From the NCBI RefSeq assembly GCF_003259375.1, contig NZ_QLLN01000003.1, forward strand, positions 486,955 to 550,954: a DNA stretch of 64,000 nucleotides. Direction: 5' to 3'. The number at the start of each line of letters is the position of its first letter. Positions within the stretch are counted from its first letter, which is position 1. Below are positions 1 through 64,000 of the stretch, one piece after another. A program made the translations under genes and the position numbers. Below the pieces are notes generated by a model, which was not told the DNA's origin, made no database searches, and saw only the letters and a program-made list of their open reading frames with translations. The stretch comes from Arenibacter echinorum. GTDB taxonomy: Bacteria; Bacteroidota; Bacteroidia; Flavobacteriales; Flavobacteriaceae.

Positions 1-1497
1 GCCATTGCGGAAGCTTTCTATAGCGATATACCAATTATTGTTATATCAGCGGATAGGCCCTCTTATAAAGTGGATATTGGGGACGGACAGACCATAAGGC
101 AGGCAAATGTGTTTGAGAGTCATATTGGTTATTCCGCAAACCTTAAACAGGATGTTAGTCATGCTACCCATAAAGTTCGGAAATATGACCCCGATCAACT
201 GGAGGACGATAATATTGACCATTGCCAAACTCTGGTTCAAAAGTATAATGATAACGCAATTAACGAGGCGCTAAATATAGCCTTTACCGATAATACTCCC
301 GTACACATAAATGTTCCGTTCGAAGAGCCTTTGTATGAAACAGTGGAGGAATTCTCACTGCTGCCAAAGATTGAGTTATTGAAGGATGAAGGAGAAAATG
401 GCCAAGAAGAATGGCAGGAATATGTTTATAGCTGGCGAAATGCTTCGCGAAAAATGGTATTGGTCGGGGTAAATCCACCTAACGAGGTTGAACAAATATA
501 TTTGGAAATATTGGCAAAAGACCCAACGGTTGTGGTAATGACCGAATGTACCTCCAATTTATTTCATCCCAACTTTTTCCCCAGTATAGACAGTATCATA
601 GCTCCCATTGAGAAATCAGCCAACAGGGATGAATTGTTTAAAATGCTACGTCCCGAAATTGTCCTAACATTTGGGGGACTTATAGTTTCGAAAAAAATAA
701 AAGCCTTTTTAAGGGATTATCCCCCTTTAAAGCATTGGCATGTAAATCAAAAAAAGGCGTACAACACCTTTTTTTCTCTAACAAAACATTTTAAAATAAG
801 TCCCAATGCACTATTTAAAAATCTTTTGGCAGACACCTCGAACCAAGAAGGTAACTATTATGACTATTGGGCAAAAAGGAAAGATCATTACAAGTTAAGA
901 CGGGAACAGTACTTGCTGGAAATACCATTTTCGGACATGTGGGTATTTCATAAGGCCTTGGAAAGCATACCAAATAATTATCAACTGCAACTGTCCAATA
1001 GTTCTACTGTGAGATATGCCCAATTATTCGATTTGGAGCACTCTATCCGTGTTTTTTGTAATAGGGGTGCCAGTGGTATAGACGGCAGCACTTCAACAGC
1101 CATAGGAGCTTCTATTTATGATACAAATCCAACGCTGCTACTTACGGGCGATTTAAGTTTTCTCTATGACAGTAACGGTCTATGGAACAATTACATTAAG
1201 CCCAATTTTAGAATAATAGTAATCAATAATGGCGGCGGTGGTATTTTTAGGATATTACCGGGCATGGAGGAAACCGACAATTTCAATACCTTCTTTGAGA
1301 CTACACATAATCTTAAAATCCAATCCATAGCTGACATGTATAATTTTGAATTTGAGTCCGTTTCCAATAAAATCGACTTAATTAAGGCCTTGGATAATTT
1401 TTATAAAAAGTCCGAAAAACCAAGAATTCTGGAAATAAAAACCCCAAGAATATTAAATAACAATATTTTGCTTAGTTATTTTGATTTCATATCTTAG
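1..1497 (+). CDS. menD: MenD, SEPHCHC synthase (5' end outside window)
   Basis: Thiamine-diphosphate enzyme of menaquinone synthesis that joins isochorismate and 2-oxoglutarate to give 2-succinyl-5-enolpyruvyl-6-hydroxy-3-cyclohexene-1-carboxylate. The reading frame is open from base 1 and starts mid-protein with AIAEAFYSDIP, followed by SADRP and DIGDGQTIRQ, a typical MenD N-terminal region. The GTG at 70 is therefore internal and not the start. The C-terminal half has the cofactor motif beginning GDLSFLYDSNG and ending in NNGGGGIF. MenA lies 2.1 kb downstream on the same strand, so this is part of a menaquinone cluster whose earlier genes are outside the window. Family call is firm. Confidence 0.95.
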   Translation, partial: AIAEAFYSDIPIIVISADRPSYKVDIGDGQTIRQANVFESHIGYSANLKQDVSHATHKVRKYDPDQLEDDNIDHCQTLVQKYNDNAINEALNIAFTDNTPVHINVPFEEPLYETVEEFSLLPKIELLKDEGENGQEEWQEYVYSWRNASRKMVLVGVNPPNEVEQIYLEILAKDPTVVVMTECTSNLFHPNFFPSIDSIIAPIEKSANRDELFKMLRPEIVLTFGGLIVSKKIKAFLRDYPPLKHWHVNQKKAYNTFFSLTKHFKISPNALFKNLLADTSNQEGNYYDYWAKRKDHYKLRREQYLLEIPFSDMWVFHKALESIPNNYQLQLSNSSTVRYAQLFDLEHSIRVFCNRGASGIDGSTSTAIGASIYDTNPTLLLTGDLSFLYDSNGLWNNYIKPNFRIIVINNGGGGIFRILPGMEETDNFNTFFETTHNLKIQSIADMYNFEFESVSNKIDLIKALDNFYKKSEKPRILEIKTPRILNNNILLSYFDFIS

Positions 1498-1534
1498 AAG
1501 GATATTAATCTAATCATTAAGAATATTTATTATT

Positions 1535-1876
1535 ATGAGCAAAAGAGATGAATTAATCGAAAAATATGCAGCAGACATCAAGGACAAATTTGGTGAAACT
1601 CCAAATATGGATTTATTGAAGAAAGTTACCATAGGATTAGGGCCTTCAATATATAACATGGATGCCTCTAAAGTTTCAGGATCGGATGATAAAGAATTGC
1701 AAACGGTTAAAAATAACTTCCTGATTAAAAAACTGGGTTTAAAAGATAGCCCTCAATTAATGGATGCTATTAAAAGTGTGACAGACAAATACGGCAGTTC
1801 CGTGAAGAGTAAGCACAGGGCCGTAGTTTATTACATGTTGGCGAAACACTTTAAAAAGGAGTCCGTCTATAAATAA
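1535..1876 (+). CDS. DUF2853 family protein
   Basis: Small, soluble, Lys-rich 113-residue protein of the DUF2853 family, recognised from the N-terminal KRDELIEKYAADIKDKFGE stretch and the C-terminal SVKSKHRAVVYYMLAKHF segment. No signal peptide or membrane segment. The family is widespread in Bacteroidota and some Proteobacteria, with no established function. It starts 37 bases after menD and is followed by a factor-independent terminator, so it is probably the last gene of the menD transcript. Confidence 0.85.
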   Translation: MSKRDELIEKYAADIKDKFGETPNMDLLKKVTIGLGPSIYNMDASKVSGSDDKELQTVKNNFLIKKLGLKDSPQLMDAIKSVTDKYGSSVKSKHRAVVYYMLAKHFKKESVYK

Positions 1877-1901
1877 TAGCTTCTGCAGTATAATATATAT
1901 G

Positions 1902-1931
1902 AGCCGTCTTTAAAAAGAGCGGCTTTTTTTT
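1902..1931 (+). terminator. Rho-independent terminator after DUF2853 gene
   Basis: AGCCG (1902-1906) pairs with CGGCT (1920-1924), with extra weak pairs inside, and is followed directly by an eight-T run. It separates the menD-DUF2853 unit from the CvfB-like gene. Confidence 0.75.
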
Positions 1932-1951
1932 ATGGAGATTCTTTTTAAACG

Positions 1952-1959
1952 TATTTTTG
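1952..1959 (+). promoter_or_regulatory. Bacteroidota -7 promoter element for CvfB-like gene
   Basis: TATTTTTG matches the Bacteroidota -7 consensus TAnnTTTG. It ends only four bases before the ATG at 1964, so transcription would begin at or next to the start codon. No clear -33 TTTG is visible because that stretch is the T-run of the preceding terminator. Confidence 0.5.
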
Positions 1960-1963
1960 CCCA

Positions 1964-2794
1964 ATGATAGCACTTGGAAAATATAACAATTTAGAAATAC
2001 TTAGGGATACTACTGTAGGTCTCTTTTTGGGAGATGATGAAGGTAATGATGTATTACTCCCAAATAAGTATGTACCGGAGGAATTTGAGATCGGAGACTA
2101 CCTGGATGTGTTTTGCTATCTGGACCATGAAGAGCGAATTGTGGCAACCACATTGGTGCCTTTTGTGACTGTGGATCAGTTTCAATTGCTCCAGGTTGCA
2201 GAAGTAAATGAATACGGGGCGTTTATGGACTGGGGATTGGAAAAGCATTTGTTGGTTCCTTTCAGGGAACAGCGCAATAAAATGCAAGAAGGACAATGGT
2301 ACGTTGTATACTGTTATTTGGATGAAAAAACAGATAGATTGGTTGCATCCAATAAATTAGACCGGTTTTTGTCCAATGATGACCTAACGGTGAATGCATG
2401 GGACGAGGTAGACCTTGTGGTTACCAGGCTAACCGATTTGGGATGGGAAGTAATCATAAACCATAAGCACAAAGGTTTGGTTTATGCAAACGAAGTGTTC
2501 AAAAAAGTAGCCATAGGGGATAAATTAAAAGGATATATCAAGACAATTAGAGACGATAACAAGTTAGATGTTAGCCTACAACCCATAGGATATAAAAGTT
2601 TAGAGCCAGCGGCAAACCTAATTTATGACAAACTTGTTTCCAATGGTGGGGTCTTAAATTTACACGACAAATCCGACCCCGAGGATATTAAAAGAATGTT
2701 ACAGATGAGCAAGAAAACTTTTAAAAAGGGAATAGGAACTCTGTACAAGGAACGTAAAATAGAAATTAAGCCAGATAGTATAAAGTTGCTGTAA
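1964..2794 (+). CDS. CvfB-like S1 domain RNA-binding protein
   Basis: 276-residue protein of the CvfB (conserved virulence factor B) family. Successive S1-type beta-barrel repeats cover about residues 1-210 (first repeat with LGKYNNLEILRDTTVGLFLG, second with LLQVAEVNEYGAFMDWGL), and a winged-helix-like segment ends the protein (MLQMSKKTFKKGIGTLYKER). CvfB proteins bind RNA and influence gene expression in Firmicutes; the role in Flavobacteria is unproven. Cytoplasmic, with no signal. A -7 promoter box sits right against the ATG, which suggests a leaderless or nearly leaderless mRNA. Confidence 0.85.
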   Translation: MIALGKYNNLEILRDTTVGLFLGDDEGNDVLLPNKYVPEEFEIGDYLDVFCYLDHEERIVATTLVPFVTVDQFQLLQVAEVNEYGAFMDWGLEKHLLVPFREQRNKMQEGQWYVVYCYLDEKTDRLVASNKLDRFLSNDDLTVNAWDEVDLVVTRLTDLGWEVIINHKHKGLVYANEVFKKVAIGDKLKGYIKTIRDDNKLDVSLQPIGYKSLEPAANLIYDKLVSNGGVLNLHDKSDPEDIKRMLQMSKKTFKKGIGTLYKERKIEIKPDSIKLL

Positions 2795-2974
2795 CCAACT
2801 TGCTTTATATAACGGACTTTAAAATAATGGTGTCCAATTATTTATGGATTTTAGTTTCAATTATTTGTCGTTTTGCAACAAAAACCATTACTTTTACAAC
2901 AACCAAGTTTAAAAACCGAAATAGTCGATTTATTTTCACTAATTTTAGTACTCATCCCCTAAACAATTAAGACT

Positions 2975-3586
2975 ATGCCATTCATAGAAGAAAGTGATTT
3001 ATTGGAATTGCATAAAGACATAGACAAGGCCCAAATCATAAATGAGCGTCTATTGGATCAGATAAAATACAAGAACAAGGAATTAAAGCGCAGTAAGATA
3101 CAACGGAATCTATTTGGCAGTATTACAGTGCTATTTTTGATTGGCACTCTGGCTATTTTTTCGTACAATGCAGGATTTATCAGGTCTTCCAATTATGAGA
3201 ACAGAAATAACATTGGCAATAACCTGTTGGTATCCATAGATAGTTTGGAGGTCATTAAGGCAAGAATAGATAATCTTAAGGAACAGAATGAAGAACTAAG
3301 CTTGGTAAAGGAATTTTATTTGGCCAAAAAGTTTTTGGATAAAGAAAAGATATATTCCGTTCAGGTTAAGTCCTTTGTAGACAACAATATAACACTTGCT
3401 TCTGAATCTCTTAACAATACAATTTTTGTAAAAACCAATCCCTTTTATTCCTACTCATTGGGAAATTTCGAAACCTTGGAAGAGGCCAGATCTTTTAGGT
3501 TTCAATTGGTGAAAATGGGTTTTGAAGATGCTTTTGTGGCTTCTTACAAAGAAGGAAAGCGTTTAGAAATAGAAGACCCATATTAA
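2975..3586 (+). CDS. Single-pass membrane protein with SPOR-like C-terminus
   Basis: 203-residue protein. Charged N-terminal cytoplasmic part with coiled-coil character (residues about 8-45), one transmembrane helix (about 50-68, FGSITVLFLIGTLAIF), a short coiled coil (about 80-115), then a C-terminal segment with the SPOR pattern (IYSVQVKSF, YSYSLGNFETLEEARSFRFQL, GFEDAFVASY). SPOR domains bind peptidoglycan lacking stem peptides, at division sites in many bacteria. The architecture suggests an inner-membrane protein reaching into the periplasm. One base separates its stop codon from the menA start, so the two are probably co-translated. SPOR assignment is by eye. Confidence 0.7.
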   Translation: MPFIEESDLLELHKDIDKAQIINERLLDQIKYKNKELKRSKIQRNLFGSITVLFLIGTLAIFSYNAGFIRSSNYENRNNIGNNLLVSIDSLEVIKARIDNLKEQNEELSLVKEFYLAKKFLDKEKIYSVQVKSFVDNNITLASESLNNTIFVKTNPFYSYSLGNFETLEEARSFRFQLVKMGFEDAFVASYKEGKRLEIEDPY

Positions 3587-3587
3587 A

Positions 3588-4496
3588 TTGCCTAAAATTA
3601 AAGCATGGATTAGTGCTGCCCGTTTGAGGACACTCCCTCTTTCGCTGTCCGGCATAATTGTGGGTACAGCACTTGGAAGCATGTACAGTCAATTACATTG
3701 GGGTATTTTTTTATTTGCGCTATTGACCACGGTCGCTTTCCAGATTACTTCAAATTTTGCCAATGATTATGGCGATGGTGTTAAAGGCACAGACAATGAA
3801 AATAGGGTAGGACCCATGCGCGCCCTGCAAAGCGGACAATTATCCAGACACGAACTTAAAATAGGGATTATAATTTCAATTATAATATGTGTCTTTTTAA
3901 CAGTAGCCCTTTTATATTTATCATTTGGCACCAAGAACCTTCTTTTTACCCTAATTTTCGGAGCACTCGGAATTCTAAGCATATGGGCGGCCATAAAATA
4001 TACCGTTGGAATATCGGCCTATGGATATAAAGGCCTGGGGGATTTGTTCGTATTTCTATTTTTTGGCCTGCTGGGGGTAATGGGTTCCATGTTTCTCTAT
4101 ACCAAAACGCTATACACGATGGCCATTTTTCCTGCAATAACAATAGGCCTTTTGAGTACGGGGGTACTTAATCTTAACAATTTAAGGGACTATGAGTCCG
4201 ATAAGACTTCCAATAAAAACACCCTGATAGTGAAGATGGGCATTAAAAACGGAAAAATATACCATGTTTTCCTAATCATAATTAGTTTTATAAGTATGTT
4301 AGCCTTTACCTTTATACATTATGAAAATTGGAAAAATACTATCCATTTGGTAGCATTTGTACCTATATTTATACATCTAAATAAAATGTGGAAACTTAAG
4401 AATACGGTTCTGTTGGATCCCGAATTGAAAAAGTTGGCATTGAGCACTTTTTTATTGTCGATTCTGTTTTATTTTAGTTTTAATAATTTTTCGTAA
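3588..4496 (+). CDS. menA: MenA, 1,4-dihydroxy-2-naphthoate polyprenyltransferase
   Basis: Integral membrane UbiA-family prenyltransferase that attaches the polyprenyl tail to DHNA in menaquinone synthesis. Key sites are the first Mg-diphosphate motif NDYGDGVKGTD (residues about 59-69) and the second, NLRDYESDK, in a later cytosolic loop; eight to nine hydrophobic helices surround them. Length of 302 residues is normal. Translation starts at a TTG one base after the stop of the SPOR-like gene, and no ATG fits the conserved N-terminus (KAWISAARLRTLPLS). Together with menD this places a split menaquinone gene set here. Confidence 0.93.
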   Translation: MPKIKAWISAARLRTLPLSLSGIIVGTALGSMYSQLHWGIFLFALLTTVAFQITSNFANDYGDGVKGTDNENRVGPMRALQSGQLSRHELKIGIIISIIICVFLTVALLYLSFGTKNLLFTLIFGALGILSIWAAIKYTVGISAYGYKGLGDLFVFLFFGLLGVMGSMFLYTKTLYTMAIFPAITIGLLSTGVLNLNNLRDYESDKTSNKNTLIVKMGIKNGKIYHVFLIIISFISMLAFTFIHYENWKNTIHLVAFVPIFIHLNKMWKLKNTVLLDPELKKLALSTFLLSILFYFSFNNFS

Positions 4497-4501
4497 TTTT
4501 G
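4494..4501 (+). promoter_or_regulatory. -7 promoter element overlapping menA stop codon
   Basis: TAATTTTG fits TAnnTTTG and includes the menA stop codon. It lies 28 bases before the TTG start of the LytTR regulator and could give this gene its own transcript. No strong -33 box is seen. Confidence 0.4.
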
Positions 4502-4529
4502 AGATAATAACCAATCAAATAAATACACT

Positions 4530-5285
4530 TTGGAACAACCAATTAGAATTCTTATTGTAGAGGACAACGTGATAATTGCAGATGATATGCAATCTATGTT
4601 GGAAGAGATTGGATACGAAATCGTAGACAATGTTATTGTTTACGAGCAGGCAGTTGAAGTCTTAAAGAACAAGGAAGTTGACCTTGTGTTGATCGATATT
4701 ATCTTAGCCTCCGATAAAACCGGAATTGATTTGGGCAAGCATATTAGGGAAAACTACAACATCCCCTTTATATTTGTAACATCCAATTCCGATCGGGCCA
4801 CTGTTGAAAATGCGAAGACCGTAAAGCCCAACGGCTATTTGGTCAAACCATTTGAGCAGCAGGATTTATACACCTCCATTGAAATTGCACTATCTAACTT
4901 TACTTCCGTAAAGAACAATGGAGCATCTGAAAGTCAGGAAGAGGAAGATGATAGGCTAATGTCCAACAAGGTATTAAAGGATTCCATTTTCGTTAAAAAA
5001 CAACATTTGTATTATCGAATCCAATTTGGGGATATACAGTTTATTAAAGCGGATAACGTTTATTTAGAGGTAAATACCATAGATAAAAAGTTTTTGGTCC
5101 GATCTCCGCTCAAGGATTATTTGGAGAAACTACCGCAACAAAAATTCTATAGGGCACATAAATCCTATATTGTTAACGTGGATCATATTGATGCCATTAA
5201 CTCCAAGGATATTTTGATTAACAATACACTTATCCCTATTTCTAAGGAATTCAAGGAATTTATAATTTCAGCAATGAATTCGTAA
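4530..5285 (+). CDS. LytTR-family response regulator
   Basis: Two-domain regulator of 251 residues. Receiver domain about residues 4-122 with acidic pair E11-D12, phospho-acceptor D56 (LVLIDIIL), Thr in FVTSNSD and Lys in LVKPFEQQ. A Ser/Glu-rich linker (about 128-143) leads to a LytTR DNA-binding domain (about 150-250; IQFIKADNVYLEV, FYRAHKSYIVNVDHI). All phosphorylation residues are intact, in contrast to the LuxR-type regulator next door. The start is a TTG that gives EQPIRILIVEDN. No histidine kinase is adjacent, so it is an orphan. A terminator follows the gene. Confidence 0.92.
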   Translation: MEQPIRILIVEDNVIIADDMQSMLEEIGYEIVDNVIVYEQAVEVLKNKEVDLVLIDIILASDKTGIDLGKHIRENYNIPFIFVTSNSDRATVENAKTVKPNGYLVKPFEQQDLYTSIEIALSNFTSVKNNGASESQEEEDDRLMSNKVLKDSIFVKKQHLYYRIQFGDIQFIKADNVYLEVNTIDKKFLVRSPLKDYLEKLPQQKFYRAHKSYIVNVDHIDAINSKDILINNTLIPISKEFKEFIISAMNS

Positions 5286-5308
5286 CGCATAATTTTACTT
5301 AAGGATAT

Positions 5309-5330
5309 AAAGGTGCTTCAAGGCACCTTT
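5309..5330 (+). terminator. Terminator after LytTR regulator
   Basis: AAAGGTGC (5309-5316) and GCACCTTT (5323-5330) form an 8-bp stem with loop TTCAAG, followed by a T-rich stretch. It stands 23 bases past the stop codon. Confidence 0.8.
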
Positions 5331-5400
5331 ATTGTTTACTGGAACCAGCATATTCAGCAATTTAATGTTACAACTCAACTAGAAGTTACTTCTGTATTGG

Positions 5401-5488
5401 TGTCCGGGTATTATCCGAAAAACCCGACAGAAACGCGGGGTTGTAATACTTTCCCATTTCTACCAGCCTGCGGCTTTGGAAATACGGG
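5401..5488. other. Structured GC-richer segment between convergent genes
   Basis: The 254-base gap between two convergent response-regulator genes holds two stems. The first pairs TGTC and GGGT (5401-5409, one bulged C) with ACCCGACA (5422-5429). The second spans 5453-5488, with CCC/GGG, ATTT/AAAT, CCA/TGG and GCC/GGC closing a TGC loop. An alternative pairing of AACCC (5421-5425) with GGGTT (5438-5442) would compete with the first. Long imperfect stems, not terminators with T-runs; a small RNA or a 3' processing element is possible. No protein-like reading frame is convincing. Confidence 0.35.
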
Positions 5489-5539
5489 TCTAAAGAGTAA
5501 AATTTAAAGTAGTTATTTTATCATACAATACCTTTTGAA

Positions 5540-6181
5540 TTAAATTAAATGGGCTGAATATTCCATTGCCCTCAATTTGGACAAAGCTTCCGATTTTGAG
5601 TTTACATTTAACTTCAGATATATATTCTGTATATGAAAATTAACAGTACTCGGGGTAACAAATAAATTATCAGCAATTGTCTTATAGGTAGCTCCCTGAC
5701 ATAAATAATCAATAATCTGATTTTCCCTCTCAGAAAAAGAGGTATACGATTTTCTTTGGAACATAGAAATTATTTTCTTGGCTATATCGTTGCTTATGGT
5801 AGCACCTTCATACTTGATTGCATTCAGGGCATGGTACAAACTATTTAAACCAACAGGCTTGGAAAGATAACCATTTGCCATGTTTTTAAAGGCTTTTTTA
5901 ACGATCCCAAAATCACTTTGGCCACTGATCATAATAATTTTAACTTCAGGATCTTTTTTACGAAAATGCCCAATACCTTCTATACCACAGCCATCCGGCA
6001 TAGTAACTTCAGAAGCAATAATATCGGGTAATACATTATCATAATCCAACAGCGCTTCCTTTACCGAAACATATATCCCTACAAGTGAATATTCCTTATA
6101 AGTTTCAAAATAGTATTTGTAGGTTTCATGGAACGATAGGTCATTGTCTATTACAATAATTTTTAGAACGTTAGATTTCAT
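5540..6181 (-). CDS. LuxR-type response regulator with degenerate receiver
   Basis: 213 residues: receiver domain about 5-125 and a LuxR/FixJ helix-turn-helix about 148-208 (FSERENQIIDYLCQGATYKTIADNLF). In the receiver the expected phospho-accepting Asp is Glu58 (PDIIASEVTMPDGCG aligns with the usual PDLVLLDIMMPGMDG), and the acidic pair is D12-N13 instead of D-D. The Lys (LSKPVG) and Ser (MISGQ) switch residues remain. Glu at this site often mimics the phosphorylated state, so the protein may be constitutively active or respond to something else. The 5' leader carries three C-tracts just before the ATG. Confidence 0.9.
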   Translation of the reverse strand: MKSNVLKIIVIDNDLSFHETYKYYFETYKEYSLVGIYVSVKEALLDYDNVLPDIIASEVTMPDGCGIEGIGHFRKKDPEVKIIMISGQSDFGIVKKAFKNMANGYLSKPVGLNSLYHALNAIKYEGATISNDIAKKIISMFQRKSYTSFSERENQIIDYLCQGATYKTIADNLFVTPSTVNFHIQNIYLKLNVNSKSEALSKLRAMEYSAHLI

Positions 6182-6796
6182 ATCTATGGGGGTTTGGGGT
6201 TTGGGGGTTTCTTAATGTTTTTATGCCAATAATAATCAAGTATTATACTTAAAATTGATAACTACTTGATCCGAGTTAAGAACTACTGTTCCAAGAGGTG
6301 GAAAAGAAATATGTTGTTGGCTGCAATGCCGTTATAATTCCTTTGTTTTCTGAATAGGTAAGTGTAGGTTTTCATGCTTTGGTGATTTGGGATGTAAATA
6401 TTATTTATGCTATTTCTGTTTAACTCTATTATTGGACAATAAGGAACACACTGCTAAACTTCATATTAAGACCGTAGGTAAATCTTAAACGATATGCTAT
6501 ATCTTCCGATTCTTGTTTTTAAAGCTTAAAATTATGTTAATAAAATTTAAATATAGATATAAAATCTTGAACTTCCATAAAAAAACGATGTATTTTCCTA
6601 CAAAATAAAATTGTAAGGGCTATTATGAATTATTGATAAAAATTAACCTCTTTCGCTGAATTATTATAATTGAAAATGTATGCAACTCAGAGCCAAATCA
6701 ATAAGTCATATTATTAAAATTGGAGACCGATTAAATTCAAAATTTGTCATGGACTATTGAACATAATATACACGGTCCTACAAATACCAATGTGAG
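6182..6796. other. 615-base gene-free AT-rich stretch
   Basis: Gap between the start of the LuxR-type regulator and the end of the PorP-SPOR gene. At 6188-6207, on the plus strand, three G-tracts (G5, G4, G5) are separated by TTT. The rest is very AT-rich and contains no reading frame with protein-like composition, no tRNA and no clear terminator. It must hold the promoter of the LuxR-type gene, but I cannot find a good TAnnTTTG on the minus strand. Confidence 0.6.
6188..6207 (-). repeat. C-tract repeat in leader of LuxR-type regulator
   Basis: Read on the coding (minus) strand, the bases just before the ATG are CCCCC-AAA-CCCC-AAA-CCCCC, an approximately 7-base tandem repeat in an otherwise AT-rich region. 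The opposite strand has three G-runs, one fewer than an intramolecular quadruplex needs. It ends seven bases from the start codon, where it would be in the ribosome landing zone. Confidence 0.6.
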
Positions 6797-8782
6797 TTAT
6801 TCAAAGCGGTCAATTAGCTCATCCCCGTCTTCATATAAGTTCTCGGCGGTCGCCGCGTTGTTATTGACCTTCATAATCCATTTTTCATTTAGATATTTAC
6901 CATCCAAATCTGTGGTATAAGCCATTTCCGCCTCGTTCTTCTTATTGTAATCTGCCAAATACACATAATACAAACCATTCTCCTTATTGAAAAATTGCTT
7001 GGCACTAATCCCCTTGTGTTCTAGGTCGCTTATAAAGGAATCTACATTTTCTTTATTCTTATAAACGTTGGCTATCAAATAATAGCCTGTTTTTACCCCG
7101 GCAATGCCCGATTGCTGCTCCATCCTTATTGGTAATTTGGCGTAATCTTTATTCTCTTTTGGTAGTTTGGTGTAATCTTTATTGTCAGCATTATTTATGC
7201 TGTATATGGTTTTTTCCTGTATATCGGCAACAGCTGTTTCGTATTGTTCACTATTTATTTTCTGAAGGTCGGTTTTCATGTTCTGTTTTATTTCGTCTTT
7301 CAGTATTCGCACTAACATATCGAACCTCTTATCTATCTCCCGCTTATTTGCTGTCTCCAACGAGTCCTGTCTTAGTATAAGTCCGTCCAATATTAAACGA
7401 TTTTCATAAGCAAGGGTATTTTGGCACGCATCATTTTTGTCAGATTTGTCGGCATTAGCAGTGTTTACAGTAAGGTTTATTATATGATCTTTGGAGTCGT
7501 CATTTTTGGCGTATTGATTTTTAAGCAACTCTTTTAAAAGCAAGTGATTTTGGTAGGCCAACGAACTTTGACATTCGCAATTGCTTGTGCTACCGGTATC
7601 ATTACTAGAAGCTAATCTTAACATATCATTCCCAGAGCCCTCGTTATCAGTATATTCATCAATTACTTCTGAATATTGTTGATTATTTAATTTTATGTCT
7701 TGATCCCTTCGCTGTATTTCAGCTTTCAATTTCTTTATTTCTTTCTCATAGTTCTTTACTAGGGGGTCCGGTTTTTTCTTTTTGGTCGAGGTGGGTTTTC
7801 TATAGGTCGAATTTACAATTGGTCTCCTGGTATCCCCAAAGTCATTTTTAAAGGTGTAGGCCAAGGATAGTTCGTGGTTCCAACCTAGGCTAGCGCCGTA
7901 TTTTAAAAAATTCTTTTCAAATACATATCCAAGGGTCATCTTTTTACCAAGATTAAATCCGAGCCCCATAGACAAGCCATACCTATCATCAAAGGTAGAC
8001 TGCAGCCAACCATAATCTGGTAAGTCCAATAAAACCGATCCGGCTATTGAAAAATTCTCCTCCTCATCCCTGTGGACCTGTAACAAAGGCAAAATTCTAC
8101 CATTGGTAAACAAGCCTCTCCTAGCGTCGAGCTCGTGCGTATATTGGAGCGAGGCTTTTAGGGTTTTGTCGCTAAAATCGGTGATAACACTGTTGGTCGT
8201 TTGATTATAGCTGATAAGATCTTGTGCATACAGACCAAAATCCACCTGACCAATGGAGAGCACCGCTCCGGGCTGAAGGGCCAACCTGGTCTCTTTTCTG
8301 GCATCCAATATTTCCGGATCGTTTTCCGAAGCTATAATCCTGTTTTTATCTATTCCTGCGTTTAGATAGGTGATATTGGTTCCGAAACTTAAATTACTAT
8401 TCCGACCCAATTGTACAGAAGTGGCATAATTAGCGTTTATTCCAAATTCCTGCATAACACCTGCCCGATTGGTATAGATACCTATTCCCATGGCGGTATT
8501 ATCGTTCAATTTGTTGCCAAATCCCAGAAAATAGTTTTGATTATTGTCGTTAAAGGTGGCGTATTGATTTTGGTGTAGAATATTTACATAGGATTTGTTT
8601 TCCCTCACCAGTGAAAAAGCGGGATGGATTAAAAACCTATTGTAGACCAATTGGTTGTGATAGGAGGTAGAAGAGTTGAAATCAGAATTGGTTTCTTGAC
8701 AAAACACAGCATCATTGCAGAGTACAATGCAAAACAATGTTAGGAGTAATACCTTCTTAAAAATGGCACCTCTGCAGTTCAT
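6797..8782 (-). CDS. PorP/SprF-type outer-membrane protein fused to SPOR-like domain
   Basis: 661 residues. Signal peptide (about 1-28), then a PorP/SprF-like outer-membrane barrel (about 40-310; YNRFLIHPAFSLV, FLGFGNKLNDNTAMGIGIYTN, LALQPGAVLSIG). After this come a Lys-rich linker, a coiled coil (about 340-370), two related blocks (CQSSLAYQNHLLLKELL and CQNTLAYENRLILDGLI), and a C-terminal SPOR-like segment (about 565-645; GYYLIANVYKNKENVDSFI, GLYYVYLADYNKKNEAE). PorP/SprF proteins are usually near 300 residues and accompany type IX secretion or gliding adhesins. The C-terminal extension could place a glycan-binding domain in the periplasm. The gene upstream encodes a TPR/PD40 protein, the usual partner type. 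Confidence 0.8.
   Translation of the reverse strand: MNCRGAIFKKVLLLTLFCIVLCNDAVFCQETNSDFNSSTSYHNQLVYNRFLIHPAFSLVRENKSYVNILHQNQYATFNDNNQNYFLGFGNKLNDNTAMGIGIYTNRAGVMQEFGINANYATSVQLGRNSNLSFGTNITYLNAGIDKNRIIASENDPEILDARKETRLALQPGAVLSIGQVDFGLYAQDLISYNQTTNSVITDFSDKTLKASLQYTHELDARRGLFTNGRILPLLQVHRDEEENFSIAGSVLLDLPDYGWLQSTFDDRYGLSMGLGFNLGKKMTLGYVFEKNFLKYGASLGWNHELSLAYTFKNDFGDTRRPIVNSTYRKPTSTKKKKPDPLVKNYEKEIKKLKAEIQRRDQDIKLNNQQYSEVIDEYTDNEGSGNDMLRLASSNDTGSTSNCECQSSLAYQNHLLLKELLKNQYAKNDDSKDHIINLTVNTANADKSDKNDACQNTLAYENRLILDGLILRQDSLETANKREIDKRFDMLVRILKDEIKQNMKTDLQKINSEQYETAVADIQEKTIYSINNADNKDYTKLPKENKDYAKLPIRMEQQSGIAGVKTGYYLIANVYKNKENVDSFISDLEHKGISAKQFFNKENGLYYVYLADYNKKNEAEMAYTTDLDGKYLNEKWIMKVNNNAATAENLYEDGDELIDRFE
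7131..7190 (-). repeat. 30-bp tandem repeat inside the PorP-SPOR gene
   Basis: Two adjacent 30-base units (7131-7160 and 7161-7190), nearly identical over their first 23 bases, encode NKDYTKLPKE followed by NKDYAKLPIR in the linker before the SPOR-like domain. Looks like a recent in-frame duplication. Confidence 0.7.
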
Positions 8783-9036
8783 CCAAGGGGAAAAATTATT
8801 GTTATTCCGATTATAAATTGTTACTTATAATCATATAGTGCGTGTCTCTCGCTTAACTTGGATCATTCATCTTAAAAGGACCGCAAACCTGGTCGGGGCT
8901 TTAGAAAAATTTTGTTGAAATGGTCCAAAAAAATATAGAGGACCAAATTATAAATATGTAAGTAAATTCTTACTATGAATTTATCATAGTATTACGCCGG
9001 TGCATTTTATCCGATGTATAATAATTGATGAAAGCC

Positions 9037-10317
9037 TTACTCCTCAAAAACAGTATTTGTGTAATTAATTTGCGCCTTGTCATCAATACTTTCCATAATA
9101 TTGAATTGCTTTTTCTCCAATAACCTGTCCCTTTTCTCTTTGGAATAAGTGAACGCTACCATTTGAGGATTACTTTTACTTTCACCTCTATTGGACATAA
9201 CATACCCCATTCCGTTTTTACCTGTTAGTAAAATTGAAAAGTCATCTTCAACACTATTTATGTCGGTTCCAAGGTTAACGGAAGTCCCCACTTTCCTTTG
9301 ATCAACCTGAACCATGTATACGTCTAGTCCTCCTAAACCTTTTCTACCTTCCGAAGCAAAGACCAGAGAAGTACCCCCTATTATTTTTGGATAAAGATCG
9401 TTATCGTCAGTGTTCACTTTTTCACCTAAATTTTTTGCTATACTAAAAGAACCGTCGTTTTGAATGTCTGCTACATAGATATCATATTTCCCAAACGTAC
9501 CGGGCATATTGGAGGCAAAGAACAATCTTTTTCCGTCCGGTGAAACGGTAGGATGAATAGCAGAATAATACTTGGGCGCCAATGCAACTTCTTTTATGTT
9601 CTGCCATTCCCCGTTTACTTTATTGGCTTTGAATATTCTGTGTACCAATTCCTTTTTTGATAGGACCCCATACAAAGGTTTGGTATATACGGCCTTACTA
9701 AAAAAGGCAGTGCTACCATCTTCGGTGATCGCAATTGGCGCATTATAGGCAAATTTAAACTTTTCCTTATCCTCAATGTCAGATACCAACTCATTTTCCA
9801 AACCCAGATCCTCCAGAGTCAATTCCTTGGATACCACCTGCTCTTGCGGTTGTTGAAAATTGAAATCCTTATATTTATTCACTTTTTTAGGATGATTGTT
9901 TTTTTCTCCTGGGGTACCGTTTATTTGATAGTCCCCTTTAATTTGGGCCAACCAATCCTTATCGATGGAAGTACTTTCCACCACCGTAGATCTAATTTTT
10001 TTTAGTGCGAAAAGATACCGCTCATAATAACTTGCCTTTGCCGAAGAACTGGAGTTTATATCAATTAACTTTTTATACCAAAATATAGCTTCCTCATAAT
10101 TTTCGACCAAAAAGTTGGCGTTGCCAAGGTCCTCGAATATTTCGTTTTCCTTATAACCTAGTTTTAGAAGTTGTTGATACTTGTCAGCTCTTTTGCTGTT
10201 TTGGTAATCATTGGACTTGCTGTTGGTGGTAACAGTGGATTCTTGGGCGGACAAAGAACAGAAGAATAACGTAATAATGCAGCCGAGTATCCCTTTAAAG
10301 CTATTGGATAGGTTCAT
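9037..10317 (-). CDS. TPR/PD40 beta-propeller protein, PorE-like but without OmpA domain
   Basis: 426 residues with a signal peptide (about 1-25), a TPR-like helical region (about 38-110; YENEIFEDLGNANFLVENYEEAIFWYKKLI is its core) and PD40 propeller repeats (about 195-400; HPTVSPDGKRLFFASNMPGTFGKYDIYVADI, DLYPKIIGGTSLVFASEGRKGLGGLDVYMV). In the PorE-type proteins that pair with PorP/SprF, a peptidoglycan-binding OmpA domain follows; here the protein ends after the propeller and no OmpA-coding sequence is present in the 254 bases downstream. The next gene is the PorP-SPOR fusion, so the wall-binding function may have moved to the partner. Confidence 0.8.
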   Translation of the reverse strand: MNLSNSFKGILGCIITLFFCSLSAQESTVTTNSKSNDYQNSKRADKYQQLLKLGYKENEIFEDLGNANFLVENYEEAIFWYKKLIDINSSSSAKASYYERYLFALKKIRSTVVESTSIDKDWLAQIKGDYQINGTPGEKNNHPKKVNKYKDFNFQQPQEQVVSKELTLEDLGLENELVSDIEDKEKFKFAYNAPIAITEDGSTAFFSKAVYTKPLYGVLSKKELVHRIFKANKVNGEWQNIKEVALAPKYYSAIHPTVSPDGKRLFFASNMPGTFGKYDIYVADIQNDGSFSIAKNLGEKVNTDDNDLYPKIIGGTSLVFASEGRKGLGGLDVYMVQVDQRKVGTSVNLGTDINSVEDDFSILLTGKNGMGYVMSNRGESKSNPQMVAFTYSKEKRDRLLEKKQFNIMESIDDKAQINYTNTVFEE

Positions 10318-10476
10318 ATTATTAGATATTGGGGTGTTAAACTAGACAAAGGTCTATTAATTTGTAGGAATAATTATTAGTAAAATTTCATAGGTTTTTG
10401 TTTTTATTTAAATCTTTCTTCATCCAATTTGGATTTACTGGGGTAGGTGGTAGGCTTTATCCTATTAAGGTTGTAT

Positions 10477-10509
10477 AAAAAAATGACCCCAATAAAATCG
10501 AGGCCATTT
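10477..10509 (-). terminator. Terminator after truncated haemoglobin gene
   Basis: On the minus strand AAATGGCC (10509-10502) pairs with GGTCATTT (10488-10481), one G-U pair, followed by a seven-T run. Lies about 60 bases past the haemoglobin stop codon. Confidence 0.7.
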
Positions 10510-10570
10510 AAAAAATTAATGATCAATTGCTTATACATTTATGTGCCATAAGCCATGGCTACAATTCCAA

Positions 10571-10945
10571 CTATAGCCGAATAACTCCTCCTTTAAGGGA
10601 ATATAGAATTGCGAGAACGTCTTTTTTTTCTTCATCTCCATATTTGTTTTTGTCCATGGCTTCCAGAATGTCGTCCATAACGGCCAAATACTCCTGCTCT
10701 GAAATATTCATTCCCTTATGAGTTGTAACCATATCCCTTCCCTTATACTCCTGGGGGCCACCTGCACCGGCACAAAAGAAGTGTACCGTATGATGCTTTA
10801 TAAGCTTGAGTCGGTCCGGTTGGTCCATATACGGTACAAACCGTGGACTAACGGTCGGATTACTCATGTGTAGATCAACCACGTCATCCACTAGTTTTGT
10901 AATCCCTTTTAATTCTCCCAATCTGTTGTAAAGTGTCCTTGCCAT
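10571..10945 (-). CDS. Group 1 truncated haemoglobin
   Basis: 124-residue 2-on-2 globin. The proximal haem His is H76 in TTHKGMNIS, matching the family pattern, and FCAGAGGPQEYKGRDM marks the helix E region. Proteins of this class bind O2 or NO and are linked to NO detoxification or oxygen handling. Cytoplasmic and transcribed alone, with a terminator behind it. It sits next to a sigma/anti-sigma pair and a SOD gene, which fits a stress role, but no direct link is shown. Confidence 0.9.
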   Translation of the reverse strand: MARTLYNRLGELKGITKLVDDVVDLHMSNPTVSPRFVPYMDQPDRLKLIKHHTVHFFCAGAGGPQEYKGRDMVTTHKGMNISEQEYLAVMDDILEAMDKNKYGDEEKKDVLAILYSLKGGVIRL

Positions 10946-11101
10946 AATGTTTTATTTTGATGATTAAAGTAATTACATCAAGTTTAGGCTCTTTTCTGAA
11001 AAGGCAATTGTTCAATTCATTCAAAAAAGTAGATTTTTAGTTCATTTATTACCTAAAAGACCCATTTTAAAAAGGTAAAGCTGAATAAGACAAATTTTCA
11101 G

Positions 11102-11143
11102 AAAAGAAAGGGTCTGTGGGGATTAATTCCAGCACAAACCCTT
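11102..11143 (-). terminator. Terminator after anti-sigma gene
   Basis: On the minus strand AAGGGTTTGTG (11143-11133) pairs with CACAGACCCTT (11118-11108) apart from one mismatch, followed by TTCTTTTC. Located just downstream of the anti-sigma stop codon. Confidence 0.75.
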
Positions 11144-11177
11144 CTTACTTATTATTTCCATGGCTATTTCCCAATTG

Positions 11178-11966
11178 CTAAGATGTGGCCACACCTAAAG
11201 TATAGAGCTGTTCCAAATTGGGAGATTCACTACCGCCTGCAGGTTCCAAAGTAATTCCGAATGCCTCTGACTCGTTGGGGTTGGCCAAGGCAAACACCTT
11301 ATTGTCATCATCAACAAAATCCTCCAACAGCCCCATGCTGGTTGGTGTCAACGGATTTAATTTCAGGGACCATACTTGGTAAACAAATCCATTTGGAGGA
11401 TCGGGTAGGCCTTGCGCATCTATATACACCTTCTTTTCCTCCTTGTTCCAATAAGCTTTAGCGTAAGAGGTAGGGGAGACGGTCTGTCCTCCCAGTGCTA
11501 CTACCGTTATATTCTTGTCACGAATGGTATTCAATAAATCTTCGGTTTTGGCCAAAGAATTTTCGGAATCGGCAATCTGCTGTTCCATAACATCATTCTC
11601 CCTTGAAACTACTTCTAGATCTAATTTCAATTGATCGTTCTGTTGATAGAGCCATATTGAACCTCCCAAAAATAATAAGGATGCGGCCCAGCCCAAATAG
11701 GCCGTCCAACTTACCTTATTCCTAATCGGCTCAGTTTTGACAATACCCGCCTTGGCCATTCTATTCTGGATATCACTAAATCCTTTTGTTCCAGGGGAAA
11801 CGGACTTGGTCAATGACAAAACGGAAGCTTCAATGTCCTCAATTTCCTTTTTTATCTCAGGGTACTTCTCCGCATTTAGATACACCTCCAAATTTTCTAA
11901 TTCGGAAAGGGTACCTGCAACATAAAGTTCCAATATACCTGATGTTATGTATTCCTTTGTATCCAT
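11178..11966 (-). CDS. RskA-like anti-sigma factor
   Basis: 262 residues: cytosolic N-terminal part (about 1-88) that would hold the sigma factor, one transmembrane helix (about 90-106, YLGWAASLLFLGGSIWLY), a periplasmic coiled coil (about 108-150), and an RskA C-terminal domain ending in FGITLEPAGGSESPNLEQLY. The N-terminal part lacks the His/Cys zinc motif of ZAS anti-sigma factors, so release is probably by proteolysis and not thiol oxidation. It starts one base after the stop of the ECF sigma gene, so the two are translationally linked. Confidence 0.9.
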   Translation of the reverse strand: MDTKEYITSGILELYVAGTLSELENLEVYLNAEKYPEIKKEIEDIEASVLSLTKSVSPGTKGFSDIQNRMAKAGIVKTEPIRNKVSWTAYLGWAASLLFLGGSIWLYQQNDQLKLDLEVVSRENDVMEQQIADSENSLAKTEDLLNTIRDKNITVVALGGQTVSPTSYAKAYWNKEEKKVYIDAQGLPDPPNGFVYQVWSLKLNPLTPTSMGLLEDFVDDDNKVFALANPNESEAFGITLEPAGGSESPNLEQLYTLGVATS

Positions 11967-11967
11967 A

Positions 11968-12501
11968 TTATAATGCCATATTCGTCCTTATTTGGGAAAT
12001 ACAACTTCTATTTCTTGTCTTTACCGTTCCCAATGGAATGTCCAATTCTTTTGATACTTCTTTCTGTGTAAGCCCTTTAAAATAAAGTAACTCTATGATC
12101 TCGATACACTTGTCCTTTAAATTTACCATTAGTTTTTTTAACCCAATGATATCTTCCTTGCCATCTTCACTATCCGTCATACTTTCCAAAATACCTACGA
12201 AGTAATCAGCGGAAAAGTTCTTTTTACTATTTTTATGCGCCTTACTACGTAATTCATCGATAGCCGCATTCCTCGCAATATTTAATATCCAGGTAAAGAA
12301 CCGCCCTTTGGAGGCATTGTAGCTCTCGGCATTGTTCCATGCCTTCATAAAAACATCCTGACAAATCTCTTCGGCAACATTGTTATTCTTTACAATAGTA
12401 TTTATTACCCCACATATATTTTCGGAATACATATTGTAAAGCTTTTGAAAAGCACCAGCATCCTTTTTTTGAAATTGTTCTACAATTATTTCTAATTCCA
12501 T
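11968..12501 (-). CDS. ECF RNA polymerase sigma factor
   Basis: 177 residues with sigma-70 region 2 (about 8-75; FQKLYNMYSENICGVI, EEICQDVFMKAWNN, GRFFTWILNIARNAAID) and region 4 (about 115-170; KCIEIIELLYFKGLTQKEVSKELDIPLGTVKTR). No extra domain. Its cognate anti-sigma follows at once. The sodC terminator lies just upstream, so the pair has its own promoter in a very short 70-base gap or reads through from sodC. Confidence 0.93.
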   Translation of the reverse strand: MELEIIVEQFQKKDAGAFQKLYNMYSENICGVINTIVKNNNVAEEICQDVFMKAWNNAESYNASKGRFFTWILNIARNAAIDELRSKAHKNSKKNFSADYFVGILESMTDSEDGKEDIIGLKKLMVNLKDKCIEIIELLYFKGLTQKEVSKELDIPLGTVKTRNRSCISQIRTNMAL

Positions 12502-12521
12502 TCAAGAATTTTTTTAAAGAT

Positions 12522-12547
12522 AAAAAAAGCTGCCCAAAAAGCAGCTT
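12522..12547 (-). terminator. Terminator between sodC and sigma gene
   Basis: On the minus strand AAGCTGC and GCAGCTT form a 7-bp stem with loop TTTTTGG, followed by seven or more Ts. Ends the sodC transcript 24 bases past its stop. Confidence 0.85.
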
Positions 12548-12570
12548 AATAATTTTTTCCAAATTGATCA

Positions 12571-13158
12571 CTATTCTATAATTCCGGCACAACTTATCCT
12601 GCCTCCCGCATCCCCAGTAGGTTGGGTAACAAAATCATCTTCCCCTTCATGTACTATTATTCCTTTTCCGATTAGATTTTTGGTCTCGTCCCCACATCCT
12701 ATGCACCATTCATCAGTAGAGAACTCCACAGTTGCATTTCCTTCCGCATCTGCTGTGAAATTTCCAATATCTCCCCTGTGATAGCCTTCTGTGGAACCCC
12801 ATTCACCATGAGGGGCAAATGTCGGATTCCAATGTCCACCGGTAGATTTTCCATCGGCCGAAGAACAGTCTGCTTTTTCATGGATATGAATCGCGTGCTC
12901 CCCGGGGGTCAGTCCGGATAAGTTGGCATTCATACTTACCGTTCCGTTTTCTTCGGTAAAGCTTACCTCGCCTTTAACATTACTATCACTTTTAGGTTCC
13001 AATGAGAACTTAAGGGTCTTAACCATGACTTCCTCTTTTATTTCCTCGGTCATTGCTTCAACATTTTCCATGGTGTCTTTGGTTTCCTTCTTTGCCTCCT
13101 TACAACTGTAGGAACCGAGGAAAAGTAATACCAATGTCAATAATATTATATTTTTCAT
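12571..13158 (-). CDS. sodC: Cu/Zn superoxide dismutase, lipoprotein
   Basis: 195 residues. The N-terminal signal ends in a lipobox (FLGSYSC), so it is probably lipid-anchored in the envelope. The SOD fold shows metal-ligand motifs HAIHIHEKADC, GGHWNPTFAPHG, YHRGDIGNF and IIVHEGEDDF, and the C-terminal disulfide region GRISCAGII. It converts superoxide to peroxide in the periplasm. An acidic linker (about 25-45) separates the lipid anchor from the domain. A terminator isolates it from the sigma operon downstream. Confidence 0.93.
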   Translation of the reverse strand: MKNIILLTLVLLFLGSYSCKEAKKETKDTMENVEAMTEEIKEEVMVKTLKFSLEPKSDSNVKGEVSFTEENGTVSMNANLSGLTPGEHAIHIHEKADCSSADGKSTGGHWNPTFAPHGEWGSTEGYHRGDIGNFTADAEGNATVEFSTDEWCIGCGDETKNLIGKGIIVHEGEDDFVTQPTGDAGGRISCAGIIE

Positions 13159-13274
13159 CTTTCTTTTTTTTAGGTTCTCCTAAAAATACCAATTTTGGGA
13201 AAAGATGTCAAGCCAAGAAGGGATACGCGTTATTTTATAACTTAATTGAGTCAAAAATTGATCTACATATATTA

Positions 13275-13313
13275 ATAATCCCCGTATTTGTACAAAACAA
13301 ATACGGGGATTAT
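13275..13313. terminator. Strong hairpin downstream of YceI gene
   Basis: Perfect 17-bp stem (13275-13291 with 13297-13313) and a 5-base loop, containing CCCCG/CGGGG. It is about 67 bases past the YceI stop codon on the minus strand, where it would end transcription or protect the mRNA 3' end. The following T-tract is weak in both directions. Confidence 0.65.
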
Positions 13314-13379
13314 CTATAAAACCTTTTTTATCTCAAAGGAAGAGAATTTAGACAATGCCCCTTCCTGAATAGTAAAGAA

Positions 13380-14021
13380 TTATTTTTCTTGCAAAAGGAC
13401 ATCGGCATGAACGGCAACCTCGCTCCAAGTCTTACTAACACCGTCCTTGCCCGTATGCAATACTTCACAGGCTTTGTTTATGGATGCCACTGCATTTAAG
13501 GCATCCCAATTCTCCAAATTCATTACACCGCTAAAGGAATAGCTGTTATCTCCGGACATTTCATGATCTAGTGGAATATTGGCAGTTTTTCCGTTTAGTG
13601 TAACGTCAATAGAACAATTATCCTCCCCTGATACTTTAAATACCCCTGAAATAAGTTCTGTATTATCCATAACACCGAAAAAGAATTCCAAAATCTTGGG
13701 ATCTCTGGTACCGGTAGCATCATTCGTAAACAGACTGCTCACGGGAATGTTAAAAGTGGTACCGTTCAGGGCCTCCATAGCTGTACTGCCTTCCGTGGTA
13801 TTTGTAATATTAATTTTGGTAAACTTCCCACCAACAGGTAATTTATCTGTGGTCTTATAGGCCGTAAAACTTACTTTGGTAGAATCTTTGACCAGGCTAA
13901 ATTTTTCAGAAGAGGCTGCCTCCAATTCTACGGCACCACCATCTTGCCCTTTTTTGGCATCCTTACAGCTTATTCCAGTAATTAAAAGTAAACTTAAGCA
14001 TGCAAAAGCGATTTTTTTCAT
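13380..14021 (-). CDS. YceI-family lipoprotein
   Basis: 213 residues with a signal ending in lipobox TGISC, then a YceI lipocalin-like beta-barrel (about 38-210; SLVKDSTKVSFTAYKTTDKLPVGGKF at its start, INKACEVLHTGKDGVSKTWSEV near its end). YceI proteins bind isoprenoid quinones or other lipophilic molecules in the periplasm and are often stress-induced. Stands alone between two minus-strand genes, with a strong hairpin after it. Confidence 0.88.
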   Translation of the reverse strand: MKKIAFACLSLLLITGISCKDAKKGQDGGAVELEAASSEKFSLVKDSTKVSFTAYKTTDKLPVGGKFTKINITNTTEGSTAMEALNGTTFNIPVSSLFTNDATGTRDPKILEFFFGVMDNTELISGVFKVSGEDNCSIDVTLNGKTANIPLDHEMSGDNSYSFSGVMNLENWDALNAVASINKACEVLHTGKDGVSKTWSEVAVHADVLLQEK

Positions 14022-14143
14022 GATATTTTATTTGAAATATTAGCGATAAAGTTAAGCATAAAAAATGTTGTCGAACAATTCTTTAAAATGAATTAATCAT
14101 ATTTTAATAAAGCTCTACTATCTGGGAGGGTGCATTAGCAATT

Positions 14144-15361
14144 CTAATTGTTCAATAAAGTAGTGGTGATTTTTATTTCGCTTTTCAACGTTCTGTGGAC
14201 CGGGCATTTATCCGCAATTTCCATGATTCGAGTTATTTGCTTATCGTCCAAGCTGCCCGTAAGTTTGATGGCCCTCTGAAATGTATCTATTTTTGCCTCG
14301 CTCGAATCACAGTTATGACAATCGTCAGCATGTAATTTTTGATAGGAGGTATGCACTTCCACATTTTCTAAAGGCCATTTCTTTCTTTTGGCATACATCT
14401 GTATGGTCATTACCGTACAGGCGGACAGGCCGGCCGATACCAATTCGTAAGGTGAGGGACCAAAATTATTGCCTCCATAGGAAACAGGCTCATCCGCGGT
14501 GATATAATGACTACCCACTTTCATTTGTGTCGTAAATCCATCAGTACTATCCAAACTGGCTACCACTTCTTTTTCCGTTTCCAAGGCTATGGCCCCGGGC
14601 ATCTCCAAATACCTTTTAGACCATTTTCCAATTATTTCTCCGGCATAGGAAGCGTCATTGGGGTTGCTTAACAAATGGTCTGCTCCGTCAAGGGAAACAA
14701 AGCTTTTTGGATGGTGTACGGCAATGTAAATCTCCTCAGCATTTTTTATTTCCACAACATTGTCCTGAGGAGAGTGAAGAATCAAAATAGATTTTCGGAT
14801 ATTCTTTAAAGTTTCCTGAAAGGAATGCGATTTTAAATCTTCCAAGAACTGCTTTTTTATGGTAAAGCTTCTTCCTCCAATATTTACCTCGGCAGTTCCT
14901 TTATCATTAATGGATTCGATATCATTTTTGAAAATATGTTTCACATGTACAGGATTGGACGGCGCTCCTATAGTTACAACGGCCCTTATGGAGGATATTT
15001 TTTGCGCGGCAAGAATAGCTGCGGCCCCTCCCAAGGAATGGCCAATGATCAATGTTGGTGAAGTGTAATGCTCTTCTAAATATTTGGCCGCTTCCAATAA
15101 ATCCTCCACATTTCCAGAGAAATTGGAATCCGAAAATTCCCCTTCACTTTCACCAAGACCAGTGAAATCGAATCGCAAAACCCCAAAGCCTTCAGCAGTT
15201 AGGGCCCTACTAATATTCCTAATAGCGGTAAAGTTTTTATTACAGGTAAAACAATGCGCAAAAAGCACAAAATTATGTGGGTGTTGGTTTGCAGGAAGGG
15301 ATAAACGCCCTACCAAGGTTTCTCCGCCCACATTTTTAAAACTTACTTTTTGATGGTTCAT
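14144..15361 (-). CDS. Fusion of alpha/beta hydrolase and OsmC-family protein
   Basis: 405 residues from the ATG at 15361, chosen because it gives the conserved MNHQKVSFKN start and a four-base spacing from the upstream gene. N-terminal alpha/beta hydrolase (about 1-250): nucleophile elbow GHSLGG, late His in DGADHLL. C-terminal OsmC/Ohr-like domain (about 265-405): VGSHYITADEPVSYGGNNFGP, SACTVMTIQMYA and KCPVHRTL, containing two separated Cys, the peroxidatic and resolving pair typical of the family. OsmC domains reduce organic hydroperoxides. The fusion is known in several phyla; the hydrolase part might release the acyl peroxide substrate. Confidence 0.9.
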   Translation of the reverse strand: MNHQKVSFKNVGGETLVGRLSLPANQHPHNFVLFAHCFTCNKNFTAIRNISRALTAEGFGVLRFDFTGLGESEGEFSDSNFSGNVEDLLEAAKYLEEHYTSPTLIIGHSLGGAAAILAAQKISSIRAVVTIGAPSNPVHVKHIFKNDIESINDKGTAEVNIGGRSFTIKKQFLEDLKSHSFQETLKNIRKSILILHSPQDNVVEIKNAEEIYIAVHHPKSFVSLDGADHLLSNPNDASYAGEIIGKWSKRYLEMPGAIALETEKEVVASLDSTDGFTTQMKVGSHYITADEPVSYGGNNFGPSPYELVSAGLSACTVMTIQMYAKRKKWPLENVEVHTSYQKLHADDCHNCDSSEAKIDTFQRAIKLTGSLDDKQITRIMEIADKCPVHRTLKSEIKITTTLLNN

Positions 15362-15365
15362 AATA

Positions 15366-16049
15366 CTATTTTTTCTTGAGTACACCCCTTAAGTCGGGAT
15401 TATAGGTAACACCTATCTGAAGTCGGTCATAATTTAAGTCAGAAAATTGATTTTTTAAGTACCCCAATTGTATACTAGTATTATCGGTCACGTTAATTCC
15501 TATTGCTGCATAAAGGCGATTTTGACCAAAAAAATCATCTTGTAGGTTGATAAAGATTTCATCGTAAAAATTAAGGAAAAAGGTATTGGTCAAAGGTAGG
15601 GTGAGCTGTAGGCGATAACGTATCCTATGCTGAATATCCTTAAGAATACCGAAATCCATAAATCTTTGTTCCAAGGTATATCTGTGTTCAAAGTTAAATT
15701 CCCACACCTTATTTTTCAGAAAAAACCGTTCAAAAATGCGGTGCTCATAAAGATGTGTTTCATTGGAAAACTCTCTAAAAGTTGAATCGGTTATAATATA
15801 GCCATATCCTAAAGTAGTCCAAGTATTGGCATCAATATGATAGTTTAAACCCGTTCTCAAAAGCAATTGATTAAAATTTTTGGCCTGTTCATAATAACGG
15901 AGTTGTGCTTCTGTGTGGATACTTAATTTGTCGCTAATCTTGTTAGTACCGAAATACATATGCCAAGATCCCAACTTGTTTTCCCCATTTACCTGTGCCT
16001 TTAACGTGAACGCTGAAATTAGCATCAGCAAGCCTAAAATTTTTCTCAT
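15366..16049 (-). CDS. DUF2490 family outer-membrane-type protein
   Basis: 227 residues. Signal peptide (about 1-20), then alternating beta-strand pattern with the DUF2490 marks GSWHMYFGTNKISDKLSIHTEAQLRYYE and FYDEIFINLQDDFFGQNRLYA. Probably a 10-12-stranded outer-membrane barrel; function unknown. It ends four bases before the hydrolase-OsmC gene, so they form an operon. Confidence 0.85.
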   Translation of the reverse strand: MRKILGLLMLISAFTLKAQVNGENKLGSWHMYFGTNKISDKLSIHTEAQLRYYEQAKNFNQLLLRTGLNYHIDANTWTTLGYGYIITDSTFREFSNETHLYEHRIFERFFLKNKVWEFNFEHRYTLEQRFMDFGILKDIQHRIRYRLQLTLPLTNTFFLNFYDEIFINLQDDFFGQNRLYAAIGINVTDNTSIQLGYLKNQFSDLNYDRLQIGVTYNPDLRGVLKKK

Positions 16050-16276
16050 ATTGTTTACTCGTTTCTTTCTTCTGTGTTTATATCTATTAATTATCTTTTT
16101 ATCTAATCTATGTTACTATCGGCCCAAAAATACATTTTCTACGGAAATTCCTGTTTTTTGGGAAATCCAGTAAATTGCATCCCATTTAGTCCTGATTCCA
16201 GACTCGATGCAGGTATCTTAAATCATGAATCAATTTTCAATATCGAAATAATGGTATTTTAAAGGAATAAGGCATA

Positions 16277-17653
16277 TCAATTGTTTTTTGCATTATTGGC
16301 TATTTGCTCCAACTTCTCCGCTATGGATTCCTTGGACAACCATTTTCCCCTTACCATGACACCTGAAATATCTTTTAGCGCCGAAATATCCAATAAGGGA
16401 TTGGAATTTAATAATACCAAATCTGCATCCAAACCTTCCTTTACACTTCCAAAGATATCTTCCATCCCGAAGAAAATGGCCGGGTTAATGGTGCCGGATT
16501 GTAAAATCTCCAAAGAAGTGAGTCCAGCCTCTATCATCCCTTCAACCTCATGATGAATGGAAAAGCCGGGAACGTTGAACAATTGGGGCGCATCTGAACC
16601 CAATAACATACCATGTCCATTCTCTTGTAGCTTTCGGATCAACTGTCTTCTTACAGCTGTAAACTTAGTCCATTGCTCTTCGTTAAAACCGGTTTCAGGT
16701 TTTGTGGATGCATCCTTTCTTCTCTTCCAATCCTCCAAAGTGGAAACGGGCATGTACTTCATTTCCGGTTGCTTCAACAATTCGTCAGAACTGACTGGGG
16801 CAAACCACCTCTCAAATAAACTCTGTGTGGGTACCACCCAAACCTGATTCTTCTTGGACAGCGTCACCAATTCATCAATTTTGGAAGTATCGGCAAGAGA
16901 GGTAAAGGAGTAACCGAAAAACCCATTGGCAGAAGGATCAACGCCTTCTGATTCAGGTACAAGTCCTTCCAAATAGCCATCTACATGGTCTATGGAAGCA
17001 TATTTACTTTCCAGGGCGTGGCGTATACCAACCATTACGGGCACATGGCCGGCAAAAGGAATGTTGAGTTCATTGGCCGTTTCCACCATTTGATCAAAAA
17101 CCTCCAACTGCATACCCGGGTGTATTTTAAGAAAATCGTATCCCTCGTTCTTATAAGCGGTAACTTTCTCTACAGCCTCTTCCTTAGTGGTAACGGAATT
17201 GCCATTAAAAGAAGGACTGGACGTAAAAATCCGGGGACTCAAAACTTCCCCTTTTAATGCCTTTTCCCTTAAATCCAGATGGGTAGGGTGACCCAACATT
17301 CCCCTAATGGTGGTAATGCCATTGGAAAGGTAGAGATATAAAGTTTCCTCTATACGGGTGTTGCTGGTAGGGGGCTGTGGAATGTGCGCGTGCATTTCTG
17401 CCAGTCCGGGAATAAGGTATTTATCCCTAGCTTCAATTTTATTAGGATAATCCTCAGCGTTCTCTAACGATTCGACTATTTTCTTGATTTTTCCGGAGTC
17501 TATTACTACCTGCCTATTCTGCAGGATATCACCGTTGCTAACATCAACAATATTGACATCTGTTATCAATATGGCTGTTGGGCTAATACTTTCCTTTTTT
17601 TGGGAACAGGAAAGAAAAGTTACAAAACAAATGAGTAAACTAATTTTTTTCAT
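16277..17653 (-). CDS. Amidohydrolase-family lipoprotein
   Basis: 458 residues with a lipoprotein signal (LICFVTFLSC). Amidohydrolase TIM barrel with metal motifs EMHAHIP, KIHPGM (Lys likely carbamylated), AGHVPV, SIDHVDGYL and LGSDAPQ. Closest to the imidazolonepropionase-like group, whose members cleave dipeptides or other cyclic or linear amides. It is probably in the periplasm or on the outer membrane. The substrate cannot be read from the sequence. It is transcribed alone. Confidence 0.85.
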   Translation of the reverse strand: MKKISLLICFVTFLSCSQKKESISPTAILITDVNIVDVSNGDILQNRQVVIDSGKIKKIVESLENAEDYPNKIEARDKYLIPGLAEMHAHIPQPPTSNTRIEETLYLYLSNGITTIRGMLGHPTHLDLREKALKGEVLSPRIFTSSPSFNGNSVTTKEEAVEKVTAYKNEGYDFLKIHPGMQLEVFDQMVETANELNIPFAGHVPVMVGIRHALESKYASIDHVDGYLEGLVPESEGVDPSANGFFGYSFTSLADTSKIDELVTLSKKNQVWVVPTQSLFERWFAPVSSDELLKQPEMKYMPVSTLEDWKRRKDASTKPETGFNEEQWTKFTAVRRQLIRKLQENGHGMLLGSDAPQLFNVPGFSIHHEVEGMIEAGLTSLEILQSGTINPAIFFGMEDIFGSVKEGLDADLVLLNSNPLLDISALKDISGVMVRGKWLSKESIAEKLEQIANNAKNN

Positions 17654-17773
17654 GTGGATATAGGTTTAAAGTTAATACGTATTGCCGTTATTGGTGGCAG
17701 GGGGAATTAACCAATCTGGACAAGTTGTTTTGTCCAGAATTAATTATTTAACCTAGTCTGAAAAATAAGGGAT

Positions 17774-18508
17774 CTACCTGTTTCTAACGTAAATTAATTT
17801 AAACCGTCCCTTAACATTTTCGCGTTGGTCTATTTCAAAGTTTTTAATGGACTTTATCAATGGCGTCAATTTTTGAAAACCATAATTTCGCGAATCAAAA
17901 TTGGGCTGCTTTTTTTGAAGAAGACTACCAACATCTCCCAAGAAAGCCCAACCATCATCATCGGCAAGATCGGAAATAGTGGAAGCAATAAGCTTAATTT
18001 CCTTTTGGGTAATTTTGTCCACATTGTCTTTCTTAGCCCTTTTGCTATCTGTAGTTTCAGAGGAACTTTCCTCTGTTTGGTTTTTCAGGATTTCAATATA
18101 AATAAATTTATCACATGCTACAATAAAGGGGTTCGGGGTTTTCTTTTCCCCAATTCCGATCACGTTCATACCGGCTTCCCTTAACCTAGTGGCCAATCGG
18201 GTAAAATCGCTATCGCTGGAAACAATACAAAAACCACTGACCTTATTGGAATACAAAATATCCATGGCATCAATGATCATAGCAGAGTCGGTAGCATTTT
18301 TGCCCGTGGTATAAGCATATTGTTGAATTGGGGTTATGGCATTTTCCAACAACAAATTCTTCCATTTGGACAATTTGGGATTGGTCCAGTCACCATATAT
18401 TCTTTTTATGGTGGGGTTGCCATATTTGGCAATTTCCTCCATCATCTCCTTTACATAGGCAGAGGGAATATTGTCACCGTCTATTAATACTGCTAGATTT
18501 ATGTCCAT
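17774..18508 (-). CDS. NYN-domain ribonuclease-like protein with LOTUS domain
   Basis: 244 residues. N-terminal NYN/PIN-like domain (about 1-150) with acidic active-site residues in LIDGDNIP, ATDSAMIIDAMD and VSSDSDFTRLA. C-terminal OST-HTH/LOTUS domain (about 165-240; DDDGWAFLGDVGSLL, FDSRNYGFQKL). NYN-LOTUS proteins of the LabA/DUF88 type are presumed RNA-processing enzymes, with LOTUS binding RNA. Last gene of a minus-strand series that starts with the M28 peptidase, 42 bases after YdeI-like. Confidence 0.9.
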   Translation of the reverse strand: MDINLAVLIDGDNIPSAYVKEMMEEIAKYGNPTIKRIYGDWTNPKLSKWKNLLLENAITPIQQYAYTTGKNATDSAMIIDAMDILYSNKVSGFCIVSSDSDFTRLATRLREAGMNVIGIGEKKTPNPFIVACDKFIYIEILKNQTEESSSETTDSKRAKKDNVDKITQKEIKLIASTISDLADDDGWAFLGDVGSLLQKKQPNFDSRNYGFQKLTPLIKSIKNFEIDQRENVKGRFKLIYVRNR

Positions 18509-18550
18509 TTTAATGAATTATTGTTTTTAGATTTTTACGAAGCTAACCAT

Positions 18551-19123
18551 TTATTGGTCGCGCGCCTTTTTATTTTTTTTGCAAAGCGATATAATGTCCC
18601 TTATCCGATTCTGCCTTGTTTCTTCCCGCTTGGCTTGGTAAAGCCAATAAAGATAGCTTTTTCTATAACTGACGGCAAAACCCTGATAGTTAACATAGGC
18701 TGTCGGCTCCACATCGAATGCAAGTTGCAAATCCTCTGGGATAACGCCATTTTCAACATCGTCCATAGCATTCCAGGAACCATCCACTTTTGCCTCCTTA
18801 ATTTTCGCCACTCCACTTGAATGCATTTCTCCCTGAGTTTTGAGTTCTTTAATATAGGTTTTGTTTAGTTTACTCCAAACACTTTTTGGCTTTCTGGGGC
18901 AAAAATATTGCCGTCGTTTTCCTTCCCCAAGGCTTTTGACCGTACTGTCTATCCATCCAAAACACAGGGCAACCTTTACAGCATCTTCCCAACGCATACT
19001 ATCCTTTTCATGGGCTACTTTGTAAAAAATGAGATGTACACCATTACTGTTGGCGTGATTGGTCTCTAACCAAGCGCGCCATTCGACGTCCGATTTAAAA
19101 TAAAATTGTTCAATTTCTTTCAA
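18551..19123 (-). CDS. YdeI/OmpD-associated family protein
   Basis: 190 residues, cytosolic. Family marks are EWRAWLETNHANSNGVHLIFYK near the start, RWEDAVKVALCFGWIDS, and a C-terminal helical part (TARESYLYWLYQAKR-like, ending in a basic tail). The family was linked to resistance to antimicrobial peptides and bacteriocins in Enterobacteria, but the molecular action is unknown. Starts three bases after the M1 peptidase stop, thus in the same operon. Confidence 0.85.
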   Translation of the reverse strand: MKEIEQFYFKSDVEWRAWLETNHANSNGVHLIFYKVAHEKDSMRWEDAVKVALCFGWIDSTVKSLGEGKRRQYFCPRKPKSVWSKLNKTYIKELKTQGEMHSSGVAKIKEAKVDGSWNAMDDVENGVIPEDLQLAFDVEPTAYVNYQGFAVSYRKSYLYWLYQAKREETRQNRIRDIISLCKKNKKARDQ

Positions 19124-19126
19124 GAA

Positions 19127-20749
19127 TTAAATTTTCTTATGTTCAACATAAAAGTTCCTATTCACATTTACCGATAGTACATCCTTTTTAAAAGATTTGG
19201 ATTTCCAATCGGAGGTGGGATAAAACCAGTCTTCAGTACCGTTTACATTGATTTTTAGAGGCATATCAAAACCATTTACAATGTTGGTATATCTATAACT
19301 CAGTTGTTTTCCTTTTACCTGGTATTCCAGCACTGGTAACTTAGCGGTACGTAGATATTGGTCAAAAAATTGGGCAAGGTCTATACCAGAAGTCCTACTG
19401 ATATATTCTTCTATCTGTTTTGTAGTTACTGTCTTATGGTAGAACTCCGAATTGAGACCTCGCAAAATGATCCGCCATTTTTCATCATTGTCCACCAGTT
19501 GCCTTATGGTATGCAGCATATTGGCACCCTTGGAGTACATGTCCCCAGAACCTTTTTGATTAACGTCATAGATACCAATGATTGGCTTGTCGTTTTGAAT
19601 GTTGTTCCTAGTACCAATAACATAGTCCGATGCGGCTTCTTTACCAAAGTGGTAATCCACATACAAATTTTCCGAATAAGCGGTAAAGCCCTCATGGACC
19701 CACATGTCTGCTATATCCTTGTAAGTTATATTATTGGCAAACCATTCATGACCCGATTCATGGATAAGTATAAAATCGAATTTTAGGCCCCAACCCGTTT
19801 TTGAAACGTCGCTGCCCAAATATCCATTCTTGAACTGATTACCGTAGGTAACCGAACTTTGATGTTCCATCCCCAGGTATGGTACTTCCACCAACTTATA
19901 GCCGTCTTCGTAAAAAGGGTAGGGGCCAAACCAATGCTCTAGGGCCTCCATCATCATTGGAGCCTGTTTAAACTGCTCTTTTGCTTTTTCCTCATTGTCC
20001 CGAAGCACATAATAGTCCATCGCCAATTTTCCCTTTTCCCCATGATAGATTTCGCCAAAATGGACATAATCGCCCATATTAATATTTACCCCATAATTGT
20101 TGATGGGATTGGCCACATACCAATGATAGGTATTGCTATCTTTTTTTTCCTCCACTTTTAGAAGCCTGCCATTGGAGACATCCATCAAGTCTTTTGGAGT
20201 TGTGATGTTTATGGCCATGCTATCTACCTCGTCGTACATATGGTCCTTATTTGGCCACCAAACACTGGCTCCCAGACCTTGACAGGAAGTGGCTACAAAG
20301 TGTTTGCCATTGTTATCTTTTTTCCATGAAAAACCTCCGTCCCATGGGGCTCGGACCGCCTCTTTGGGATGACCAGAGTAATACACTTTTATTTCATTAA
20401 TGTCCCCTTTCAATTGTGGCTTCTTAAGGGTGACAAAATGGGCATTCCCATTAGATTCCCATTTTAAATTTTCTCCATCTTGTGTGACCTTTTCAATAAT
20501 TAAAGGTGGTTGAAGGTCTACCTGCAGCAACTGCTTTTCTTCCAATACAGTATAGCGAATTATATTACTCCCCGAAATGAATTTATCCTCCGGTTTCACC
20601 TCAACACTCAAATTATAAAAATTAAGGTCCCACCAAGAGCGCTCCAAGGTAATACTACCTCTTAGTGAGTCCTGTTCAGTATAATTTGGTTGTTGCGCAT
20701 AGGCGGAAAGTCCAATAGCCAACAACAATGTTGTTGTTATTTTTTTCAT
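19127..20749 (-). CDS. M1-family zinc aminopeptidase-like metallopeptidase
   Basis: 540 residues from the ATG at 20749, which overlaps the upstream stop codon as ATGA and gives a proper signal peptide (MKKITTTLLLAIGLSAYAQ). Zinc site HESGH (330-334) with third ligand Glu353 in WVHEGFTAY; substrate loop GMEHQSSVTYG. N-terminal beta domain (about 30-225), catalytic domain (about 230-460). Missing the long C-terminal ARM domain of classical PepN, as in many Bacteroidota secreted M1 enzymes. Degrades peptides outside the cytoplasm. It belongs to the M28-DLH-M1-YdeI-NYN series. Confidence 0.92.
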   Translation of the reverse strand: MKKITTTLLLAIGLSAYAQQPNYTEQDSLRGSITLERSWWDLNFYNLSVEVKPEDKFISGSNIIRYTVLEEKQLLQVDLQPPLIIEKVTQDGENLKWESNGNAHFVTLKKPQLKGDINEIKVYYSGHPKEAVRAPWDGGFSWKKDNNGKHFVATSCQGLGASVWWPNKDHMYDEVDSMAINITTPKDLMDVSNGRLLKVEEKKDSNTYHWYVANPINNYGVNINMGDYVHFGEIYHGEKGKLAMDYYVLRDNEEKAKEQFKQAPMMMEALEHWFGPYPFYEDGYKLVEVPYLGMEHQSSVTYGNQFKNGYLGSDVSKTGWGLKFDFILIHESGHEWFANNITYKDIADMWVHEGFTAYSENLYVDYHFGKEAASDYVIGTRNNIQNDKPIIGIYDVNQKGSGDMYSKGANMLHTIRQLVDNDEKWRIILRGLNSEFYHKTVTTKQIEEYISRTSGIDLAQFFDQYLRTAKLPVLEYQVKGKQLSYRYTNIVNGFDMPLKINVNGTEDWFYPTSDWKSKSFKKDVLSVNVNRNFYVEHKKI

Positions 20750-21534
20750 TTTAAAAGAGTTATTAATTTCTTCCATGACTTCTCGTAAGCCATATTATTT
20801 GGTCCATAAGCTTCTTCGGCACCCCTGCTCATAAAAGCATGGCCTGCGTCTTCATATATGTCAAAAGAATAAAGGTTACCATAATCCTTCATAGTTTTTT
20901 CAGTGTCCGGAATTGTCCCATTTACCCTATTATCGGCCGCACCATAAAAACCGTAGACTGGAGATTTAATGTTTTTTAAGGTAGTTAAATCCTTTGGGGC
21001 CGTGCCGTAATAAACCATCACACTTTCCAGATCCGGGTTTTGGGCCGCATAACTAAAACTCTGAGATCCTCCCCAACCAAATCCAACTACCGAAATTTTC
21101 CCATTGACGGAAGGGTCATTTTTAACGTAATTATAGACCAAGTTCAAATCTTTTGTTACTTGCTCTTGGTCCAGGGCATAAATGGCATCCCTCACTTTAT
21201 CTATATTCTCAAAATCGGTCGTTTTTTCAACACCCTCAACGCTGTTGGATATTAGATCTGGGGCAATTACCAAAAATCCCTGGCCTGCCACCTTCTTGGA
21301 AAAGGCCATAATCCATTCATTCAATCCCAAATTTTCGTGAATTATTATGACAGCGTTGGTAGCTGTACCGCTTTCAGGATGTACAACCAAAGCCTTTAAT
21401 ACGCTGCCGTTATCCCTTTCGAAATCTACCCATTCCTGATGTATGGGGATTTCGGAAAGCTGCTTTGATCCTTGGGCCGTTAAAATCCCACTAAAGCCCA
21501 ACATGAGGACAAATAATTTCAAATTTAATTTCAT
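20746..21534 (-). CDS. Dienelactone-hydrolase-family protein lacking the nucleophile
   Basis: 262 residues with signal peptide (about 1-20). Alpha/beta-hydrolase fold with the DLH marks IIIHENLGLNEW, VIAPDL, an Asp-bearing loop YGAADNRV and the catalytic His in DAGHAFMS. At the nucleophile elbow the usual Cys (GFCWGG in close relatives) is Gly153 (GFGWGG, codon GGT). One base change from TGT would explain it. Unless another residue acts, the enzyme should be catalytically dead or have a changed activity. Its stop overlaps the M1 start by four bases. Confidence 0.85.
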   Translation of the reverse strand: MKLNLKLFVLMLGFSGILTAQGSKQLSEIPIHQEWVDFERDNGSVLKALVVHPESGTATNAVIIIHENLGLNEWIMAFSKKVAGQGFLVIAPDLISNSVEGVEKTTDFENIDKVRDAIYALDQEQVTKDLNLVYNYVKNDPSVNGKISVVGFGWGGSQSFSYAAQNPDLESVMVYYGTAPKDLTTLKNIKSPVYGFYGAADNRVNGTIPDTEKTMKDYGNLYSFDIYEDAGHAFMSRGAEEAYGPNNMAYEKSWKKLITLLK

Positions 21535-21568
21535 AAAATTTAGTTCTAATTGTCCTATTTTACCTTTT

Positions 21569-22900
21569 TTACTTTAAAATTGCATTGGGAAACACCACTA
21601 CACTTTCAAAACCGTTTTTCCCAACTGCAGACACCCCAAAGAAAAAATTGTCGAGCACTACACCTTCCAAGGTATATTCCGAAACATCACCAACAAATCT
21701 GCTATGGTCCCAAGTAGAGGAAGTGGTATCCCTCCAATAAATTTTATATCCGGTTACGCCAGGCACCTTGCTCCATTGAAACTTTGCCGATGGTTCTACA
21801 ATACCCCCAATACTTACCTCTTTGGGAGCTGGGGGTGCCCATGCCAACGAAGCCAGATTAATGGCGTTCACTGATGTCAATTTTTTGGCATAGTCAAAAT
21901 TTACATGTTCTAAAACATCTCCATAAGCTATTCCATTTTCTACCCGAATATCTTGATGCTGTTGGGTGTAATTTTCATGTGCCTCCATTATCCTTATTCC
22001 GGCATAGCCCGCATCATTAAAAGGGCGGTGGTGGCCACCACGTCCAAACCTATCCAATCTATAAATCATCATTGGGTTCATTTCGGGCATATAGGTTTTC
22101 ACGTTCATATAAACATAACGAGCCAATTGTCTGGAAATTCCGTCCACTTCCCCTCCATAAAACCTGCGCATATTTCTTTCCCTTTCCGTCTCTGTAGGGG
22201 GCACAGGTTCGGAAAAAATCCTAAAATCGGTATTGCTAATAATTCCATCTCCCCCCTTAATATTGCCTATCATATCGTTATTGAATATTCCAATAATATC
22301 CCATCCCTTTTCCTTGGCACTTTTTACCAGGCCCTGGCCTCCAAAAAGACCTTGTTCCTCTCCTGAAAGTCCTAGATATATTATACTGTTCTCAAATTTA
22401 TAATTTGATAGTACCCTTGCGGCCTCTATAGTCCCCGCCATTCCACTGGCATTATCATTGGCGCCCGGCGAATCGGAAATGTAATTATTGGCATCGCTGA
22501 CACGTGAATCAATATCCCCACTCATAATAATATAGCGATCCGGATATGTGGTGCCCCTTTGAATGGCCATAACATTAACTACCCAGACATCCTTAGGTAT
22601 CCGAGTGCTTTCTTCCTTTTTAACCAGGTCCCTTTGATAGCTTACTTCAAGGCAATTATTGCAGTTATTGGAAATTCTATCGAACTCACTTTTGACCCAT
22701 CGTCTTGCTGCTCCTATTCCCCTGGTATAGGAAATTGTATCACTCAAGGTATGGCGTGTACCAAAATTCACCATAGTGGTGACATCTTTTTTAATTCTTT
22801 CGGCCGAAACCTTGCTCATTATATCATAGATGCGCTGGTCTGTTTGCCCAATTAAGCAAAAAGAGAATAGAAATATACAAGCTATAGCAAATTTGTGCAT
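21569..22900 (-). CDS. M28-family secreted aminopeptidase with FnIII-like tail
   Basis: 443 residues, signal peptide about 1-18. M28 zinc peptidase core (about 30-345) with SPGANDNASG (bridging Asp), GEEQGLFGG (catalytic Glu and Glu ligand), FNNDMIGN (Asp ligand) and a late His in GGHHRPFND. The first His ligand, normally in GHYDS, reads SGDIDSR here, that is Asp in place of His. C-terminal fibronectin-type III-like domain (about 355-440; GVTGYKIYWRDTTSS). Probably exported to degrade peptides. First gene of the series down to the NYN gene. Confidence 0.87.
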   Translation of the reverse strand: MHKFAIACIFLFSFCLIGQTDQRIYDIMSKVSAERIKKDVTTMVNFGTRHTLSDTISYTRGIGAARRWVKSEFDRISNNCNNCLEVSYQRDLVKKEESTRIPKDVWVVNVMAIQRGTTYPDRYIIMSGDIDSRVSDANNYISDSPGANDNASGMAGTIEAARVLSNYKFENSIIYLGLSGEEQGLFGGQGLVKSAKEKGWDIIGIFNNDMIGNIKGGDGIISNTDFRIFSEPVPPTETERERNMRRFYGGEVDGISRQLARYVYMNVKTYMPEMNPMMIYRLDRFGRGGHHRPFNDAGYAGIRIMEAHENYTQQHQDIRVENGIAYGDVLEHVNFDYAKKLTSVNAINLASLAWAPPAPKEVSIGGIVEPSAKFQWSKVPGVTGYKIYWRDTTSSTWDHSRFVGDVSEYTLEGVVLDNFFFGVSAVGKNGFESVVVFPNAILK

Positions 22901-22970
22901 TCGTCTTGGTTTTTAACTTGGTAATTTACGTTTATCCGTAAAATTAGCTTCTTAATTATTTGTTAAGTCC

Positions 22971-24152
22971 TCATTTTCGCATTGCCCATATTCCTAGGAT
23001 AGGACCTATGCCCAGAATAGTAAAAATATAGCTGGAATCTACAACTTCCATCCAGTAAGTTAGCAATTGTATGCTGATTATACTTATGGAGAAACCAATG
23101 CAGTTTACCAGGGTAAGAGCTGTACCCTTTAACTCCAAAGGTACTGCAGACGCAACCAAGGTGGAGAATTGGGGCGAATCTGAAACAACAAACATTCCCC
23201 AAAGGCAAAATGCCAATAAGAATAGGTACGAGGGCATTAGAAAAAATAATGGGGAGATCACACATAGTAAGCCAGAAAGCATCAATGAAATTACGGCTAT
23301 TTTCCTACTTCCCCATCTAAGTGCAAAATTTCCGCCAATGGCACATGAAATACCGCCCAGACCAATAATGGAAAATGTCCACAAGGAAAATGGAAGATGG
23401 TTATTATGAGTGGAATTGTAAGTTTTAATCGCAAAAGGAATGAAGGCCCAGAAGGCATATAGTTCCCACATATGCCCAAAGTAGCCTATTGCCGCTTTCT
23501 TGAAGGCAGGAATCTTAAAAAGTGCTATTCCAGCCTTTAGTTGCAACACCTTACTAGGTTTTCTAAATGGACCATCGGGGATCATAAAATAAATGGTTGC
23601 CCCACCTAGAATAGTCAAGAAGGTGGTTATTTTAATGACAATGGTATAATCTTCGCTCAATTTCAAACCTTGTAGCAAATGTGGAAATGCCGTACCCAAC
23701 ACCAAGGCACCTACCAAATATCCCAGGGCCTTGCCCAGGCCTTTTTCATAGTAATCAGCCGCGATCTTCATCCCTACAGGGTATATGCCCGAAAGGAAAA
23801 AACCGGCACCTAATCTTGCCATAAAAAGTGTTGTATTGGAAATGTCCTGAAACAGAAGCACCATATTACATATTGCAGCCGAGAAGGCACTGAACATAAA
23901 GACTTTGGAAGGGGAATAGCGATCAGCAATCATAAAAATAGCAAACACCAAGGTGCCCAAAATAAAACCTATTTGAACCGAAGACAGCACATAGCCAATA
24001 ATTTCCGTTCCCAACCCAGTACTTAAGATAAGGTCATCCAAAACGGCGTTCCCTGCAAACCACAAAGAGGTACACGCAAATTGCGAAACAATAATGATGG
24101 GGAGTATATACGACCCCGACTTCAGTTTGTTATTGGGCTTCACAAAGGGCAT
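22971..24152 (-). CDS. MFS transporter
   Basis: 393 residues with about 12 predicted transmembrane helices. It shows the MFS loop 2-3 motif in degenerate form (FMIADRYSPSKVFM) and ARLGAGFFLSGIYPVGMKI in helix 4-5. No substrate can be named; the family has members exporting drugs or importing nitrate and sugars. It lies between otsAB and the peptidase series with 66-70-base gaps on both sides. Confidence 0.85.
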   Translation of the reverse strand: MPFVKPNNKLKSGSYILPIIIVSQFACTSLWFAGNAVLDDLILSTGLGTEIIGYVLSSVQIGFILGTLVFAIFMIADRYSPSKVFMFSAFSAAICNMVLLFQDISNTTLFMARLGAGFFLSGIYPVGMKIAADYYEKGLGKALGYLVGALVLGTAFPHLLQGLKLSEDYTIVIKITTFLTILGGATIYFMIPDGPFRKPSKVLQLKAGIALFKIPAFKKAAIGYFGHMWELYAFWAFIPFAIKTYNSTHNNHLPFSLWTFSIIGLGGISCAIGGNFALRWGSRKIAVISLMLSGLLCVISPLFFLMPSYLFLLAFCLWGMFVVSDSPQFSTLVASAVPLELKGTALTLVNCIGFSISIISIQLLTYWMEVVDSSYIFTILGIGPILGIWAMRK

Positions 24153-24218
24153 GTAAGAACAGATATGATCAAAAATAGTCGCAACAACCTACATTTGATT
24201 ACGCAAGATTTTATTTTT

Positions 24219-26426
24219 TTAATCAATAAAATGCTCCAAAAGTCCACGGACATTTTTAATGCTATCCACATAATAAGTGGCCTGGGTTTTTTGCCGACCC
24301 ACCTTTACGGTAATGGCGCTTTCCGGTAATTCCTGAAACATAAATTCATCGGTCCAGTCATCACCTATAGCAAATACAAAATCGTAATCCTCTTGTGAAA
24401 ATACGCGCATAGCTGCCCTACCTTTGTTTACATTGCTGCTCTTAATTTCTATGACCTTGTTTCCGTTAAGAATACTCAAATCGTCATTGGCTATCAGACT
24501 TGTTAGTACCGTATTGAGTTCGGTGGCCCGTTTTTGACCAAAATCTGGATCGGTCTTACGGTAGTGCCATGCCAGGGAATAGTTTTTTTCTTCAATGAAA
24601 CTACCCGGGGTCCTATCCACAAAGGATTCCAATACTGGGTGAATTTTTTCCATCCAGTCTTTTTTTACATTCTCCAACATTCTAAAAGCTTCCCCGTTTT
24701 CAGAGATCCACACCCCATGTTCCACGATCATATTATACTTCTTTGGCAAAAACCATTTGGTAAAGGTGTCCTTATCACGACCACTAATTAAATAGACATC
24801 CGTGTTTTCCAATGCGGACATGCGATCCAACAAACTGTATAATGCCTCATCCGGGTTCGCCTTTTGGGGATCGCCGTGAAATCCTGCTAAAGTGCCGTCA
24901 TAGTCCAGAAACATTAATCTTTTTTTAGCTTTTAAATAATCCTTTTTTATGACATCCAAAATATCATTGGACAATCTGCGCGACTTATAGGAATGGTCTA
25001 TTAGTTTCTGATTTTGCAAAGAGGTCATAAAATCATTGGCCCATTTTTCAACATTATACCTTTCCAATCTTTTTTGTAAAATGGCATTTCTCGCCTGTTG
25101 TTCTTCTACCGGCATATTGATGGCCTCGTACAGGGTATCCGCAATTTCTTCAAAATTATTGGGATTTATGAGCAGGGCTTCATTCATTTCATTGGCAGAA
25201 CCAGCCATTTCACTCAGGATAAGAACGCCGGTCTTATCGGTTCTTGTTGCAATATATTCTTTGGCTACAAGGTTCATCCCATCCCGGATAGGGGTGAGCC
25301 AGGCAATATCGCTGGACGTATATAGATCAATTAGGTTCTCGAACGGCATGGAGCGGTAGAAATACCATATGGGCGTCCAGCTTACCGTAGAGAATTCACC
25401 ATTGATCCTCCCGACCAATTCGTCTATTTCTTTTTTAAGTAATTGATATTGTGGCACATTTGATCTTGATGGCACCGCTAGTACAATAAGTCTAACCTTT
25501 TCCTTGTACTGAGGGTATTTGTTTAAAAAATATTCAAAGGCATTAAGTCTTTTCGCAATCCCCTTGGAATAATCCAATCGGTCTATAGATAAAAAGAATT
25601 TGGCCTCAGGGTCCGATTCCTTGTGCATATCCAGCCTGCGCTGTAATTCTGATCGTTCCCCGGTTTTGTTTTCATCATGTTTTTTTGCGGCTTCGCTAAA
25701 TTTCTTGTAATCGATTCCCATTGGAAAAGAATCTACTTTAATGACCCTGTCCTCTAAATAGATATCGTTAAAACTAACCTCAAGCCCCAATAACCTCCGT
25801 ACAGAACTTAAAAAATGCCGTTCATAATCATAGGTATGGAAACCTACCAAATCCGAACCCAACAACCCCATAAGAACTTCCTTACGCCAAGGCAGGGTTC
25901 TAAATATCTCGTAGGATGGAAAGGGAATATGCAAAAAGAAACCAATGGAAATATTTGGGCGTTTTTCCCTAACCATTTGTGGTACCAGCATTAATTGATA
26001 GTCATGTACCCAAATGGTATCGTTTTCCCCAGCCTCTTTCAAAATGGCATCCGCAAATTTTTGATTAACCGTTTTGTAGGTTTCCCAGCTTTCCAGCTCA
26101 AACTCTGAATATTCCAAAAAATAATGAAAAAGAGGCCATATGGTACGGTTACTAAACCCATAATAAAAACCATCTACCTCCTCTGAAGTTAGATTTACTT
26201 TGGACGAACCATGTTTTGCCAATGCCTTGTCAATCTCAGGAGCAAGTCCTTCCGGAATCTCTTCATCCGTCAATCCACTCCAACCAATCCATAAACTATC
26301 ACCCCCCGTATGAACAGATTTCATACCCGTTGCCAACCCACCTACACTTGGAATTGCAGTGATGCTTCCATTGTCAATTTGTAATTGTACGGGTAGTCTA
26401 TTTGAGATTATGATAGTTTTGTCCAT
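24219..26426 (-). CDS. otsAB: Trehalose-6-phosphate synthase/phosphatase fusion
   Basis: 735 residues. N-terminal GT20 synthase (about 1-470; SNRLPVQL, WVHDYQLMLVPQMVR, RLDYSKGIAKRL, TPIRDGMNLVAKEYIA) forms trehalose 6-phosphate from UDP-glucose and glucose 6-phosphate. C-terminal HAD phosphatase (about 495-735; LFLDYDGTLAG, ISGRDKDTF, GDDWTDEFMF) removes the phosphate. The bifunctional form is usual in Bacteroidota. Divergent from a GH15 gene across 103 bases, which suggests shared control of trehalose metabolism. Confidence 0.95.
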   Translation of the reverse strand: MDKTIIISNRLPVQLQIDNGSITAIPSVGGLATGMKSVHTGGDSLWIGWSGLTDEEIPEGLAPEIDKALAKHGSSKVNLTSEEVDGFYYGFSNRTIWPLFHYFLEYSEFELESWETYKTVNQKFADAILKEAGENDTIWVHDYQLMLVPQMVREKRPNISIGFFLHIPFPSYEIFRTLPWRKEVLMGLLGSDLVGFHTYDYERHFLSSVRRLLGLEVSFNDIYLEDRVIKVDSFPMGIDYKKFSEAAKKHDENKTGERSELQRRLDMHKESDPEAKFFLSIDRLDYSKGIAKRLNAFEYFLNKYPQYKEKVRLIVLAVPSRSNVPQYQLLKKEIDELVGRINGEFSTVSWTPIWYFYRSMPFENLIDLYTSSDIAWLTPIRDGMNLVAKEYIATRTDKTGVLILSEMAGSANEMNEALLINPNNFEEIADTLYEAINMPVEEQQARNAILQKRLERYNVEKWANDFMTSLQNQKLIDHSYKSRRLSNDILDVIKKDYLKAKKRLMFLDYDGTLAGFHGDPQKANPDEALYSLLDRMSALENTDVYLISGRDKDTFTKWFLPKKYNMIVEHGVWISENGEAFRMLENVKKDWMEKIHPVLESFVDRTPGSFIEEKNYSLAWHYRKTDPDFGQKRATELNTVLTSLIANDDLSILNGNKVIEIKSSNVNKGRAAMRVFSQEDYDFVFAIGDDWTDEFMFQELPESAITVKVGRQKTQATYYVDSIKNVRGLLEHFID

Positions 26427-26488
26427 AATTTGTTTTTTTTAAGTGTTATTCGCATTAAATTTCCTTAAATTTCGGTAAAATGATGTGT

Positions 26489-26510
26489 AAAACCTACTAA
26501 TAAAGGTTTT
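26489..26510 (+). promoter_or_regulatory. Hairpin in leader between otsAB and GH15 gene
   Basis: AAAACCT (26489-26495) and AGGTTTT (26504-26510) flank an 8-base loop and are followed by TT, 20 bases before the GH15 start codon. A weak stem, possibly an operator half or leader structure; not sure. Confidence 0.3.
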
Positions 26511-26529
26511 TTAAAGAATAAAATGATAT

Positions 26530-28341
26530 ATGGATAATTTAGATTACGGTATAATAGGAAATTGTAGAAGTGCTGCTTTGATTTCTAAGAAGGGCTCATT
26601 GGATTGGTGTTGTTTACCGGAATTTGATTCTTCTTCCATATTTGCAAAAATTCTTGATGACGAAATTGGAGGGAGTTTTGAAATCCTAGTGGATGATACT
26701 TACACCATAGAACAAAAGTATATTCCCCTTACCGCAATCTTGGTTACTAAATTTTCAGATGGTGAAAATAGTTTTGAAATACAGGATTTTATGCCCCGCT
26801 ATTACAAGCCGGGTGGAGGCTATAATGCACCGCCGGAAATTATCCGTTATATAAAACACATTTCCGGTAATCCCGTATTCAAGGTATTGTACGATCCCAA
26901 ATTGGAGTACGCCATGGGGAAAACAAATACCTATGTCAAAGAAAGTTTTATTGCCAGTTTAACCCATGAAGTAAAATTTGACACCTTTTTTCTATACACT
27001 TCGTTCAACAAGGAGGATATCATGTCGCAAAAGGAAATAGTTCTGGAAAGCGATGGCTATTTTCTTCTAGGTTATAATGAAAAGATATTGGAACCAACCT
27101 TGGAAAGGGTTTATCTGGAACTGGAGCGCACCAAAGTCTACTGGTTGAATTGGTCCAGCAAGACACCAACTTACAAGAAATATGATGCCGAGATAAAAAG
27201 AAGTGCCCTAACCCTAAAGATGTTGAGTTACGACAAGTCGGGGGCAGTTCTCGCCGCTGCAACCACCTCTCTCCCGGAAACCATAGGGGAGGTCAGAAAT
27301 TGGGACTATCGCTTTTGCTGGATCAGGGATGCTTCCATGGTTATAAAGGTAGTTGGCCAATTAGGACATAAGAATATAGCCAAACGCTATTTGCAATTTA
27401 TAATTGACCTTATCCCCGACAAGGATGAGAAATTGCAGATCATGTACGGCATCAACAAAGAAAAAAAGTTGACCGAAGAAACTTTGGACCATTTAAAAGG
27501 GTACAAGGGTTCCAAACCAGTGAGAATTGGTAATGCTGCTTACAAGCAGCGACAGAATGATATTTATGGTATCCTTATGGATGTCATTTATACCCAATTG
27601 GAAAAATTTGACACGGAAATAGAAAACGGGGAAGAGCTTTGGGGCATTACCAAGGGTATTGTGTGGATCGTAAATAAGCATTGGCAAGAGGCCGATAAGG
27701 GGATATGGGAATTCCGTACCGAAGATAGGCATTTTACATTTTCAAAAATTCTATGTTGGACGGCTATTGATAGGGCCATTAAAGTGGCCGAACTTTTTGG
27801 TAAGAAGCGAAAAGTGGATAAATGGCGTACTCTGGAAAAACAGATCAGGGAAGATATCCATCAGCACGCCTGGAACGAAGAAAAACAGGCATTTACACAG
27901 TCCTATGGCTCACCTCATTTGGACGCCTCGGTCTTATTGATGGAATCCTACGGCTTTATTGATCCCAAAGATCCAAAATATGTAAGCACGGTTCTGGCCA
28001 TTGAAAAAGAACTTTGCAATGACGGTTTGTTATATAGGTATAAAAATGAGGATGATTTTGGACTGCCTTCCTCATCCTTTACCATTTGTACCTTTTGGTT
28101 CATCAATAGCCTGTTTAAGATAGGTCATGAACAGAAGGCTATGAAACATTTTGATCAATTGTTAAGCTACAGCAACCATTTGGGCCTGTTCAGTGAGGAT
28201 ATAGATTTTAAGACCAAAAGGCTTCTGGGGAACTTCCCGCAGGCCTATTCGCACTTGGCACTGATAGAATGTGCCATGAATTTCTCCAAAAAACACAGTG
28301 AAATGGAAATTTTGGAATCACTTCAGGACCATGAAAAGTGA
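26530..28341 (+). CDS. Glycoside hydrolase family 15 protein (trehalase/glucoamylase type)
   Basis: 603 residues, cytosolic, no signal peptide. N-terminal beta domain with DYGIIGNCRSAALISKKGSLDWCCLP, then the (alpha/alpha)6 barrel from about residue 245: RNWDYRFCWIRDASM, a GH15 motif, and a late catalytic-region segment (FTICTFWFINSLFKIG). Members of this branch hydrolyse alpha-glucosides, including trehalose in some bacteria. The divergent otsAB favours a trehalase role, by context only. Confidence 0.9.
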   Translation: MDNLDYGIIGNCRSAALISKKGSLDWCCLPEFDSSSIFAKILDDEIGGSFEILVDDTYTIEQKYIPLTAILVTKFSDGENSFEIQDFMPRYYKPGGGYNAPPEIIRYIKHISGNPVFKVLYDPKLEYAMGKTNTYVKESFIASLTHEVKFDTFFLYTSFNKEDIMSQKEIVLESDGYFLLGYNEKILEPTLERVYLELERTKVYWLNWSSKTPTYKKYDAEIKRSALTLKMLSYDKSGAVLAAATTSLPETIGEVRNWDYRFCWIRDASMVIKVVGQLGHKNIAKRYLQFIIDLIPDKDEKLQIMYGINKEKKLTEETLDHLKGYKGSKPVRIGNAAYKQRQNDIYGILMDVIYTQLEKFDTEIENGEELWGITKGIVWIVNKHWQEADKGIWEFRTEDRHFTFSKILCWTAIDRAIKVAELFGKKRKVDKWRTLEKQIREDIHQHAWNEEKQAFTQSYGSPHLDASVLLMESYGFIDPKDPKYVSTVLAIEKELCNDGLLYRYKNEDDFGLPSSSFTICTFWFINSLFKIGHEQKAMKHFDQLLSYSNHLGLFSEDIDFKTKRLLGNFPQAYSHLALIECAMNFSKKHSEMEILESLQDHEK

Positions 28342-28456
28342 TGCAGTTGGTTAAATAAGTACAATATTAATATCCAGTGAGGGATTGGTTGGAAATTTTT
28401 GAATTCTTGCAGCTATACAAACCTTTGCTGGGGAGTACAAGTACAATTGATCGACT

Positions 28457-29221
28457 TTAGAATTTCTCAAAAACACCCAGACCAAATAAGGCAAAATCGT
28501 ACTTTACCGGATCAAGGGGATCCAATTTTCTTAGATTGGCGTCCAATTCCGCCAAGGCCTTGCCGTCGTTCTGTTTTCGCTGGATCAGGCCCAGTTTACG
28601 GGCTACATTGCCCGAATGGACATCTAAGGGGCAAGACAGTTGCGAAGGTGAAATCCTATCCCAAATTCCAAAATCTACACCGCTGCTATTATTTCTTACC
28701 ATCCAGCGCAAGAACATATTGATTCGTTTGGCCGCAGATCCCTTTTGTGGGTCGGAAACATGTTTGGTGGTTCTTTGCTGATGGTCCAATTCAAAGAATA
28801 TGGTCTTGAATTTCGAGATGGACATTTGCAGGGAAGTTATATCCCCTTGCAAGGCGAATGTCTTCTCCAATCCACCATGTTGCTTATAAATATTGTTTAG
28901 ACTACGTATAAAATACGTTAGGTCTTCCCCATTAAAAGTCCTATGTACAAATCCTTGAAGTTTTTCCAGATCCTTCTCTTGATGGTTCATTATAAAGTCG
29001 AAAGGGGAATTCTCCAACAGTTCCATCATTCTCTCCGAATTGTTGATGATACTTTTTCTATTGCCCCAAGCAATAGTAGCGGTTAAGAATCCACTAATCT
29101 CAATATCTTCTTTTTTTGTAAATCTATGTGGTATCCGGAGAGGGTCTGTAGATAAAAAATCCGGGCGATTGTATTGTTCTACCTTAGCATCCAAAAATTC
29201 TTTCAGTTCTTCCTGCGTCAT
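28457..29221 (-). CDS. TIGR02757 (DUF2400) family protein
   Basis: 254 residues, cytosolic, no membrane segment. Family marks: PLRIPHRFTKKEDIEISGFLTATIAWGNR and RWMVRNNSSGVDFGIW, then PLDVHSGNVARKLGL. The second half resembles HhH-type DNA glycosylase helices, but the function is unknown. It overlaps the CPBP gene by four bases and is the last of a three-gene overlapping operon. Confidence 0.87.
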   Translation of the reverse strand: MTQEELKEFLDAKVEQYNRPDFLSTDPLRIPHRFTKKEDIEISGFLTATIAWGNRKSIINNSERMMELLENSPFDFIMNHQEKDLEKLQGFVHRTFNGEDLTYFIRSLNNIYKQHGGLEKTFALQGDITSLQMSISKFKTIFFELDHQQRTTKHVSDPQKGSAAKRINMFLRWMVRNNSSGVDFGIWDRISPSQLSCPLDVHSGNVARKLGLIQRKQNDGKALAELDANLRKLDPLDPVKYDFALFGLGVFEKF

Positions 29222-29781
29222 TCCAAAGGGAAATTTAAAAATTTATAAAGAAGTATGGGAGTAATCAGTACCGCATTATACATGGCATGCAAACAAATAG
29301 ACCATAGAAGTCCCAATTTAACACGAACGTACCCCAAAAATACGCCTAAGATCAATTGTGGTGCCACTAAAAGTGGTGCAATATAATATACCTCTCCAGT
29401 AAGTTCAAAATTGGACATATGCACGACCGCGAATAATAAAACAGAAGCATAAAAACAATATTTGAAATATTTCTTATTCTTAAACCAGATCAACGGGCCT
29501 CGAAACAAAATTTCCTCGACTGCCGGAGCAAAAACTACTGCCATAAGGAAAAGCGGAACTAGGAAATAATTCTCGAGAAATTTTTCAATGGCATGTTCCC
29601 CAAGATCAATTTTCAGAAGTCCTATCAACCATTGATTAAATATACCGACAGATACACCAATTATAATACCCCATTGCAGAAGGGCCAATACAATCTTTAA
29701 TTTTAAGGGATTGGGGGCATGGTCCAAGCGTCTATAAGCTGGAGCTTTTGTAAATTTCCAGAGCTTGGCAAGTATTTTCAT
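29218..29781 (-). CDS. CPBP-family intramembrane metalloprotease
   Basis: 187 residues, about six transmembrane helices. The Abi/CPBP signature is complete: EEILFRGPL (EExxxR), FAVVHM and LHAMYNA (HxxxN). These membrane glutamate/zinc-type proteases relate to Rce1, which cleaves prenylated CaaX proteins; bacterial targets are mostly unknown. It overlaps both flanking genes by four bases, so it is tightly linked to the LolD-like ATPase. Confidence 0.88.
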
Positions 29782-30443
29782 CGCAAAATGGAACCATCCA
29801 CCATGGTTAGCTTTCTATCGGCCATATTGGCAAGTTCCTCATTATGGGTTACAATGACAAAAGTTTGCCCAAAGGCATCCCGAAGATCAAAGAACAATTT
29901 ATGAAGATTATCAGCACTTTCCGAATCCAGATTTCCACTGGGTTCGTCCGCAAAAATTACGGAAGGGTTATTCACCAAGGCCCTTGCTACTGCTACCCGC
30001 TGCTGCTCTCCCCCCGAGAGTTCATTGGGCTTATGCTGCAACCTATGGGAAAGTCCCAGAAACTCCAAAAGTTCTGCAGCCCGTAATTCTGCCTTTTCCT
30101 TTTTTGTTCCTTTAATAAATGCCGGAATACATACGTTTTCCAAGGCCGTAAACTCTGGCAACAATTGATGAAATTGAAAAATAAAACCGATATGGCTATT
30201 TCGAAATTTGGCCATAGCCTTATCCGATAATTTAGTTACGTCTTCATCATTAATTAGCAAGCTGCTGTCATTCTTATTGCTTAAGGTATCCAAAGTACCA
30301 AGTATTTGCAAGAGTGTAGTTTTTCCAGCTCCAGAGGGGCCTACAATAGACACCACTTCTCCTTTTTTTATGTGCAAATCAACTCCTTTGAGCACTTGGA
30401 GATTGCCGTAAAACTTATTGATATTCGTAGCCTTGATCATCAT
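29778..30443 (-). CDS. LolD-like ABC transporter ATP-binding protein
   Basis: 221 residues with Walker [13 protein letters not shown]-loop [16 protein letters not shown], signature [15 protein letters not shown], Walker [13 protein letters not shown] and H-loop VTHNEELA. The MacB/LolD subfamily powers lipoprotein release from the inner membrane or mechanotransmission exporters. No permease gene is adjacent, so the partner LolC/E-type protein must be elsewhere. First gene of the overlapping operon with CPBP and TIGR02757. Confidence 0.9.
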
Positions 30444-30645
30444 TTTTAATTATGGGTTGAAAGTAAACATTACCAAGAAGAATACAAAATAGTTATTCTG
30501 TAGTAGACCTATAATTATACATTTTAATGGGAGGCAATAAAAACAAGACCGTAGAAAAAATTCTGATATGATATTCTTTTTATTATAATATGGTAATGAT
30601 TATATTGTGATGGCGACAATGAGATAATTTTAGGATAAGACTTTT

Positions 30646-31245
30646 ATGACACAATATAGAAATTTGGAAGAATACAATCTGGAAGTTACCGATGAGGTCA
30701 AATCCAGATACTCATCTATCATTAAGGAAATAGGGGAGGACCTCAATAGGGACGGACTTATAAAAACTCCGGAAAGAGCGGCGAAGGCCATGCTTTTTTT
30801 AACCCAAGGTTACAAGCAGGATGCTGTAGAAATTCTGAAAGGGGCCATGTTTAAGGAATCTTATGATGAAATGGTAATCATTAAAGATATTGAAGTGTAT
30901 TCTTTGTGCGAACACCATATGCTTCCATTTTTTGGCAAAGCCCATATAGCCTATATTCCCAATGGCCATATCGTTGGCCTAAGCAAAATACCTAGGGTGG
31001 TTGATGTGTTTGCAAGACGATTACAGGTGCAGGAAAGACTCACCAATGATATCCTAGAGTGTATTAACAACACCTTAAAACCGCAAGGTGTAGCTGTGGT
31101 CATAGAGGCTTCGCATATGTGCATGATGATGAGAGGGGTACAAAAACAAAATTCGGTAACCACTACCTCGGGCTTTAGGGGACAGTTTGAGAAAATAGAA
31201 ACGAGGAACGAATTTTTGAAATTGATAAGTTCAAAATTATCTTAG
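30646..31245 (+). CDS. folE: GTP cyclohydrolase I
   Basis: 199 residues. Converts GTP to 7,8-dihydroneopterin triphosphate, the first step of folate (tetrahydrobiopterin-type) synthesis. Zinc ligands Cys88 and His91 ([20 protein letters not shown]) and Cys159 (HMCMMMRGV) are present, as is the substrate stretch [18 protein letters not shown]. Length normal. Preceded by about 200 AT-rich bases without gene. Confidence 0.96.
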
Positions 31246-31319
31246 GACCATGCCCTATATAAGGTTCAGGATTTTGGCATCTTATTTGATTCGAGAGAGC
31301 TGTAAATTAATTTGTAAAT

Positions 31320-31622
31320 ATGTCTACATTAAAAGACCATAAATTAAGAAATCTATTTTTAGGATTGCTTTTTGACGGAATAGGAATGCTCTCCTTTGTT
31401 ATTCCCGGAATCGGCGAGTTTTCAGACGTCATCTGGGCTCCCGTTGCCGGTTGGCTAATGACCAGATTGTACAAAGGCAAGATAGGACGCGCGGCCGGGG
31501 TAATAACCTTTATTGAAGAAATGCTACCTGGCCTGGACATTGTTCCAACCTTTACCATCATGTGGTTTTATACTTATGTTGTTAAGTCAGTTAAAAAAGA
31601 AGAATTTATATCGGCCAAGTAA
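31320..31622 (+). CDS. Small conserved membrane protein, unknown function
   Basis: 100 residues, mostly hydrophobic: helices at about 11-32 (LFLGLLFDGIGMLSFVIPG), a re-entrant or second helix (about 33-46), and about 75-92 (FTIMWFYTYVVKSV). No signal cleavage site. Pattern PGIGEFSDVIWAPVAGWLM looks conserved in Flavobacteria, but I cannot name a domain. It follows folE by 74 bases and precedes the sulfite-oxidase-like gene. Confidence 0.7.
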   Translation: MSTLKDHKLRNLFLGLLFDGIGMLSFVIPGIGEFSDVIWAPVAGWLMTRLYKGKIGRAAGVITFIEEMLPGLDIVPTFTIMWFYTYVVKSVKKEEFISAK

Positions 31623-31739
31623 TATGATTATCAAGTTTTTAAAGTGCCGTAAGACCCGTATAAATTTATTAAGTGACCAATGTTACTCAAGTTTTCCTAT
31701 ATCTTTCTTAGATTTATCTAGTATTATAATATAAAGTAA

Positions 31740-32960
31740 ATGAAAAGAAGAAATTTTGTCAAAAAAACCAGCTTAGGTTCTTTGGCAGGAATACTGGGTC
31801 TAGATATTGTATATGGGGCTAAAATTCCGGAAAACTATACCCTGCTGGGACTTCAGGATCCAGACCCATTCCAAATGTTCCATAAGGATAAGGAAATGGT
31901 AGTCTTAAACAGCAAACCATGGAATATGGAGGCGGTGGCCCATTTGTTGGACGATAGGATAACTCCCAGCAAATATATGTTTATCCGCAACAATGGACTG
32001 GTTCCGGAAAATATTGACGTAAAGGAATGGACAATAACTTTTGATGGTGAATCTATAAAAGAAAAGAAAACTTTCACCTTGGAAGAATTAAAATCAAAAT
32101 TCGCCCATCACACCTATCAACTTACAATAGAATGCGGAGGCAATGGCAGGAGCGAATTCGACCCGCCTGCCAAGGGAAACCAATGGACTATAGGGGCTAT
32201 AGGTTGTGCAACATGGACAGGGGTTCGATTAAAAGATGTGCTTAAAGATGTTGGCATTAAAGATGATGCCGTGTATATAGGTTATCATGCCGCAGACCAA
32301 CACCTAAGTAGAGATCCCAACAAAGAACCTATCTCAAGGGGGGTTCCCATTTCCAAAGCTATGATGGATGAAACCCTGTTGGCCTTTAAAATGAATGGAG
32401 AGGATATTCCTTTGGTACATGGCTATCCCCTGCGCTTGGTATGTGGGGGATGGCCGGCGTCCACTTCGGGCAAATGGGTAAATAGGATCAGCGTGCGAAA
32501 CATAGTCCATGATGGGGAAAAAATGACGGGAACCTCCTATAAGGTGCCCTGTAATCCTATTGCTCCTGGGGAAGAAGTTAAGGATGAAGACATGTGCATT
32601 ATAGAATCCATGCCCGTGAAATCCTTAATAACCTACCCAAAATCCGGAGCCATGATCCCAAAGGGAAAGAAACTTAATATAAGGGGGCATGCCTGGGCCG
32701 GGGAATTGGAAATTTCCAAAGTATCCTATTCCATCGACTTCGGAGCTACCTGGTCCGAATGTTTGTTGGAAAAACCTGCAAACCGCCTAGCTTGGCAACA
32801 TTTTAAGGCGAGCATAGGTTTTCCAAAATCCGGATATTACGAAGTATGGGCGCGGGCCACTGATTCCAATGGAGTAAGTCAGCCTATGTTGTTACCGGGA
32901 TGGAACCCTAAAGGATACTTGAATAACGCATGCCATAGAATTGCCATAAAAGTAAGTTAA
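31740..32960 (+). CDS. Sulfite-oxidase-family molybdopterin oxidoreductase, Tat-exported
   Basis: 406 residues. Twin-arginine signal (KRRNFVKKTSLG), then the SUOX-fold Mo domain (about 50-270) with molybdenum-ligating Cys132 in TIECGGNGRSEF and GCATWTGVRLKDVL. The C-terminal Mo-co dimerisation domain runs from about 290 to 400 (ISKVSYSIDFGATWSECLLEKP). Expected to oxidise sulfite to sulfate in the periplasm and pass electrons to the cytochrome encoded next, like SorA-SorB. Its stop codon is directly followed by that start codon. The substrate is inferred. Confidence 0.88.
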   Translation: MKRRNFVKKTSLGSLAGILGLDIVYGAKIPENYTLLGLQDPDPFQMFHKDKEMVVLNSKPWNMEAVAHLLDDRITPSKYMFIRNNGLVPENIDVKEWTITFDGESIKEKKTFTLEELKSKFAHHTYQLTIECGGNGRSEFDPPAKGNQWTIGAIGCATWTGVRLKDVLKDVGIKDDAVYIGYHAADQHLSRDPNKEPISRGVPISKAMMDETLLAFKMNGEDIPLVHGYPLRLVCGGWPASTSGKWVNRISVRNIVHDGEKMTGTSYKVPCNPIAPGEEVKDEDMCIIESMPVKSLITYPKSGAMIPKGKKLNIRGHAWAGELEISKVSYSIDFGATWSECLLEKPANRLAWQHFKASIGFPKSGYYEVWARATDSNGVSQPMLLPGWNPKGYLNNACHRIAIKVS

Positions 32961-33443
32961 ATGAGCAAACAGGATAAATTTAGACAGCAGGTCAAGTCCT
33001 TTTATAATGTTATAGTGGTTTCTTTCGTCCTAGTATTAATTATAGGGGTATTGGGAATTACCTATATGATGGATCCATCGGCTTTTTCTTTTAAAGGGGA
33101 TACCCCCAATTCTGAAGTAATTAGCACGACTCGGGAAGATGATGACTGGGACAAAATAGAAAATGGTATCCACCTAAGAACCGGATTTAAGGATGGAGAG
33201 GGTTTAATGACGGTAGTCAACAATTGCACCAATTGTCATTCCGCCCAATTGGTCATTCAGAACAGAATGAGCGAGGAGCGTTGGATAGAGACCATTCGCT
33301 GGATGCAAAAAACACAGAATTTATGGGATTTGGGACCCAATGAAAAAATCATTGTTAATTATTTGGTCACTAATTACCCACCCAAAAGTAAGGGAAGGAG
33401 GGAAGCGCTGACTAATATAGAGTGGTTTCCATTGGAGGAGTAA
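32961..33443 (+). CDS. Membrane-anchored monohaem cytochrome c
   Basis: 160 residues. N-terminal anchor helix (about 15-36) and a single haem site CTNCH (89-93) in a small cytochrome domain; Met-rich stretch (GWIETIRWMQ-type) offers the second haem ligand. Comparable to SorB of sulfite dehydrogenase. It abuts the molybdenum enzyme gene with no gap, so it is the likely electron acceptor. Confidence 0.9.
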   Translation: MSKQDKFRQQVKSFYNVIVVSFVLVLIIGVLGITYMMDPSAFSFKGDTPNSEVISTTREDDDWDKIENGIHLRTGFKDGEGLMTVVNNCTNCHSAQLVIQNRMSEERWIETIRWMQKTQNLWDLGPNEKIIVNYLVTNYPPKSKGRREALTNIEWFPLEE

Positions 33444-33476
33444 TGGACCATGGGTAAAATATAAAGGAAAGAGATC

Positions 33477-34352
33477 GTGGAAAAATATTTTGAAGGTTTC
33501 ATCAATGCGATTGTAGGAACTGCGAACTGGACATGGAAATCCATAATATTCGAGGTTCCCTGGTATACCAATTATTTTTGGGGGCTGATAATTATTTCTC
33601 TAGTGGTGTGGATGCTAGAAATTTTGTTTCCTTGGCGCAAGGATCAATCCATTTTCAGAAGGGATTTTTGGTTGGATGGTTTTTATATGTTTTTCAATTT
33701 TTTCCTTTTCGCCATTGCCATAAGTGGTTTTTACAAGTTATTGGGCCTTCTTTTCAGCGATTTGGGAATTAGACAAAGTAGCCTAGCCCTTATTGATATG
33801 TCACAATTTCCCAGTTGGCTTCAATTATTGACCTTTTTTCTTATTTTGGATTTTGTACAGTGGTTTACCCATATTTTGCTTCACAAATATCCATTTTTGT
33901 GGAAATTTCATCAAATACACCACAGTGTAAAGGAGATGGGCTTTGCTGCTCATCTTAGGTATCATTGGATGGAAAATGTATTCTATAAACCCTTAAAGAC
34001 TTTCGGGGTAATGATCTTGGGCGGTTTTGAACCCGAACAGGCCTATATTGTCCATTTCTTTGCCATAGCCATTGGGCATTTCAACCACGCGAATATTAAA
34101 ATAACCTGGGGTCCTTTAAAGTACTTTTTAAACAACCCGGTAATGCATCTATATCATCATGCCCATGATTTACCAGCTGGAAAATATGGGGTTAATTTTG
34201 GAATTAGCCTAAGTCTATGGGATTATATTTTTAAAACCAATTATATACCCGAGGATAGTGGCACTATTGAACTGGGCTTTCCAGGGGATGAAAAAATCCC
34301 AAATTCATTTTGGAAACAATTAACCTACGGCTTAAAAAGACCTAAGCCGTAG
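33477..34352 (+). CDS. Sterol desaturase/fatty acid hydroxylase family protein (first copy)
   Basis: 291 residues, GTG start after an AAAGGAAAGAG ribosome-site-like stretch. Four to five membrane helices and the His clusters of the di-iron hydroxylase family: HILLHKYPFLWKFHQIHHS, then LRYHWMEN and HLYHHAHD. Such enzymes hydroxylate or desaturate lipids; the substrate is unknown. It follows cytochrome c by 33 bases and is probably in the same operon. A hairpin overlaps its 3' end. Confidence 0.87.
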   Translation: MEKYFEGFINAIVGTANWTWKSIIFEVPWYTNYFWGLIIISLVVWMLEILFPWRKDQSIFRRDFWLDGFYMFFNFFLFAIAISGFYKLLGLLFSDLGIRQSSLALIDMSQFPSWLQLLTFFLILDFVQWFTHILLHKYPFLWKFHQIHHSVKEMGFAAHLRYHWMENVFYKPLKTFGVMILGGFEPEQAYIVHFFAIAIGHFNHANIKITWGPLKYFLNNPVMHLYHHAHDLPAGKYGVNFGISLSLWDYIFKTNYIPEDSGTIELGFPGDEKIPNSFWKQLTYGLKRPKP

Positions 34353-34354
34353 GT
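34323..34354 (+). terminator. Terminator overlapping end of desaturase gene
   Basis: A 12-bp perfect stem (34323-34334 with 34343-34354) with 8-base loop covers the last codons and the TAG stop (34350-34352). It is followed by ATTTCTTATAATT. Ends the operon before the convergent TonB receptor. Confidence 0.7.
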
Positions 34355-34421
34355 ATTTCTTATAATTGGAATAATTGTTACGCCCAATTTGGAATAAAGA
34401 CTCCTCTTTGGCAAACGTTTT

Positions 34422-36701
34422 TTACAATAGAATGTTTAGGCCCACAACAACCGATCTACCCATATTCAAAATACCTTCACTTTTTAGACGGGACAGATGA
34501 GCTATATATTTTTTGTCCAGTAGGTTATTGGCGCTAAGAGTGATATTCATCGATTTTTTTAGAAATTTAATATCCCCACCTAAACCGGCATTTAAAAGGG
34601 AGTATCCAGGGGTAACTGTTTCAAAAGTGCTTACTTTTCCCTGCTTAAACGTGGTATTCAAGGAAACAAACGCATTGGAACTAAGCAACCATCCTTGAGC
34701 ATTGTTAAACTCTACCCTCAAAGTATTTGTCAACTTATTGGCAGGTATCAAAGGTAAGGGGTCACCGGTCTGCAATTCACCGAACACCGTCTGGTAACTA
34801 CTTTCTATATGCAGCCAATCGTACGGATGGGGATGCAGATGAAATCCAATTTCCCCTCCATAAAGTGTGGCATCTTGTTGCAGATAGTTGTAAACAGGGG
34901 TTTCATCCATAAAGGTTCCACTGGGTGCTATGAAAATATAATCCCTTATACTGTTGTGAAAACCATTTATAAAAAATTCATAATGTTCATTTTGAAATTC
35001 CAATGACAGATCAACTTGAAGGTTTTGTTCGTTCTTGAGGTCTGAATTTCCTATTTCAAACCGATTGGTACCCTCATGTGTACCATAGGAGGTGAGTTCT
35101 GCCAAATTGGGAGCCCGGAACCCTGTAGCAACATTGATTCTACCGGTGAATTGCTCCGAAAAATTGTTTTTATATCCAAAGGCACCATTAATGCTATTAA
35201 AGTTTCGTTTTAAAGGGGCAATATATCCTTCTTCCCCACTAATACCATAGGCCTCACTGTCTATTTGCCTGTGGTCATAGCGCAATCCCACTTGAAAATC
35301 GTTATTTTGGTTGAGGTGAAAATGTGTGGTTCCCAAAAACCCCATATCTTGGGTTGTTGCATCAGGAATTAAAATCTCTTCCCCAAAATTTTTATTGGTT
35401 TGATAAATTCCCTGTAAGCCAACAACAGTTTCGAACTTGCCCGATTTAGGGAGATGGTACAGCAGGTTATAATTAAAGGTATTGAGCTTCATGTCCAAGG
35501 CAGCTTCTTCATCTCCTTCCTCTTCATGGTCTTCTTCCTCTTCTTCATGATCTTCTTCGTCTTCCTCGTGATGGTGGTCTTCAAATTCCTTACGATTATT
35601 TCCAATGTAGCCCAAGGTGATGTCCAAATTGGAGTTGTTAAAGAATATTTTGGTATTGGAACTCAAAATATGATTGTCCAACTTCTGATAAGGTAAATCG
35701 GGTGTCCTGGAGGTGGTCTGCAATCCTACCTCTTCCGGAATCCCTATATTGGATTGGTTGTAATTATACCTAAATTCACTTTTAAAGGAGGTTGCCTGGT
35801 AACCCAATCCCGCTTTTAAATCTTTTTCGTTGAATCTGGAATTGGTAACCCTATTGCCATCTCCACCCAAATAATCCACGTGGTTATTGGTTGCCAAACG
35901 TAAAAGATATTTAAATCTTTCCCCTGAAGTTCTTATACCAGCTCCACTGCTTATACCTTGGGTATTGCTATTGTAGTTAAGGTTTATATCGCCCTCAGTG
36001 CTGTTGGGCACCGCAAATTTTTCCGGGTTTAGATAAAGTACTCCCCCCATGGCGTCAGATCCATATAATAATGAAGCAGGGCCCTTGATTACTTCAACAC
36101 TTTCTATTCCCGCTTCGTTTACCCCTAGACCATGTTCAGCCCCAAATTGCTGGTTTTCTAACCGAATACCCTGTGTATAAACCAAAACACGGTTAGAAGT
36201 AAGCCCTCTGATTACTGGTTTGCCTATTCCCACACCGGTAGAAACTACATCCACCCCGGGAATAGTCCCTATACCCTCCACAAGGGTAGGGGCTCCCTGG
36301 GTCTTAAGGGCTGATATCTTTGCAAACTCAACCTTCATAACGTTTTCACGTTGTAATTTATGGAACGGGGTGGAAACAATAACTTCTTCCATTTCAATGG
36401 CACTTGGAAGCAATGAAATTTCCAAGGTATTGCTGCCTTTCACTATGGTGATATTGCTAGAAAAAGTTTGAAAACCTATATAGGAGGCTACTATTTTATA
36501 GGTCCCCGTTGGTAAAGCTTCAATTTTGTACCTCCCGTCACTATCGGTAATACCACCCTTTTCCATTTGTGGAAAATATATGGAGACCTGTTCCAAACCT
36601 TCCTGATTCTCTTTATTTATTATTTTCCCTGATAAGGTATTTTGGGAATTTACTGATATATATGTCAAAATGCAGAGCATTGACAGAATTACATTTCTCA
36701 T
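34422..36701 (-). CDS. TonB-dependent receptor with His/Glu-rich loop, probable metal receptor
   Basis: 759 residues. Signal peptide; carboxypeptidase-regulatory-like domain (about 22-100; LSGKIINKENQEGLEQVSIYFP); plug domain (about 115-225; GAPTLVEGIGTIPGVDV) and 22-strand barrel. A surface-loop insert at about 374-400 is almost only His, Glu and Asp (HHHEEDEEDHEEEEEDHEE), coded by a simple repeat at about 35500-35580. Such loops are typical of zinc or copper receptors. A small His/Cys-rich secreted protein is encoded just upstream on the same strand, as often beside such receptors. Zinc is my inference. Confidence 0.9.
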   Translation of the reverse strand: MRNVILSMLCILTYISVNSQNTLSGKIINKENQEGLEQVSIYFPQMEKGGITDSDGRYKIEALPTGTYKIVASYIGFQTFSSNITIVKGSNTLEISLLPSAIEMEEVIVSTPFHKLQRENVMKVEFAKISALKTQGAPTLVEGIGTIPGVDVVSTGVGIGKPVIRGLTSNRVLVYTQGIRLENQQFGAEHGLGVNEAGIESVEVIKGPASLLYGSDAMGGVLYLNPEKFAVPNSTEGDINLNYNSNTQGISSGAGIRTSGERFKYLLRLATNNHVDYLGGDGNRVTNSRFNEKDLKAGLGYQATSFKSEFRYNYNQSNIGIPEEVGLQTTSRTPDLPYQKLDNHILSSNTKIFFNNSNLDITLGYIGNNRKEFEDHHHEEDEEDHEEEEEDHEEEGDEEAALDMKLNTFNYNLLYHLPKSGKFETVVGLQGIYQTNKNFGEEILIPDATTQDMGFLGTTHFHLNQNNDFQVGLRYDHRQIDSEAYGISGEEGYIAPLKRNFNSINGAFGYKNNFSEQFTGRINVATGFRAPNLAELTSYGTHEGTNRFEIGNSDLKNEQNLQVDLSLEFQNEHYEFFINGFHNSIRDYIFIAPSGTFMDETPVYNYLQQDATLYGGEIGFHLHPHPYDWLHIESSYQTVFGELQTGDPLPLIPANKLTNTLRVEFNNAQGWLLSSNAFVSLNTTFKQGKVSTFETVTPGYSLLNAGLGGDIKFLKKSMNITLSANNLLDKKYIAHLSRLKSEGILNMGRSVVVGLNILL

Positions 36702-36924
36702 TTATTTTTTTTATAGGTAACGGCGAGAACTACCTAATGGCAATTCACCTCCAAAGTATTGTTTAAAATTTCTTGTTACTTATATACCGCGGCTTTAAAA
36801 CCTCCAAGAGGCCTAGGTATCTTACAGAATGGGCTTGTCTACATCAAAATATATACTGTGCCGCCTCTTTATAGTGCCTCATGAGCACACTCTAAGCATG
36901 TTCAAGAATTATATAAGTCCCGTG
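36702..36924 (-). other. Leader region of metal-type TonB receptor, possibly structured
   Basis: A 223-base gap, on the minus strand the 5' leader of the receptor. GGCGGC (about 36863-36858) can pair with GCCGC (about 36792-36788) far downstream, enclosing CCTC-TTG-GAGG, and GTGC/GCAC forms a separate stem (36885-36873 region). No known riboswitch consensus was recognised. It may be a regulatory leader or hold the receptor's own promoter. Confidence 0.3.
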
Positions 36925-37260
36925 TTATATAGTGGACGGAGGTCCCCTTCTGGAGAAATGAAGTTTCTGATATTTACTTAAAAAATTATAAAAGTTTATA
37001 ATTTTTTTTGATTTTGCTATGACTGTAAATGTGGTAAACTCCTGTTGAAAATGTGTATAATAATGCGTAAGGTTGAATTTATGGTAATCACAATCCAATT
37101 CTACTTCGTGTATATGCAACTTACCTTTTTCTTTACAAATAAAGGTATGGTGCTCAAAGATGGCATGTTTTAGTTTTAAAACGGAAGGAAGGATTATTAA
37201 ACCGACCAAGAGGACGGCAATAAAAGAAAAGGTTATATTTCTCAAATAAATCTTCACCAT
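36925..37260 (-). CDS. Small secreted His/Cys-containing protein next to TonB receptor
   Basis: 111 residues. One N-terminal hydrophobic segment (about 8-30), followed by a short domain with metal-binding-like spacing: HAIFEHHTFICKEKGKLHIHE and LDCDYHKFNL, ending in RGPP. Similar small proteins are encoded beside TonB receptors for metals in Flavobacteria (the HYC_CC_PP-type group), with no proven function. Two Cys and at least six His make metal handling plausible. Confidence 0.65.
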   Translation of the reverse strand: MVKIYLRNITFSFIAVLLVGLIILPSVLKLKHAIFEHHTFICKEKGKLHIHEVELDCDYHKFNLTHYYTHFQQEFTTFTVIAKSKKIINFYNFLSKYQKLHFSRRGPPSTI

Positions 37261-37307
37261 TCAAATCTAGTGGTATCCCAACAAAATGATTGTTAAGAAA
37301 TGTATAA

Positions 37308-37628
37308 TTATTTTAAGATGAACCCTAAGCCCATACGGCTCAACATCTTTTTTTCGAATTCCCAAAAGAATTTGAACTGACCGAACAGCCATCCGTAAAT
37401 AACCAAAAGGAATTGATAAATGGGAAAAATCAGCAATATTCTAAAAGTTAAATAAATAAGGCCTCCCCATAGAAAATCAGGAGAAAAATTTTCCCTATTC
37501 AGTCCTATCCAATTTAGAAACGGCTTTGCAGCAAAGACCGCAGATGATCCAGTAATGGAGAATACTATAAAAATTATAGCGAGCTGCAAATTGGAGCTTA
37601 CTCCCCAACGTTGTTTTAATTTCTTCAT
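37308..37628 (-). CDS. Small two-helix membrane protein (DUF6787 type)
   Basis: 106 residues. Starts MKKLKQRWGVSSNLQLAI, then two transmembrane helices (about 15-38 and 55-82) and a C-terminal amphipathic part (FWEFEKKMLSRMG). Similar proteins across Flavobacteriaceae are grouped as DUF6787; some databases misname them prolipoprotein diacylglyceryl transferase. It starts 30 bases downstream of DUF6146. Confidence 0.7.
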   Translation of the reverse strand: MKKLKQRWGVSSNLQLAIIFIVFSITGSSAVFAAKPFLNWIGLNRENFSPDFLWGGLIYLTFRILLIFPIYQFLLVIYGWLFGQFKFFWEFEKKMLSRMGLGFILK

Positions 37629-37658
37629 ACCTTAAAAAATCATTACAAAGATAACTTT

Positions 37659-38114
37659 TTAAACGCGGGGAACAAATGGTCCCAATCTTTGATTGTATTT
37701 GCGTTGAAAATAAATAAAGTAGTTGTATAATTTATAATTTACCTCATACCCATAATCTATATTAGGGTCGTAATCGATTCGGAGCTCATAAAGATTGGAA
37801 TTATATCTATAGGGTTGCATTACCCTTTGGTTCCATTCTATTACCATAATTCTATTCCTATTTTCCAGATAGGACTGGGAATAATATCCTTCAGGCCTGG
37901 CAATACTTTGAAGCCAAAAATCGAAGCCGGGCTCTATTATAATAATTTCGTATTCCGTTTTATCATCCTTGATGGTAATAGTGTCTCCCTCCGTTTGGGA
38001 GAAAGCTGCCTTCTCTTCGTCCGTAACCGAAATAGCTTGCTTGGCACTATTACAATTGTACAAGGATAAAACAAAAAGGATTGCAAGTCCTAAGGTAAAA
38101 ATAATCTTTCTCAT
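37659..38114 (-). CDS. DUF6146 family lipoprotein
   Basis: 151 residues with lipoprotein signal (FVLSLYNC). Aromatic-rich C-terminal part typical of the family: GFDFWLQSIARPEGYYSQSYLENRN, WNQRVMQP, YGYEVNYKLYNYFIYFQRKYN. Function unknown. Widely conserved in Flavobacteria close to serC/serA genes, as here. Confidence 0.8.
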   Translation of the reverse strand: MRKIIFTLGLAILFVLSLYNCNSAKQAISVTDEEKAAFSQTEGDTITIKDDKTEYEIIIIEPGFDFWLQSIARPEGYYSQSYLENRNRIMVIEWNQRVMQPYRYNSNLYELRIDYDPNIDYGYEVNYKLYNYFIYFQRKYNQRLGPFVPRV

Positions 38115-38228
38115 CGCTTATATATTTTCAAAAGTCATAGATAAAATATGTGACAGCACAGATTTTACAGGTTTAATAACTGATATTCACTGTGCTTACA
38201 TATCCTCTACTTCCTACCTATAAGATAC

Positions 38229-38259
38229 AAAAAAAGCCATTTATGTTACAAATGGCTTT
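38229..38259 (-). terminator. Terminator after DUF937 gene
   Basis: On the minus strand AAAGCCATTT (38259-38250) pairs with AAATGGCTTT (38242-38233), loop 7 bases, followed by a seven-T run. Confidence 0.85.
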
Positions 38260-38280
38260 CCTTATATTATGTTAAAACTG

Positions 38281-38913
38281 TTATTTTCCAAAAAGCCCGC
38301 CAAGCAAGCCTCCCAATCCACTTTTCTTTTTGCTTGTTCCCATGACCATCCCGGCAACATCGTCCAATACACTGCCATCTCCGTCAGCATCCAATAAAGT
38401 TGTAATCAAGCTCTGGTTTTGTTCTGGTTGCCCACCAAGCATACTTCCCAATAAGCTATTTAGTCCATTGGCATCATTTACATTGCTTTGCGCTTTTTGT
38501 TTACCCAAGTAGGCCATTACCAAAGGTGCGGCAATTTTAAGGATTTGGGCAACAGATCCTGCATCCAATCCCGATTTCTGACTTAAAGCATTTTCCACAT
38601 TGGCTTGCTTTCCTCCAAAAACATGACCTAAAATACCAGCTCCATCATTTATAACGGATTGATCAACTCCACCGCCAAACAGACCGCCAAGATTATCCAA
38701 CAACCCACCATCGTGTTTGGAAGAAAGGGCATTCATTAGACCTTCAGCCCCTTGTGGAGAAGATACATTCTTCTTCATGGCGCCTAATAAAAGGGGCATA
38801 GCCATGCTCAAAACATCCGCTGTTTTGTTTTCCGGTTGTCCAGTTTGACCTGCAACCCCGCTAATTAATTGTTTGCCCATTGGGCTGTTTAAAAGATCTA
38901 ATAATCCTGACAT
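38281..38913 (-). CDS. DUF937 family protein
   Basis: 210 residues, low-complexity in Gly, Leu, Gln and Asn, no signal or membrane anchor. DUF937 marks: SGLLDLLNSPMGKQLISGVAGQTGQ and GILGHVFGGKQANVENALSQKSGLD, then ILKIAAPLVMAYLGKQK. C-terminal DADGDGSVLDDVAGM looks like a Ca-binding loop, and the tail GLGGLLGGLFGK is repetitive. Function unknown. It follows serA with an 82-base gap. Confidence 0.82.
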   Translation of the reverse strand: MSGLLDLLNSPMGKQLISGVAGQTGQPENKTADVLSMAMPLLLGAMKKNVSSPQGAEGLMNALSSKHDGGLLDNLGGLFGGGVDQSVINDGAGILGHVFGGKQANVENALSQKSGLDAGSVAQILKIAAPLVMAYLGKQKAQSNVNDANGLNSLLGSMLGGQPEQNQSLITTLLDADGDGSVLDDVAGMVMGTSKKKSGLGGLLGGLFGK

Positions 38914-38995
38914 TTTTATTCGTGTTATGATTAGTAATTAATATGCAATAAGATACAAAAAGAGTTTGAATAGCTCCACATTATTCTTACTTCCT

Positions 38996-39946
38996 CTATT
39001 TATAAAGGTCAATAATTTGCGATGCCAGTTCCATTCCGATCCTATCCTGGGCTTCCTCTGTAGCAGCTCCAATATGTGGACTAAGAGAAATATCAGGATG
39101 CATTAAAATTCGTATTTCCGGGATTGGTTCGGACTCATAAACATCCAATCCTGCAAAGGCCACTTTCCCACTTTCCAATGCATCTACAAGGGCTACCTCA
39201 TCCAAAATACCCCCACGGGCAGCGTTTACTATGCCAACGCCGTCTTTCATTAAACCAAATTCCCTTTTGCCAATAAGGTAGGATTTTTGAGCAGGTACGT
39301 GAAGGCTAATAAAATCTGCGGTTTTCAACAAGTTTTCCAAAGGAGTACTTGTAAGTTCAAAAGAAATTGATCTGTTGTCAAAAAATGGAACCGTCACCGT
39401 GGCTTCATCCAGAAAAGGGTCGGTGAAAATAACCTTCATCCCAATTCCCAAAGCTATTCTGGCGGTTGCAACACCAATTCTCCCAAACCCAATAATCCCT
39501 AAAGTCTTACCTCTTAGTTCAATACCCTTGGCGTAGGCATTTTTAAGTTTCTTAAAATTACTATCGCCTTCCAATGGCATATTCCTATTGGCATCGTGCA
39601 AAAATCTTACTCCACTGAACAAATGGGCAAATACCAGTTCAGCCACCGAGGAAGATGAAGCTTCCGGAGTATTGATAACGTGAATGCCCTTGGATTTGGC
39701 ATAATCCACATCTATATTGTCCATTCCCACGCCACCCCGGCCTATGATTTTCAAGCCAGGGCAACCATCTATTACATCCTTAAAAACTTTAGTTGCACTT
39801 CTTACCAGTAATACCGAAACCTTATTTTGATTTATGTAAGATACAAGCTGTTCTTGTGCCACATTCACCGCCAAAATTTCAAAACCGGCATTTTCCAAGG
39901 TCTGTACGCCACTTTTTGATATTCCGTCGTTTGCTAAAATTTTCAT
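38996..39946 (-). CDS. serA: D-2-hydroxyacid dehydrogenase, probable 3-phosphoglycerate dehydrogenase
   Basis: 316 residues. NAD-dependent enzyme of serine synthesis, oxidising 3-phosphoglycerate to phosphohydroxypyruvate. Rossmann motif GIIGFGRIGVATARI, catalytic Arg in NAARGGILDE, Glu in YESEPIPE and His in SPHIGAATEEAQ are all present. No C-terminal ACT regulatory domain, so feedback by serine at that site is not expected. Sits 153 bases after serC on the same strand, which supports the serine pathway call. Confidence 0.88.
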   Translation of the reverse strand: MKILANDGISKSGVQTLENAGFEILAVNVAQEQLVSYINQNKVSVLLVRSATKVFKDVIDGCPGLKIIGRGGVGMDNIDVDYAKSKGIHVINTPEASSSSVAELVFAHLFSGVRFLHDANRNMPLEGDSNFKKLKNAYAKGIELRGKTLGIIGFGRIGVATARIALGIGMKVIFTDPFLDEATVTVPFFDNRSISFELTSTPLENLLKTADFISLHVPAQKSYLIGKREFGLMKDGVGIVNAARGGILDEVALVDALESGKVAFAGLDVYESEPIPEIRILMHPDISLSPHIGAATEEAQDRIGMELASQIIDLYK

Positions 39947-40099
39947 ACTAAATGCTAAATGTTAGTTATTATACTTTAAAAATTAAATGTTGGCATCAAA
40001 CTAGACCAGTTAAGATAATATTTTGATGAATTGCCATAGTTCTTTGCTTAGGCAATATGCCGTGCAATTTCAGCTGGCCTTACTACCAAAACTGAAAAT

Positions 40100-41164
40100 T
40101 TAAGCCTTTCGCTCCAATTCGCTCATTACATCGACCAAGGTACCTACACTCTCCAAAGGCAGTGCATTATACATAGAAGCCCTATATCCTCCCACAGAAC
40201 GATGTCCGTTTATTCCACTTATTCCAGCTTCTTTGCACATTCCCTCAAATACATCTTTCAGCTTTTCCTCCGCTAGGGTAAAGGTTGCATTCATATTAGA
40301 ACGGTCTTCCTTATGGGCATAGCCGTTGAACAATGGGTTCAAATCTATCTCTGAATACAATAGCTGGGCTTTCTTTTCATTTATCTCTTCAATGGCAGCA
40401 ATTCCTCCCAACTTTTGAAGCCACTCCAGCGTAAGCATGGAAACGTAAACTGGAAACACAGCTGGGGTATTGAACATACTTTCCTTCTCTATGTGAACCT
40501 TGTAATCCAACATAGACGGAATTTTTCTGCTTACCCTGCCCAGAATTTCCTCTTTCACCACTACCAAAGTGGTCCCTGCAGGACCCATGTTCTTTTGGGC
40601 ACCGGCGTAGATAAGGTCGAATTGTGAAAAATCCATTTGTCTGGAAAATATATCGGAACTCATGTCACAGACCAAAGTAGCTTCTGTTTTTGGAAATTTC
40701 TTTATCTGGGTTCCAAAAATGGTATTATTGGAAGTTAGGTGCAAGTAATCCAGGTCGCTTGGAATAGTGTAACCCTTGGGAATATAGCTAAAATTTTCGT
40801 CTTTGGATGATCCCACTTCAATGACCTCTCCAAAAAGCTTAGCCTCTTTTAGCGCTTTATCTGCCCAAGTACCTGTATTAAGATAACCGGCTTTCTTTTC
40901 CAATAAGTTATAGGCTACCATTAAAAACTCCATGCTAGCACCTCCTTGTAGGAATAAAGCCTGATAGCCCTTTCCTTCCAAATCCAATAGCTCCAAGGCC
41001 AGGGACCTTGCCTTGTCCATTACAGCGACAAAATCCTTACTTCTGTGTGAAATTTCGATCAGGGAAAGTCCCAATCCATTAAAATCCAACACGGCCTCAG
41101 AAGCTTTTATGATTACTTCCTGTGGCAGGATACAAGGGCCAGCACTAAAATTATGTTTTTTCAT
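40100..41164 (-). CDS. serC: Phosphoserine aminotransferase
   Basis: 354 residues, class V aminotransferase. The PLP Lys lies in YAGAQKNMGPAG, the N-terminal motif is HNFSAGPCILP, and GINGHRSVGGYRASMYNA is conserved near the end. Transfers the amino group from glutamate to phosphohydroxypyruvate in serine synthesis. Upstream of serA on the same strand. An 8-bp dyad stands 20 bases before the start codon. Confidence 0.95.
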   Translation of the reverse strand: MKKHNFSAGPCILPQEVIIKASEAVLDFNGLGLSLIEISHRSKDFVAVMDKARSLALELLDLEGKGYQALFLQGGASMEFLMVAYNLLEKKAGYLNTGTWADKALKEAKLFGEVIEVGSSKDENFSYIPKGYTIPSDLDYLHLTSNNTIFGTQIKKFPKTEATLVCDMSSDIFSRQMDFSQFDLIYAGAQKNMGPAGTTLVVVKEEILGRVSRKIPSMLDYKVHIEKESMFNTPAVFPVYVSMLTLEWLQKLGGIAAIEEINEKKAQLLYSEIDLNPLFNGYAHKEDRSNMNATFTLAEEKLKDVFEGMCKEAGISGINGHRSVGGYRASMYNALPLESVGTLVDVMSELERKA

Positions 41165-41184
41165 TTATCACTAATTAGGGTTAT

Positions 41185-41208
41185 TCATAGATTATATTAC
41201 ATCTATGA
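41185..41208 (-). promoter_or_regulatory. Inverted repeat upstream of serC
   Basis: TCATAGAT (41185-41192) and ATCTATGA (41201-41208) are perfect inverted copies separated by eight bases, 21 bases before the serC start. It could be an operator or a leader hairpin. No regulator can be assigned. Confidence 0.4.
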
Positions 41209-41379
41209 GTAGTTAAAAAATAATGCAATTTGCAGCTAACAAAAAACTTAAATACTTTTTTTAATTTGTCCGTACTTCTGCTGTTATTGAGTTATTTTCA
41301 AATTCAGTTATACTTTTTACAAAGGTTAAAGGTCATAAATATTTTAGGAAGTAGGGTAGTGCCTACCAAAATTATTGCA

Positions 41380-42441
41380 TTATGTTTTCAACAAAAAATC
41401 AACAGTATCAATATTATCGGCATAATCCGTTAATGATGGTTTTTGGGTTTGTCCAAATGGCACCTCATCAGCCATAAATCCATTGGCCACCAAACATTGA
41501 ATCCTATCCTTTTCATTGGTTAACCTAATTTTCAATTCCTCGGGGGATTCATAAAACTCATAAAAAACGGTGGCAATTGGGGAGGCATAATTTTTATCCT
41601 CCTTTAACATAAGGAAACCATTTTCCAAAATTTTAAATAAACTCATTAGGTAAACTGCCTTGTTATAGTCATAATTGTTGGCATACTTATGTTGATCAAT
41701 AATGCTATTAAATGGGTAGAGGGCCTCAAAAAGAGTATCGAATTTATAATTTATTGGAACAAACAATTTTGAAACACTTCTACAGCCCAATCCGTAATAC
41801 CTAAAAATATCCTCACCCAGAGCGGCCAGTTCTTCATTGGTTTCATTCCCGCTAAGGATGGCCACCGAATTCCTATTTCTTCTAATTATATTGGGCTTTT
41901 TTCCAAAATAATGTTCAAAATAGCGAGATGTATTGTCGCTTCCCGTGGCAATAACGGCATCAAAATCTTCCAGTTTCCCTTCTGAAAATGAAATTTGATC
42001 TTTTAGCAAAGGTTCTGCTTCAATTAAATACTCAGCAATAAAGGGTAGTAAAATTTTGTCATTGGAAGATAGTTTTACCAAGACTTTATTTCCCGTTATC
42101 AGGGTACTTATAAAGTCGTGGAACCCCACCAAAGGGATATTACCTGCCATGATCAAGGCTACGGTCTTTGGCTTGTTGTTATTTAAATCATAGGCGGAAA
42201 GCCAACGCTCCAGTTCTGATGGCGTAAGTAATTCCGCCCAACTTTCTAAGCTAAATAAAATATTTTCAAGAGTAAACCAGCCATTATGATGTCCGGCCAG
42301 GACAAGTATTTCATCGAATTTTACAAACCATGCATACTGAATATCATCTATTTGAGTTTTGTTTTTTGCATATTTGCAATATTCTTTAAAAAAACTACCA
42401 AGTTTAACAAAAGCATTAAGTCTATGTCTAAGGTCAGTCAT
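41380..42441 (-). CDS. Acyl-CoA reductase (LuxC-like)
   Basis: 353 residues of the LuxC-like family that reduces acyl-CoA to aldehyde. The Cys nucleophile is in YYGLGCRSVSKLFVP, and IMAGNIPLVGFHDFISTL and LVKLSSNDKILLPF mark the NADPH and substrate region. No lux genes nearby; in Flavobacteria this gene regularly neighbours serC and a divergent ferredoxin. Its -7 box interlocks with that of ferredoxin. Confidence 0.88.
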   Translation of the reverse strand: MTDLRHRLNAFVKLGSFFKEYCKYAKNKTQIDDIQYAWFVKFDEILVLAGHHNGWFTLENILFSLESWAELLTPSELERWLSAYDLNNNKPKTVALIMAGNIPLVGFHDFISTLITGNKVLVKLSSNDKILLPFIAEYLIEAEPLLKDQISFSEGKLEDFDAVIATGSDNTSRYFEHYFGKKPNIIRRNRNSVAILSGNETNEELAALGEDIFRYYGLGCRSVSKLFVPINYKFDTLFEALYPFNSIIDQHKYANNYDYNKAVYLMSLFKILENGFLMLKEDKNYASPIATVFYEFYESPEELKIRLTNEKDRIQCLVANGFMADEVPFGQTQKPSLTDYADNIDTVDFLLKT

Positions 42442-42445
42442 TATA

Positions 42446-42477
42446 TTTGTAAAAGATTTTATTAGGCTTTACCTTTG
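42446..42477 (+). promoter_or_regulatory. Promoter of ferredoxin gene
   Basis: TTTG at 42446-42449, a 20-base spacer and TACCTTTG at 42470-42477 match the Bacteroidota -33/-7 consensus almost perfectly. Transcription would begin near 42484, giving a leader of about 44 bases before the ATG at 42528. Confidence 0.8.
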
Positions 42478-42479
42478 TA

Positions 42480-42487
42480 CAAAAGTA
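42480..42487 (-). promoter_or_regulatory. -7 element of acyl-CoA reductase gene
   Basis: On the minus strand TACTTTTG fits TAnnTTTG. Transcription would start near 42473, inside the ferredoxin -7 box, leaving a leader of about 32 bases. Together the two boxes form a near-palindrome TACCTTTGTACAAAAGTA. Confidence 0.65.
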
Positions 42488-42527
42488 TTGATACTGAAAT
42501 TAAATCAGCATAAAAGAAATATAAAAT

Positions 42528-42878
42528 ATGGCAATTATAATAACAGATGAGTGCATAAATTGTGGAGCTTGTGAACCTGAATGCCCAAATACTGCAATTT
42601 ATGAAGGTGCGGATGATTGGCGCTATAGCGACGGAACCCTTTTAAAAGGTGATGTTGTACTGCCCAATGGCAAAGCAGTTAATGCCGAGGAATCACAGGA
42701 GCCCGTAAGTGACGAAATATATTTTATTGTCCCGGATAAGTGTACGGAATGTAAAGGATTCCATGATGAACCGCAGTGTGCTGCCGTATGTCCGGTAGAC
42801 TGCTGCGTACCCGACGATGAACATGTTGAATCTGAAGAAGTTCTTTTAGGCAAGCAACGGTTTATGCATCCTGAATAG
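42528..42878 (+). CDS. 2[4Fe-4S] ferredoxin
   Basis: 116 residues. First cluster motif [13 protein letters not shown] near the N-terminus; second [22 protein letters not shown] after an insertion of about 40 residues, an arrangement typical of the YfhL/FdxA-like ferredoxins. Carries electrons in the cytoplasm at low potential. Its strong promoter interlocks with that of the divergent acyl-CoA reductase, a possible partner. Confidence 0.93.
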
Positions 42879-42992
42879 ATCATGCATTAGCACTGATGGT
42901 CATTCCCCAATTCAAATTTAATTGGAGGTACTCTAAATTATTTTATGGCTATTCCAGTTCCTGACAAAGGTCCTCGCCAATATTTCAATATA

Positions 42993-43020
42993 AAAAAGGC
43001 TGCCCTAGAGCAGCCTTTTT
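42993..43020. terminator. Bidirectional terminator between ferredoxin and TonB receptor
   Basis: AAAAAGGCTGC (42993-43003) and GCAGCCTTTTT (43010-43020) with a 6-base loop. The A- and T-tracts make it functional in both directions for the convergent genes. Confidence 0.9.
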
Positions 43021-43038
43021 CTATTTGCTTAATATCCT

Positions 43039-45714
43039 TTAAAATGTAAATCCTATTTTGGCGTAGTAATAGGCTCCACCAAAACCCATTTGCACGGAGT
43101 CCCAATAACCACCTCCTTCTACCCAATCGTCCTGTTGGTCCGGGTATACGTTAAACAGGTTATTGGCACCTATGTTTAATTTAAGGCCATCACTTAATTG
43201 ATAACCAAAAACCAGATCGGTTACGAGCCGGGCGTCATAGGTATCCGTTGCCTGATTGATCTGGTCCTCAAAACTGGCATAATCAGAGGTGGGCTCATAC
43301 ATTTGGTAATCCAATAGTTCCACCTTACTGAAATGGGTGAATGCCAGGCCGGCATCAAACTTGTCCCTGCTGTAATTCATATTCAGGGTAAATTTGCTTT
43401 TTGGGGCCGAGGCCAATAAAAACCCCTTATCCCTTTCTCCAAAGAAGGTTTGCTCATCCAAACTGCCATTGTTTACCTTATCTATTTTCATATCATTTAT
43501 ATTACCGGTAAAAGTGGCGGATAACCTATTGTCGTCAAAACTTTTCTTCCAAGCCAGAACAATATCCAAACCAGTAGTCTTGGTGTCCACACCATTAACA
43601 AAGAATTGAGCCGCCTCAACGTTGGGAATTTGGGGTGCATCAAAATTTCCGGTAAGCACTATACGATCGTCCACCTTAATATAGTACCCGTCCACAGTTG
43701 CTGTAAAATCTCCGAAAGTTGCCGTAAAACCAAGACCAGCATTAAGGGCTTTTTCCTCGGTTAACTGATCTATTCCAAAGGAAGCCGTTACCGGACTGTT
43801 ATTGGGAGACAGCAAGGATTCCAAGGCTGCCCCACCCACAAAATTCGTAAACTGTAGATTATAATATTTTTGTGCCAAGGAAGGAGCTCTAAAACCTGTA
43901 CTTACAGAACCTCTTATATTAACATTATCCGATGCTTTTAACCTAGCGGCCAATTTGCCGTTCAAGGTACTTCCAAAATCACTGAAATTCTCAAAACGAG
44001 CAGCAGCACTTAAAAGAAAGGTTTCGGTTAGATCAAACTCCCCGTCTGCATACAGGGAAAAATTACTCCTGCTTCTATCCACTTCGTTCTTGGGACTGTA
44101 TCCGGGAAAACCTTGGGAGCCACCAGGACGCGGATCGCCCGAATCCGGATCAATGGGCTGGGTTTGATTGGCCGGATCAGTAATCAATAGGCCATTTACG
44201 TCATAGGTGCCCCAAGACCCCTCCTCACCGGCAAAAATGATAAAGTTTTCCGTTCTATATTCGGCACCAAAAGCCAAGTTCATACCCTCCAAAACATCCT
44301 CATAATACTTGGAAAAATCCAAATTCACCGTATTCTGTGTCAGACTATGTCCGCCCGCATCAAAATCGGTAGGGGATACATCTTCCAATGAAGCGTTAAG
44401 GGTGCCTTTTATGTAATAATGAAAATTATTCTTGCCATAAGTATTGCTGATATCCAGTTTCCAGCCACTATCCAATTCAGTTCTAAAACCCGCCGAGAAG
44501 GAATTATCAATAATATTGGAGGTAATCCTTGGGGTAAAACCATTTGGGTATATGGAAGGGATTACCCTGTTTCCTCCGTTTCTTGTAAAGGCGTAGGCAT
44601 CCGTATCCCTATAATTCCTACCACCAAAAGCATATAATTCCGATTTATCGGATAAGGGAACGGAAGCATTCAACATTAAATTAAATCCGTCAATGGCCGC
44701 CTCTCCGAAACCTCTCCTGAAATCGAACCCAGGTCTTAAAGTTTTGTTCTTGCTGATATATTCTGTAGTAACATTTACGAAACCACCATCATTACCGATA
44801 GCTGCACCAAAATTAACTCCAGCTTTTAGAGAACCTCCATCAAAATTCTTATCACTACCTATGGCGTTTCCGTCCTTCTCCGTGTCCAAACGATTGCCAT
44901 CTGTGTTGGGTGTTCCTGATGGAAAATCTCCTTTTGCATTGGTGTTGTAGGCCCCGTAATTAATAAATCCGGATACCTTATCCGTTTGGTTTTTCAAAAC
45001 AATATTGATTACCCCTGCAATGGCATCGGAACCATATTGTGCTGCAGCGCCATCACGCAATATTTCTATTCGTTTAATGGCTGATGCCGGAATGGCATTT
45101 AAATCGGTACCCGTGTTGCCACGTCCCCTGGTTCCGAAAATATTGATCAGGGAAGACTGATGCCTTCTTTTACCATTGATAAGCACCAAGGTTTGATCAG
45201 GGCCAAGACCTCTTAGGGTAGCGGGATCTATATGGTCGGCACCATCCGATCCTGACTGTTTATTGGCATTGAATGAGGGTGCAGCATATTGCAACAATTC
45301 ATTTACTTCCACACGTCCAGTTTGGGTAGAGACTTCCGCAATATCTATAACATCTACTGGAACCGCGGTGTCGGTAGAGGTGCGTTTTGGACTTCTGGAC
45401 CCCACTAATTGCACCTCGTCCAGCATCATTCCACCTGTCAGGGTAACATTGATAACCGATTTTCCGGAAGCATTTTCCTCCTTGGTATCATATCCTATAT
45501 AGCTAAAGACAAGGATTGCATTATCCATTACCGAAATTTGATAATTCCCATCAAAATCGGTCGTGGTACCGTTGGTAGTGCCTTTTTCCACAATGTTTAC
45601 CCCAACTAAGGGTTCGCCACTATCATCCGTAATGTTCCCGGACACCGAGTTTTGGGCAACTGTTAAGGCAAAATTGCCCAGCATAAAAGCTGTCAATAAG
45701 ATGATTTTTTTCAT
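43039..45714 (-). CDS. TonB-dependent receptor with carboxypeptidase-like domain
   Basis: 891 residues. Signal peptide (about 1-20), CarboxypepD_reg-like domain (about 22-105; SVSGNITDDSGEPLVGVNIVEKGT), plug (about 115-240; VEVNELLQYAAPSFNANKQSG, RIEILRDGAAAQYGSDAIAGVI) and 22-strand barrel ending in aromatic YYYAKIGFTF. No SusD gene beside it, so it is not a standard polysaccharide-utilisation pair. Substrate unknown; similar standalone receptors exist for siderophores or vitamins. Convergent with ferredoxin; a shared terminator separates them. Confidence 0.93.
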   Translation of the reverse strand: MKKIILLTAFMLGNFALTVAQNSVSGNITDDSGEPLVGVNIVEKGTTNGTTTDFDGNYQISVMDNAILVFSYIGYDTKEENASGKSVINVTLTGGMMLDEVQLVGSRSPKRTSTDTAVPVDVIDIAEVSTQTGRVEVNELLQYAAPSFNANKQSGSDGADHIDPATLRGLGPDQTLVLINGKRRHQSSLINIFGTRGRGNTGTDLNAIPASAIKRIEILRDGAAAQYGSDAIAGVINIVLKNQTDKVSGFINYGAYNTNAKGDFPSGTPNTDGNRLDTEKDGNAIGSDKNFDGGSLKAGVNFGAAIGNDGGFVNVTTEYISKNKTLRPGFDFRRGFGEAAIDGFNLMLNASVPLSDKSELYAFGGRNYRDTDAYAFTRNGGNRVIPSIYPNGFTPRITSNIIDNSFSAGFRTELDSGWKLDISNTYGKNNFHYYIKGTLNASLEDVSPTDFDAGGHSLTQNTVNLDFSKYYEDVLEGMNLAFGAEYRTENFIIFAGEEGSWGTYDVNGLLITDPANQTQPIDPDSGDPRPGGSQGFPGYSPKNEVDRSRSNFSLYADGEFDLTETFLLSAAARFENFSDFGSTLNGKLAARLKASDNVNIRGSVSTGFRAPSLAQKYYNLQFTNFVGGAALESLLSPNNSPVTASFGIDQLTEEKALNAGLGFTATFGDFTATVDGYYIKVDDRIVLTGNFDAPQIPNVEAAQFFVNGVDTKTTGLDIVLAWKKSFDDNRLSATFTGNINDMKIDKVNNGSLDEQTFFGERDKGFLLASAPKSKFTLNMNYSRDKFDAGLAFTHFSKVELLDYQMYEPTSDYASFEDQINQATDTYDARLVTDLVFGYQLSDGLKLNIGANNLFNVYPDQQDDWVEGGGYWDSVQMGFGGAYYYAKIGFTF

Positions 45715-45808
45715 ATTAATGATTTTAAGTGTTTAGCCTTCTAATTTAGGTATTTTATTTTTACATAATTAAGATTGTCAATGTGTGTTCATAAACGTAC
45801 ATAAATAG

Positions 45809-45816
45809 TATCTTTG
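45809..45816 (+). promoter_or_regulatory. -7 promoter element for ychF
   Basis: TATCTTTG matches TAnnTTTG. It lies 67 bases before the ychF ATG, so a leader of about 60 bases is expected. Confidence 0.6.
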
Positions 45817-45883
45817 CAGCTGTTAAAAAAAAGCTGGGAAATAGACTTGAGTTTATGTTTCCCGTTTAATATAGATCTCGACC

Positions 45884-46978
45884 ATGAAAGCAGGTATTGT
45901 AGGATTGCCCAATGTAGGAAAGTCCACACTTTTTAATTGTTTGTCCAACGCAAAGGCACAAAGTGCCAATTTTCCTTTTTGTACCATTGAACCGAATATT
46001 GGCGTGGTAAATGTTCCGGATACACGATTACAAAAATTGGAAGAACTTGTAAATCCTGAACGGGTATTGCCTGCAACAGTAGAAATTGTGGATATCGCAG
46101 GATTGGTAAAGGGAGCCAGTAAAGGTGAAGGCCTGGGCAACCAGTTTTTGGGTAATATTCGCGAGACAGATGCAATTTTACATGTGCTACGCTGTTTTGA
46201 CAACGATAACATTGTACATGTAGATGGTTCTGTAAATCCGGTTAGGGATAAGGAGACCATCGACATTGAGCTTCAATTAAAGGATTTGGAGACCGTGGAT
46301 AAAAAACTTGAAAAAGTGAAGCGGGCGGCCAAAACTGGAAACAAGGAAGCTCAAAAAGAGGAAGCGGTTCTATTGAAGATAAAACAAGGCCTTGAAACAG
46401 GTACCTCTGTACGTGCCCTGGATATCAACAAGGAAGATCGCGCAGAATTTGTTAAGCCTTTACAATTCATTACGGATAAACCGGTAATGTATGTCTGCAA
46501 TGTGGATGAAGACTCAGCTACCACTGGCAACACATACGTGGAGCAAGTTAAGGCTGCTGTTGCCAACGAAAATGCAGAAGTAATCTTTTTGGCCGTAGGG
46601 ACCGAAGCCGATATAACGGAATTGGAGAGTTATGAGGAACGACAAATGTTCTTGGAAGATTTAGGACTGACCGAACCCGGTTCTGCCATATTGATCAGGG
46701 GAGCTTACAGGCTATTGGATTTGGAGACTTATTTTACCGCTGGGGTAAAGGAAGTAAGGGCATGGACCATTCCTGTGGGAGCCACGGCACCTCAGGCTGC
46801 AGGAGTAATCCATACTGATTTTGAAAAAGGTTTTATTAGAGCAGAAGTTATTGCCTATAATGATTTTGTCTCTTATGGAAGTGAGGCAAAGGTCAAGGAA
46901 GCCGGAAAAATGCGAGTGGAAGGAAAAGAATACATCGTTAAGGATGGCGATGTAATGCATTTTAGGTTTAACGTCTAG
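45884..46978 (+). CDS. ychF: YchF/Ola1 redox-regulated ATPase
   Basis: 364 residues. P-loop [11 protein letters not shown] (residues about 6-16), non-canonical NVDE (CNVDED) replacing NKxD, which explains the ATP over GTP preference, a coiled-coil insert (about 130-170) and a C-terminal TGS-like domain ([37 protein letters not shown]). Binds ribosomes and affects stress response. Fully typical. Confidence 0.96.
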
Positions 46979-47313
46979 GACAACACAAGGCTTAACCAAT
47001 AACCGGTTGCCAATAAACCTTGGTAGGCTCCATGCGGTCCTTTGATCAGGAACAGGGCATATTGAATCTCTAGGACCAAAAGACTCCTGAAAGCGGGACA
47101 GGCTTGGACATGATTTTTTGTTGCCGCAAAGAATCAATAAATTTTTATACTTTTACAATTAATATTATTCTTATAACTAAGAATATATATTGCTTAATAC
47201 CCCTTACTATCAACAAATCGTTGGTTTCCTTTGTTAATTACTTTAACGCATAGGGGTTTCATCTTTTTATAACACTTGCTATATTAGCAACACTTTGGAT
47301 AAAGCCCTAGACC
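46979..47313. other. 335-base gap between ychF and parE
   Basis: The first 130 bases are GC-richer than the rest and contain short inverted repeats: CCAA/TTGG around 47010-47026, and GGTCCT (47036-47041) with AGGACC (about 47083). The remaining part is AT-rich, with CCCCT (around 47201) and AGGGG (around 47252) as a wide dyad before parE. No tRNA, no terminator with T-run, no convincing reading frame. Confidence 0.5.
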
Positions 47314-49176
47314 ATGTCAGATAACACCCAATATACAGAAGACAACATTCGATCATTAGACTGGAAAGAACATATCCGTATGCGTCCGGGAATGTATATT
47401 GGCAAATTGGGCGATGGATCCTCTGCCGATGACGGAATCTATATCCTTTTAAAAGAGGTTATTGACAACTGTATAGATGAGTTTGTAATGGGTGCCGGAA
47501 AGACCATAGATATTGTTATCAAAGATAATGTGGTAAATGTGAGGGATTATGGCCGGGGAATTCCTTTGGGCAAGGTTGTGGACGTAGTGTCCAAAATGAA
47601 CACTGGTGGTAAGTACGACTCAAGGGCCTTTAAAAAATCCGTTGGTCTTAACGGGGTTGGTACCAAAGCGGTAAATGCCTTATCCAGTTTTTTCAAAGTG
47701 CAGTCCTCCAGGGATAATATGCTTAAAACCGCAGAATTTCAACAAGGAAATTTAGTTTCGGAAGTGGGCCCGGAAGACACCTCAAAGCGAAAAGGAACCA
47801 AGGTATCCTTTACTCCGGACGAAATTATCTTTAAGAAATACAAGTACAGGAACGAGTATGTGGAACGCATGCTCAAAAATTATGTATACCTCAATCCTGG
47901 TCTTACCATTATTTACAATGGCGAGAAATTCCATTCCGAGAACGGACTTAAAGACCTATTGGAGGACAATAATAATATTGAGGATATGACTTACCCTATT
48001 ATTCACCTAAAGGGTAACGATATCGAAATTGCCTTAACGCACAGCAAAACACAGTATAGCGAAGAATACCATTCGTTTGTTAACGGACAAAACACCACCC
48101 AGGGAGGAACACATCAGACAGCATTTCGGGAGGCCATCGTAAAAACCATCCGGGATTTCTACGGGAAAAATTATGATCCATCCGATGTTAGGAAATCTAT
48201 TATTTCCGCCATAGCCATAAAGGTAATGGAACCAGTTTTCGAAAGTCAGACAAAGACTAAATTAGGGTCTACGGATATGGGTGGCGATCTACCAACGGTA
48301 CGAACCTATATCAACGATTTTGTAGGTACCCAGCTTAACAATTACCTTCACAAAAATCCAGATACCGCAGAAAAGCTTCAGCGCAAAATTATGCAGGCAG
48401 AGCGGGAGCGAAAGGAACTCTCCGGGATTAGAAAATTGGCAAAGGACAGGGCTAAAAAAGCCAACCTCCACAATAAAAAATTAAGGGATTGCAGGGTACA
48501 TTTGGCAGATTCCAAAAATGATCGCTGTTTGGAAAGCACTTTGTTTATCACAGAGGGTGATTCGGCTTCAGGGTCCATTACCAAATCGAGGGACGTAAAC
48601 ACCCAGGCCGTATTTAGCTTAAGGGGGAAACCTTTGAACTCCTATGGCATGTCCAAGAAAATAGTGTACGAAAATGAGGAATTCAACCTTCTCCAAGCTG
48701 CATTGAACATCGAGGAATCCATGGAGGATTTAAGGTACAACAAGATAGTAATTGCTACGGATGCGGATGTTGATGGAATGCACATTCGACTTTTATTGAT
48801 TACTTTTTTCCTGCAATTTTTCCCGGAACTAATAAAAGAGAATCACCTATATATACTTCAGACACCGCTATTCCGGGTCCGTAACAAAAAGGATACCTAT
48901 TACTGTTACAGCCATGAAGAAAAATTACAGGCCATTGAAAAGTTATCGGGAAAACCCGAAATAACCCGATTTAAGGGATTGGGTGAAATCTCACCAGATG
49001 AGTTTCAACATTTTATTGGCGAAGACATTAGATTGGAACCGGTAATGCTGGACAAAGCAATGTCTATAGAAAACTTATTGGAGTTTTATATGGGCAAAAA
49101 CACCCCTGACCGTCAGGAATTTATAATAAACAACCTTAAAGTAGAGGTAGACCTAATAGAGGAAAACCAATTATAA
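47314..49176 (+). CDS. parE: DNA topoisomerase IV subunit B
   Basis: 620 residues. GHKL ATPase domain (about 1-220; [36 protein letters not shown]), transducer, and TOPRIM (about 410-530; [24 protein letters not shown]). Ends without the long C-terminal part of some GyrB, usual for Bacteroidota ParE. Forms a heterotetramer with ParC that decatenates daughter chromosomes. parC follows after 45 bases that include a GC-rich hairpin. Confidence 0.95.
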
Positions 49177-49177
49177 A

Positions 49178-49197
49178 CCTGCCTGCCCGCAGGCAGG
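49178..49197. repeat. GC-rich palindromic element between parE and parC
   Basis: CCTGCCTGC (49178-49186) and GCAGGCAGG (49189-49197) form a 9-bp all-but-two-GC stem with loop CC, two bases past the parE stop. It contrasts sharply with the AT-rich surroundings and resembles dispersed REP-like palindromes seen in Flavobacteria. There is no T-run, so it is not a normal terminator. Confidence 0.7.
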
Positions 49198-49221
49198 CCA
49201 AACTAATACGAATCTTTCTTT

Positions 49222-51903
49222 ATGGAAGAGAATGAAGAACTGAACGAAGTACCTAAAGAAAATCAAGAAGATACCCAGGACACCCTTACCAAGGTTACCG
49301 GGATGTACAAAGACTGGTTTTTAGATTACGCTTCCTATGTTATTTTGGAGCGTGCAGTACCCGCTATAGAGGACGGATTCAAACCTGTTCAGCGGAGGAT
49401 AATGCACGCATTAAAGGAGTTGGACGACGGCCGATACAACAAAGTAGCCAATGTTGTGGGCCATACCATGCAGTACCACCCTCACGGTGATGCGAGTATT
49501 GCGGACGCCATGGTCCAAATTGGACAAAAAGACCTTTTGATCGACACCCAAGGTAACTGGGGAAACATCTTAACCGGTGATAGTGCAGCTGCATCCCGTT
49601 ATATAGAGGCCCGATTAACAAAGTTTGCCCTTGAAGTCGTATTTAGCCCAAAAATTACAGAGTGGCAGCTCTCCTATGACGGAAGAAAAAAAGAACCTGT
49701 AAATCTCCCGGTTAAATTTCCGCTTTTACTGGCTCAGGGCGCAGAGGGCATCGCGGTGGGACTCTCCACCAAGGTGCTGCCCCACAATTTTATTGAGCTT
49801 ATAGATGCCTCTATAAAACATCTCAAAGGGCAGAAATTCACCATTTACCCGGACTTTCCTACCTCCGGCATCATAGACATAAGCAATTATAACGACGGCT
49901 TAAGAGGGGGTAAGATCAGGGTTAGGGCCAAGATACATCAGCAAGACAAGAACACATTGGTAATCAAGGAAATACCATACGGAACCAATACCTCTTCTTT
50001 AATAGATTCTATTCTAAAAGCCAACGATAAAGGGAAGATAAAAATCAAAAAAATCGAAGACAATACCGCTGCGGAAGTAGAAATTTTGATACATCTGCCG
50101 CCAGGACTTTCGCCTGACAAAACTATAGATGCCCTGTACGCCTTTACCTCCTGTGAATCATCCATATCCCCATTGGGCTGTATTATCGAAGACAACAAAC
50201 CTCTGTTTATAGGTGTTACCGAGATGCTACAACGCTCCACGGAATATACTGTGGAACTTTTAAAGGCCGAATTGGAAATACAACTGGGAGAACTGGAGGA
50301 ACAATGGCATTTTGCCTCCCTTGAGCGCATCTTTATTGAAAATAGAATTTACCGGGACATTGAGGAGGAAGAAACCTGGGAAGGCGTTATTGCCGCCATA
50401 GACAAAGGTCTCGCCCCATATACGACCCATTTAAAAAGAAAGGTTACCGAAGACGATATTGTTAGACTTACAGAGATTAGGATCAAAAGAATCTCAAAGT
50501 TCGATTTAGACAAAGCCCAACAATATTTAGATAGTCTCGAAGAAAGGATTGCCGAGGTAAAACACAATTTAGCCAATCTGATCGAATTTGCGATCAACTA
50601 TTTCAAGTCCCTAAAGGAAAAATACGGAAAGGGAAGGGAACGTAAATCCGAAATCCGAATTTTTGACGATATTGAGGCTACCAAGGTAGTTATAAGAAAT
50701 ACAAAATTATACGTAAACCGTGAGGAGGGTTTTGTTGGCACCTCCTTAAAACGGGATGAATATGTTACCGATTGCAGCGATATAGACGATATTATTGTTT
50801 TTACCAATGAAGGAAAAATGATGATTGCCAAGGTGGACTCCAAAATTTTTGTAGGCAAGAACATTATTCATGTCGCCGTTTTCAAGAAAAAAGACAAGCG
50901 GACCATTTACAACATGATCTACAAAGACGGCAAAGGTGGAGCCAGCTACATTAAAAGATTTAACGTAACAGGAGTTACCAGGGACAAACCTTACGACCTT
51001 ACTACCGGAAAACCACAGTCTGAAGTACTTTATTTTTCTGCCAATCCCAATGGGGAAGCCGAAGTAATCACCGTTCTTTTAAGACAAGTGGGCAGCGTTA
51101 AGAAGCTGAAGTGGGATATAGATTTCGCCGACGTACTGATAAAAGGAAGGGCTTCCAAAGGAAATATTGTCACCAAATACTCGGTAAAACGAATAGAGTT
51201 AAAAGAAAAAGGGGTTTCTACCCTTAAGCCAAGAAAAATATGGTTCGACGAAATAGTTAGAAGACTTAATGTTGATGGCCGCGGGGAACTACTTGGAGAA
51301 TTTAAGGGAGACGATATGCTTTTGGTCGTCACCCAAAAAGGTGTAGCAAAAACTTTTATCCCCAACCTTTCAACCCATTTCGATGAAGATATGGTTGTTT
51401 TGGAAAAATGGAATCCAAACAAGCCATTGTCTGCCATTTACTTTGAAGGAGAAAAAGACCGCTACTATGTAAAACGTTTTATGATCGAGAACGAAAACAA
51501 GGAGGAACTGTTTATTTCAGAACACCCAAAATCATTCTTGGAACTCGTTTCTACCGATTGGCGACCAGTAGTCGAAATTGAATTTACAAAACCAAGGGGT
51601 AAAGACGTGAAACCTAATCAAATTATTGATTTAGAGGATTTTATATCGGTTAAAGGAATAAAAGCTTTAGGTAATCAACTCACCTCGGACAAGGTGAAAA
51701 ATATAAATGCCCTGGAACCGCTCCCTTTTGAAGAACCCAAAGAAAACGAAGCCAGTGAAATTGAAGTGGTAGACGAAGAGAACATAGAGGTCAAAGAACC
51801 CCTAGATACAGATTCGCCAAAAACAGAAACAGGCGATCAAGAATCCAAAAAAGGGAAAAACCCGGAGAAAGGGGATGACGAAACACAAACAACGCTTTTT
51901 TAA
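49222..51903 (+). CDS. parC: DNA topoisomerase IV subunit A
   Basis: 893 residues. Breakage-reunion domain with active-site Tyr127 (AAASRYIEARL), QRDR region HPHGDASIADAMV with Ala91 at the usual quinolone-contact Ser position, coiled coil (about 370-460) and a C-terminal beta-pinwheel (about 500-800). A Glu/Lys-rich acidic tail (about 840-893) ends the protein. Pairs with ParE. Co-transcribed with parE. Confidence 0.95.
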   Translation: MEENEELNEVPKENQEDTQDTLTKVTGMYKDWFLDYASYVILERAVPAIEDGFKPVQRRIMHALKELDDGRYNKVANVVGHTMQYHPHGDASIADAMVQIGQKDLLIDTQGNWGNILTGDSAAASRYIEARLTKFALEVVFSPKITEWQLSYDGRKKEPVNLPVKFPLLLAQGAEGIAVGLSTKVLPHNFIELIDASIKHLKGQKFTIYPDFPTSGIIDISNYNDGLRGGKIRVRAKIHQQDKNTLVIKEIPYGTNTSSLIDSILKANDKGKIKIKKIEDNTAAEVEILIHLPPGLSPDKTIDALYAFTSCESSISPLGCIIEDNKPLFIGVTEMLQRSTEYTVELLKAELEIQLGELEEQWHFASLERIFIENRIYRDIEEEETWEGVIAAIDKGLAPYTTHLKRKVTEDDIVRLTEIRIKRISKFDLDKAQQYLDSLEERIAEVKHNLANLIEFAINYFKSLKEKYGKGRERKSEIRIFDDIEATKVVIRNTKLYVNREEGFVGTSLKRDEYVTDCSDIDDIIVFTNEGKMMIAKVDSKIFVGKNIIHVAVFKKKDKRTIYNMIYKDGKGGASYIKRFNVTGVTRDKPYDLTTGKPQSEVLYFSANPNGEAEVITVLLRQVGSVKKLKWDIDFADVLIKGRASKGNIVTKYSVKRIELKEKGVSTLKPRKIWFDEIVRRLNVDGRGELLGEFKGDDMLLVVTQKGVAKTFIPNLSTHFDEDMVVLEKWNPNKPLSAIYFEGEKDRYYVKRFMIENENKEELFISEHPKSFLELVSTDWRPVVEIEFTKPRGKDVKPNQIIDLEDFISVKGIKALGNQLTSDKVKNINALEPLPFEEPKENEASEIEVVDEENIEVKEPLDTDSPKTETGDQESKKGKNPEKGDDETQTTLF

Positions 51904-52012
51904 GACTTTACTAGGGTATCTGCAGCATAATAAAAAACTGATATACTTTTTAAAATGTATTAATTAATGGTTAATTGGGATAATTCCCTAAGGGATTACT
52001 CCAAGAATAGCC

Positions 52013-52020
52013 TATATTTG
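52013..52020 (+). promoter_or_regulatory. -7 promoter element for second desaturase gene
   Basis: TATATTTG fits TAnnTTTG. It lies 19 bases before the ATG at 52040, so the leader would be only about a dozen bases. Confidence 0.6.
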
Positions 52021-52039
52021 CACAAATTGATTATTTTTT

Positions 52040-52996
52040 ATGGATTTTACCAACCCCCTGGTATACGGAGTTCCTTGTTTTATAGCCTTTATTCTATTGG
52101 AACTTACTTATAGCAAGACACATGGCGACGATCATCTATATGATTGGAAAGATTTGGCCGCAAGCGGCTTTATGGGTGTTGGCTCCGCCATTATTGCACC
52201 TTTGATCAAGGTAGTATCCGCCATTGTAATATTTGAATTTACCTATGAATTGTTCAACCCGATTACAGACGGGGTTAGAACCAACATTCTTGGATACGAA
52301 TCTTTTGGATATGCATGGTATGTTTGGCTTCTTTGCCAACTAGCGGACGATTTTACATATTATTGGTTTCACAGGGCCAATCATGAAGTACGTATTTTAT
52401 GGGCTGCCCATATTGTACACCATTCCTCTGACAATTTTAATTTAGGGACTGCCGTACGTAACGGGTGGTTCACTATTTTATACAAGCCCCTCTTTTATAT
52501 GTGGCTTCCCGCCATAGGTTTCCCCCCAGAAATGGTCGTTGTATGTTTGGGAATCGAAGCTTTGTGGCAATTTCAATTACATTCGGTCTATATCCCAAAG
52601 ATGGGATTCATTGAAAAAATATTCAACACCCACACTATGCACCAAGTACACCACGCTCAAAATGTGGAATATCTGGACAAAAATCACGGTGGATTTTTGA
52701 ATATTTTCGATAAAATATTTGGAACCTGGAAAGAACTGGATGATGATGTCGATGTGAAATACGGGGTTATTCACGCACCCAACTCTCACAATCCGGTAGT
52801 TATCCTAACCCACGAGTTCAAGGATATCTATAAGGATGTTAAGAAATCGAAAAAACTATCACACGCCTTAATGTATATTTTTGGCCCTCCAGGATGGAGT
52901 CCTGACGGAAGCACTCTTACTGTAAAACAGCAACAGCGGCTGTTTAAGAAGCAAAAGACTGCAAATCCTGAAGTAGCCTTTAGTCGACCCAATTAA
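52040..52996 (+). CDS. Sterol desaturase/fatty acid hydroxylase family protein (second copy)
   Basis: 318 residues with about five membrane helices. Histidine boxes YWFHRANHEVRILWAAHIVHHSSDNFN and HTMHQVHHAQN, plus WQFQLHS, make the di-iron site of the hydroxylase superfamily. Only distantly similar to the copy at 33.5 kb. Lipid substrate unknown. Ends with a basic tail. It has its own promoter and is convergent with TerC. Confidence 0.87.
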   Translation: MDFTNPLVYGVPCFIAFILLELTYSKTHGDDHLYDWKDLAASGFMGVGSAIIAPLIKVVSAIVIFEFTYELFNPITDGVRTNILGYESFGYAWYVWLLCQLADDFTYYWFHRANHEVRILWAAHIVHHSSDNFNLGTAVRNGWFTILYKPLFYMWLPAIGFPPEMVVVCLGIEALWQFQLHSVYIPKMGFIEKIFNTHTMHQVHHAQNVEYLDKNHGGFLNIFDKIFGTWKELDDDVDVKYGVIHAPNSHNPVVILTHEFKDIYKDVKKSKKLSHALMYIFGPPGWSPDGSTLTVKQQQRLFKKQKTANPEVAFSRPN

Positions 52997-53356
52997 CACA
53001 TATTACATCATTACACCTCACGGACAAACCGCGTTCAACCATTTGATTAATGGCACTAATGCACGCCTATAATTGATTTTAAGAGCAAGAATACAAACCT
53101 TATCATCAAAACGTGTTGAGCAACTAAGGAAACATTTCCCAATACTAGTGTAATCTTGTTCAATAACAAATAAGTCTTCTAGCACAACTTATCGGATCAT
53201 TCCACCCCTTCAAATACCTCCGTTACAATAATAATTTCAATACCAGTATTTACTCTTTTCTAAACGGTAAAGACCAAATTCTACGTGTTTCTTTTTTTCA
53301 TCGATCTACAAATGAAACAACATCACTAAAAAAAGAATCCACCAGAAACAAGTCCC
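52997..53356. other. 360-base gene-free stretch between convergent genes
   Basis: Lies between the stop codons of the desaturase and TerC genes. It contains no reading frame with protein-like composition, no tRNA-like fold, and no clear terminator hairpin with T-tract, although both genes should end here. AT-rich, C-rich and G-poor on the plus strand. Confidence 0.5.
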
Positions 53357-54166
53357 TTATTCCTTTACTTCCGAAGGCTTAACCTTGTTCTTTTGCATTC
53401 GGATATTGAGAAATTCCACAAATAAGGAGAAGGCAATGGCAAAATAAAGGTAGCCTTTAGGAATAGCACCCACTTCATTGCCGAAGAATTTAGCGTGACT
53501 TAAATGCGCTGACTCCATAATTAACATAAACCCGATAAGAATCAAAAAAGAAAGTGCCAGAATCTGCATAGATGGGTGGGCACTAATAAATTGTCGTATT
53601 GGATTAGCAAAGACCATCATGATAATAATAGAAATAACAACAGCTATGATCATTAGCAATAATGCATCCCCTGGCTTGTTGCCTATACCATTGGTCATAC
53701 CCACCGCAGTTAGGATGGAATCTATAGAGAAAATAAAGTCGATCAGGATAATCTGTACAATAGCACTGGACAAGCTGGTAATCCCCTTAGCACTAACTTG
53801 ATTCTCATCATGGTCGGGCATTTCTATTTTTTCATGAATCTCGGAAGTACTTTTATACAACAGGAAAAGTCCCCCAAAGAACAAGATCAAGGCTTGACCA
53901 CTAATCCCCATGTAAACCCAGGAGCTCTCTATATAGAAAAACGGATTTTTAAGTCCGATTAAGAAGGAAACGGCAAACAACAATATAATCCTTTGCACCA
54001 TAGCCAAAAGCAGCCCCAGATTAGTTGCTTTTGCCTGTAATTTTCGCGGCAGCTTGTTGGCAATTATGGATATAAAGATAATGTTGTCTATTCCGAGGAC
54101 AATTTCCAAAAAAGTTAGGGTAATCAAAGCCACCCATGCATCCGGAGTCGATAAGATTTCAAACAT
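53357..54166 (-). CDS. TerC-family integral membrane protein
   Basis: 269 residues, seven to eight transmembrane helices. TerC signature: EIVLGIDNIIFISIIANKLP with membrane-buried acidic residues in helix 1, and IDFIFSIDSILTAVGM in the central helix. Related to tellurite-resistance TerC and manganese exporters (Alx/MeeF); metal efflux, maybe Mn, is likely. It follows a small lipoprotein gene with two bases between them. Confidence 0.9.
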   Translation of the reverse strand: MFEILSTPDAWVALITLTFLEIVLGIDNIIFISIIANKLPRKLQAKATNLGLLLAMVQRIILLFAVSFLIGLKNPFFYIESSWVYMGISGQALILFFGGLFLLYKSTSEIHEKIEMPDHDENQVSAKGITSLSSAIVQIILIDFIFSIDSILTAVGMTNGIGNKPGDALLLMIIAVVISIIIMMVFANPIRQFISAHPSMQILALSFLILIGFMLIMESAHLSHAKFFGNEVGAIPKGYLYFAIAFSLFVEFLNIRMQKNKVKPSEVKE

Positions 54167-54168
54167 AG

Positions 54169-54549
54169 TTACTGTATTTTAATTGCGGTTCCTGTGGATT
54201 TTTTGGTACTGCCCACAACGTTATATTCAAATGTATACGAATTATCGCTAGTGAACAAAATCTTCATATGAATTGATTTTTCTTCTGCCATGTTCTTGGG
54301 ATGTAGTTTCTTAACGATATACTCGCAATCATTTATCCACCTAACTGAAGAGGTATCCACTTTCTCTTGGAAATAGTCCAATTCAATACTGTCGTTCCTA
54401 ACAAATGTTGTAGTTAGTTCTTCCCCGTTGATCTGCGCATTAAAGGAAAATTTTCCGGTTTTAAAATCGGCGCAATTGCGTTCAGGTTGATAACAAGAGC
54501 ATACCACCAGCATGAGCAGTATTACCCCAAAAGTCATGTTTTTTGTCAT
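54169..54549 (-). CDS. Small lipoprotein, unknown function
   Basis: 126 residues with lipoprotein signal (LLMLVVCSC) followed by a compact beta-rich domain (FKTGKFSFNAQINGEELTTTFVRNDSIELDYF, TSSVRWINDCEYIVKKLHP, YTFEYNVVGSTKKSTGTAIKI). Close relatives in Flavobacteria are often mislabelled DNA topoisomerase IV; nothing here supports that. Possibly co-transcribed with terC (gap of two bases). Confidence 0.7.
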   Translation of the reverse strand: MTKNMTFGVILLMLVVCSCYQPERNCADFKTGKFSFNAQINGEELTTTFVRNDSIELDYFQEKVDTSSVRWINDCEYIVKKLHPKNMAEEKSIHMKILFTSDNSYTFEYNVVGSTKKSTGTAIKIQ

Positions 54550-54599
54550 GCCACAAAATAAAGAAATTTGATGCTGAAATCACTCAAAAAACAAATAAT

Positions 54600-54977
54600 T
54601 CAACTTCCTTTTTCCGAATAAGATTTAAAACTTCCGTCAGAATAAAATATAATAACTTTATCTATGGCCTGAGTCCGTGGTATGGTATCACCAGGCACTT
54701 CACTCTTGACCACTACTTTGGACTCCACCTGCATGTCAGGGGAGACCTTGGCCTTCTTAGGAAAAGAACCCTTACCAAACAACAGCCAATACAGATCAAC
54801 CTCAGGAAAGGAGGCAACAACCTTAAGTACAAATTCCAAACTGGGTTTGTTTCTGCCGGCTAAAAGATGGGAGATACTAGATCGCTGAACACCTATTGTA
54901 TCCGCAAACACAGAAGCGGATAAATCATGGAACTTCAAAATTTGATCTATTCTATTTATAAAATCAGCAGTGTTCAC
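54600..54977 (-). CDS. XRE-family helix-turn-helix regulator
   Basis: 125 residues, GTG start. HTH about residues 8-60 (ILKFHDLSASVFADTIGVQRSSISHLLAGRNKPSLEF), then a Lys/Val-rich linker and a short C-terminal segment (AIDKVIIFYSDGSFKSYSEK). Two dyads of the TTTACA-nn-TGTAAA type lie over its own -7 box and start codon, and two more stand before the M14 peptidase gene on the other side of the 302-base gap. This is the layout of a self-repressing regulator that also controls the peptidase. Confidence 0.85.
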   Translation of the reverse strand: MNTADFINRIDQILKFHDLSASVFADTIGVQRSSISHLLAGRNKPSLEFVLKVVASFPEVDLYWLLFGKGSFPKKAKVSPDMQVESKVVVKSEVPGDTIPRTQAIDKVIIFYSDGSFKSYSEKGS

Positions 54978-55005
54978 AATTGTAAATTTTAATTACAAAA
55001 GTAAT
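54973..55005 (-). promoter_or_regulatory. Putative operators and promoter of XRE gene
   Basis: Dyad 1, TTCACAATTGTAAA (54973-54986), covers the GTG start; dyad 2, ATTACAAAAGTAAT (54992-55005), covers the minus-strand -7 box TACTTTTG (55003-54996). Centres are 19 bases apart. Binding at both would block transcription and translation start, fitting autorepression. Regulator assignment is inferred from position. Confidence 0.6.
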
Positions 55006-55194
55006 TATTTTACGCAAGATTCTAAACATAAACATCAACTATAATTGCAATATATATTAATCTAAAACTTTAAATAACTATAGTATATAAATTGACTGGT
55101 AGTAAAATGTAATTTCATAATAGACAAAGCATATTTCACGGTCAAATGCCCAAAACCTTTCCATAATCTACTGTTATAAACAACTTATCATTGT

Positions 55195-55228
55195 TTACAT
55201 TTGTAAATTATATAATTTACAAATGTAA
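55195..55228. promoter_or_regulatory. 34-bp perfect palindrome, operator upstream of M14 peptidase
   Basis: Bases 55195-55211 are the exact inverted complement of 55212-55228. Each arm is itself a near-dyad: TTTACATTTGTAAA (55194-55207) and TTTACAAATGTAAT (55216-55229), centres 22 bases apart. It ends 13 bases before the -7 box of the peptidase promoter and so covers the -33 region. The same half-site occurs at the XRE promoter. Strong candidate operator. Confidence 0.7.
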
Positions 55229-55241
55229 TTTATTTTGAAGT

Positions 55242-55249
55242 TACCTTTG
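55242..55249 (+). promoter_or_regulatory. -7 promoter element for M14 peptidase gene
   Basis: TACCTTTG matches the Bacteroidota consensus. Start of transcription near 55256 supports the ATG at 55280 and excludes the upstream in-frame TTG at 55235. Confidence 0.7.
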
Positions 55250-55279
55250 CACGGTTCAAACAAAACTAGAGTCTTGCGC

Positions 55280-56407
55280 ATGCCATTAAATTATAAGGAT
55301 ATAAAGGAATTAACGATAAAAGGCAGATACGTTACCGATAAGGACATTGACCCATTTCTAAATAATGTGGCCAAAGATTTTACAATTCAATCCGAAGGAT
55401 TATCGGTAAAAGGACTATCTATAAAAAGTATAGTACTGGGTAAAGGGGAATTGAAAATTTTGATGTGGTCCCAAATGCACGGGAACGAATCCACTACTAC
55501 AAAAGCTGTTTTGGATTTAATAAATTATTTAAAATCGGATTCAGATCTGGCCAGGTTCATCTTAATGGAGTGCACCCTTAAAATTGTCCCCTTATTAAAT
55601 CCGGATGGAGCTATGGCATACACTAGGGTCAATGCAAACGGCGTAGATTTAAACAGGGATGCTCAGGATCGAACCCAACCCGAAAGCATGGTGTTAAGAA
55701 AAATATACGAAGATTTTAAACCCGATTATTGTTTCAACCTACATGACCAACGTACTATTTTTAATGTGGGAAATACCCCAAAACCCGCAACAGTTTCTTT
55801 TTTGGCTCCTGCCCATGACCCTGAAAGAAGTATCTCCAAAACCAGAGGAATTAGCATGCAGTTGATTGTGGCAATGAACGAAGAATTGCAAAAGTTCATT
55901 CCGGGCCAGGTAGGGAGATATGATGACGGGTTTAACAGCAACTGCGTTGGCGATACATTTCAAATGTTGAATATACCCACCATATTATTTGAGTCGGGTC
56001 ATTTTCCTGGAGATTATGACAGGGAAGAAACAAGAAAATATATTTTTACTGCTATGCTCAAAGCCATTGAGGTAATTTCAAAGCGAACCATTGACCAATA
56101 CAACAGGGATTCCTATTTTGATATTCCTGACAACAACAAATTATTTTTTGATATAATAATAAGGAATATCCACCTTCTTGATTCCAAGTATGAGCTGGGC
56201 AATAGTGCAGCTATCCAATTTGTAGAAACTTTGGTTAATGGGAAGATTGAATTTAAAGGCAAATTGGAAGAAATAGGGAATGTAGGAGGCAAATTTGGTC
56301 ACAAATCGTATAATTGCCTATATTCTAAGGACTTAAAGGAGCTTAAAAACAATTCCTACCTGATGGACCTACTCCGAGCTACTGGAATATTTTTTCAAAA
56401 AATCTAA
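55280..56407 (+). CDS. M14-family zinc carboxypeptidase-like protein
   Basis: 375 residues from the ATG at 55280. Zinc motif HGNE (His67, Glu70), third ligand His155 in NLHDQRT, catalytic Glu238 in LFESGHFPGDYD, and NPDGAMAYTRVNANGVDLNRD in between. No signal peptide, so it acts in the cytoplasm, unlike secreted digestive carboxypeptidases. Possible substrates are peptidoglycan peptides or modified amino acids as in the succinylglutamate desuccinylase branch; the exact one cannot be told. Under strong dyad operators; followed by an Lrp/AsnC regulator. Confidence 0.88.
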   Translation: MPLNYKDIKELTIKGRYVTDKDIDPFLNNVAKDFTIQSEGLSVKGLSIKSIVLGKGELKILMWSQMHGNESTTTKAVLDLINYLKSDSDLARFILMECTLKIVPLLNPDGAMAYTRVNANGVDLNRDAQDRTQPESMVLRKIYEDFKPDYCFNLHDQRTIFNVGNTPKPATVSFLAPAHDPERSISKTRGISMQLIVAMNEELQKFIPGQVGRYDDGFNSNCVGDTFQMLNIPTILFESGHFPGDYDREETRKYIFTAMLKAIEVISKRTIDQYNRDSYFDIPDNNKLFFDIIIRNIHLLDSKYELGNSAAIQFVETLVNGKIEFKGKLEEIGNVGGKFGHKSYNCLYSKDLKELKNNSYLMDLLRATGIFFQKI

Positions 56408-56466
56408 AAAAGTTACGGTTTTCATAAAAAAATGATAGATTCATTACATTTAATTCGATATTTTAT

Positions 56467-56474
56467 TATTTTTG
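56467..56474 (+). promoter_or_regulatory. -7 promoter element for Lrp/AsnC gene
   Basis: TATTTTTG fits TAnnTTTG, 18 bases before the ATG at 56493. Short leader expected. Confidence 0.55.
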
Positions 56475-56492
56475 CATTTAAATTAAACACTA

Positions 56493-56972
56493 ATGGGTAA
56501 AGTAAAATTAGACGAAATAGACCACCAAATTCTGGACATGTTAATTGACAATACCAGAACACCGTTTACCGATATAGCAAAAAAGCTTCTGATATCCGCA
56601 GGAACTGTTCATGTTCGTGTAAAGAAAATGGAGGAAGCTGGCATTATCAAGGGATCATCACTAACATTGGATTATGTTAAACTTGGGTATGCCTTTATAG
56701 CCTACGTTGGAATATTTTTGGAAAAAACGCATCAGACGAAGTTTGTGTTGGAGCGATTAAATCAAATTCCAAATGTTACTGTAGCCCATATTACCACAGG
56801 GAAATTTAATATCTTCTGTAAAATACGGGCAAAGGACACCAATCATGCTAAAAATATTATTTTTAAAATAGATGATATTGATGGTATCGATAGGACAGAG
56901 ACCATGATTTCATTGGAAGAAAGCATCAACGACAAAAAACGTCTTATGCACACCATCTTCAACGAAATGTAA
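56493..56972 (+). CDS. Lrp/AsnC-family transcriptional regulator
   Basis: 159 residues. N-terminal winged HTH (about 5-62; DHQILDMLIDNTRTPFTDIAKKLLISAGTVHVRVKKMEEAGII) and C-terminal RAM ligand-binding domain (about 75-150; FIAYVGIFLEKTHQTKFVLERLNQIPNVTVAHITTGKFNIFCKI). Such proteins sense amino acids and control their metabolism. Follows the M14 peptidase by 85 bases with its own -7 box and a strong terminator. Target unknown; the peptidase neighbour may supply its ligand. Confidence 0.92.
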   Translation: MGKVKLDEIDHQILDMLIDNTRTPFTDIAKKLLISAGTVHVRVKKMEEAGIIKGSSLTLDYVKLGYAFIAYVGIFLEKTHQTKFVLERLNQIPNVTVAHITTGKFNIFCKIRAKDTNHAKNIIFKIDDIDGIDRTETMISLEESINDKKRLMHTIFNEM

Positions 56973-56996
56973 TTGTTTTTTAAACACAAGAAATGT

Positions 56997-57037
56997 AAAA
57001 AGTCCCAAGCAGTTTTTGTTTGGGACTTTTTGTTTTT
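56997..57037 (+). terminator. Terminator after Lrp/AsnC gene
   Basis: AAAAAGTCCCAA (56997-57008) and TTGGGACTTTTT (57020-57031), a perfect 12-bp stem with 11-base loop, then G and a T-run. Confidence 0.92.
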
Positions 57038-57096
57038 AAACGGATAAAAACAAGCAAAACTTATTTTGCCTATTGCAAACTTTTATAATTTATTAA

Positions 57097-57612
57097 ATGA
57101 AAAAATCCAATTTACCCAAAGAGGCGTACGACGAGTTTTATGTAACTTATTTATCCGTATTGGACGATAGGGAATTAAAGGTCCTATTGGCGACTGGAAA
57201 AACGGAGTTTGCAGAGTTCATTAAAAATATTCCGGAAGAAAAATTACATAGTACCTACGAAATAGGTAAATGGACCATTGCAGAAGTAATTTTACATATT
57301 ATTGATGCTGAGCGCGTTTTTCAATATAGGGCCCTGCGCTTCCTGCGAAATGACAAAACACCTTTGCCTGGTTTTGACCAAGACTTATTTGTTAAGCATT
57401 CCAATGCGAATTCTAGGACCAAGGATAGCCTAATTGCCGAATTTAATGCAGTTAGAGAGACATCTATCACCCTATTCCATAATTTGGAGAATGAAGATCT
57501 TAACCGTACCGGAACAGCCAGCAATATTGAATGGACCGTAGGAACACTTGGATTGGTAATCTGTGGACATCTAAAACACCATCAACAGATTATTGCCACT
57601 AGATATCTGTAA
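57097..57612 (+). CDS. DinB-family protein
   Basis: 171 residues, four-helix bundle of the DinB/YfiT type. Putative metal ligands: His in ILHIIDAERVF and a His cluster in GHLKHHQQIIATRYL. Members are thiol-dependent transferases (bacillithiol or mycothiol) or unknown enzymes. It stands alone between a terminator and a convergent small gene. Confidence 0.85.
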   Translation: MKKSNLPKEAYDEFYVTYLSVLDDRELKVLLATGKTEFAEFIKNIPEEKLHSTYEIGKWTIAEVILHIIDAERVFQYRALRFLRNDKTPLPGFDQDLFVKHSNANSRTKDSLIAEFNAVRETSITLFHNLENEDLNRTGTASNIEWTVGTLGLVICGHLKHHQQIIATRYL

Positions 57613-57614
57613 GC

Positions 57615-57941
57615 TTAATCCAATTTAGATTCTTCTTCTTCGTGGTTTAATTCCAGTTCCATTTCACCTGAAGGAGATTCGAATGTTTCGGTTTCCGGCT
57701 GATCATCCAATTCCTTTTCCATATTATCCTCAAAATTTGAAATAAAACTGGCCAGACTTTTACTGATCTTTACAAGGTATATAGTATCCTCTGTTTTTAC
57801 TTCCACGGCTTCAATAATTTCTCCATGGACGTTCTTAAACATAATAATATCCTCATCGCCATAGCCATAGGGATACATTTCTATTAGGCGTGCAGCCACT
57901 TCATGACTCAGTTTTTTGTAATCTACAAGTTTACGTAACAT
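57615..57941 (-). CDS. Small conserved acidic protein, unknown function
   Basis: 108 residues, cytosolic. N-terminal part KKLSHEVAARLIEMYPYGYGDEDIIMFKNVHGEIIEAVEVKTEDTIYLVKIS looks folded; the C-terminal third is a highly acidic tail (about 70-108). Similar proteins in Flavobacteria are sometimes mislabelled DNA primase, for which no motif is present. Convergent with DinB, two bases between stops. Confidence 0.65.
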   Translation of the reverse strand: MLRKLVDYKKLSHEVAARLIEMYPYGYGDEDIIMFKNVHGEIIEAVEVKTEDTIYLVKISKSLASFISNFEDNMEKELDDQPETETFESPSGEMELELNHEEEESKLD

Positions 57942-58058
57942 AGCAGGTGGTTTATCCCCAAAAAAATAGGGCGGTTATTTACACTACCTAAACTATATAA
58001 TATTCTCTACCAACCCTATAAAGAGTTGTAAAAGCGGTAATATTAGTATACGTATCCT

Positions 58059-59120
58059 TTATTCAGCGTAGTAAGCAAAGGCTTGTTCCAGTAAATCCGG
58101 GCTTACTTTTATGTCTATCGCCGGTTCACCTATTTTTTTCAACAAAACAAAATTGACATTACCGTGAGAGTTTTTCTTGTCAAATTTCAATAAGGTGAGA
58201 ATGGTATCGATATCCTTCTTTTCAAAATCTACTTTTTTGTACCTCCCTAGAAAGGTTGCCTTAATATCCTCCAAGTCATTCTTGCTTAGCCCAGTCAATT
58301 TATGGGAAAGATAGCCTTCCAATATCATTCCAACGGCAATAGCCTCACCATGCAATAGCAGCTCATGTTCCTTGCTTTCCAAGAAATATGATTCTACGGC
58401 ATGTCCTAAGGTATGTCCGTAATTTAGGATTTTTCTTAGATGTTGTTCTGTGGGGTCCTGTTGTACAACTTCATTTTTAATGGCCACAGATCTAAGGATA
58501 TATTCATCCAAATTGTCAAAACCTGTAAGACCTTTTAAGATCTCCCAATAGGCTGCATCGGTAATAAGGCCATGCTTGAGCATTTCGGCATAACCACTGT
58601 TCAATTGTCTTTGGTCCAATGTATCTAGAAAATCGGTATCCACCACTACTATTTGGGGTTGATTAATAACTCCTACCTGATTCTTCAAGGGGCCAAGATC
58701 AACTCCGGTTTTCCCCCCAACGGAGGCATCAACCATGGACAAGAGGGTAGTGGGTACGTTGATAAAATCTATCCCTCTTTTAAAACAGGATGCTACAAAG
58801 CCTCCAAGATCCGTAACTACACCACCACCAAGGTTTATCATTGCACTTTTTCGGTCCGCATCCAATTCGGACAAAACTTCCCAGACCTGTGTACAGGTGG
58901 CTATATTTTTATTGATTTCACCCTGTTCTATTTCTATAATCTCAAAATCATATTCACCTTCAATTTTCGACATAAAAATAGGCAGACAGCAATTATGGGT
59001 ATTTTGATCTACCAGTATAAATATTTTGGAGTAATTCGATTTTGCCAAATGACTATTAAGGGCTACATAGGCCTTTTCATTAAAATGAACAGAGTAGGTG
59101 GGTGTCGTAATAGAATTCAT
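58059..59120 (-). CDS. aroB: 3-dehydroquinate synthase
   Basis: 353 residues. Second step of the shikimate pathway, turning DAHP into 3-dehydroquinate. NAD-binding stretch GGGVVTDLGGFVASCFKRGIDFINVPTTLLSMVDASVGGKTGVD, and zinc ligands in LNYGHTLGHAVE and LLHGEAIAVGM (His and Glu) are all present. Divergent from proline dehydrogenase. Length normal. Confidence 0.96.
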   Translation of the reverse strand: MNSITTPTYSVHFNEKAYVALNSHLAKSNYSKIFILVDQNTHNCCLPIFMSKIEGEYDFEIIEIEQGEINKNIATCTQVWEVLSELDADRKSAMINLGGGVVTDLGGFVASCFKRGIDFINVPTTLLSMVDASVGGKTGVDLGPLKNQVGVINQPQIVVVDTDFLDTLDQRQLNSGYAEMLKHGLITDAAYWEILKGLTGFDNLDEYILRSVAIKNEVVQQDPTEQHLRKILNYGHTLGHAVESYFLESKEHELLLHGEAIAVGMILEGYLSHKLTGLSKNDLEDIKATFLGRYKKVDFEKKDIDTILTLLKFDKKNSHGNVNFVLLKKIGEPAIDIKVSPDLLEQAFAYYAE

Positions 59121-59182
59121 TATTGATTTATTTACGGCAAAATAAACATTATTTTATATGATAAGAATATAAAATCTGTACT

Positions 59183-59190
59183 TATATTTG
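59183..59190 (+). promoter_or_regulatory. -7 promoter element for proline dehydrogenase gene
   Basis: TATATTTG fits TAnnTTTG, 22 bases before the ATG at 59213. Confidence 0.55.
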
Positions 59191-59212
59191 ATTCCTTAAT
59201 AAATTCATAGGA

Positions 59213-60379
59213 ATGAAGGAAATTTTTGAGGATACGGCAACCGCATTTGCACTTAAAACCGACTCAGAATTAGAAAGGGCATATTTTTTATTCAAACTTA
59301 TAGCAAACGAACCCCTGGTTAAAATAGGTACTGCTGTAACCAACTTTGCCATTAAGGCACACTTACCTGTTGAAAAACTTATCCGGGCCAGTGTTTTTGA
59401 TCATTTCTGTGGCGGGGTAAACGAGGAAGAGTGTTTGGTGGTAGCCGACAAAATGTTCAAAAAGGGGGTAAGCACTATTTTGGATTATTCCGTGGAAGGG
59501 CAAGAAGTGGAGAATCAACTGGATTCCTGTTATGAAAAAGCCTTGAAAACCTTGGATTTTATTAAAGAAAATGCCGCTATACCTTTCATTGTATTTAAAC
59601 CCACCGGTTTTGGACGTTTTAAACTTTATCAAAAGATAACGGAAGGCCAGAGCCTTAATAAAGATGAAAAAGAAGAATGGGCACGCGTTGTGAATAGGTA
59701 CGACAAGGTCTGCAAAAAAGCTCATGACCTGGAAGTATCTATTTTGATCGATGGTGAGGAAAGCTGGATGCAGGGAGCAGCAGATAAACTGGTCGAAGCA
59801 ATGATGCGGAAATACAACCAAAAGAAAGCCATTGTTTTCAACACCTTACAAACCTATAGATGGGATCGGTTGGACTATCTAAAAAGACTCCATAAGGACG
59901 CCATAGAAAACAATTATTTTATTGGGATGAAAGTAGTCCGAGGGGCCTATATGGAAAAAGAAAACGACAGGGCCGAGGAAAAGGGTTATCCATCCCCGAT
60001 CTGTGCATCCAAAAAAGACACCGACGAAAATTTTGACAATGTAGTGGCCTATATGGTGGATAATTTGGATACCATGTCCCTGTTCGCGGGAACCCACAAT
60101 GAGATAAGTAGCTACCGTTTAATGGAACAAATGGAGGCCGGAAATATTCAGCACAACGACCCTAGAATTTGGTTTGGACAACTTTATGGCATGAGTGACC
60201 ATATATCATTTAATCTGGCAAAAGAGGGATACAATGTAGCGAAATACCTGCCTTTTGGGCCGGTCAAGGACGTTATGCCCTATCTAATAAGACGGGCGGA
60301 GGAGAATACCTCGGTGGCGGGTCAAACCAGTAGGGAACTCACCTTGTTGAAAAAAGAACGGAAGCGAAGAAAAATTTAA
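59213..60379 (+). CDS. Proline dehydrogenase
   Basis: 388 residues. FAD enzyme that oxidises proline to pyrroline-5-carboxylate. Barrel motifs: STILDYSVEGQE, VFKPTGFGRF, ILIDGEESWMQ, FNTLQTYRWDRLDYL, MKVVRGAYMEKEN, FAGTHNE, LYGMSDHISFNLA and the C-terminal YLPFGPVKDVMPYLIRRAEENTSV. Single-domain form, so the P5C dehydrogenase must be elsewhere. Its stop overlaps the stop of the convergent DUF4258 gene by four bases. Confidence 0.94.
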   Translation: MKEIFEDTATAFALKTDSELERAYFLFKLIANEPLVKIGTAVTNFAIKAHLPVEKLIRASVFDHFCGGVNEEECLVVADKMFKKGVSTILDYSVEGQEVENQLDSCYEKALKTLDFIKENAAIPFIVFKPTGFGRFKLYQKITEGQSLNKDEKEEWARVVNRYDKVCKKAHDLEVSILIDGEESWMQGAADKLVEAMMRKYNQKKAIVFNTLQTYRWDRLDYLKRLHKDAIENNYFIGMKVVRGAYMEKENDRAEEKGYPSPICASKKDTDENFDNVVAYMVDNLDTMSLFAGTHNEISSYRLMEQMEAGNIQHNDPRIWFGQLYGMSDHISFNLAKEGYNVAKYLPFGPVKDVMPYLIRRAEENTSVAGQTSRELTLLKKERKRRKI

Positions 60380-60756
60380 AAAGCCACAGTCTCTATGACA
60401 GCCTTTTCAGAACAATTTTTCACTTTCAAAATCGCTGCTTTATCTTTCACCATACCCTCAATATAATAAGTTTTACAAGGCGTGGTCTTGGTTTCGCTCT
60501 TGCCAAAGTCCACCTCTCCGTTATATAAAAAACCATTTATATCGGTACTGTCCAATTCCTTTTGGCGGATTAGTTGGCCAATGGCGTCCGAATAGGAAAT
60601 TTGCTTGGACCTAATATCCTTTAGCGTCCTACAATTTGGGAAATAACAGAATTCGGTACCCGTTTCCTGAGATTTTTTCTTTAAAAAAATTGTTAAAAAA
60701 ACTAGTCCTATAGACAATCCCACTAAAAAGAAGCCCAAGCGCTTTATAAATGCCAT
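60376..60756 (-). CDS. DUF4258-like single-pass membrane protein
   Basis: 126 residues. N-terminal anchor helix (about 8-25), then a domain with CYFPNCRTLKDIRSKQISYSDAIGQLI and INGFLYNGEVDFGKSETKTTPCKTYYIEG, resembling DUF4258 proteins. Four Cys in the exported part (CYFPNC, TPCKTY, VKNCSE) could form disulfides. It starts three bases after the alanine dehydrogenase stop, so it is in the same operon. Function unknown. Confidence 0.7.
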   Translation of the reverse strand: MAFIKRLGFFLVGLSIGLVFLTIFLKKKSQETGTEFCYFPNCRTLKDIRSKQISYSDAIGQLIRQKELDSTDINGFLYNGEVDFGKSETKTTPCKTYYIEGMVKDKAAILKVKNCSEKAVIETVAF

Positions 60757-60759
60757 AAA

Positions 60760-61959
60760 CTAAAAAATAAGAAAATTAATATCGCTGTAAGAGAGATCGA
60801 ACCACTCTCCAACAGATTTATTGGTCAGGATACCATGATATAGATATAGACCATTGCGCAGACCCTTATCAAATCGCAAAGCATTTTCAAAACCGCCATC
60901 TTCCCCAATCTTTAACAAATACGGAGTAAAAATATTACTTATGGAAATGGATGCTGTTTTTGGATATCTTGAAGGAATATTGGGCACTCCGTAATGCAAT
61001 ACCCCATTCTTAATCAATATAGGTTTATCATGGGTTGTAACCTCACTGGATTCAAAACACCCGCCCATATCGATACTCACGTCGATAATTACTGCCCCTT
61101 TCTTCATTTGCTCCATCATAGTAGTACTTACTACAACTGGGGACCGATCTTTGCCGCGGGTAGCGCCAATGGCCACATCGCAACGCTTCAATGCCTTCAA
61201 TAAATTTTTGGGCTGTATGGTAGAGGTGTAAACGGTCTGTCTTAAATTGGTCTGGATACTTCGTAATTTGGTAATGGAATTATCAAAAACCTTTACATTG
61301 GCCCCTAGTCCTATAGCTGATCTGGCCGCAAATTCACCCACAGTGCCAGCTCCAATAATCACCACCTCCACCGGGGGAACACCACTTATATTTCCAAACA
61401 TAAGTCCATTGCCATTGTTGGTGGCAGCCATAATTTCAGCAGCGATCAAAACTGAAGATATCCCCGCTATTTCACTCAATGAGCGCACCGCTGGATATTT
61501 ACCATCGTCGTCCCTAATATATTCGAAAGCAATGGCAGTAATCCTCTTTTTGGCCAGTTCCTCAAAATACTTCTTACTTTGGGTCTTGATCTGCAGGGCG
61601 GAAATGATGGTCGATTGCGGATTGATAAACTGGATTTCCTGCAAGGTTGCAGGCTCTACCTTTAAAATAATTGGACAGGCAAAAACTTTCTTGGTATCCC
61701 TTGTTATTTCGCCCCCGGCATTAGTATAATCCACATCGGAATAATTGGCACCATCACCAGCTCCGGATTCAATTAGAATCCTGTGCCCATTGGCCGTAAT
61801 TGCATTTACGGCGTCAGGGGTAAGACAAATTCTCTTTTCCTGGTATTGGTTTTCTTTTGGAATCCCAATAAAAAGCTCTCCTTTTTGTCTTAGGATTTCC
61901 AAAGTCTCTTCTTGGGGCAGTAATTGCTGCTTGCTAAACGGTGAGGAATGTTGGCTCAT
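60760..61959 (-). CDS. ald: Alanine dehydrogenase
   Basis: 399 residues of the AlaDH/PNT family, which interconverts alanine and pyruvate with NAD. N-terminal GIPKENQYQEKRICLTPDAV and Lys-containing VEPATLQEI, Rossmann motif VVIIGAGTVGEFAARSAIGLGANVKVFDN, active-site region SIDMGGCFESS and THDKPILIKNGVLHYGVPNIPSRYPKTAS. Placed between DUF4258 and a membrane gene; tsaE and porX are further upstream, a typical flavobacterial neighbourhood. Confidence 0.9.
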   Translation of the reverse strand: MSQHSSPFSKQQLLPQEETLEILRQKGELFIGIPKENQYQEKRICLTPDAVNAITANGHRILIESGAGDGANYSDVDYTNAGGEITRDTKKVFACPIILKVEPATLQEIQFINPQSTIISALQIKTQSKKYFEELAKKRITAIAFEYIRDDDGKYPAVRSLSEIAGISSVLIAAEIMAATNNGNGLMFGNISGVPPVEVVIIGAGTVGEFAARSAIGLGANVKVFDNSITKLRSIQTNLRQTVYTSTIQPKNLLKALKRCDVAIGATRGKDRSPVVVSTTMMEQMKKGAVIIDVSIDMGGCFESSEVTTHDKPILIKNGVLHYGVPNIPSRYPKTASISISNIFTPYLLKIGEDGGFENALRFDKGLRNGLYLYHGILTNKSVGEWFDLSYSDINFLIF

Positions 61960-62016
61960 ATGCTGTAAATCTGTCAGATATATACCGATATGTATCGAAG
62001 CTATCTAAAATCAAAA

Positions 62017-62583
62017 TTACAATAATTTTTCTTTTGCCATTTCGTCTTTTTGTAGACGCTCTTTTTCTTTAAGTTCTTTTTCCTTATAAGCCTTTAATTC
62101 ACGGTCCATGGCCTCCAAATCAATACCTAGAACATGCTTGTCAAACAACTTTAGACGAATAAAATAAACAAAGGGCATTATGACAATCATTATAGGCAGC
62201 AACCAAAATATTTCTACCTCGTCTATAAACCGATCTTCATAAATAAGGGACACAACCTGAAAAACATACATGGCTATTGGAATCAACAACACGTGATACC
62301 ACCAGTGTTTACAGGTAAAAAACCATAAGACCAAGAGCAATAGGGGTACAAATTTGGCCATAAACAGCCACATTACGGTAATAATACTTAACTGATATTT
62401 ACTTTCATACGTGTAAAAATAAAGATTCAATGTACTACCGGAAGGGAAGAACTTATAGGAATAAAATATTAAGGGGGTCAAGGCAACGATAACCGCCACA
62501 ATACTTCCAATCAGAAGACTTCTCGACTTTTTAGTTTTGTTGCTTTGGTCGAGTTTGCGGAACGGTTTGAACATTTTGGTCAA
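62017..62583 (-). CDS. Membrane protein with charged coiled-coil tail, unknown
   Basis: 188 residues. Basic N-terminus, about four transmembrane helices (about 22-42, 60-80, 85-106, 125-142) and a Lys/Glu coiled-coil tail (about 152-188; LEAMDRELKAYKEKELKEKERLQKDEMAKEKL). No recognised domain. It follows a terminator and ends 58 bases before ald. Confidence 0.65.
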   Translation of the reverse strand: MTKMFKPFRKLDQSNKTKKSRSLLIGSIVAVIVALTPLIFYSYKFFPSGSTLNLYFYTYESKYQLSIITVMWLFMAKFVPLLLLVLWFFTCKHWWYHVLLIPIAMYVFQVVSLIYEDRFIDEVEIFWLLPIMIVIMPFVYFIRLKLFDKHVLGIDLEAMDRELKAYKEKELKEKERLQKDEMAKEKLL

Positions 62584-62611
62584 TTGGGTAATTGTTTACT
62601 CCTATTATAAC

Positions 62612-62645
62612 AAAAAAAAAGGGCTTCTAGTATATAGATGCCCTT
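62612..62645 (-). terminator. Terminator after small repeat lipoprotein gene
   Basis: On the minus strand AAGGGC and GCCCTT pair (outer stem), with an inner TCTA/TAGA stem, followed by a run of nine Ts. Ends the transcript of the small lipoprotein 20 bases past its stop. Confidence 0.8.
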
Positions 62646-62665
62646 CTAAATATGCAAAATATGCC

Positions 62666-62854
62666 TTAACCGTTCTTAGGCACTTTTACCTTCAAAATGT
62701 CTATACCGTTCGCTGGTACCTTAATTTTTAATATGTCGATATTTTGTTCGTATAATGAATCGTCTTCAGCAGTGCTGTTAGGGGTACAGGAGAAACTCAT
62801 TAATGAAATACTTGCCGCAAGGGCAAAGCCTAGGGTAACTTTTTTAATCTTCAT
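62666..62854 (-). CDS. Tiny lipoprotein with two 12-residue repeats
   Basis: 62 residues. Signal with lipobox SFSC at about residue 23, a short Ser/Asp-rich spacer, then two tandem units, IDILKIKVPANG and IDILKVKVPKNG, the second ending at the stop codon. The mature part is only about 40 residues. The units look like a beta-strand repeat; no family is recognised. A real gene because signal, repeat and terminator all agree in the same frame. Confidence 0.7.
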   Translation of the reverse strand: MKIKKVTLGFALAASISLMSFSCTPNSTAEDDSLYEQNIDILKIKVPANGIDILKVKVPKNG

Positions 62855-63067
62855 GGTTTTTAAATTTTAAGTTCGATAAAGGGGTTTACTATAAAAACAA
62901 AAATATAAAAAAAAACCACATAGCATGCATTACATCGATGAAATCACGCATTTTATCGGAACCGATCAGATTTGCTCCTTTGTCCTATGTATACAAGTGG
63001 GTCAACAGCAATGTGGAATTTACCTTGACTATAGTTCCTAAGGTTGAAAAACCATACTAAATAGCAA

Positions 63068-63478
63068 CTATATAAGTGATAGTTGGCGGGTTTTTTCGTC
63101 CAGGATTTCTATTCTAATTTCAGTTCTATTAGCAGGAAGTAATCCTTCTATTTTTTCTGGCCATTCCATAAAAATCCATTTATCACTACTAAGGTATTCT
63201 TCCAAGCCAATATCCCAGGCTTCGGATTCGTCATTTAAACGGTAAAAGTCGAAATGATACCCCAACAACTCCCCATTCTCCCTATGGTATTCGTTTACAA
63301 TACCAAAAGTTGGACTGCTTGTTGAGCCACCACCTTCCAATTCTTTCACCAAGGCTTTAATCAATGTAGTCTTACCTGCCCCCATCTCCCCATAAAAACA
63401 AAGTGTTTTTGAAGGAACCTTGGCAATCAACTGTTGGGCCACATTGGATATTTGGGAAATGTTATAGGAAATAGTCAT
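63068..63478 (-). CDS. tsaE: TsaE, tRNA threonylcarbamoyladenosine ATPase
   Basis: 136 residues. P-loop GEMGAGKTTLIKAL (about 29-42), switch-like TSSPTFGIVNEY, and late FMEWPEKIEGLLP. With TsaB and TsaD it makes t6A37 in ANN-decoding tRNAs. Directly downstream of porX and upstream of ald, a common flavobacterial order. Confidence 0.95.
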   Translation of the reverse strand: MTISYNISQISNVAQQLIAKVPSKTLCFYGEMGAGKTTLIKALVKELEGGGSTSSPTFGIVNEYHRENGELLGYHFDFYRLNDESEAWDIGLEEYLSSDKWIFMEWPEKIEGLLPANRTEIRIEILDEKTRQLSLI

Positions 63479-63562
63479 TTTAAAAAATTAAAATTTGCGC
63501 AAGTTAAATCCTATTCCCCATTTATTAAAATAGAAGTTCTATTTGTGTCTTGGAAACTACGA

Positions 63563-64000
63563 TTACCTTGGTTCCAAAACCACAAAAGGAATTATCATTT
63601 CCTCCATTGACACCCCACCGTGCTGATAGGTATTCCTATAATAACTAACATAGTGGTTATAATTGTTGGGATAGGCAAAGAACAGATCATTTTTAGCAAA
63701 TATATATGAACTACTAACATTTATATTGGGCAAGAATATTTTCTTTGGATCTTTTGCTTCCAGCACATCCTTTTCCTCATAAGTCAGGCTCCGTCCCGTT
63801 TTGTAACGGAGATTTAGACTCGTTTCCTTATCACCGATTACCTTGGAAGGCTGTTTAACATTAATGGTGCCGTGGTCTGTAGTAATGATCAATTTTAATC
63901 CCAGCCCCTGTGCTTGCTGTATAATTTCCAGTAAGGGAGAGTTTTTAAACCAACTCTGTGTAAGGGAACGGTAGGCCTTATCATTGGCCGCCAATTCCTT
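63563..64000 (-). CDS. porX: PorX, response regulator with PglZ domain (5' end outside window)
   Basis: C-terminal 145 residues of the two-domain PorX protein; the frame runs open past base 64000. The visible part is the PglZ/alkaline-phosphatase-like domain: IITTDHGTINV (metal-binding Asp-His), NPHYVSYYRNTYQHGGVSMEEMIIPFVVLEP-type ending with GG-HGG metal His. PorX with PorY controls type IX secretion and hydrolyses oligonucleotides in known members. The receiver domain is not in the window. The leftmost start-like codon seen is only internal. Confidence 0.9.
   Translation of the reverse strand, partial: KELAANDKAYRSLTQSWFKNSPLLEIIQQAQGLGLKLIITTDHGTINVKQPSKVIGDKETSLNLRYKTGRSLTYEEKDVLEAKDPKKIFLPNINVSSSYIFAKNDLFFAYPNNYNHYVSYYRNTYQHGGVSMEEMIIPFVVLEPR

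Follow-up and report, generated by a model that had tools for sequence, protein, structure and literature searches.

In the Gal repressosome of Escherichia coli, GalR is bound at two operators with HU between them, and the Lac repressor also acts through looping. Phage repressors and SinR use tandem operators and regulate their own expression. To our knowledge, the site architecture of only a few Bacteroidota regulators is known. Here, we analyzed a 64,000-nucleotide stretch of the Arenibacter echinorum genome (the window), in which the gene of a small XRE/HTH_3 regulator (XRE) lies divergent from that of an M14 zinc carboxypeptidase-like enzyme (M14). The proposed arrangement resembles the Gal repressosome and Lac looping in its two operator sets flanking a putative bend site, in its dependence on helical phase, and in the tight repression that would result, the loop here being proposed from sequence alone. 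It differs in that Gal and Lac use repressors of the LacI family, whereas this locus has an XRE/HTH_3 protein and a divergent gene pair. In addition, the operators here contain -7 promoter boxes and a start codon, and the XRE has no known ligand domain.

The XRE shares its HTH fold with the lambda-, P22-, and 434-type phage repressors and with SinR, another HTH_3 protein. Matches to its sequence and in Foldseek included SinR, 434 Cro, P22 c2, and DdrO, with a best Foldseek E-value of 0.004. However, unlike these repressors it lacks an S24 or other large C-terminal domain, in the place of which it has a short beta-hairpin tail after a disordered linker, and its locus is chromosomal and conserved across the family.

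As given in the accessible part of a published report (PMC8565304), non-canonical LexA proteins of the Bacteroidetes, which carry an S24 domain, bind GGA-N5-TCC or CTAA-N5-TTAG. Judged against that part, the XRE is similar in having an HTH_3 domain and palindromes upstream of its own gene in the same phylum, but differs in the absence of S24, in its motif, and in the genes concerned. The literature searched, which took in little of the subscription literature, gave no description of the locus or the operator, or of such a mechanism in the phylum.

The XRE-M14 locus of Arenibacter echinorum

The XRE (125 amino acids; 54600-54977, minus strand) contains an HTH_3 domain above the Pfam cut-off (PF01381, 27 bits; cut-off, 23). 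In its predicted model, a linker of low confidence joins the N-terminal HTH to a C-terminal hairpin (residues 107-121). The layout is an HTH, a variable disordered linker, and a conserved beta-hairpin tail, I-x-R-I-V-I-F-Y-x-D-G-S-F-K. Among 41 sequences, S33, S36, R42, N43, P45, and S46, as well as F111, Y112, D114, G115, and F117 of the tail, were invariant or nearly so. Neither the Pfam search nor the predicted model revealed a recognized ligand domain. As the part outside the HTH that is under clear constraint, the tail is the first candidate for dimerization or signal contact. Trimming of the tail by M14 is a possible signal; the tail is also kept in four genomes without an adjacent M14 (G086, G022, G055, and G035), and its conservation thus does not require M14. 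Two other assignments were rejected. An S24 repressor such as LexA or CI does not fit a protein of 125 residues with a short hairpin tail and no S24 domain in Pfam, and the score for a HigA antitoxin was 20.9 bits against an NCBIfam cut-off of 47.7. In a first search, XRE matches were present in 113 of 120 family genomes, among which the match in G033 (E-value, 2e-4) was not an orthologue; a later search found matches in 362 of 397 sampled family genomes, covering 224 of 237 genera.

M14 (375 amino acids; 55280-56407, plus strand) scored 44.2 bits for PF00246 (cut-off, 21.6). H67, E70, N125, R126, H155, and E238 were invariant in 50 sequences, and we take these to be the metal and catalytic residues. 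By PF00246 and the conserved HxxE, N/R, H, and E, the protein is assigned to peptidase family M14. No signal peptide was apparent by eye. In the predicted model (pLDDT, 94.7), the catalytic domain matched 3l2n with a Z score of 27.9. Its fold within residues 14-272 is the same as in 3l2n, 4b6z, 3k2k, and 4a37 (Z, 27.2-27.9; 18-21% identity), and further C-terminal beta strands (about residues 284-345) extend beyond the part that matches known bacterial M14 structures. The enzyme was rejected as an MpaA murein tripeptide amidase, for which it scored 22.2 bits against an NCBIfam equivalog cut-off of 157. A second M14 paralogue with 38% identity occurs in the same genome (contig 3, 601981-602907, in a 507-amino-acid open frame), with no operator within 2 kb upstream. 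M14 relatives (about 37% identity) also occur in two very small genomes, on contigs of 0.34 and 0.63 Mb, and neither an XRE nor an operator was detected next to them. Retention of M14 in very small genomes without an adjoining XRE or operator suggests a housekeeping role for the enzyme.

M14 is followed by an Lrp/AsnC-type regulator (56493-56972, plus strand), for which PF13404 and PF01037 were both above their cut-offs. The Lrp-type protein is unusually conserved in the family loci, at 59-97% identity and mostly above 80%, while M14 is at about 40-62%. Downstream of XRE lies a small lipoprotein-like ORF (54169-54549), which had no Pfam or NCBIfam match at an E-value of 0.1. Among 112 loci (111 fetched plus the window), the fetched DNA contained M14 in 104, Lrp in 107, and the lipoprotein-like gene in 101, several of the misses being contig ends. 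XRE with divergent M14 and Lrp is near-universal in the sampled family. In some lineages without an adjacent M14, at five loci, XRE is followed by a gene named by eye as dihydroorotate dehydrogenase-like.

The initial annotation of the window had described a 34-bp perfect palindrome and two further dyads, with paired sites 22 and 19 bases apart, and all of these were borne out by the sequence. The exact inverted repeat at 55195-55228, TTACATTTGTAAATTATATAATTTACAAATGTAA, is the sole perfect palindrome of at least 16 bp in the 64 kb scanned; the longest palindrome in each of 200 equally long first-order Markov sequences was 14-24 bp. The dyad at 54973-54986, TTCACAATTGTAAA, contains the GTG start codon of XRE (54977-54975). 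The dyad at 54992-55005, ATTAC-AAAA-GTAAT, contains the XRE -7 box TACTTTTG (TAnnTTTG; 54996-55003, minus strand). When the window was scored with an operator matrix built from the loci of relatives, the family loci being its training set, three strong operators were found at a threshold of 11 in the whole 64 kb, all in the XRE-M14 intergenic region. These putative operators, to which no strand was assigned, are O-start, a 16-bp dyad over the XRE start codon (54972-54987; score, 18.1), O-M2, the XRE-ward half of the palindrome (55193-55208; score, 20.9), and O-M1, the other half, which covers the M14 promoter at its -33 region (55215-55230; score, 15.1). The center of O-M1 is 23 bp from that of the M14 -7 box TACCTTTG (55242-55249, plus strand), and relatives carry a further operator at that box.

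The 34-bp palindrome is two 16-bp operators, GTTTACAwwTGTAAAC. It was rejected as a unit: the nearest relative has two operators in the same orientation and no long palindrome, and what is conserved, as judged from this comparison, appears to be the operators. Thus, the dyads of the initial annotation are real, while its palindrome is no special element. The same annotation had assigned four sites to one XRE regulator, which gained comparative support, with the fourth site, around the XRE -7 box (54991-55006), being weak (score, 8.0). Relatives carry a -7 operator, of which this weak dyad is probably a decayed version; no site scoring at least 12 matched it in the four nearest Arenibacter relatives. 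At the position of the relatives' XRE ATG, which in most of them lies within the operator, the window has ATT followed by GTG (54975-54980), so that the start codon has changed and the dyad has been kept. The window's own copy of the arrangement is somewhat decayed: it is without a strong -7 operator on either side, and its mid-spacer element, described below, is weak and without the IHF core.

Operators in relatives and in natural deletions

Counts were made in the 108 of 112 loci with at least 400 bp upstream, the 4 shorter ones being left out. An operator scoring at least 12 was present upstream of XRE in all 108, so the dyads that the initial annotation had expected in orthologous loci are conserved there. 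M14-side operators occurred in 104 of the 108 loci (two or more in 92), an XRE -7 operator in 73, and a start-codon operator in 91. Neighboring operators were mostly 24 bp (71 cases) or 34-36 bp (100 cases) apart. A set of named relatives comprised 80 loci and the window; of the 79 that had enough DNA, all carried M14-side sites and M14, 77 carried Lrp, 69 a start-codon site, and 45 a -7 site. In total, 446 sites scored at least 11 compared with 4.25 in first-order shuffles, with a matrix trained on the same family loci. In held-out sets, 35 sites against 0.55 shuffled were found in other families of the order (16/20 loci) and 47 against 0.52 in the class (19/25 loci). The exact 16-mer had 10 copies in 9 of 120 genomes, all 10 at the XRE locus. 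Among loci from other families of the order with M14 nearby, 8/13 had an operator within 250 bp upstream of M14. In one family (f5), in which M14 lies 0.9-3.2 kb away, an operator was located about 50 bp upstream of the M14 match in 3/5 cases.

In the accessible part of a study of Flavobacterium psychrophilum, TAnnTTTG is given as the sigma-A -7 consensus (PMC9723704). This motif pointed into XRE in 68 of 74 XRE -7 operators and into M14 in 3, and into M14 in 69 of 81 M14-proximal operators and into XRE in 3. The middle operators had no strong -7 bias (13 one way and 22 the other, of 74). The core of the start-codon operator was AATG, containing the ATG itself, in 78/92. Thus, the operators appear to double as Bacteroidota -7 boxes, mostly reading into the gene that they serve.

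Five genomes without XRE (G050, G108, G033, G064, and G167) retain M14 followed by Lrp. In the first four, no site scoring at least 10 was found within 600 bp of M14 (best scores, -1.8, 0.3, 6.3, and 4.0); G167, which has an XRE-tail-like fragment, had one borderline site at 10.4. Among XRE-bearing loci, 103 of 104 had a site within 600 bp of M14. Conversely, the four genomes without an adjacent M14 retain XRE and operators. Of these, G022 has kept a full M14-side operator set (-282, -258, and -224), although the next gene found is Lrp, about 670 bp from XRE. An operator was present beside XRE even in genomes without any M14 match, for example, in G127, G141, G129, G217, and G164. A case pointing the other way is G216, whose M14 and XRE lie on separate contigs: no operator was found within 2 kb of that M14. 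Two M14 contigs without a detected XRE, in G095 and G163, had one operator-like site each (15.4 and 13.4); they begin less than 420 bp from M14 and were left out of the deletion count, as was G067, with XRE and M14 on two contigs. In three genomes (G003, G041, and G058), neither XRE nor M14 was matched. Overall, the operators were gone or nearly gone with the loss of XRE and were kept with the loss of M14.

The intergenic DNA is A+T rich (79% in the spacers) and the operator core resembles a -7 box, so the palindromes could be chance products, terminators, or by-products of promoters rather than protein sites. We find this hardly credible in view of the shuffle controls and held-out sets, the loss of the operators together with XRE, and the middle sites that are free of a strong -7 bias. 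Control by XRE of itself and of the divergent M14, as the initial annotation had proposed, gains comparative support from the presence of operators at both genes, their loss with XRE, and their overlap with the -7 boxes of both genes in most relatives. The direction of control could differ between the two genes. Lambda CI activates at PRM, and with several operators upstream of the M14 -7 box, XRE might activate M14 in the same way while repressing itself. However, in most relatives the M14-proximal operator contains the -7 box, which is a repressing position, and M14 is retained in genomes without XRE and operators; we therefore regard activation as very unlikely.

Searches outside the locus were also made. 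In 120 family genomes, the 14-mer core occurred 150 times, 79 of them at the locus, compared with 42 occurrences of a reversed-pattern control in the whole genomes. The 71 off-locus cores are thus somewhat in excess over the control, and other XRE targets are possible. Of 20 off-locus sites examined, 13 were inside ORFs and 7 between them, and 4 of those 7 share one context. In the window's genome, 15 core-like places comprised 8 inside ORFs and 7 between, 2 of the latter being the XRE locus. At four loci (L168, L178, L181, and L187), a 14-bp core at about positions 2470-2560 separates two divergent genes that were named by eye as thioesterase-like and hydrolase-like, and a conserved AATACAAA follows the core; this is either a second target or only a -7 box. 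A near-operator (score, 15.9) in the window's genome, at position 1500 of locus L164 and 25 bp upstream of a gene named by eye as acetate kinase-like, may be due to chance.

Helical phasing and the mid-spacer element

The spacing between the M14-side and XRE-side operators, for which we took the middle operator on the M14 side and the -7 operator of XRE as end points, varies by increments of about 10.5 bp. This was absent from the initial annotation, which did not consider phasing between the two ends of the intergenic region. In 88 loci, the distances were 190, 199-202, 208-214, 221-225, 232-235, and 243 bp, with none between. A second set consisted of 86 new loci, many from one genus (101 fetched, minus duplicates and short ones). 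Of the 57 distances obtained in this set, 55 fell no more than 2.5 bp from the series 213.5 plus multiples of 10.5, as did 42 of the 44 outside the main class. To control for kinship, tips were paired along the tree with non-overlapping paths. In the first set, 19 of 21 pairs differing by at least 4 bp differed by near-multiples of 10.5 in one draw, and the near-multiple fraction averaged 0.88 over 300 draws (chance, about 0.5). With both sets combined (143 tips), the median draw was 23/29 (p = 0.0005) and the worst was 21/29 (p = 0.006). The operator spacer had a near-multiple fraction of 0.88 and a mean cosine of 0.59. As controls, the gap from M14 to Lrp gave a raised fraction of 0.67 (chance, about 0.5) and a mean cosine of 0.09, and the gap from XRE to the lipoprotein-like gene gave 0.46 and -0.13. 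The phasing count comprised 145 loci; the window was outside it, since it has no strong -7 operator. Two operator sets with a conserved helical phase, a feature of DNA-looping repressor systems, are therefore present. Phasing of A-tracts in the spacers gave a mixed signal, with z scores of 6.5 at 9.5 bp, 3.7 at 10.5 bp, and 3.2 at 11.5 bp, and of about 0.9 at 10 bp, -0.4 at 11 bp, and -2.1 at 12 bp.

XRE might bind its two clusters independently, each promoter being blocked locally without interaction between the clusters or a loop. In most relatives, each cluster overlaps its own -7 box, and contacts between neighbors might be all that the short, fixed spacings of 24 and 34-36 bp inside the clusters serve. 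Under such plain local repression, however, one would expect neither a long spacer that varies in steps of about 10.5 bp nor the retention of M14-side operators without an adjacent M14 (G022 and G086), and we consider it unlikely.

At about 138 bp upstream of XRE, the spacer contains a further conserved element, the third at this locus, with the sequence T.t.t.TCAgt..tTTAaa....tTTAt.TaAAgt.ttaatTtAa. Of 268 loci, 244 scored above 3.7, the 99th percentile for shuffled sequences, with a model trained on the same loci, and the register of the element was unambiguous in 129 confident cases (median lead, 31 bits). The window has a weak copy (55056-55101, minus strand; score, 7.4) from which the core TCAR-N4-TTR is absent; the four nearest Arenibacter relatives scored 21.0, 22.9, 13.0, and 15.4. 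The IHF consensus is given as WATCAANNNNTTR in the accessible part of one report (PMC5963220), and the core of the element resembles it on sequence comparison: TCAR-N4-TTR was present in 94 of 136 elements and the strict IHF consensus in 21 of 136. Two HU/IHF-family proteins are encoded in the window's genome. Three loci without an adjacent M14 had high scores for the element (G086, 25.1; G022, 25.2; G055, 19.7), and the fourth, G035, had a low one (-5.6). None of the five XRE-less loci had it in the XRE orientation (-6.6, -14.2, -4.9, -1.9, and -13.0); on the opposite strand of G167, it scored 7.4.

This conserved IHF-like element in the middle of the spacer is phased to both sides. Among independent pairs, 26 of 27 were in phase for the distance between the element and the M14-side operator (p = 6e-8), and 8 of 9 for the distance between the element and the XRE -7 operator (p = 0.014). 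Because no anti-correlation was seen between these half-distances, a slip of register does not account for the phasing. The phasing could also come from a protein at the element touching both promoters, with the XRE dimers not meeting. The element could be an activator or Lrp site facing both promoters, with XRE only modulating and the phasing reflecting activator geometry; the phasing of both half-distances to the element agrees with this, as does the linkage of Lrp in 107 of 112 loci. However, the XRE-orientation element is absent from the five XRE-less loci, in which M14 and Lrp are still there, and its core fits the IHF form in 94 of 136. We hold an activator or Lrp site to be distinctly improbable.

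A looped repressor model and its meaning

Taken together, we consider it probable that XRE is an autoregulated repressor and that a phased, bent loop of DNA serves to silence both its own gene and M14. The support is comparative and comes from the operators, their loss with XRE, their overlap with promoters, the phasing, and the third element; from these we infer binding by XRE, repression over activation, looping, and a bending protein. In this model, XRE would be a local repressor with one dedicated locus, and its dimers would bind GTTTACAwwTGTAAAC in two clusters, one over the divergent M14 promoter and the other over the XRE promoter and start codon. In most relatives the -7 box lies within the operators, so bound XRE would exclude sigma-A RNA polymerase from both promoters. 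The clusters lie about 180-240 bp apart, in fixed helical phase to each other and to the mid-spacer element. Given this fixed phase and an element resembling an IHF/HU bend site, a bent loop probably brings the XRE dimers at the two clusters together. The loop would provide tight, self-limiting repression, and a fall in XRE activity would let M14 rise, perhaps together with the Lrp gene.

The initial annotation had further pointed to an inducible response linked to peptides or amino acids. This gained no support here: the XRE is without a recognized ligand domain, and the operators are kept without an adjacent M14. The fuller reading, which we place just on the likely side, is an ancient repressosome of the whole Flavobacteriaceae, in which XRE, operators at the -7 boxes and start codon, and an IHF/HU bend site, with 145 loci in register, would form a closed circuit of negative feedback gating a cytosolic M14 and possibly Lrp.

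The XRE system is widespread (362 of 397 genomes) in this large family, whose members live in water and soil, has apparently a single dedicated locus, and offers natural deletions of each partner. If the model is true, a conserved pair of looped promoters in Bacteroidota would have been recognized from indel phasing alone, and conserved indel phasing could reveal DNA loops directly from genome sequences.
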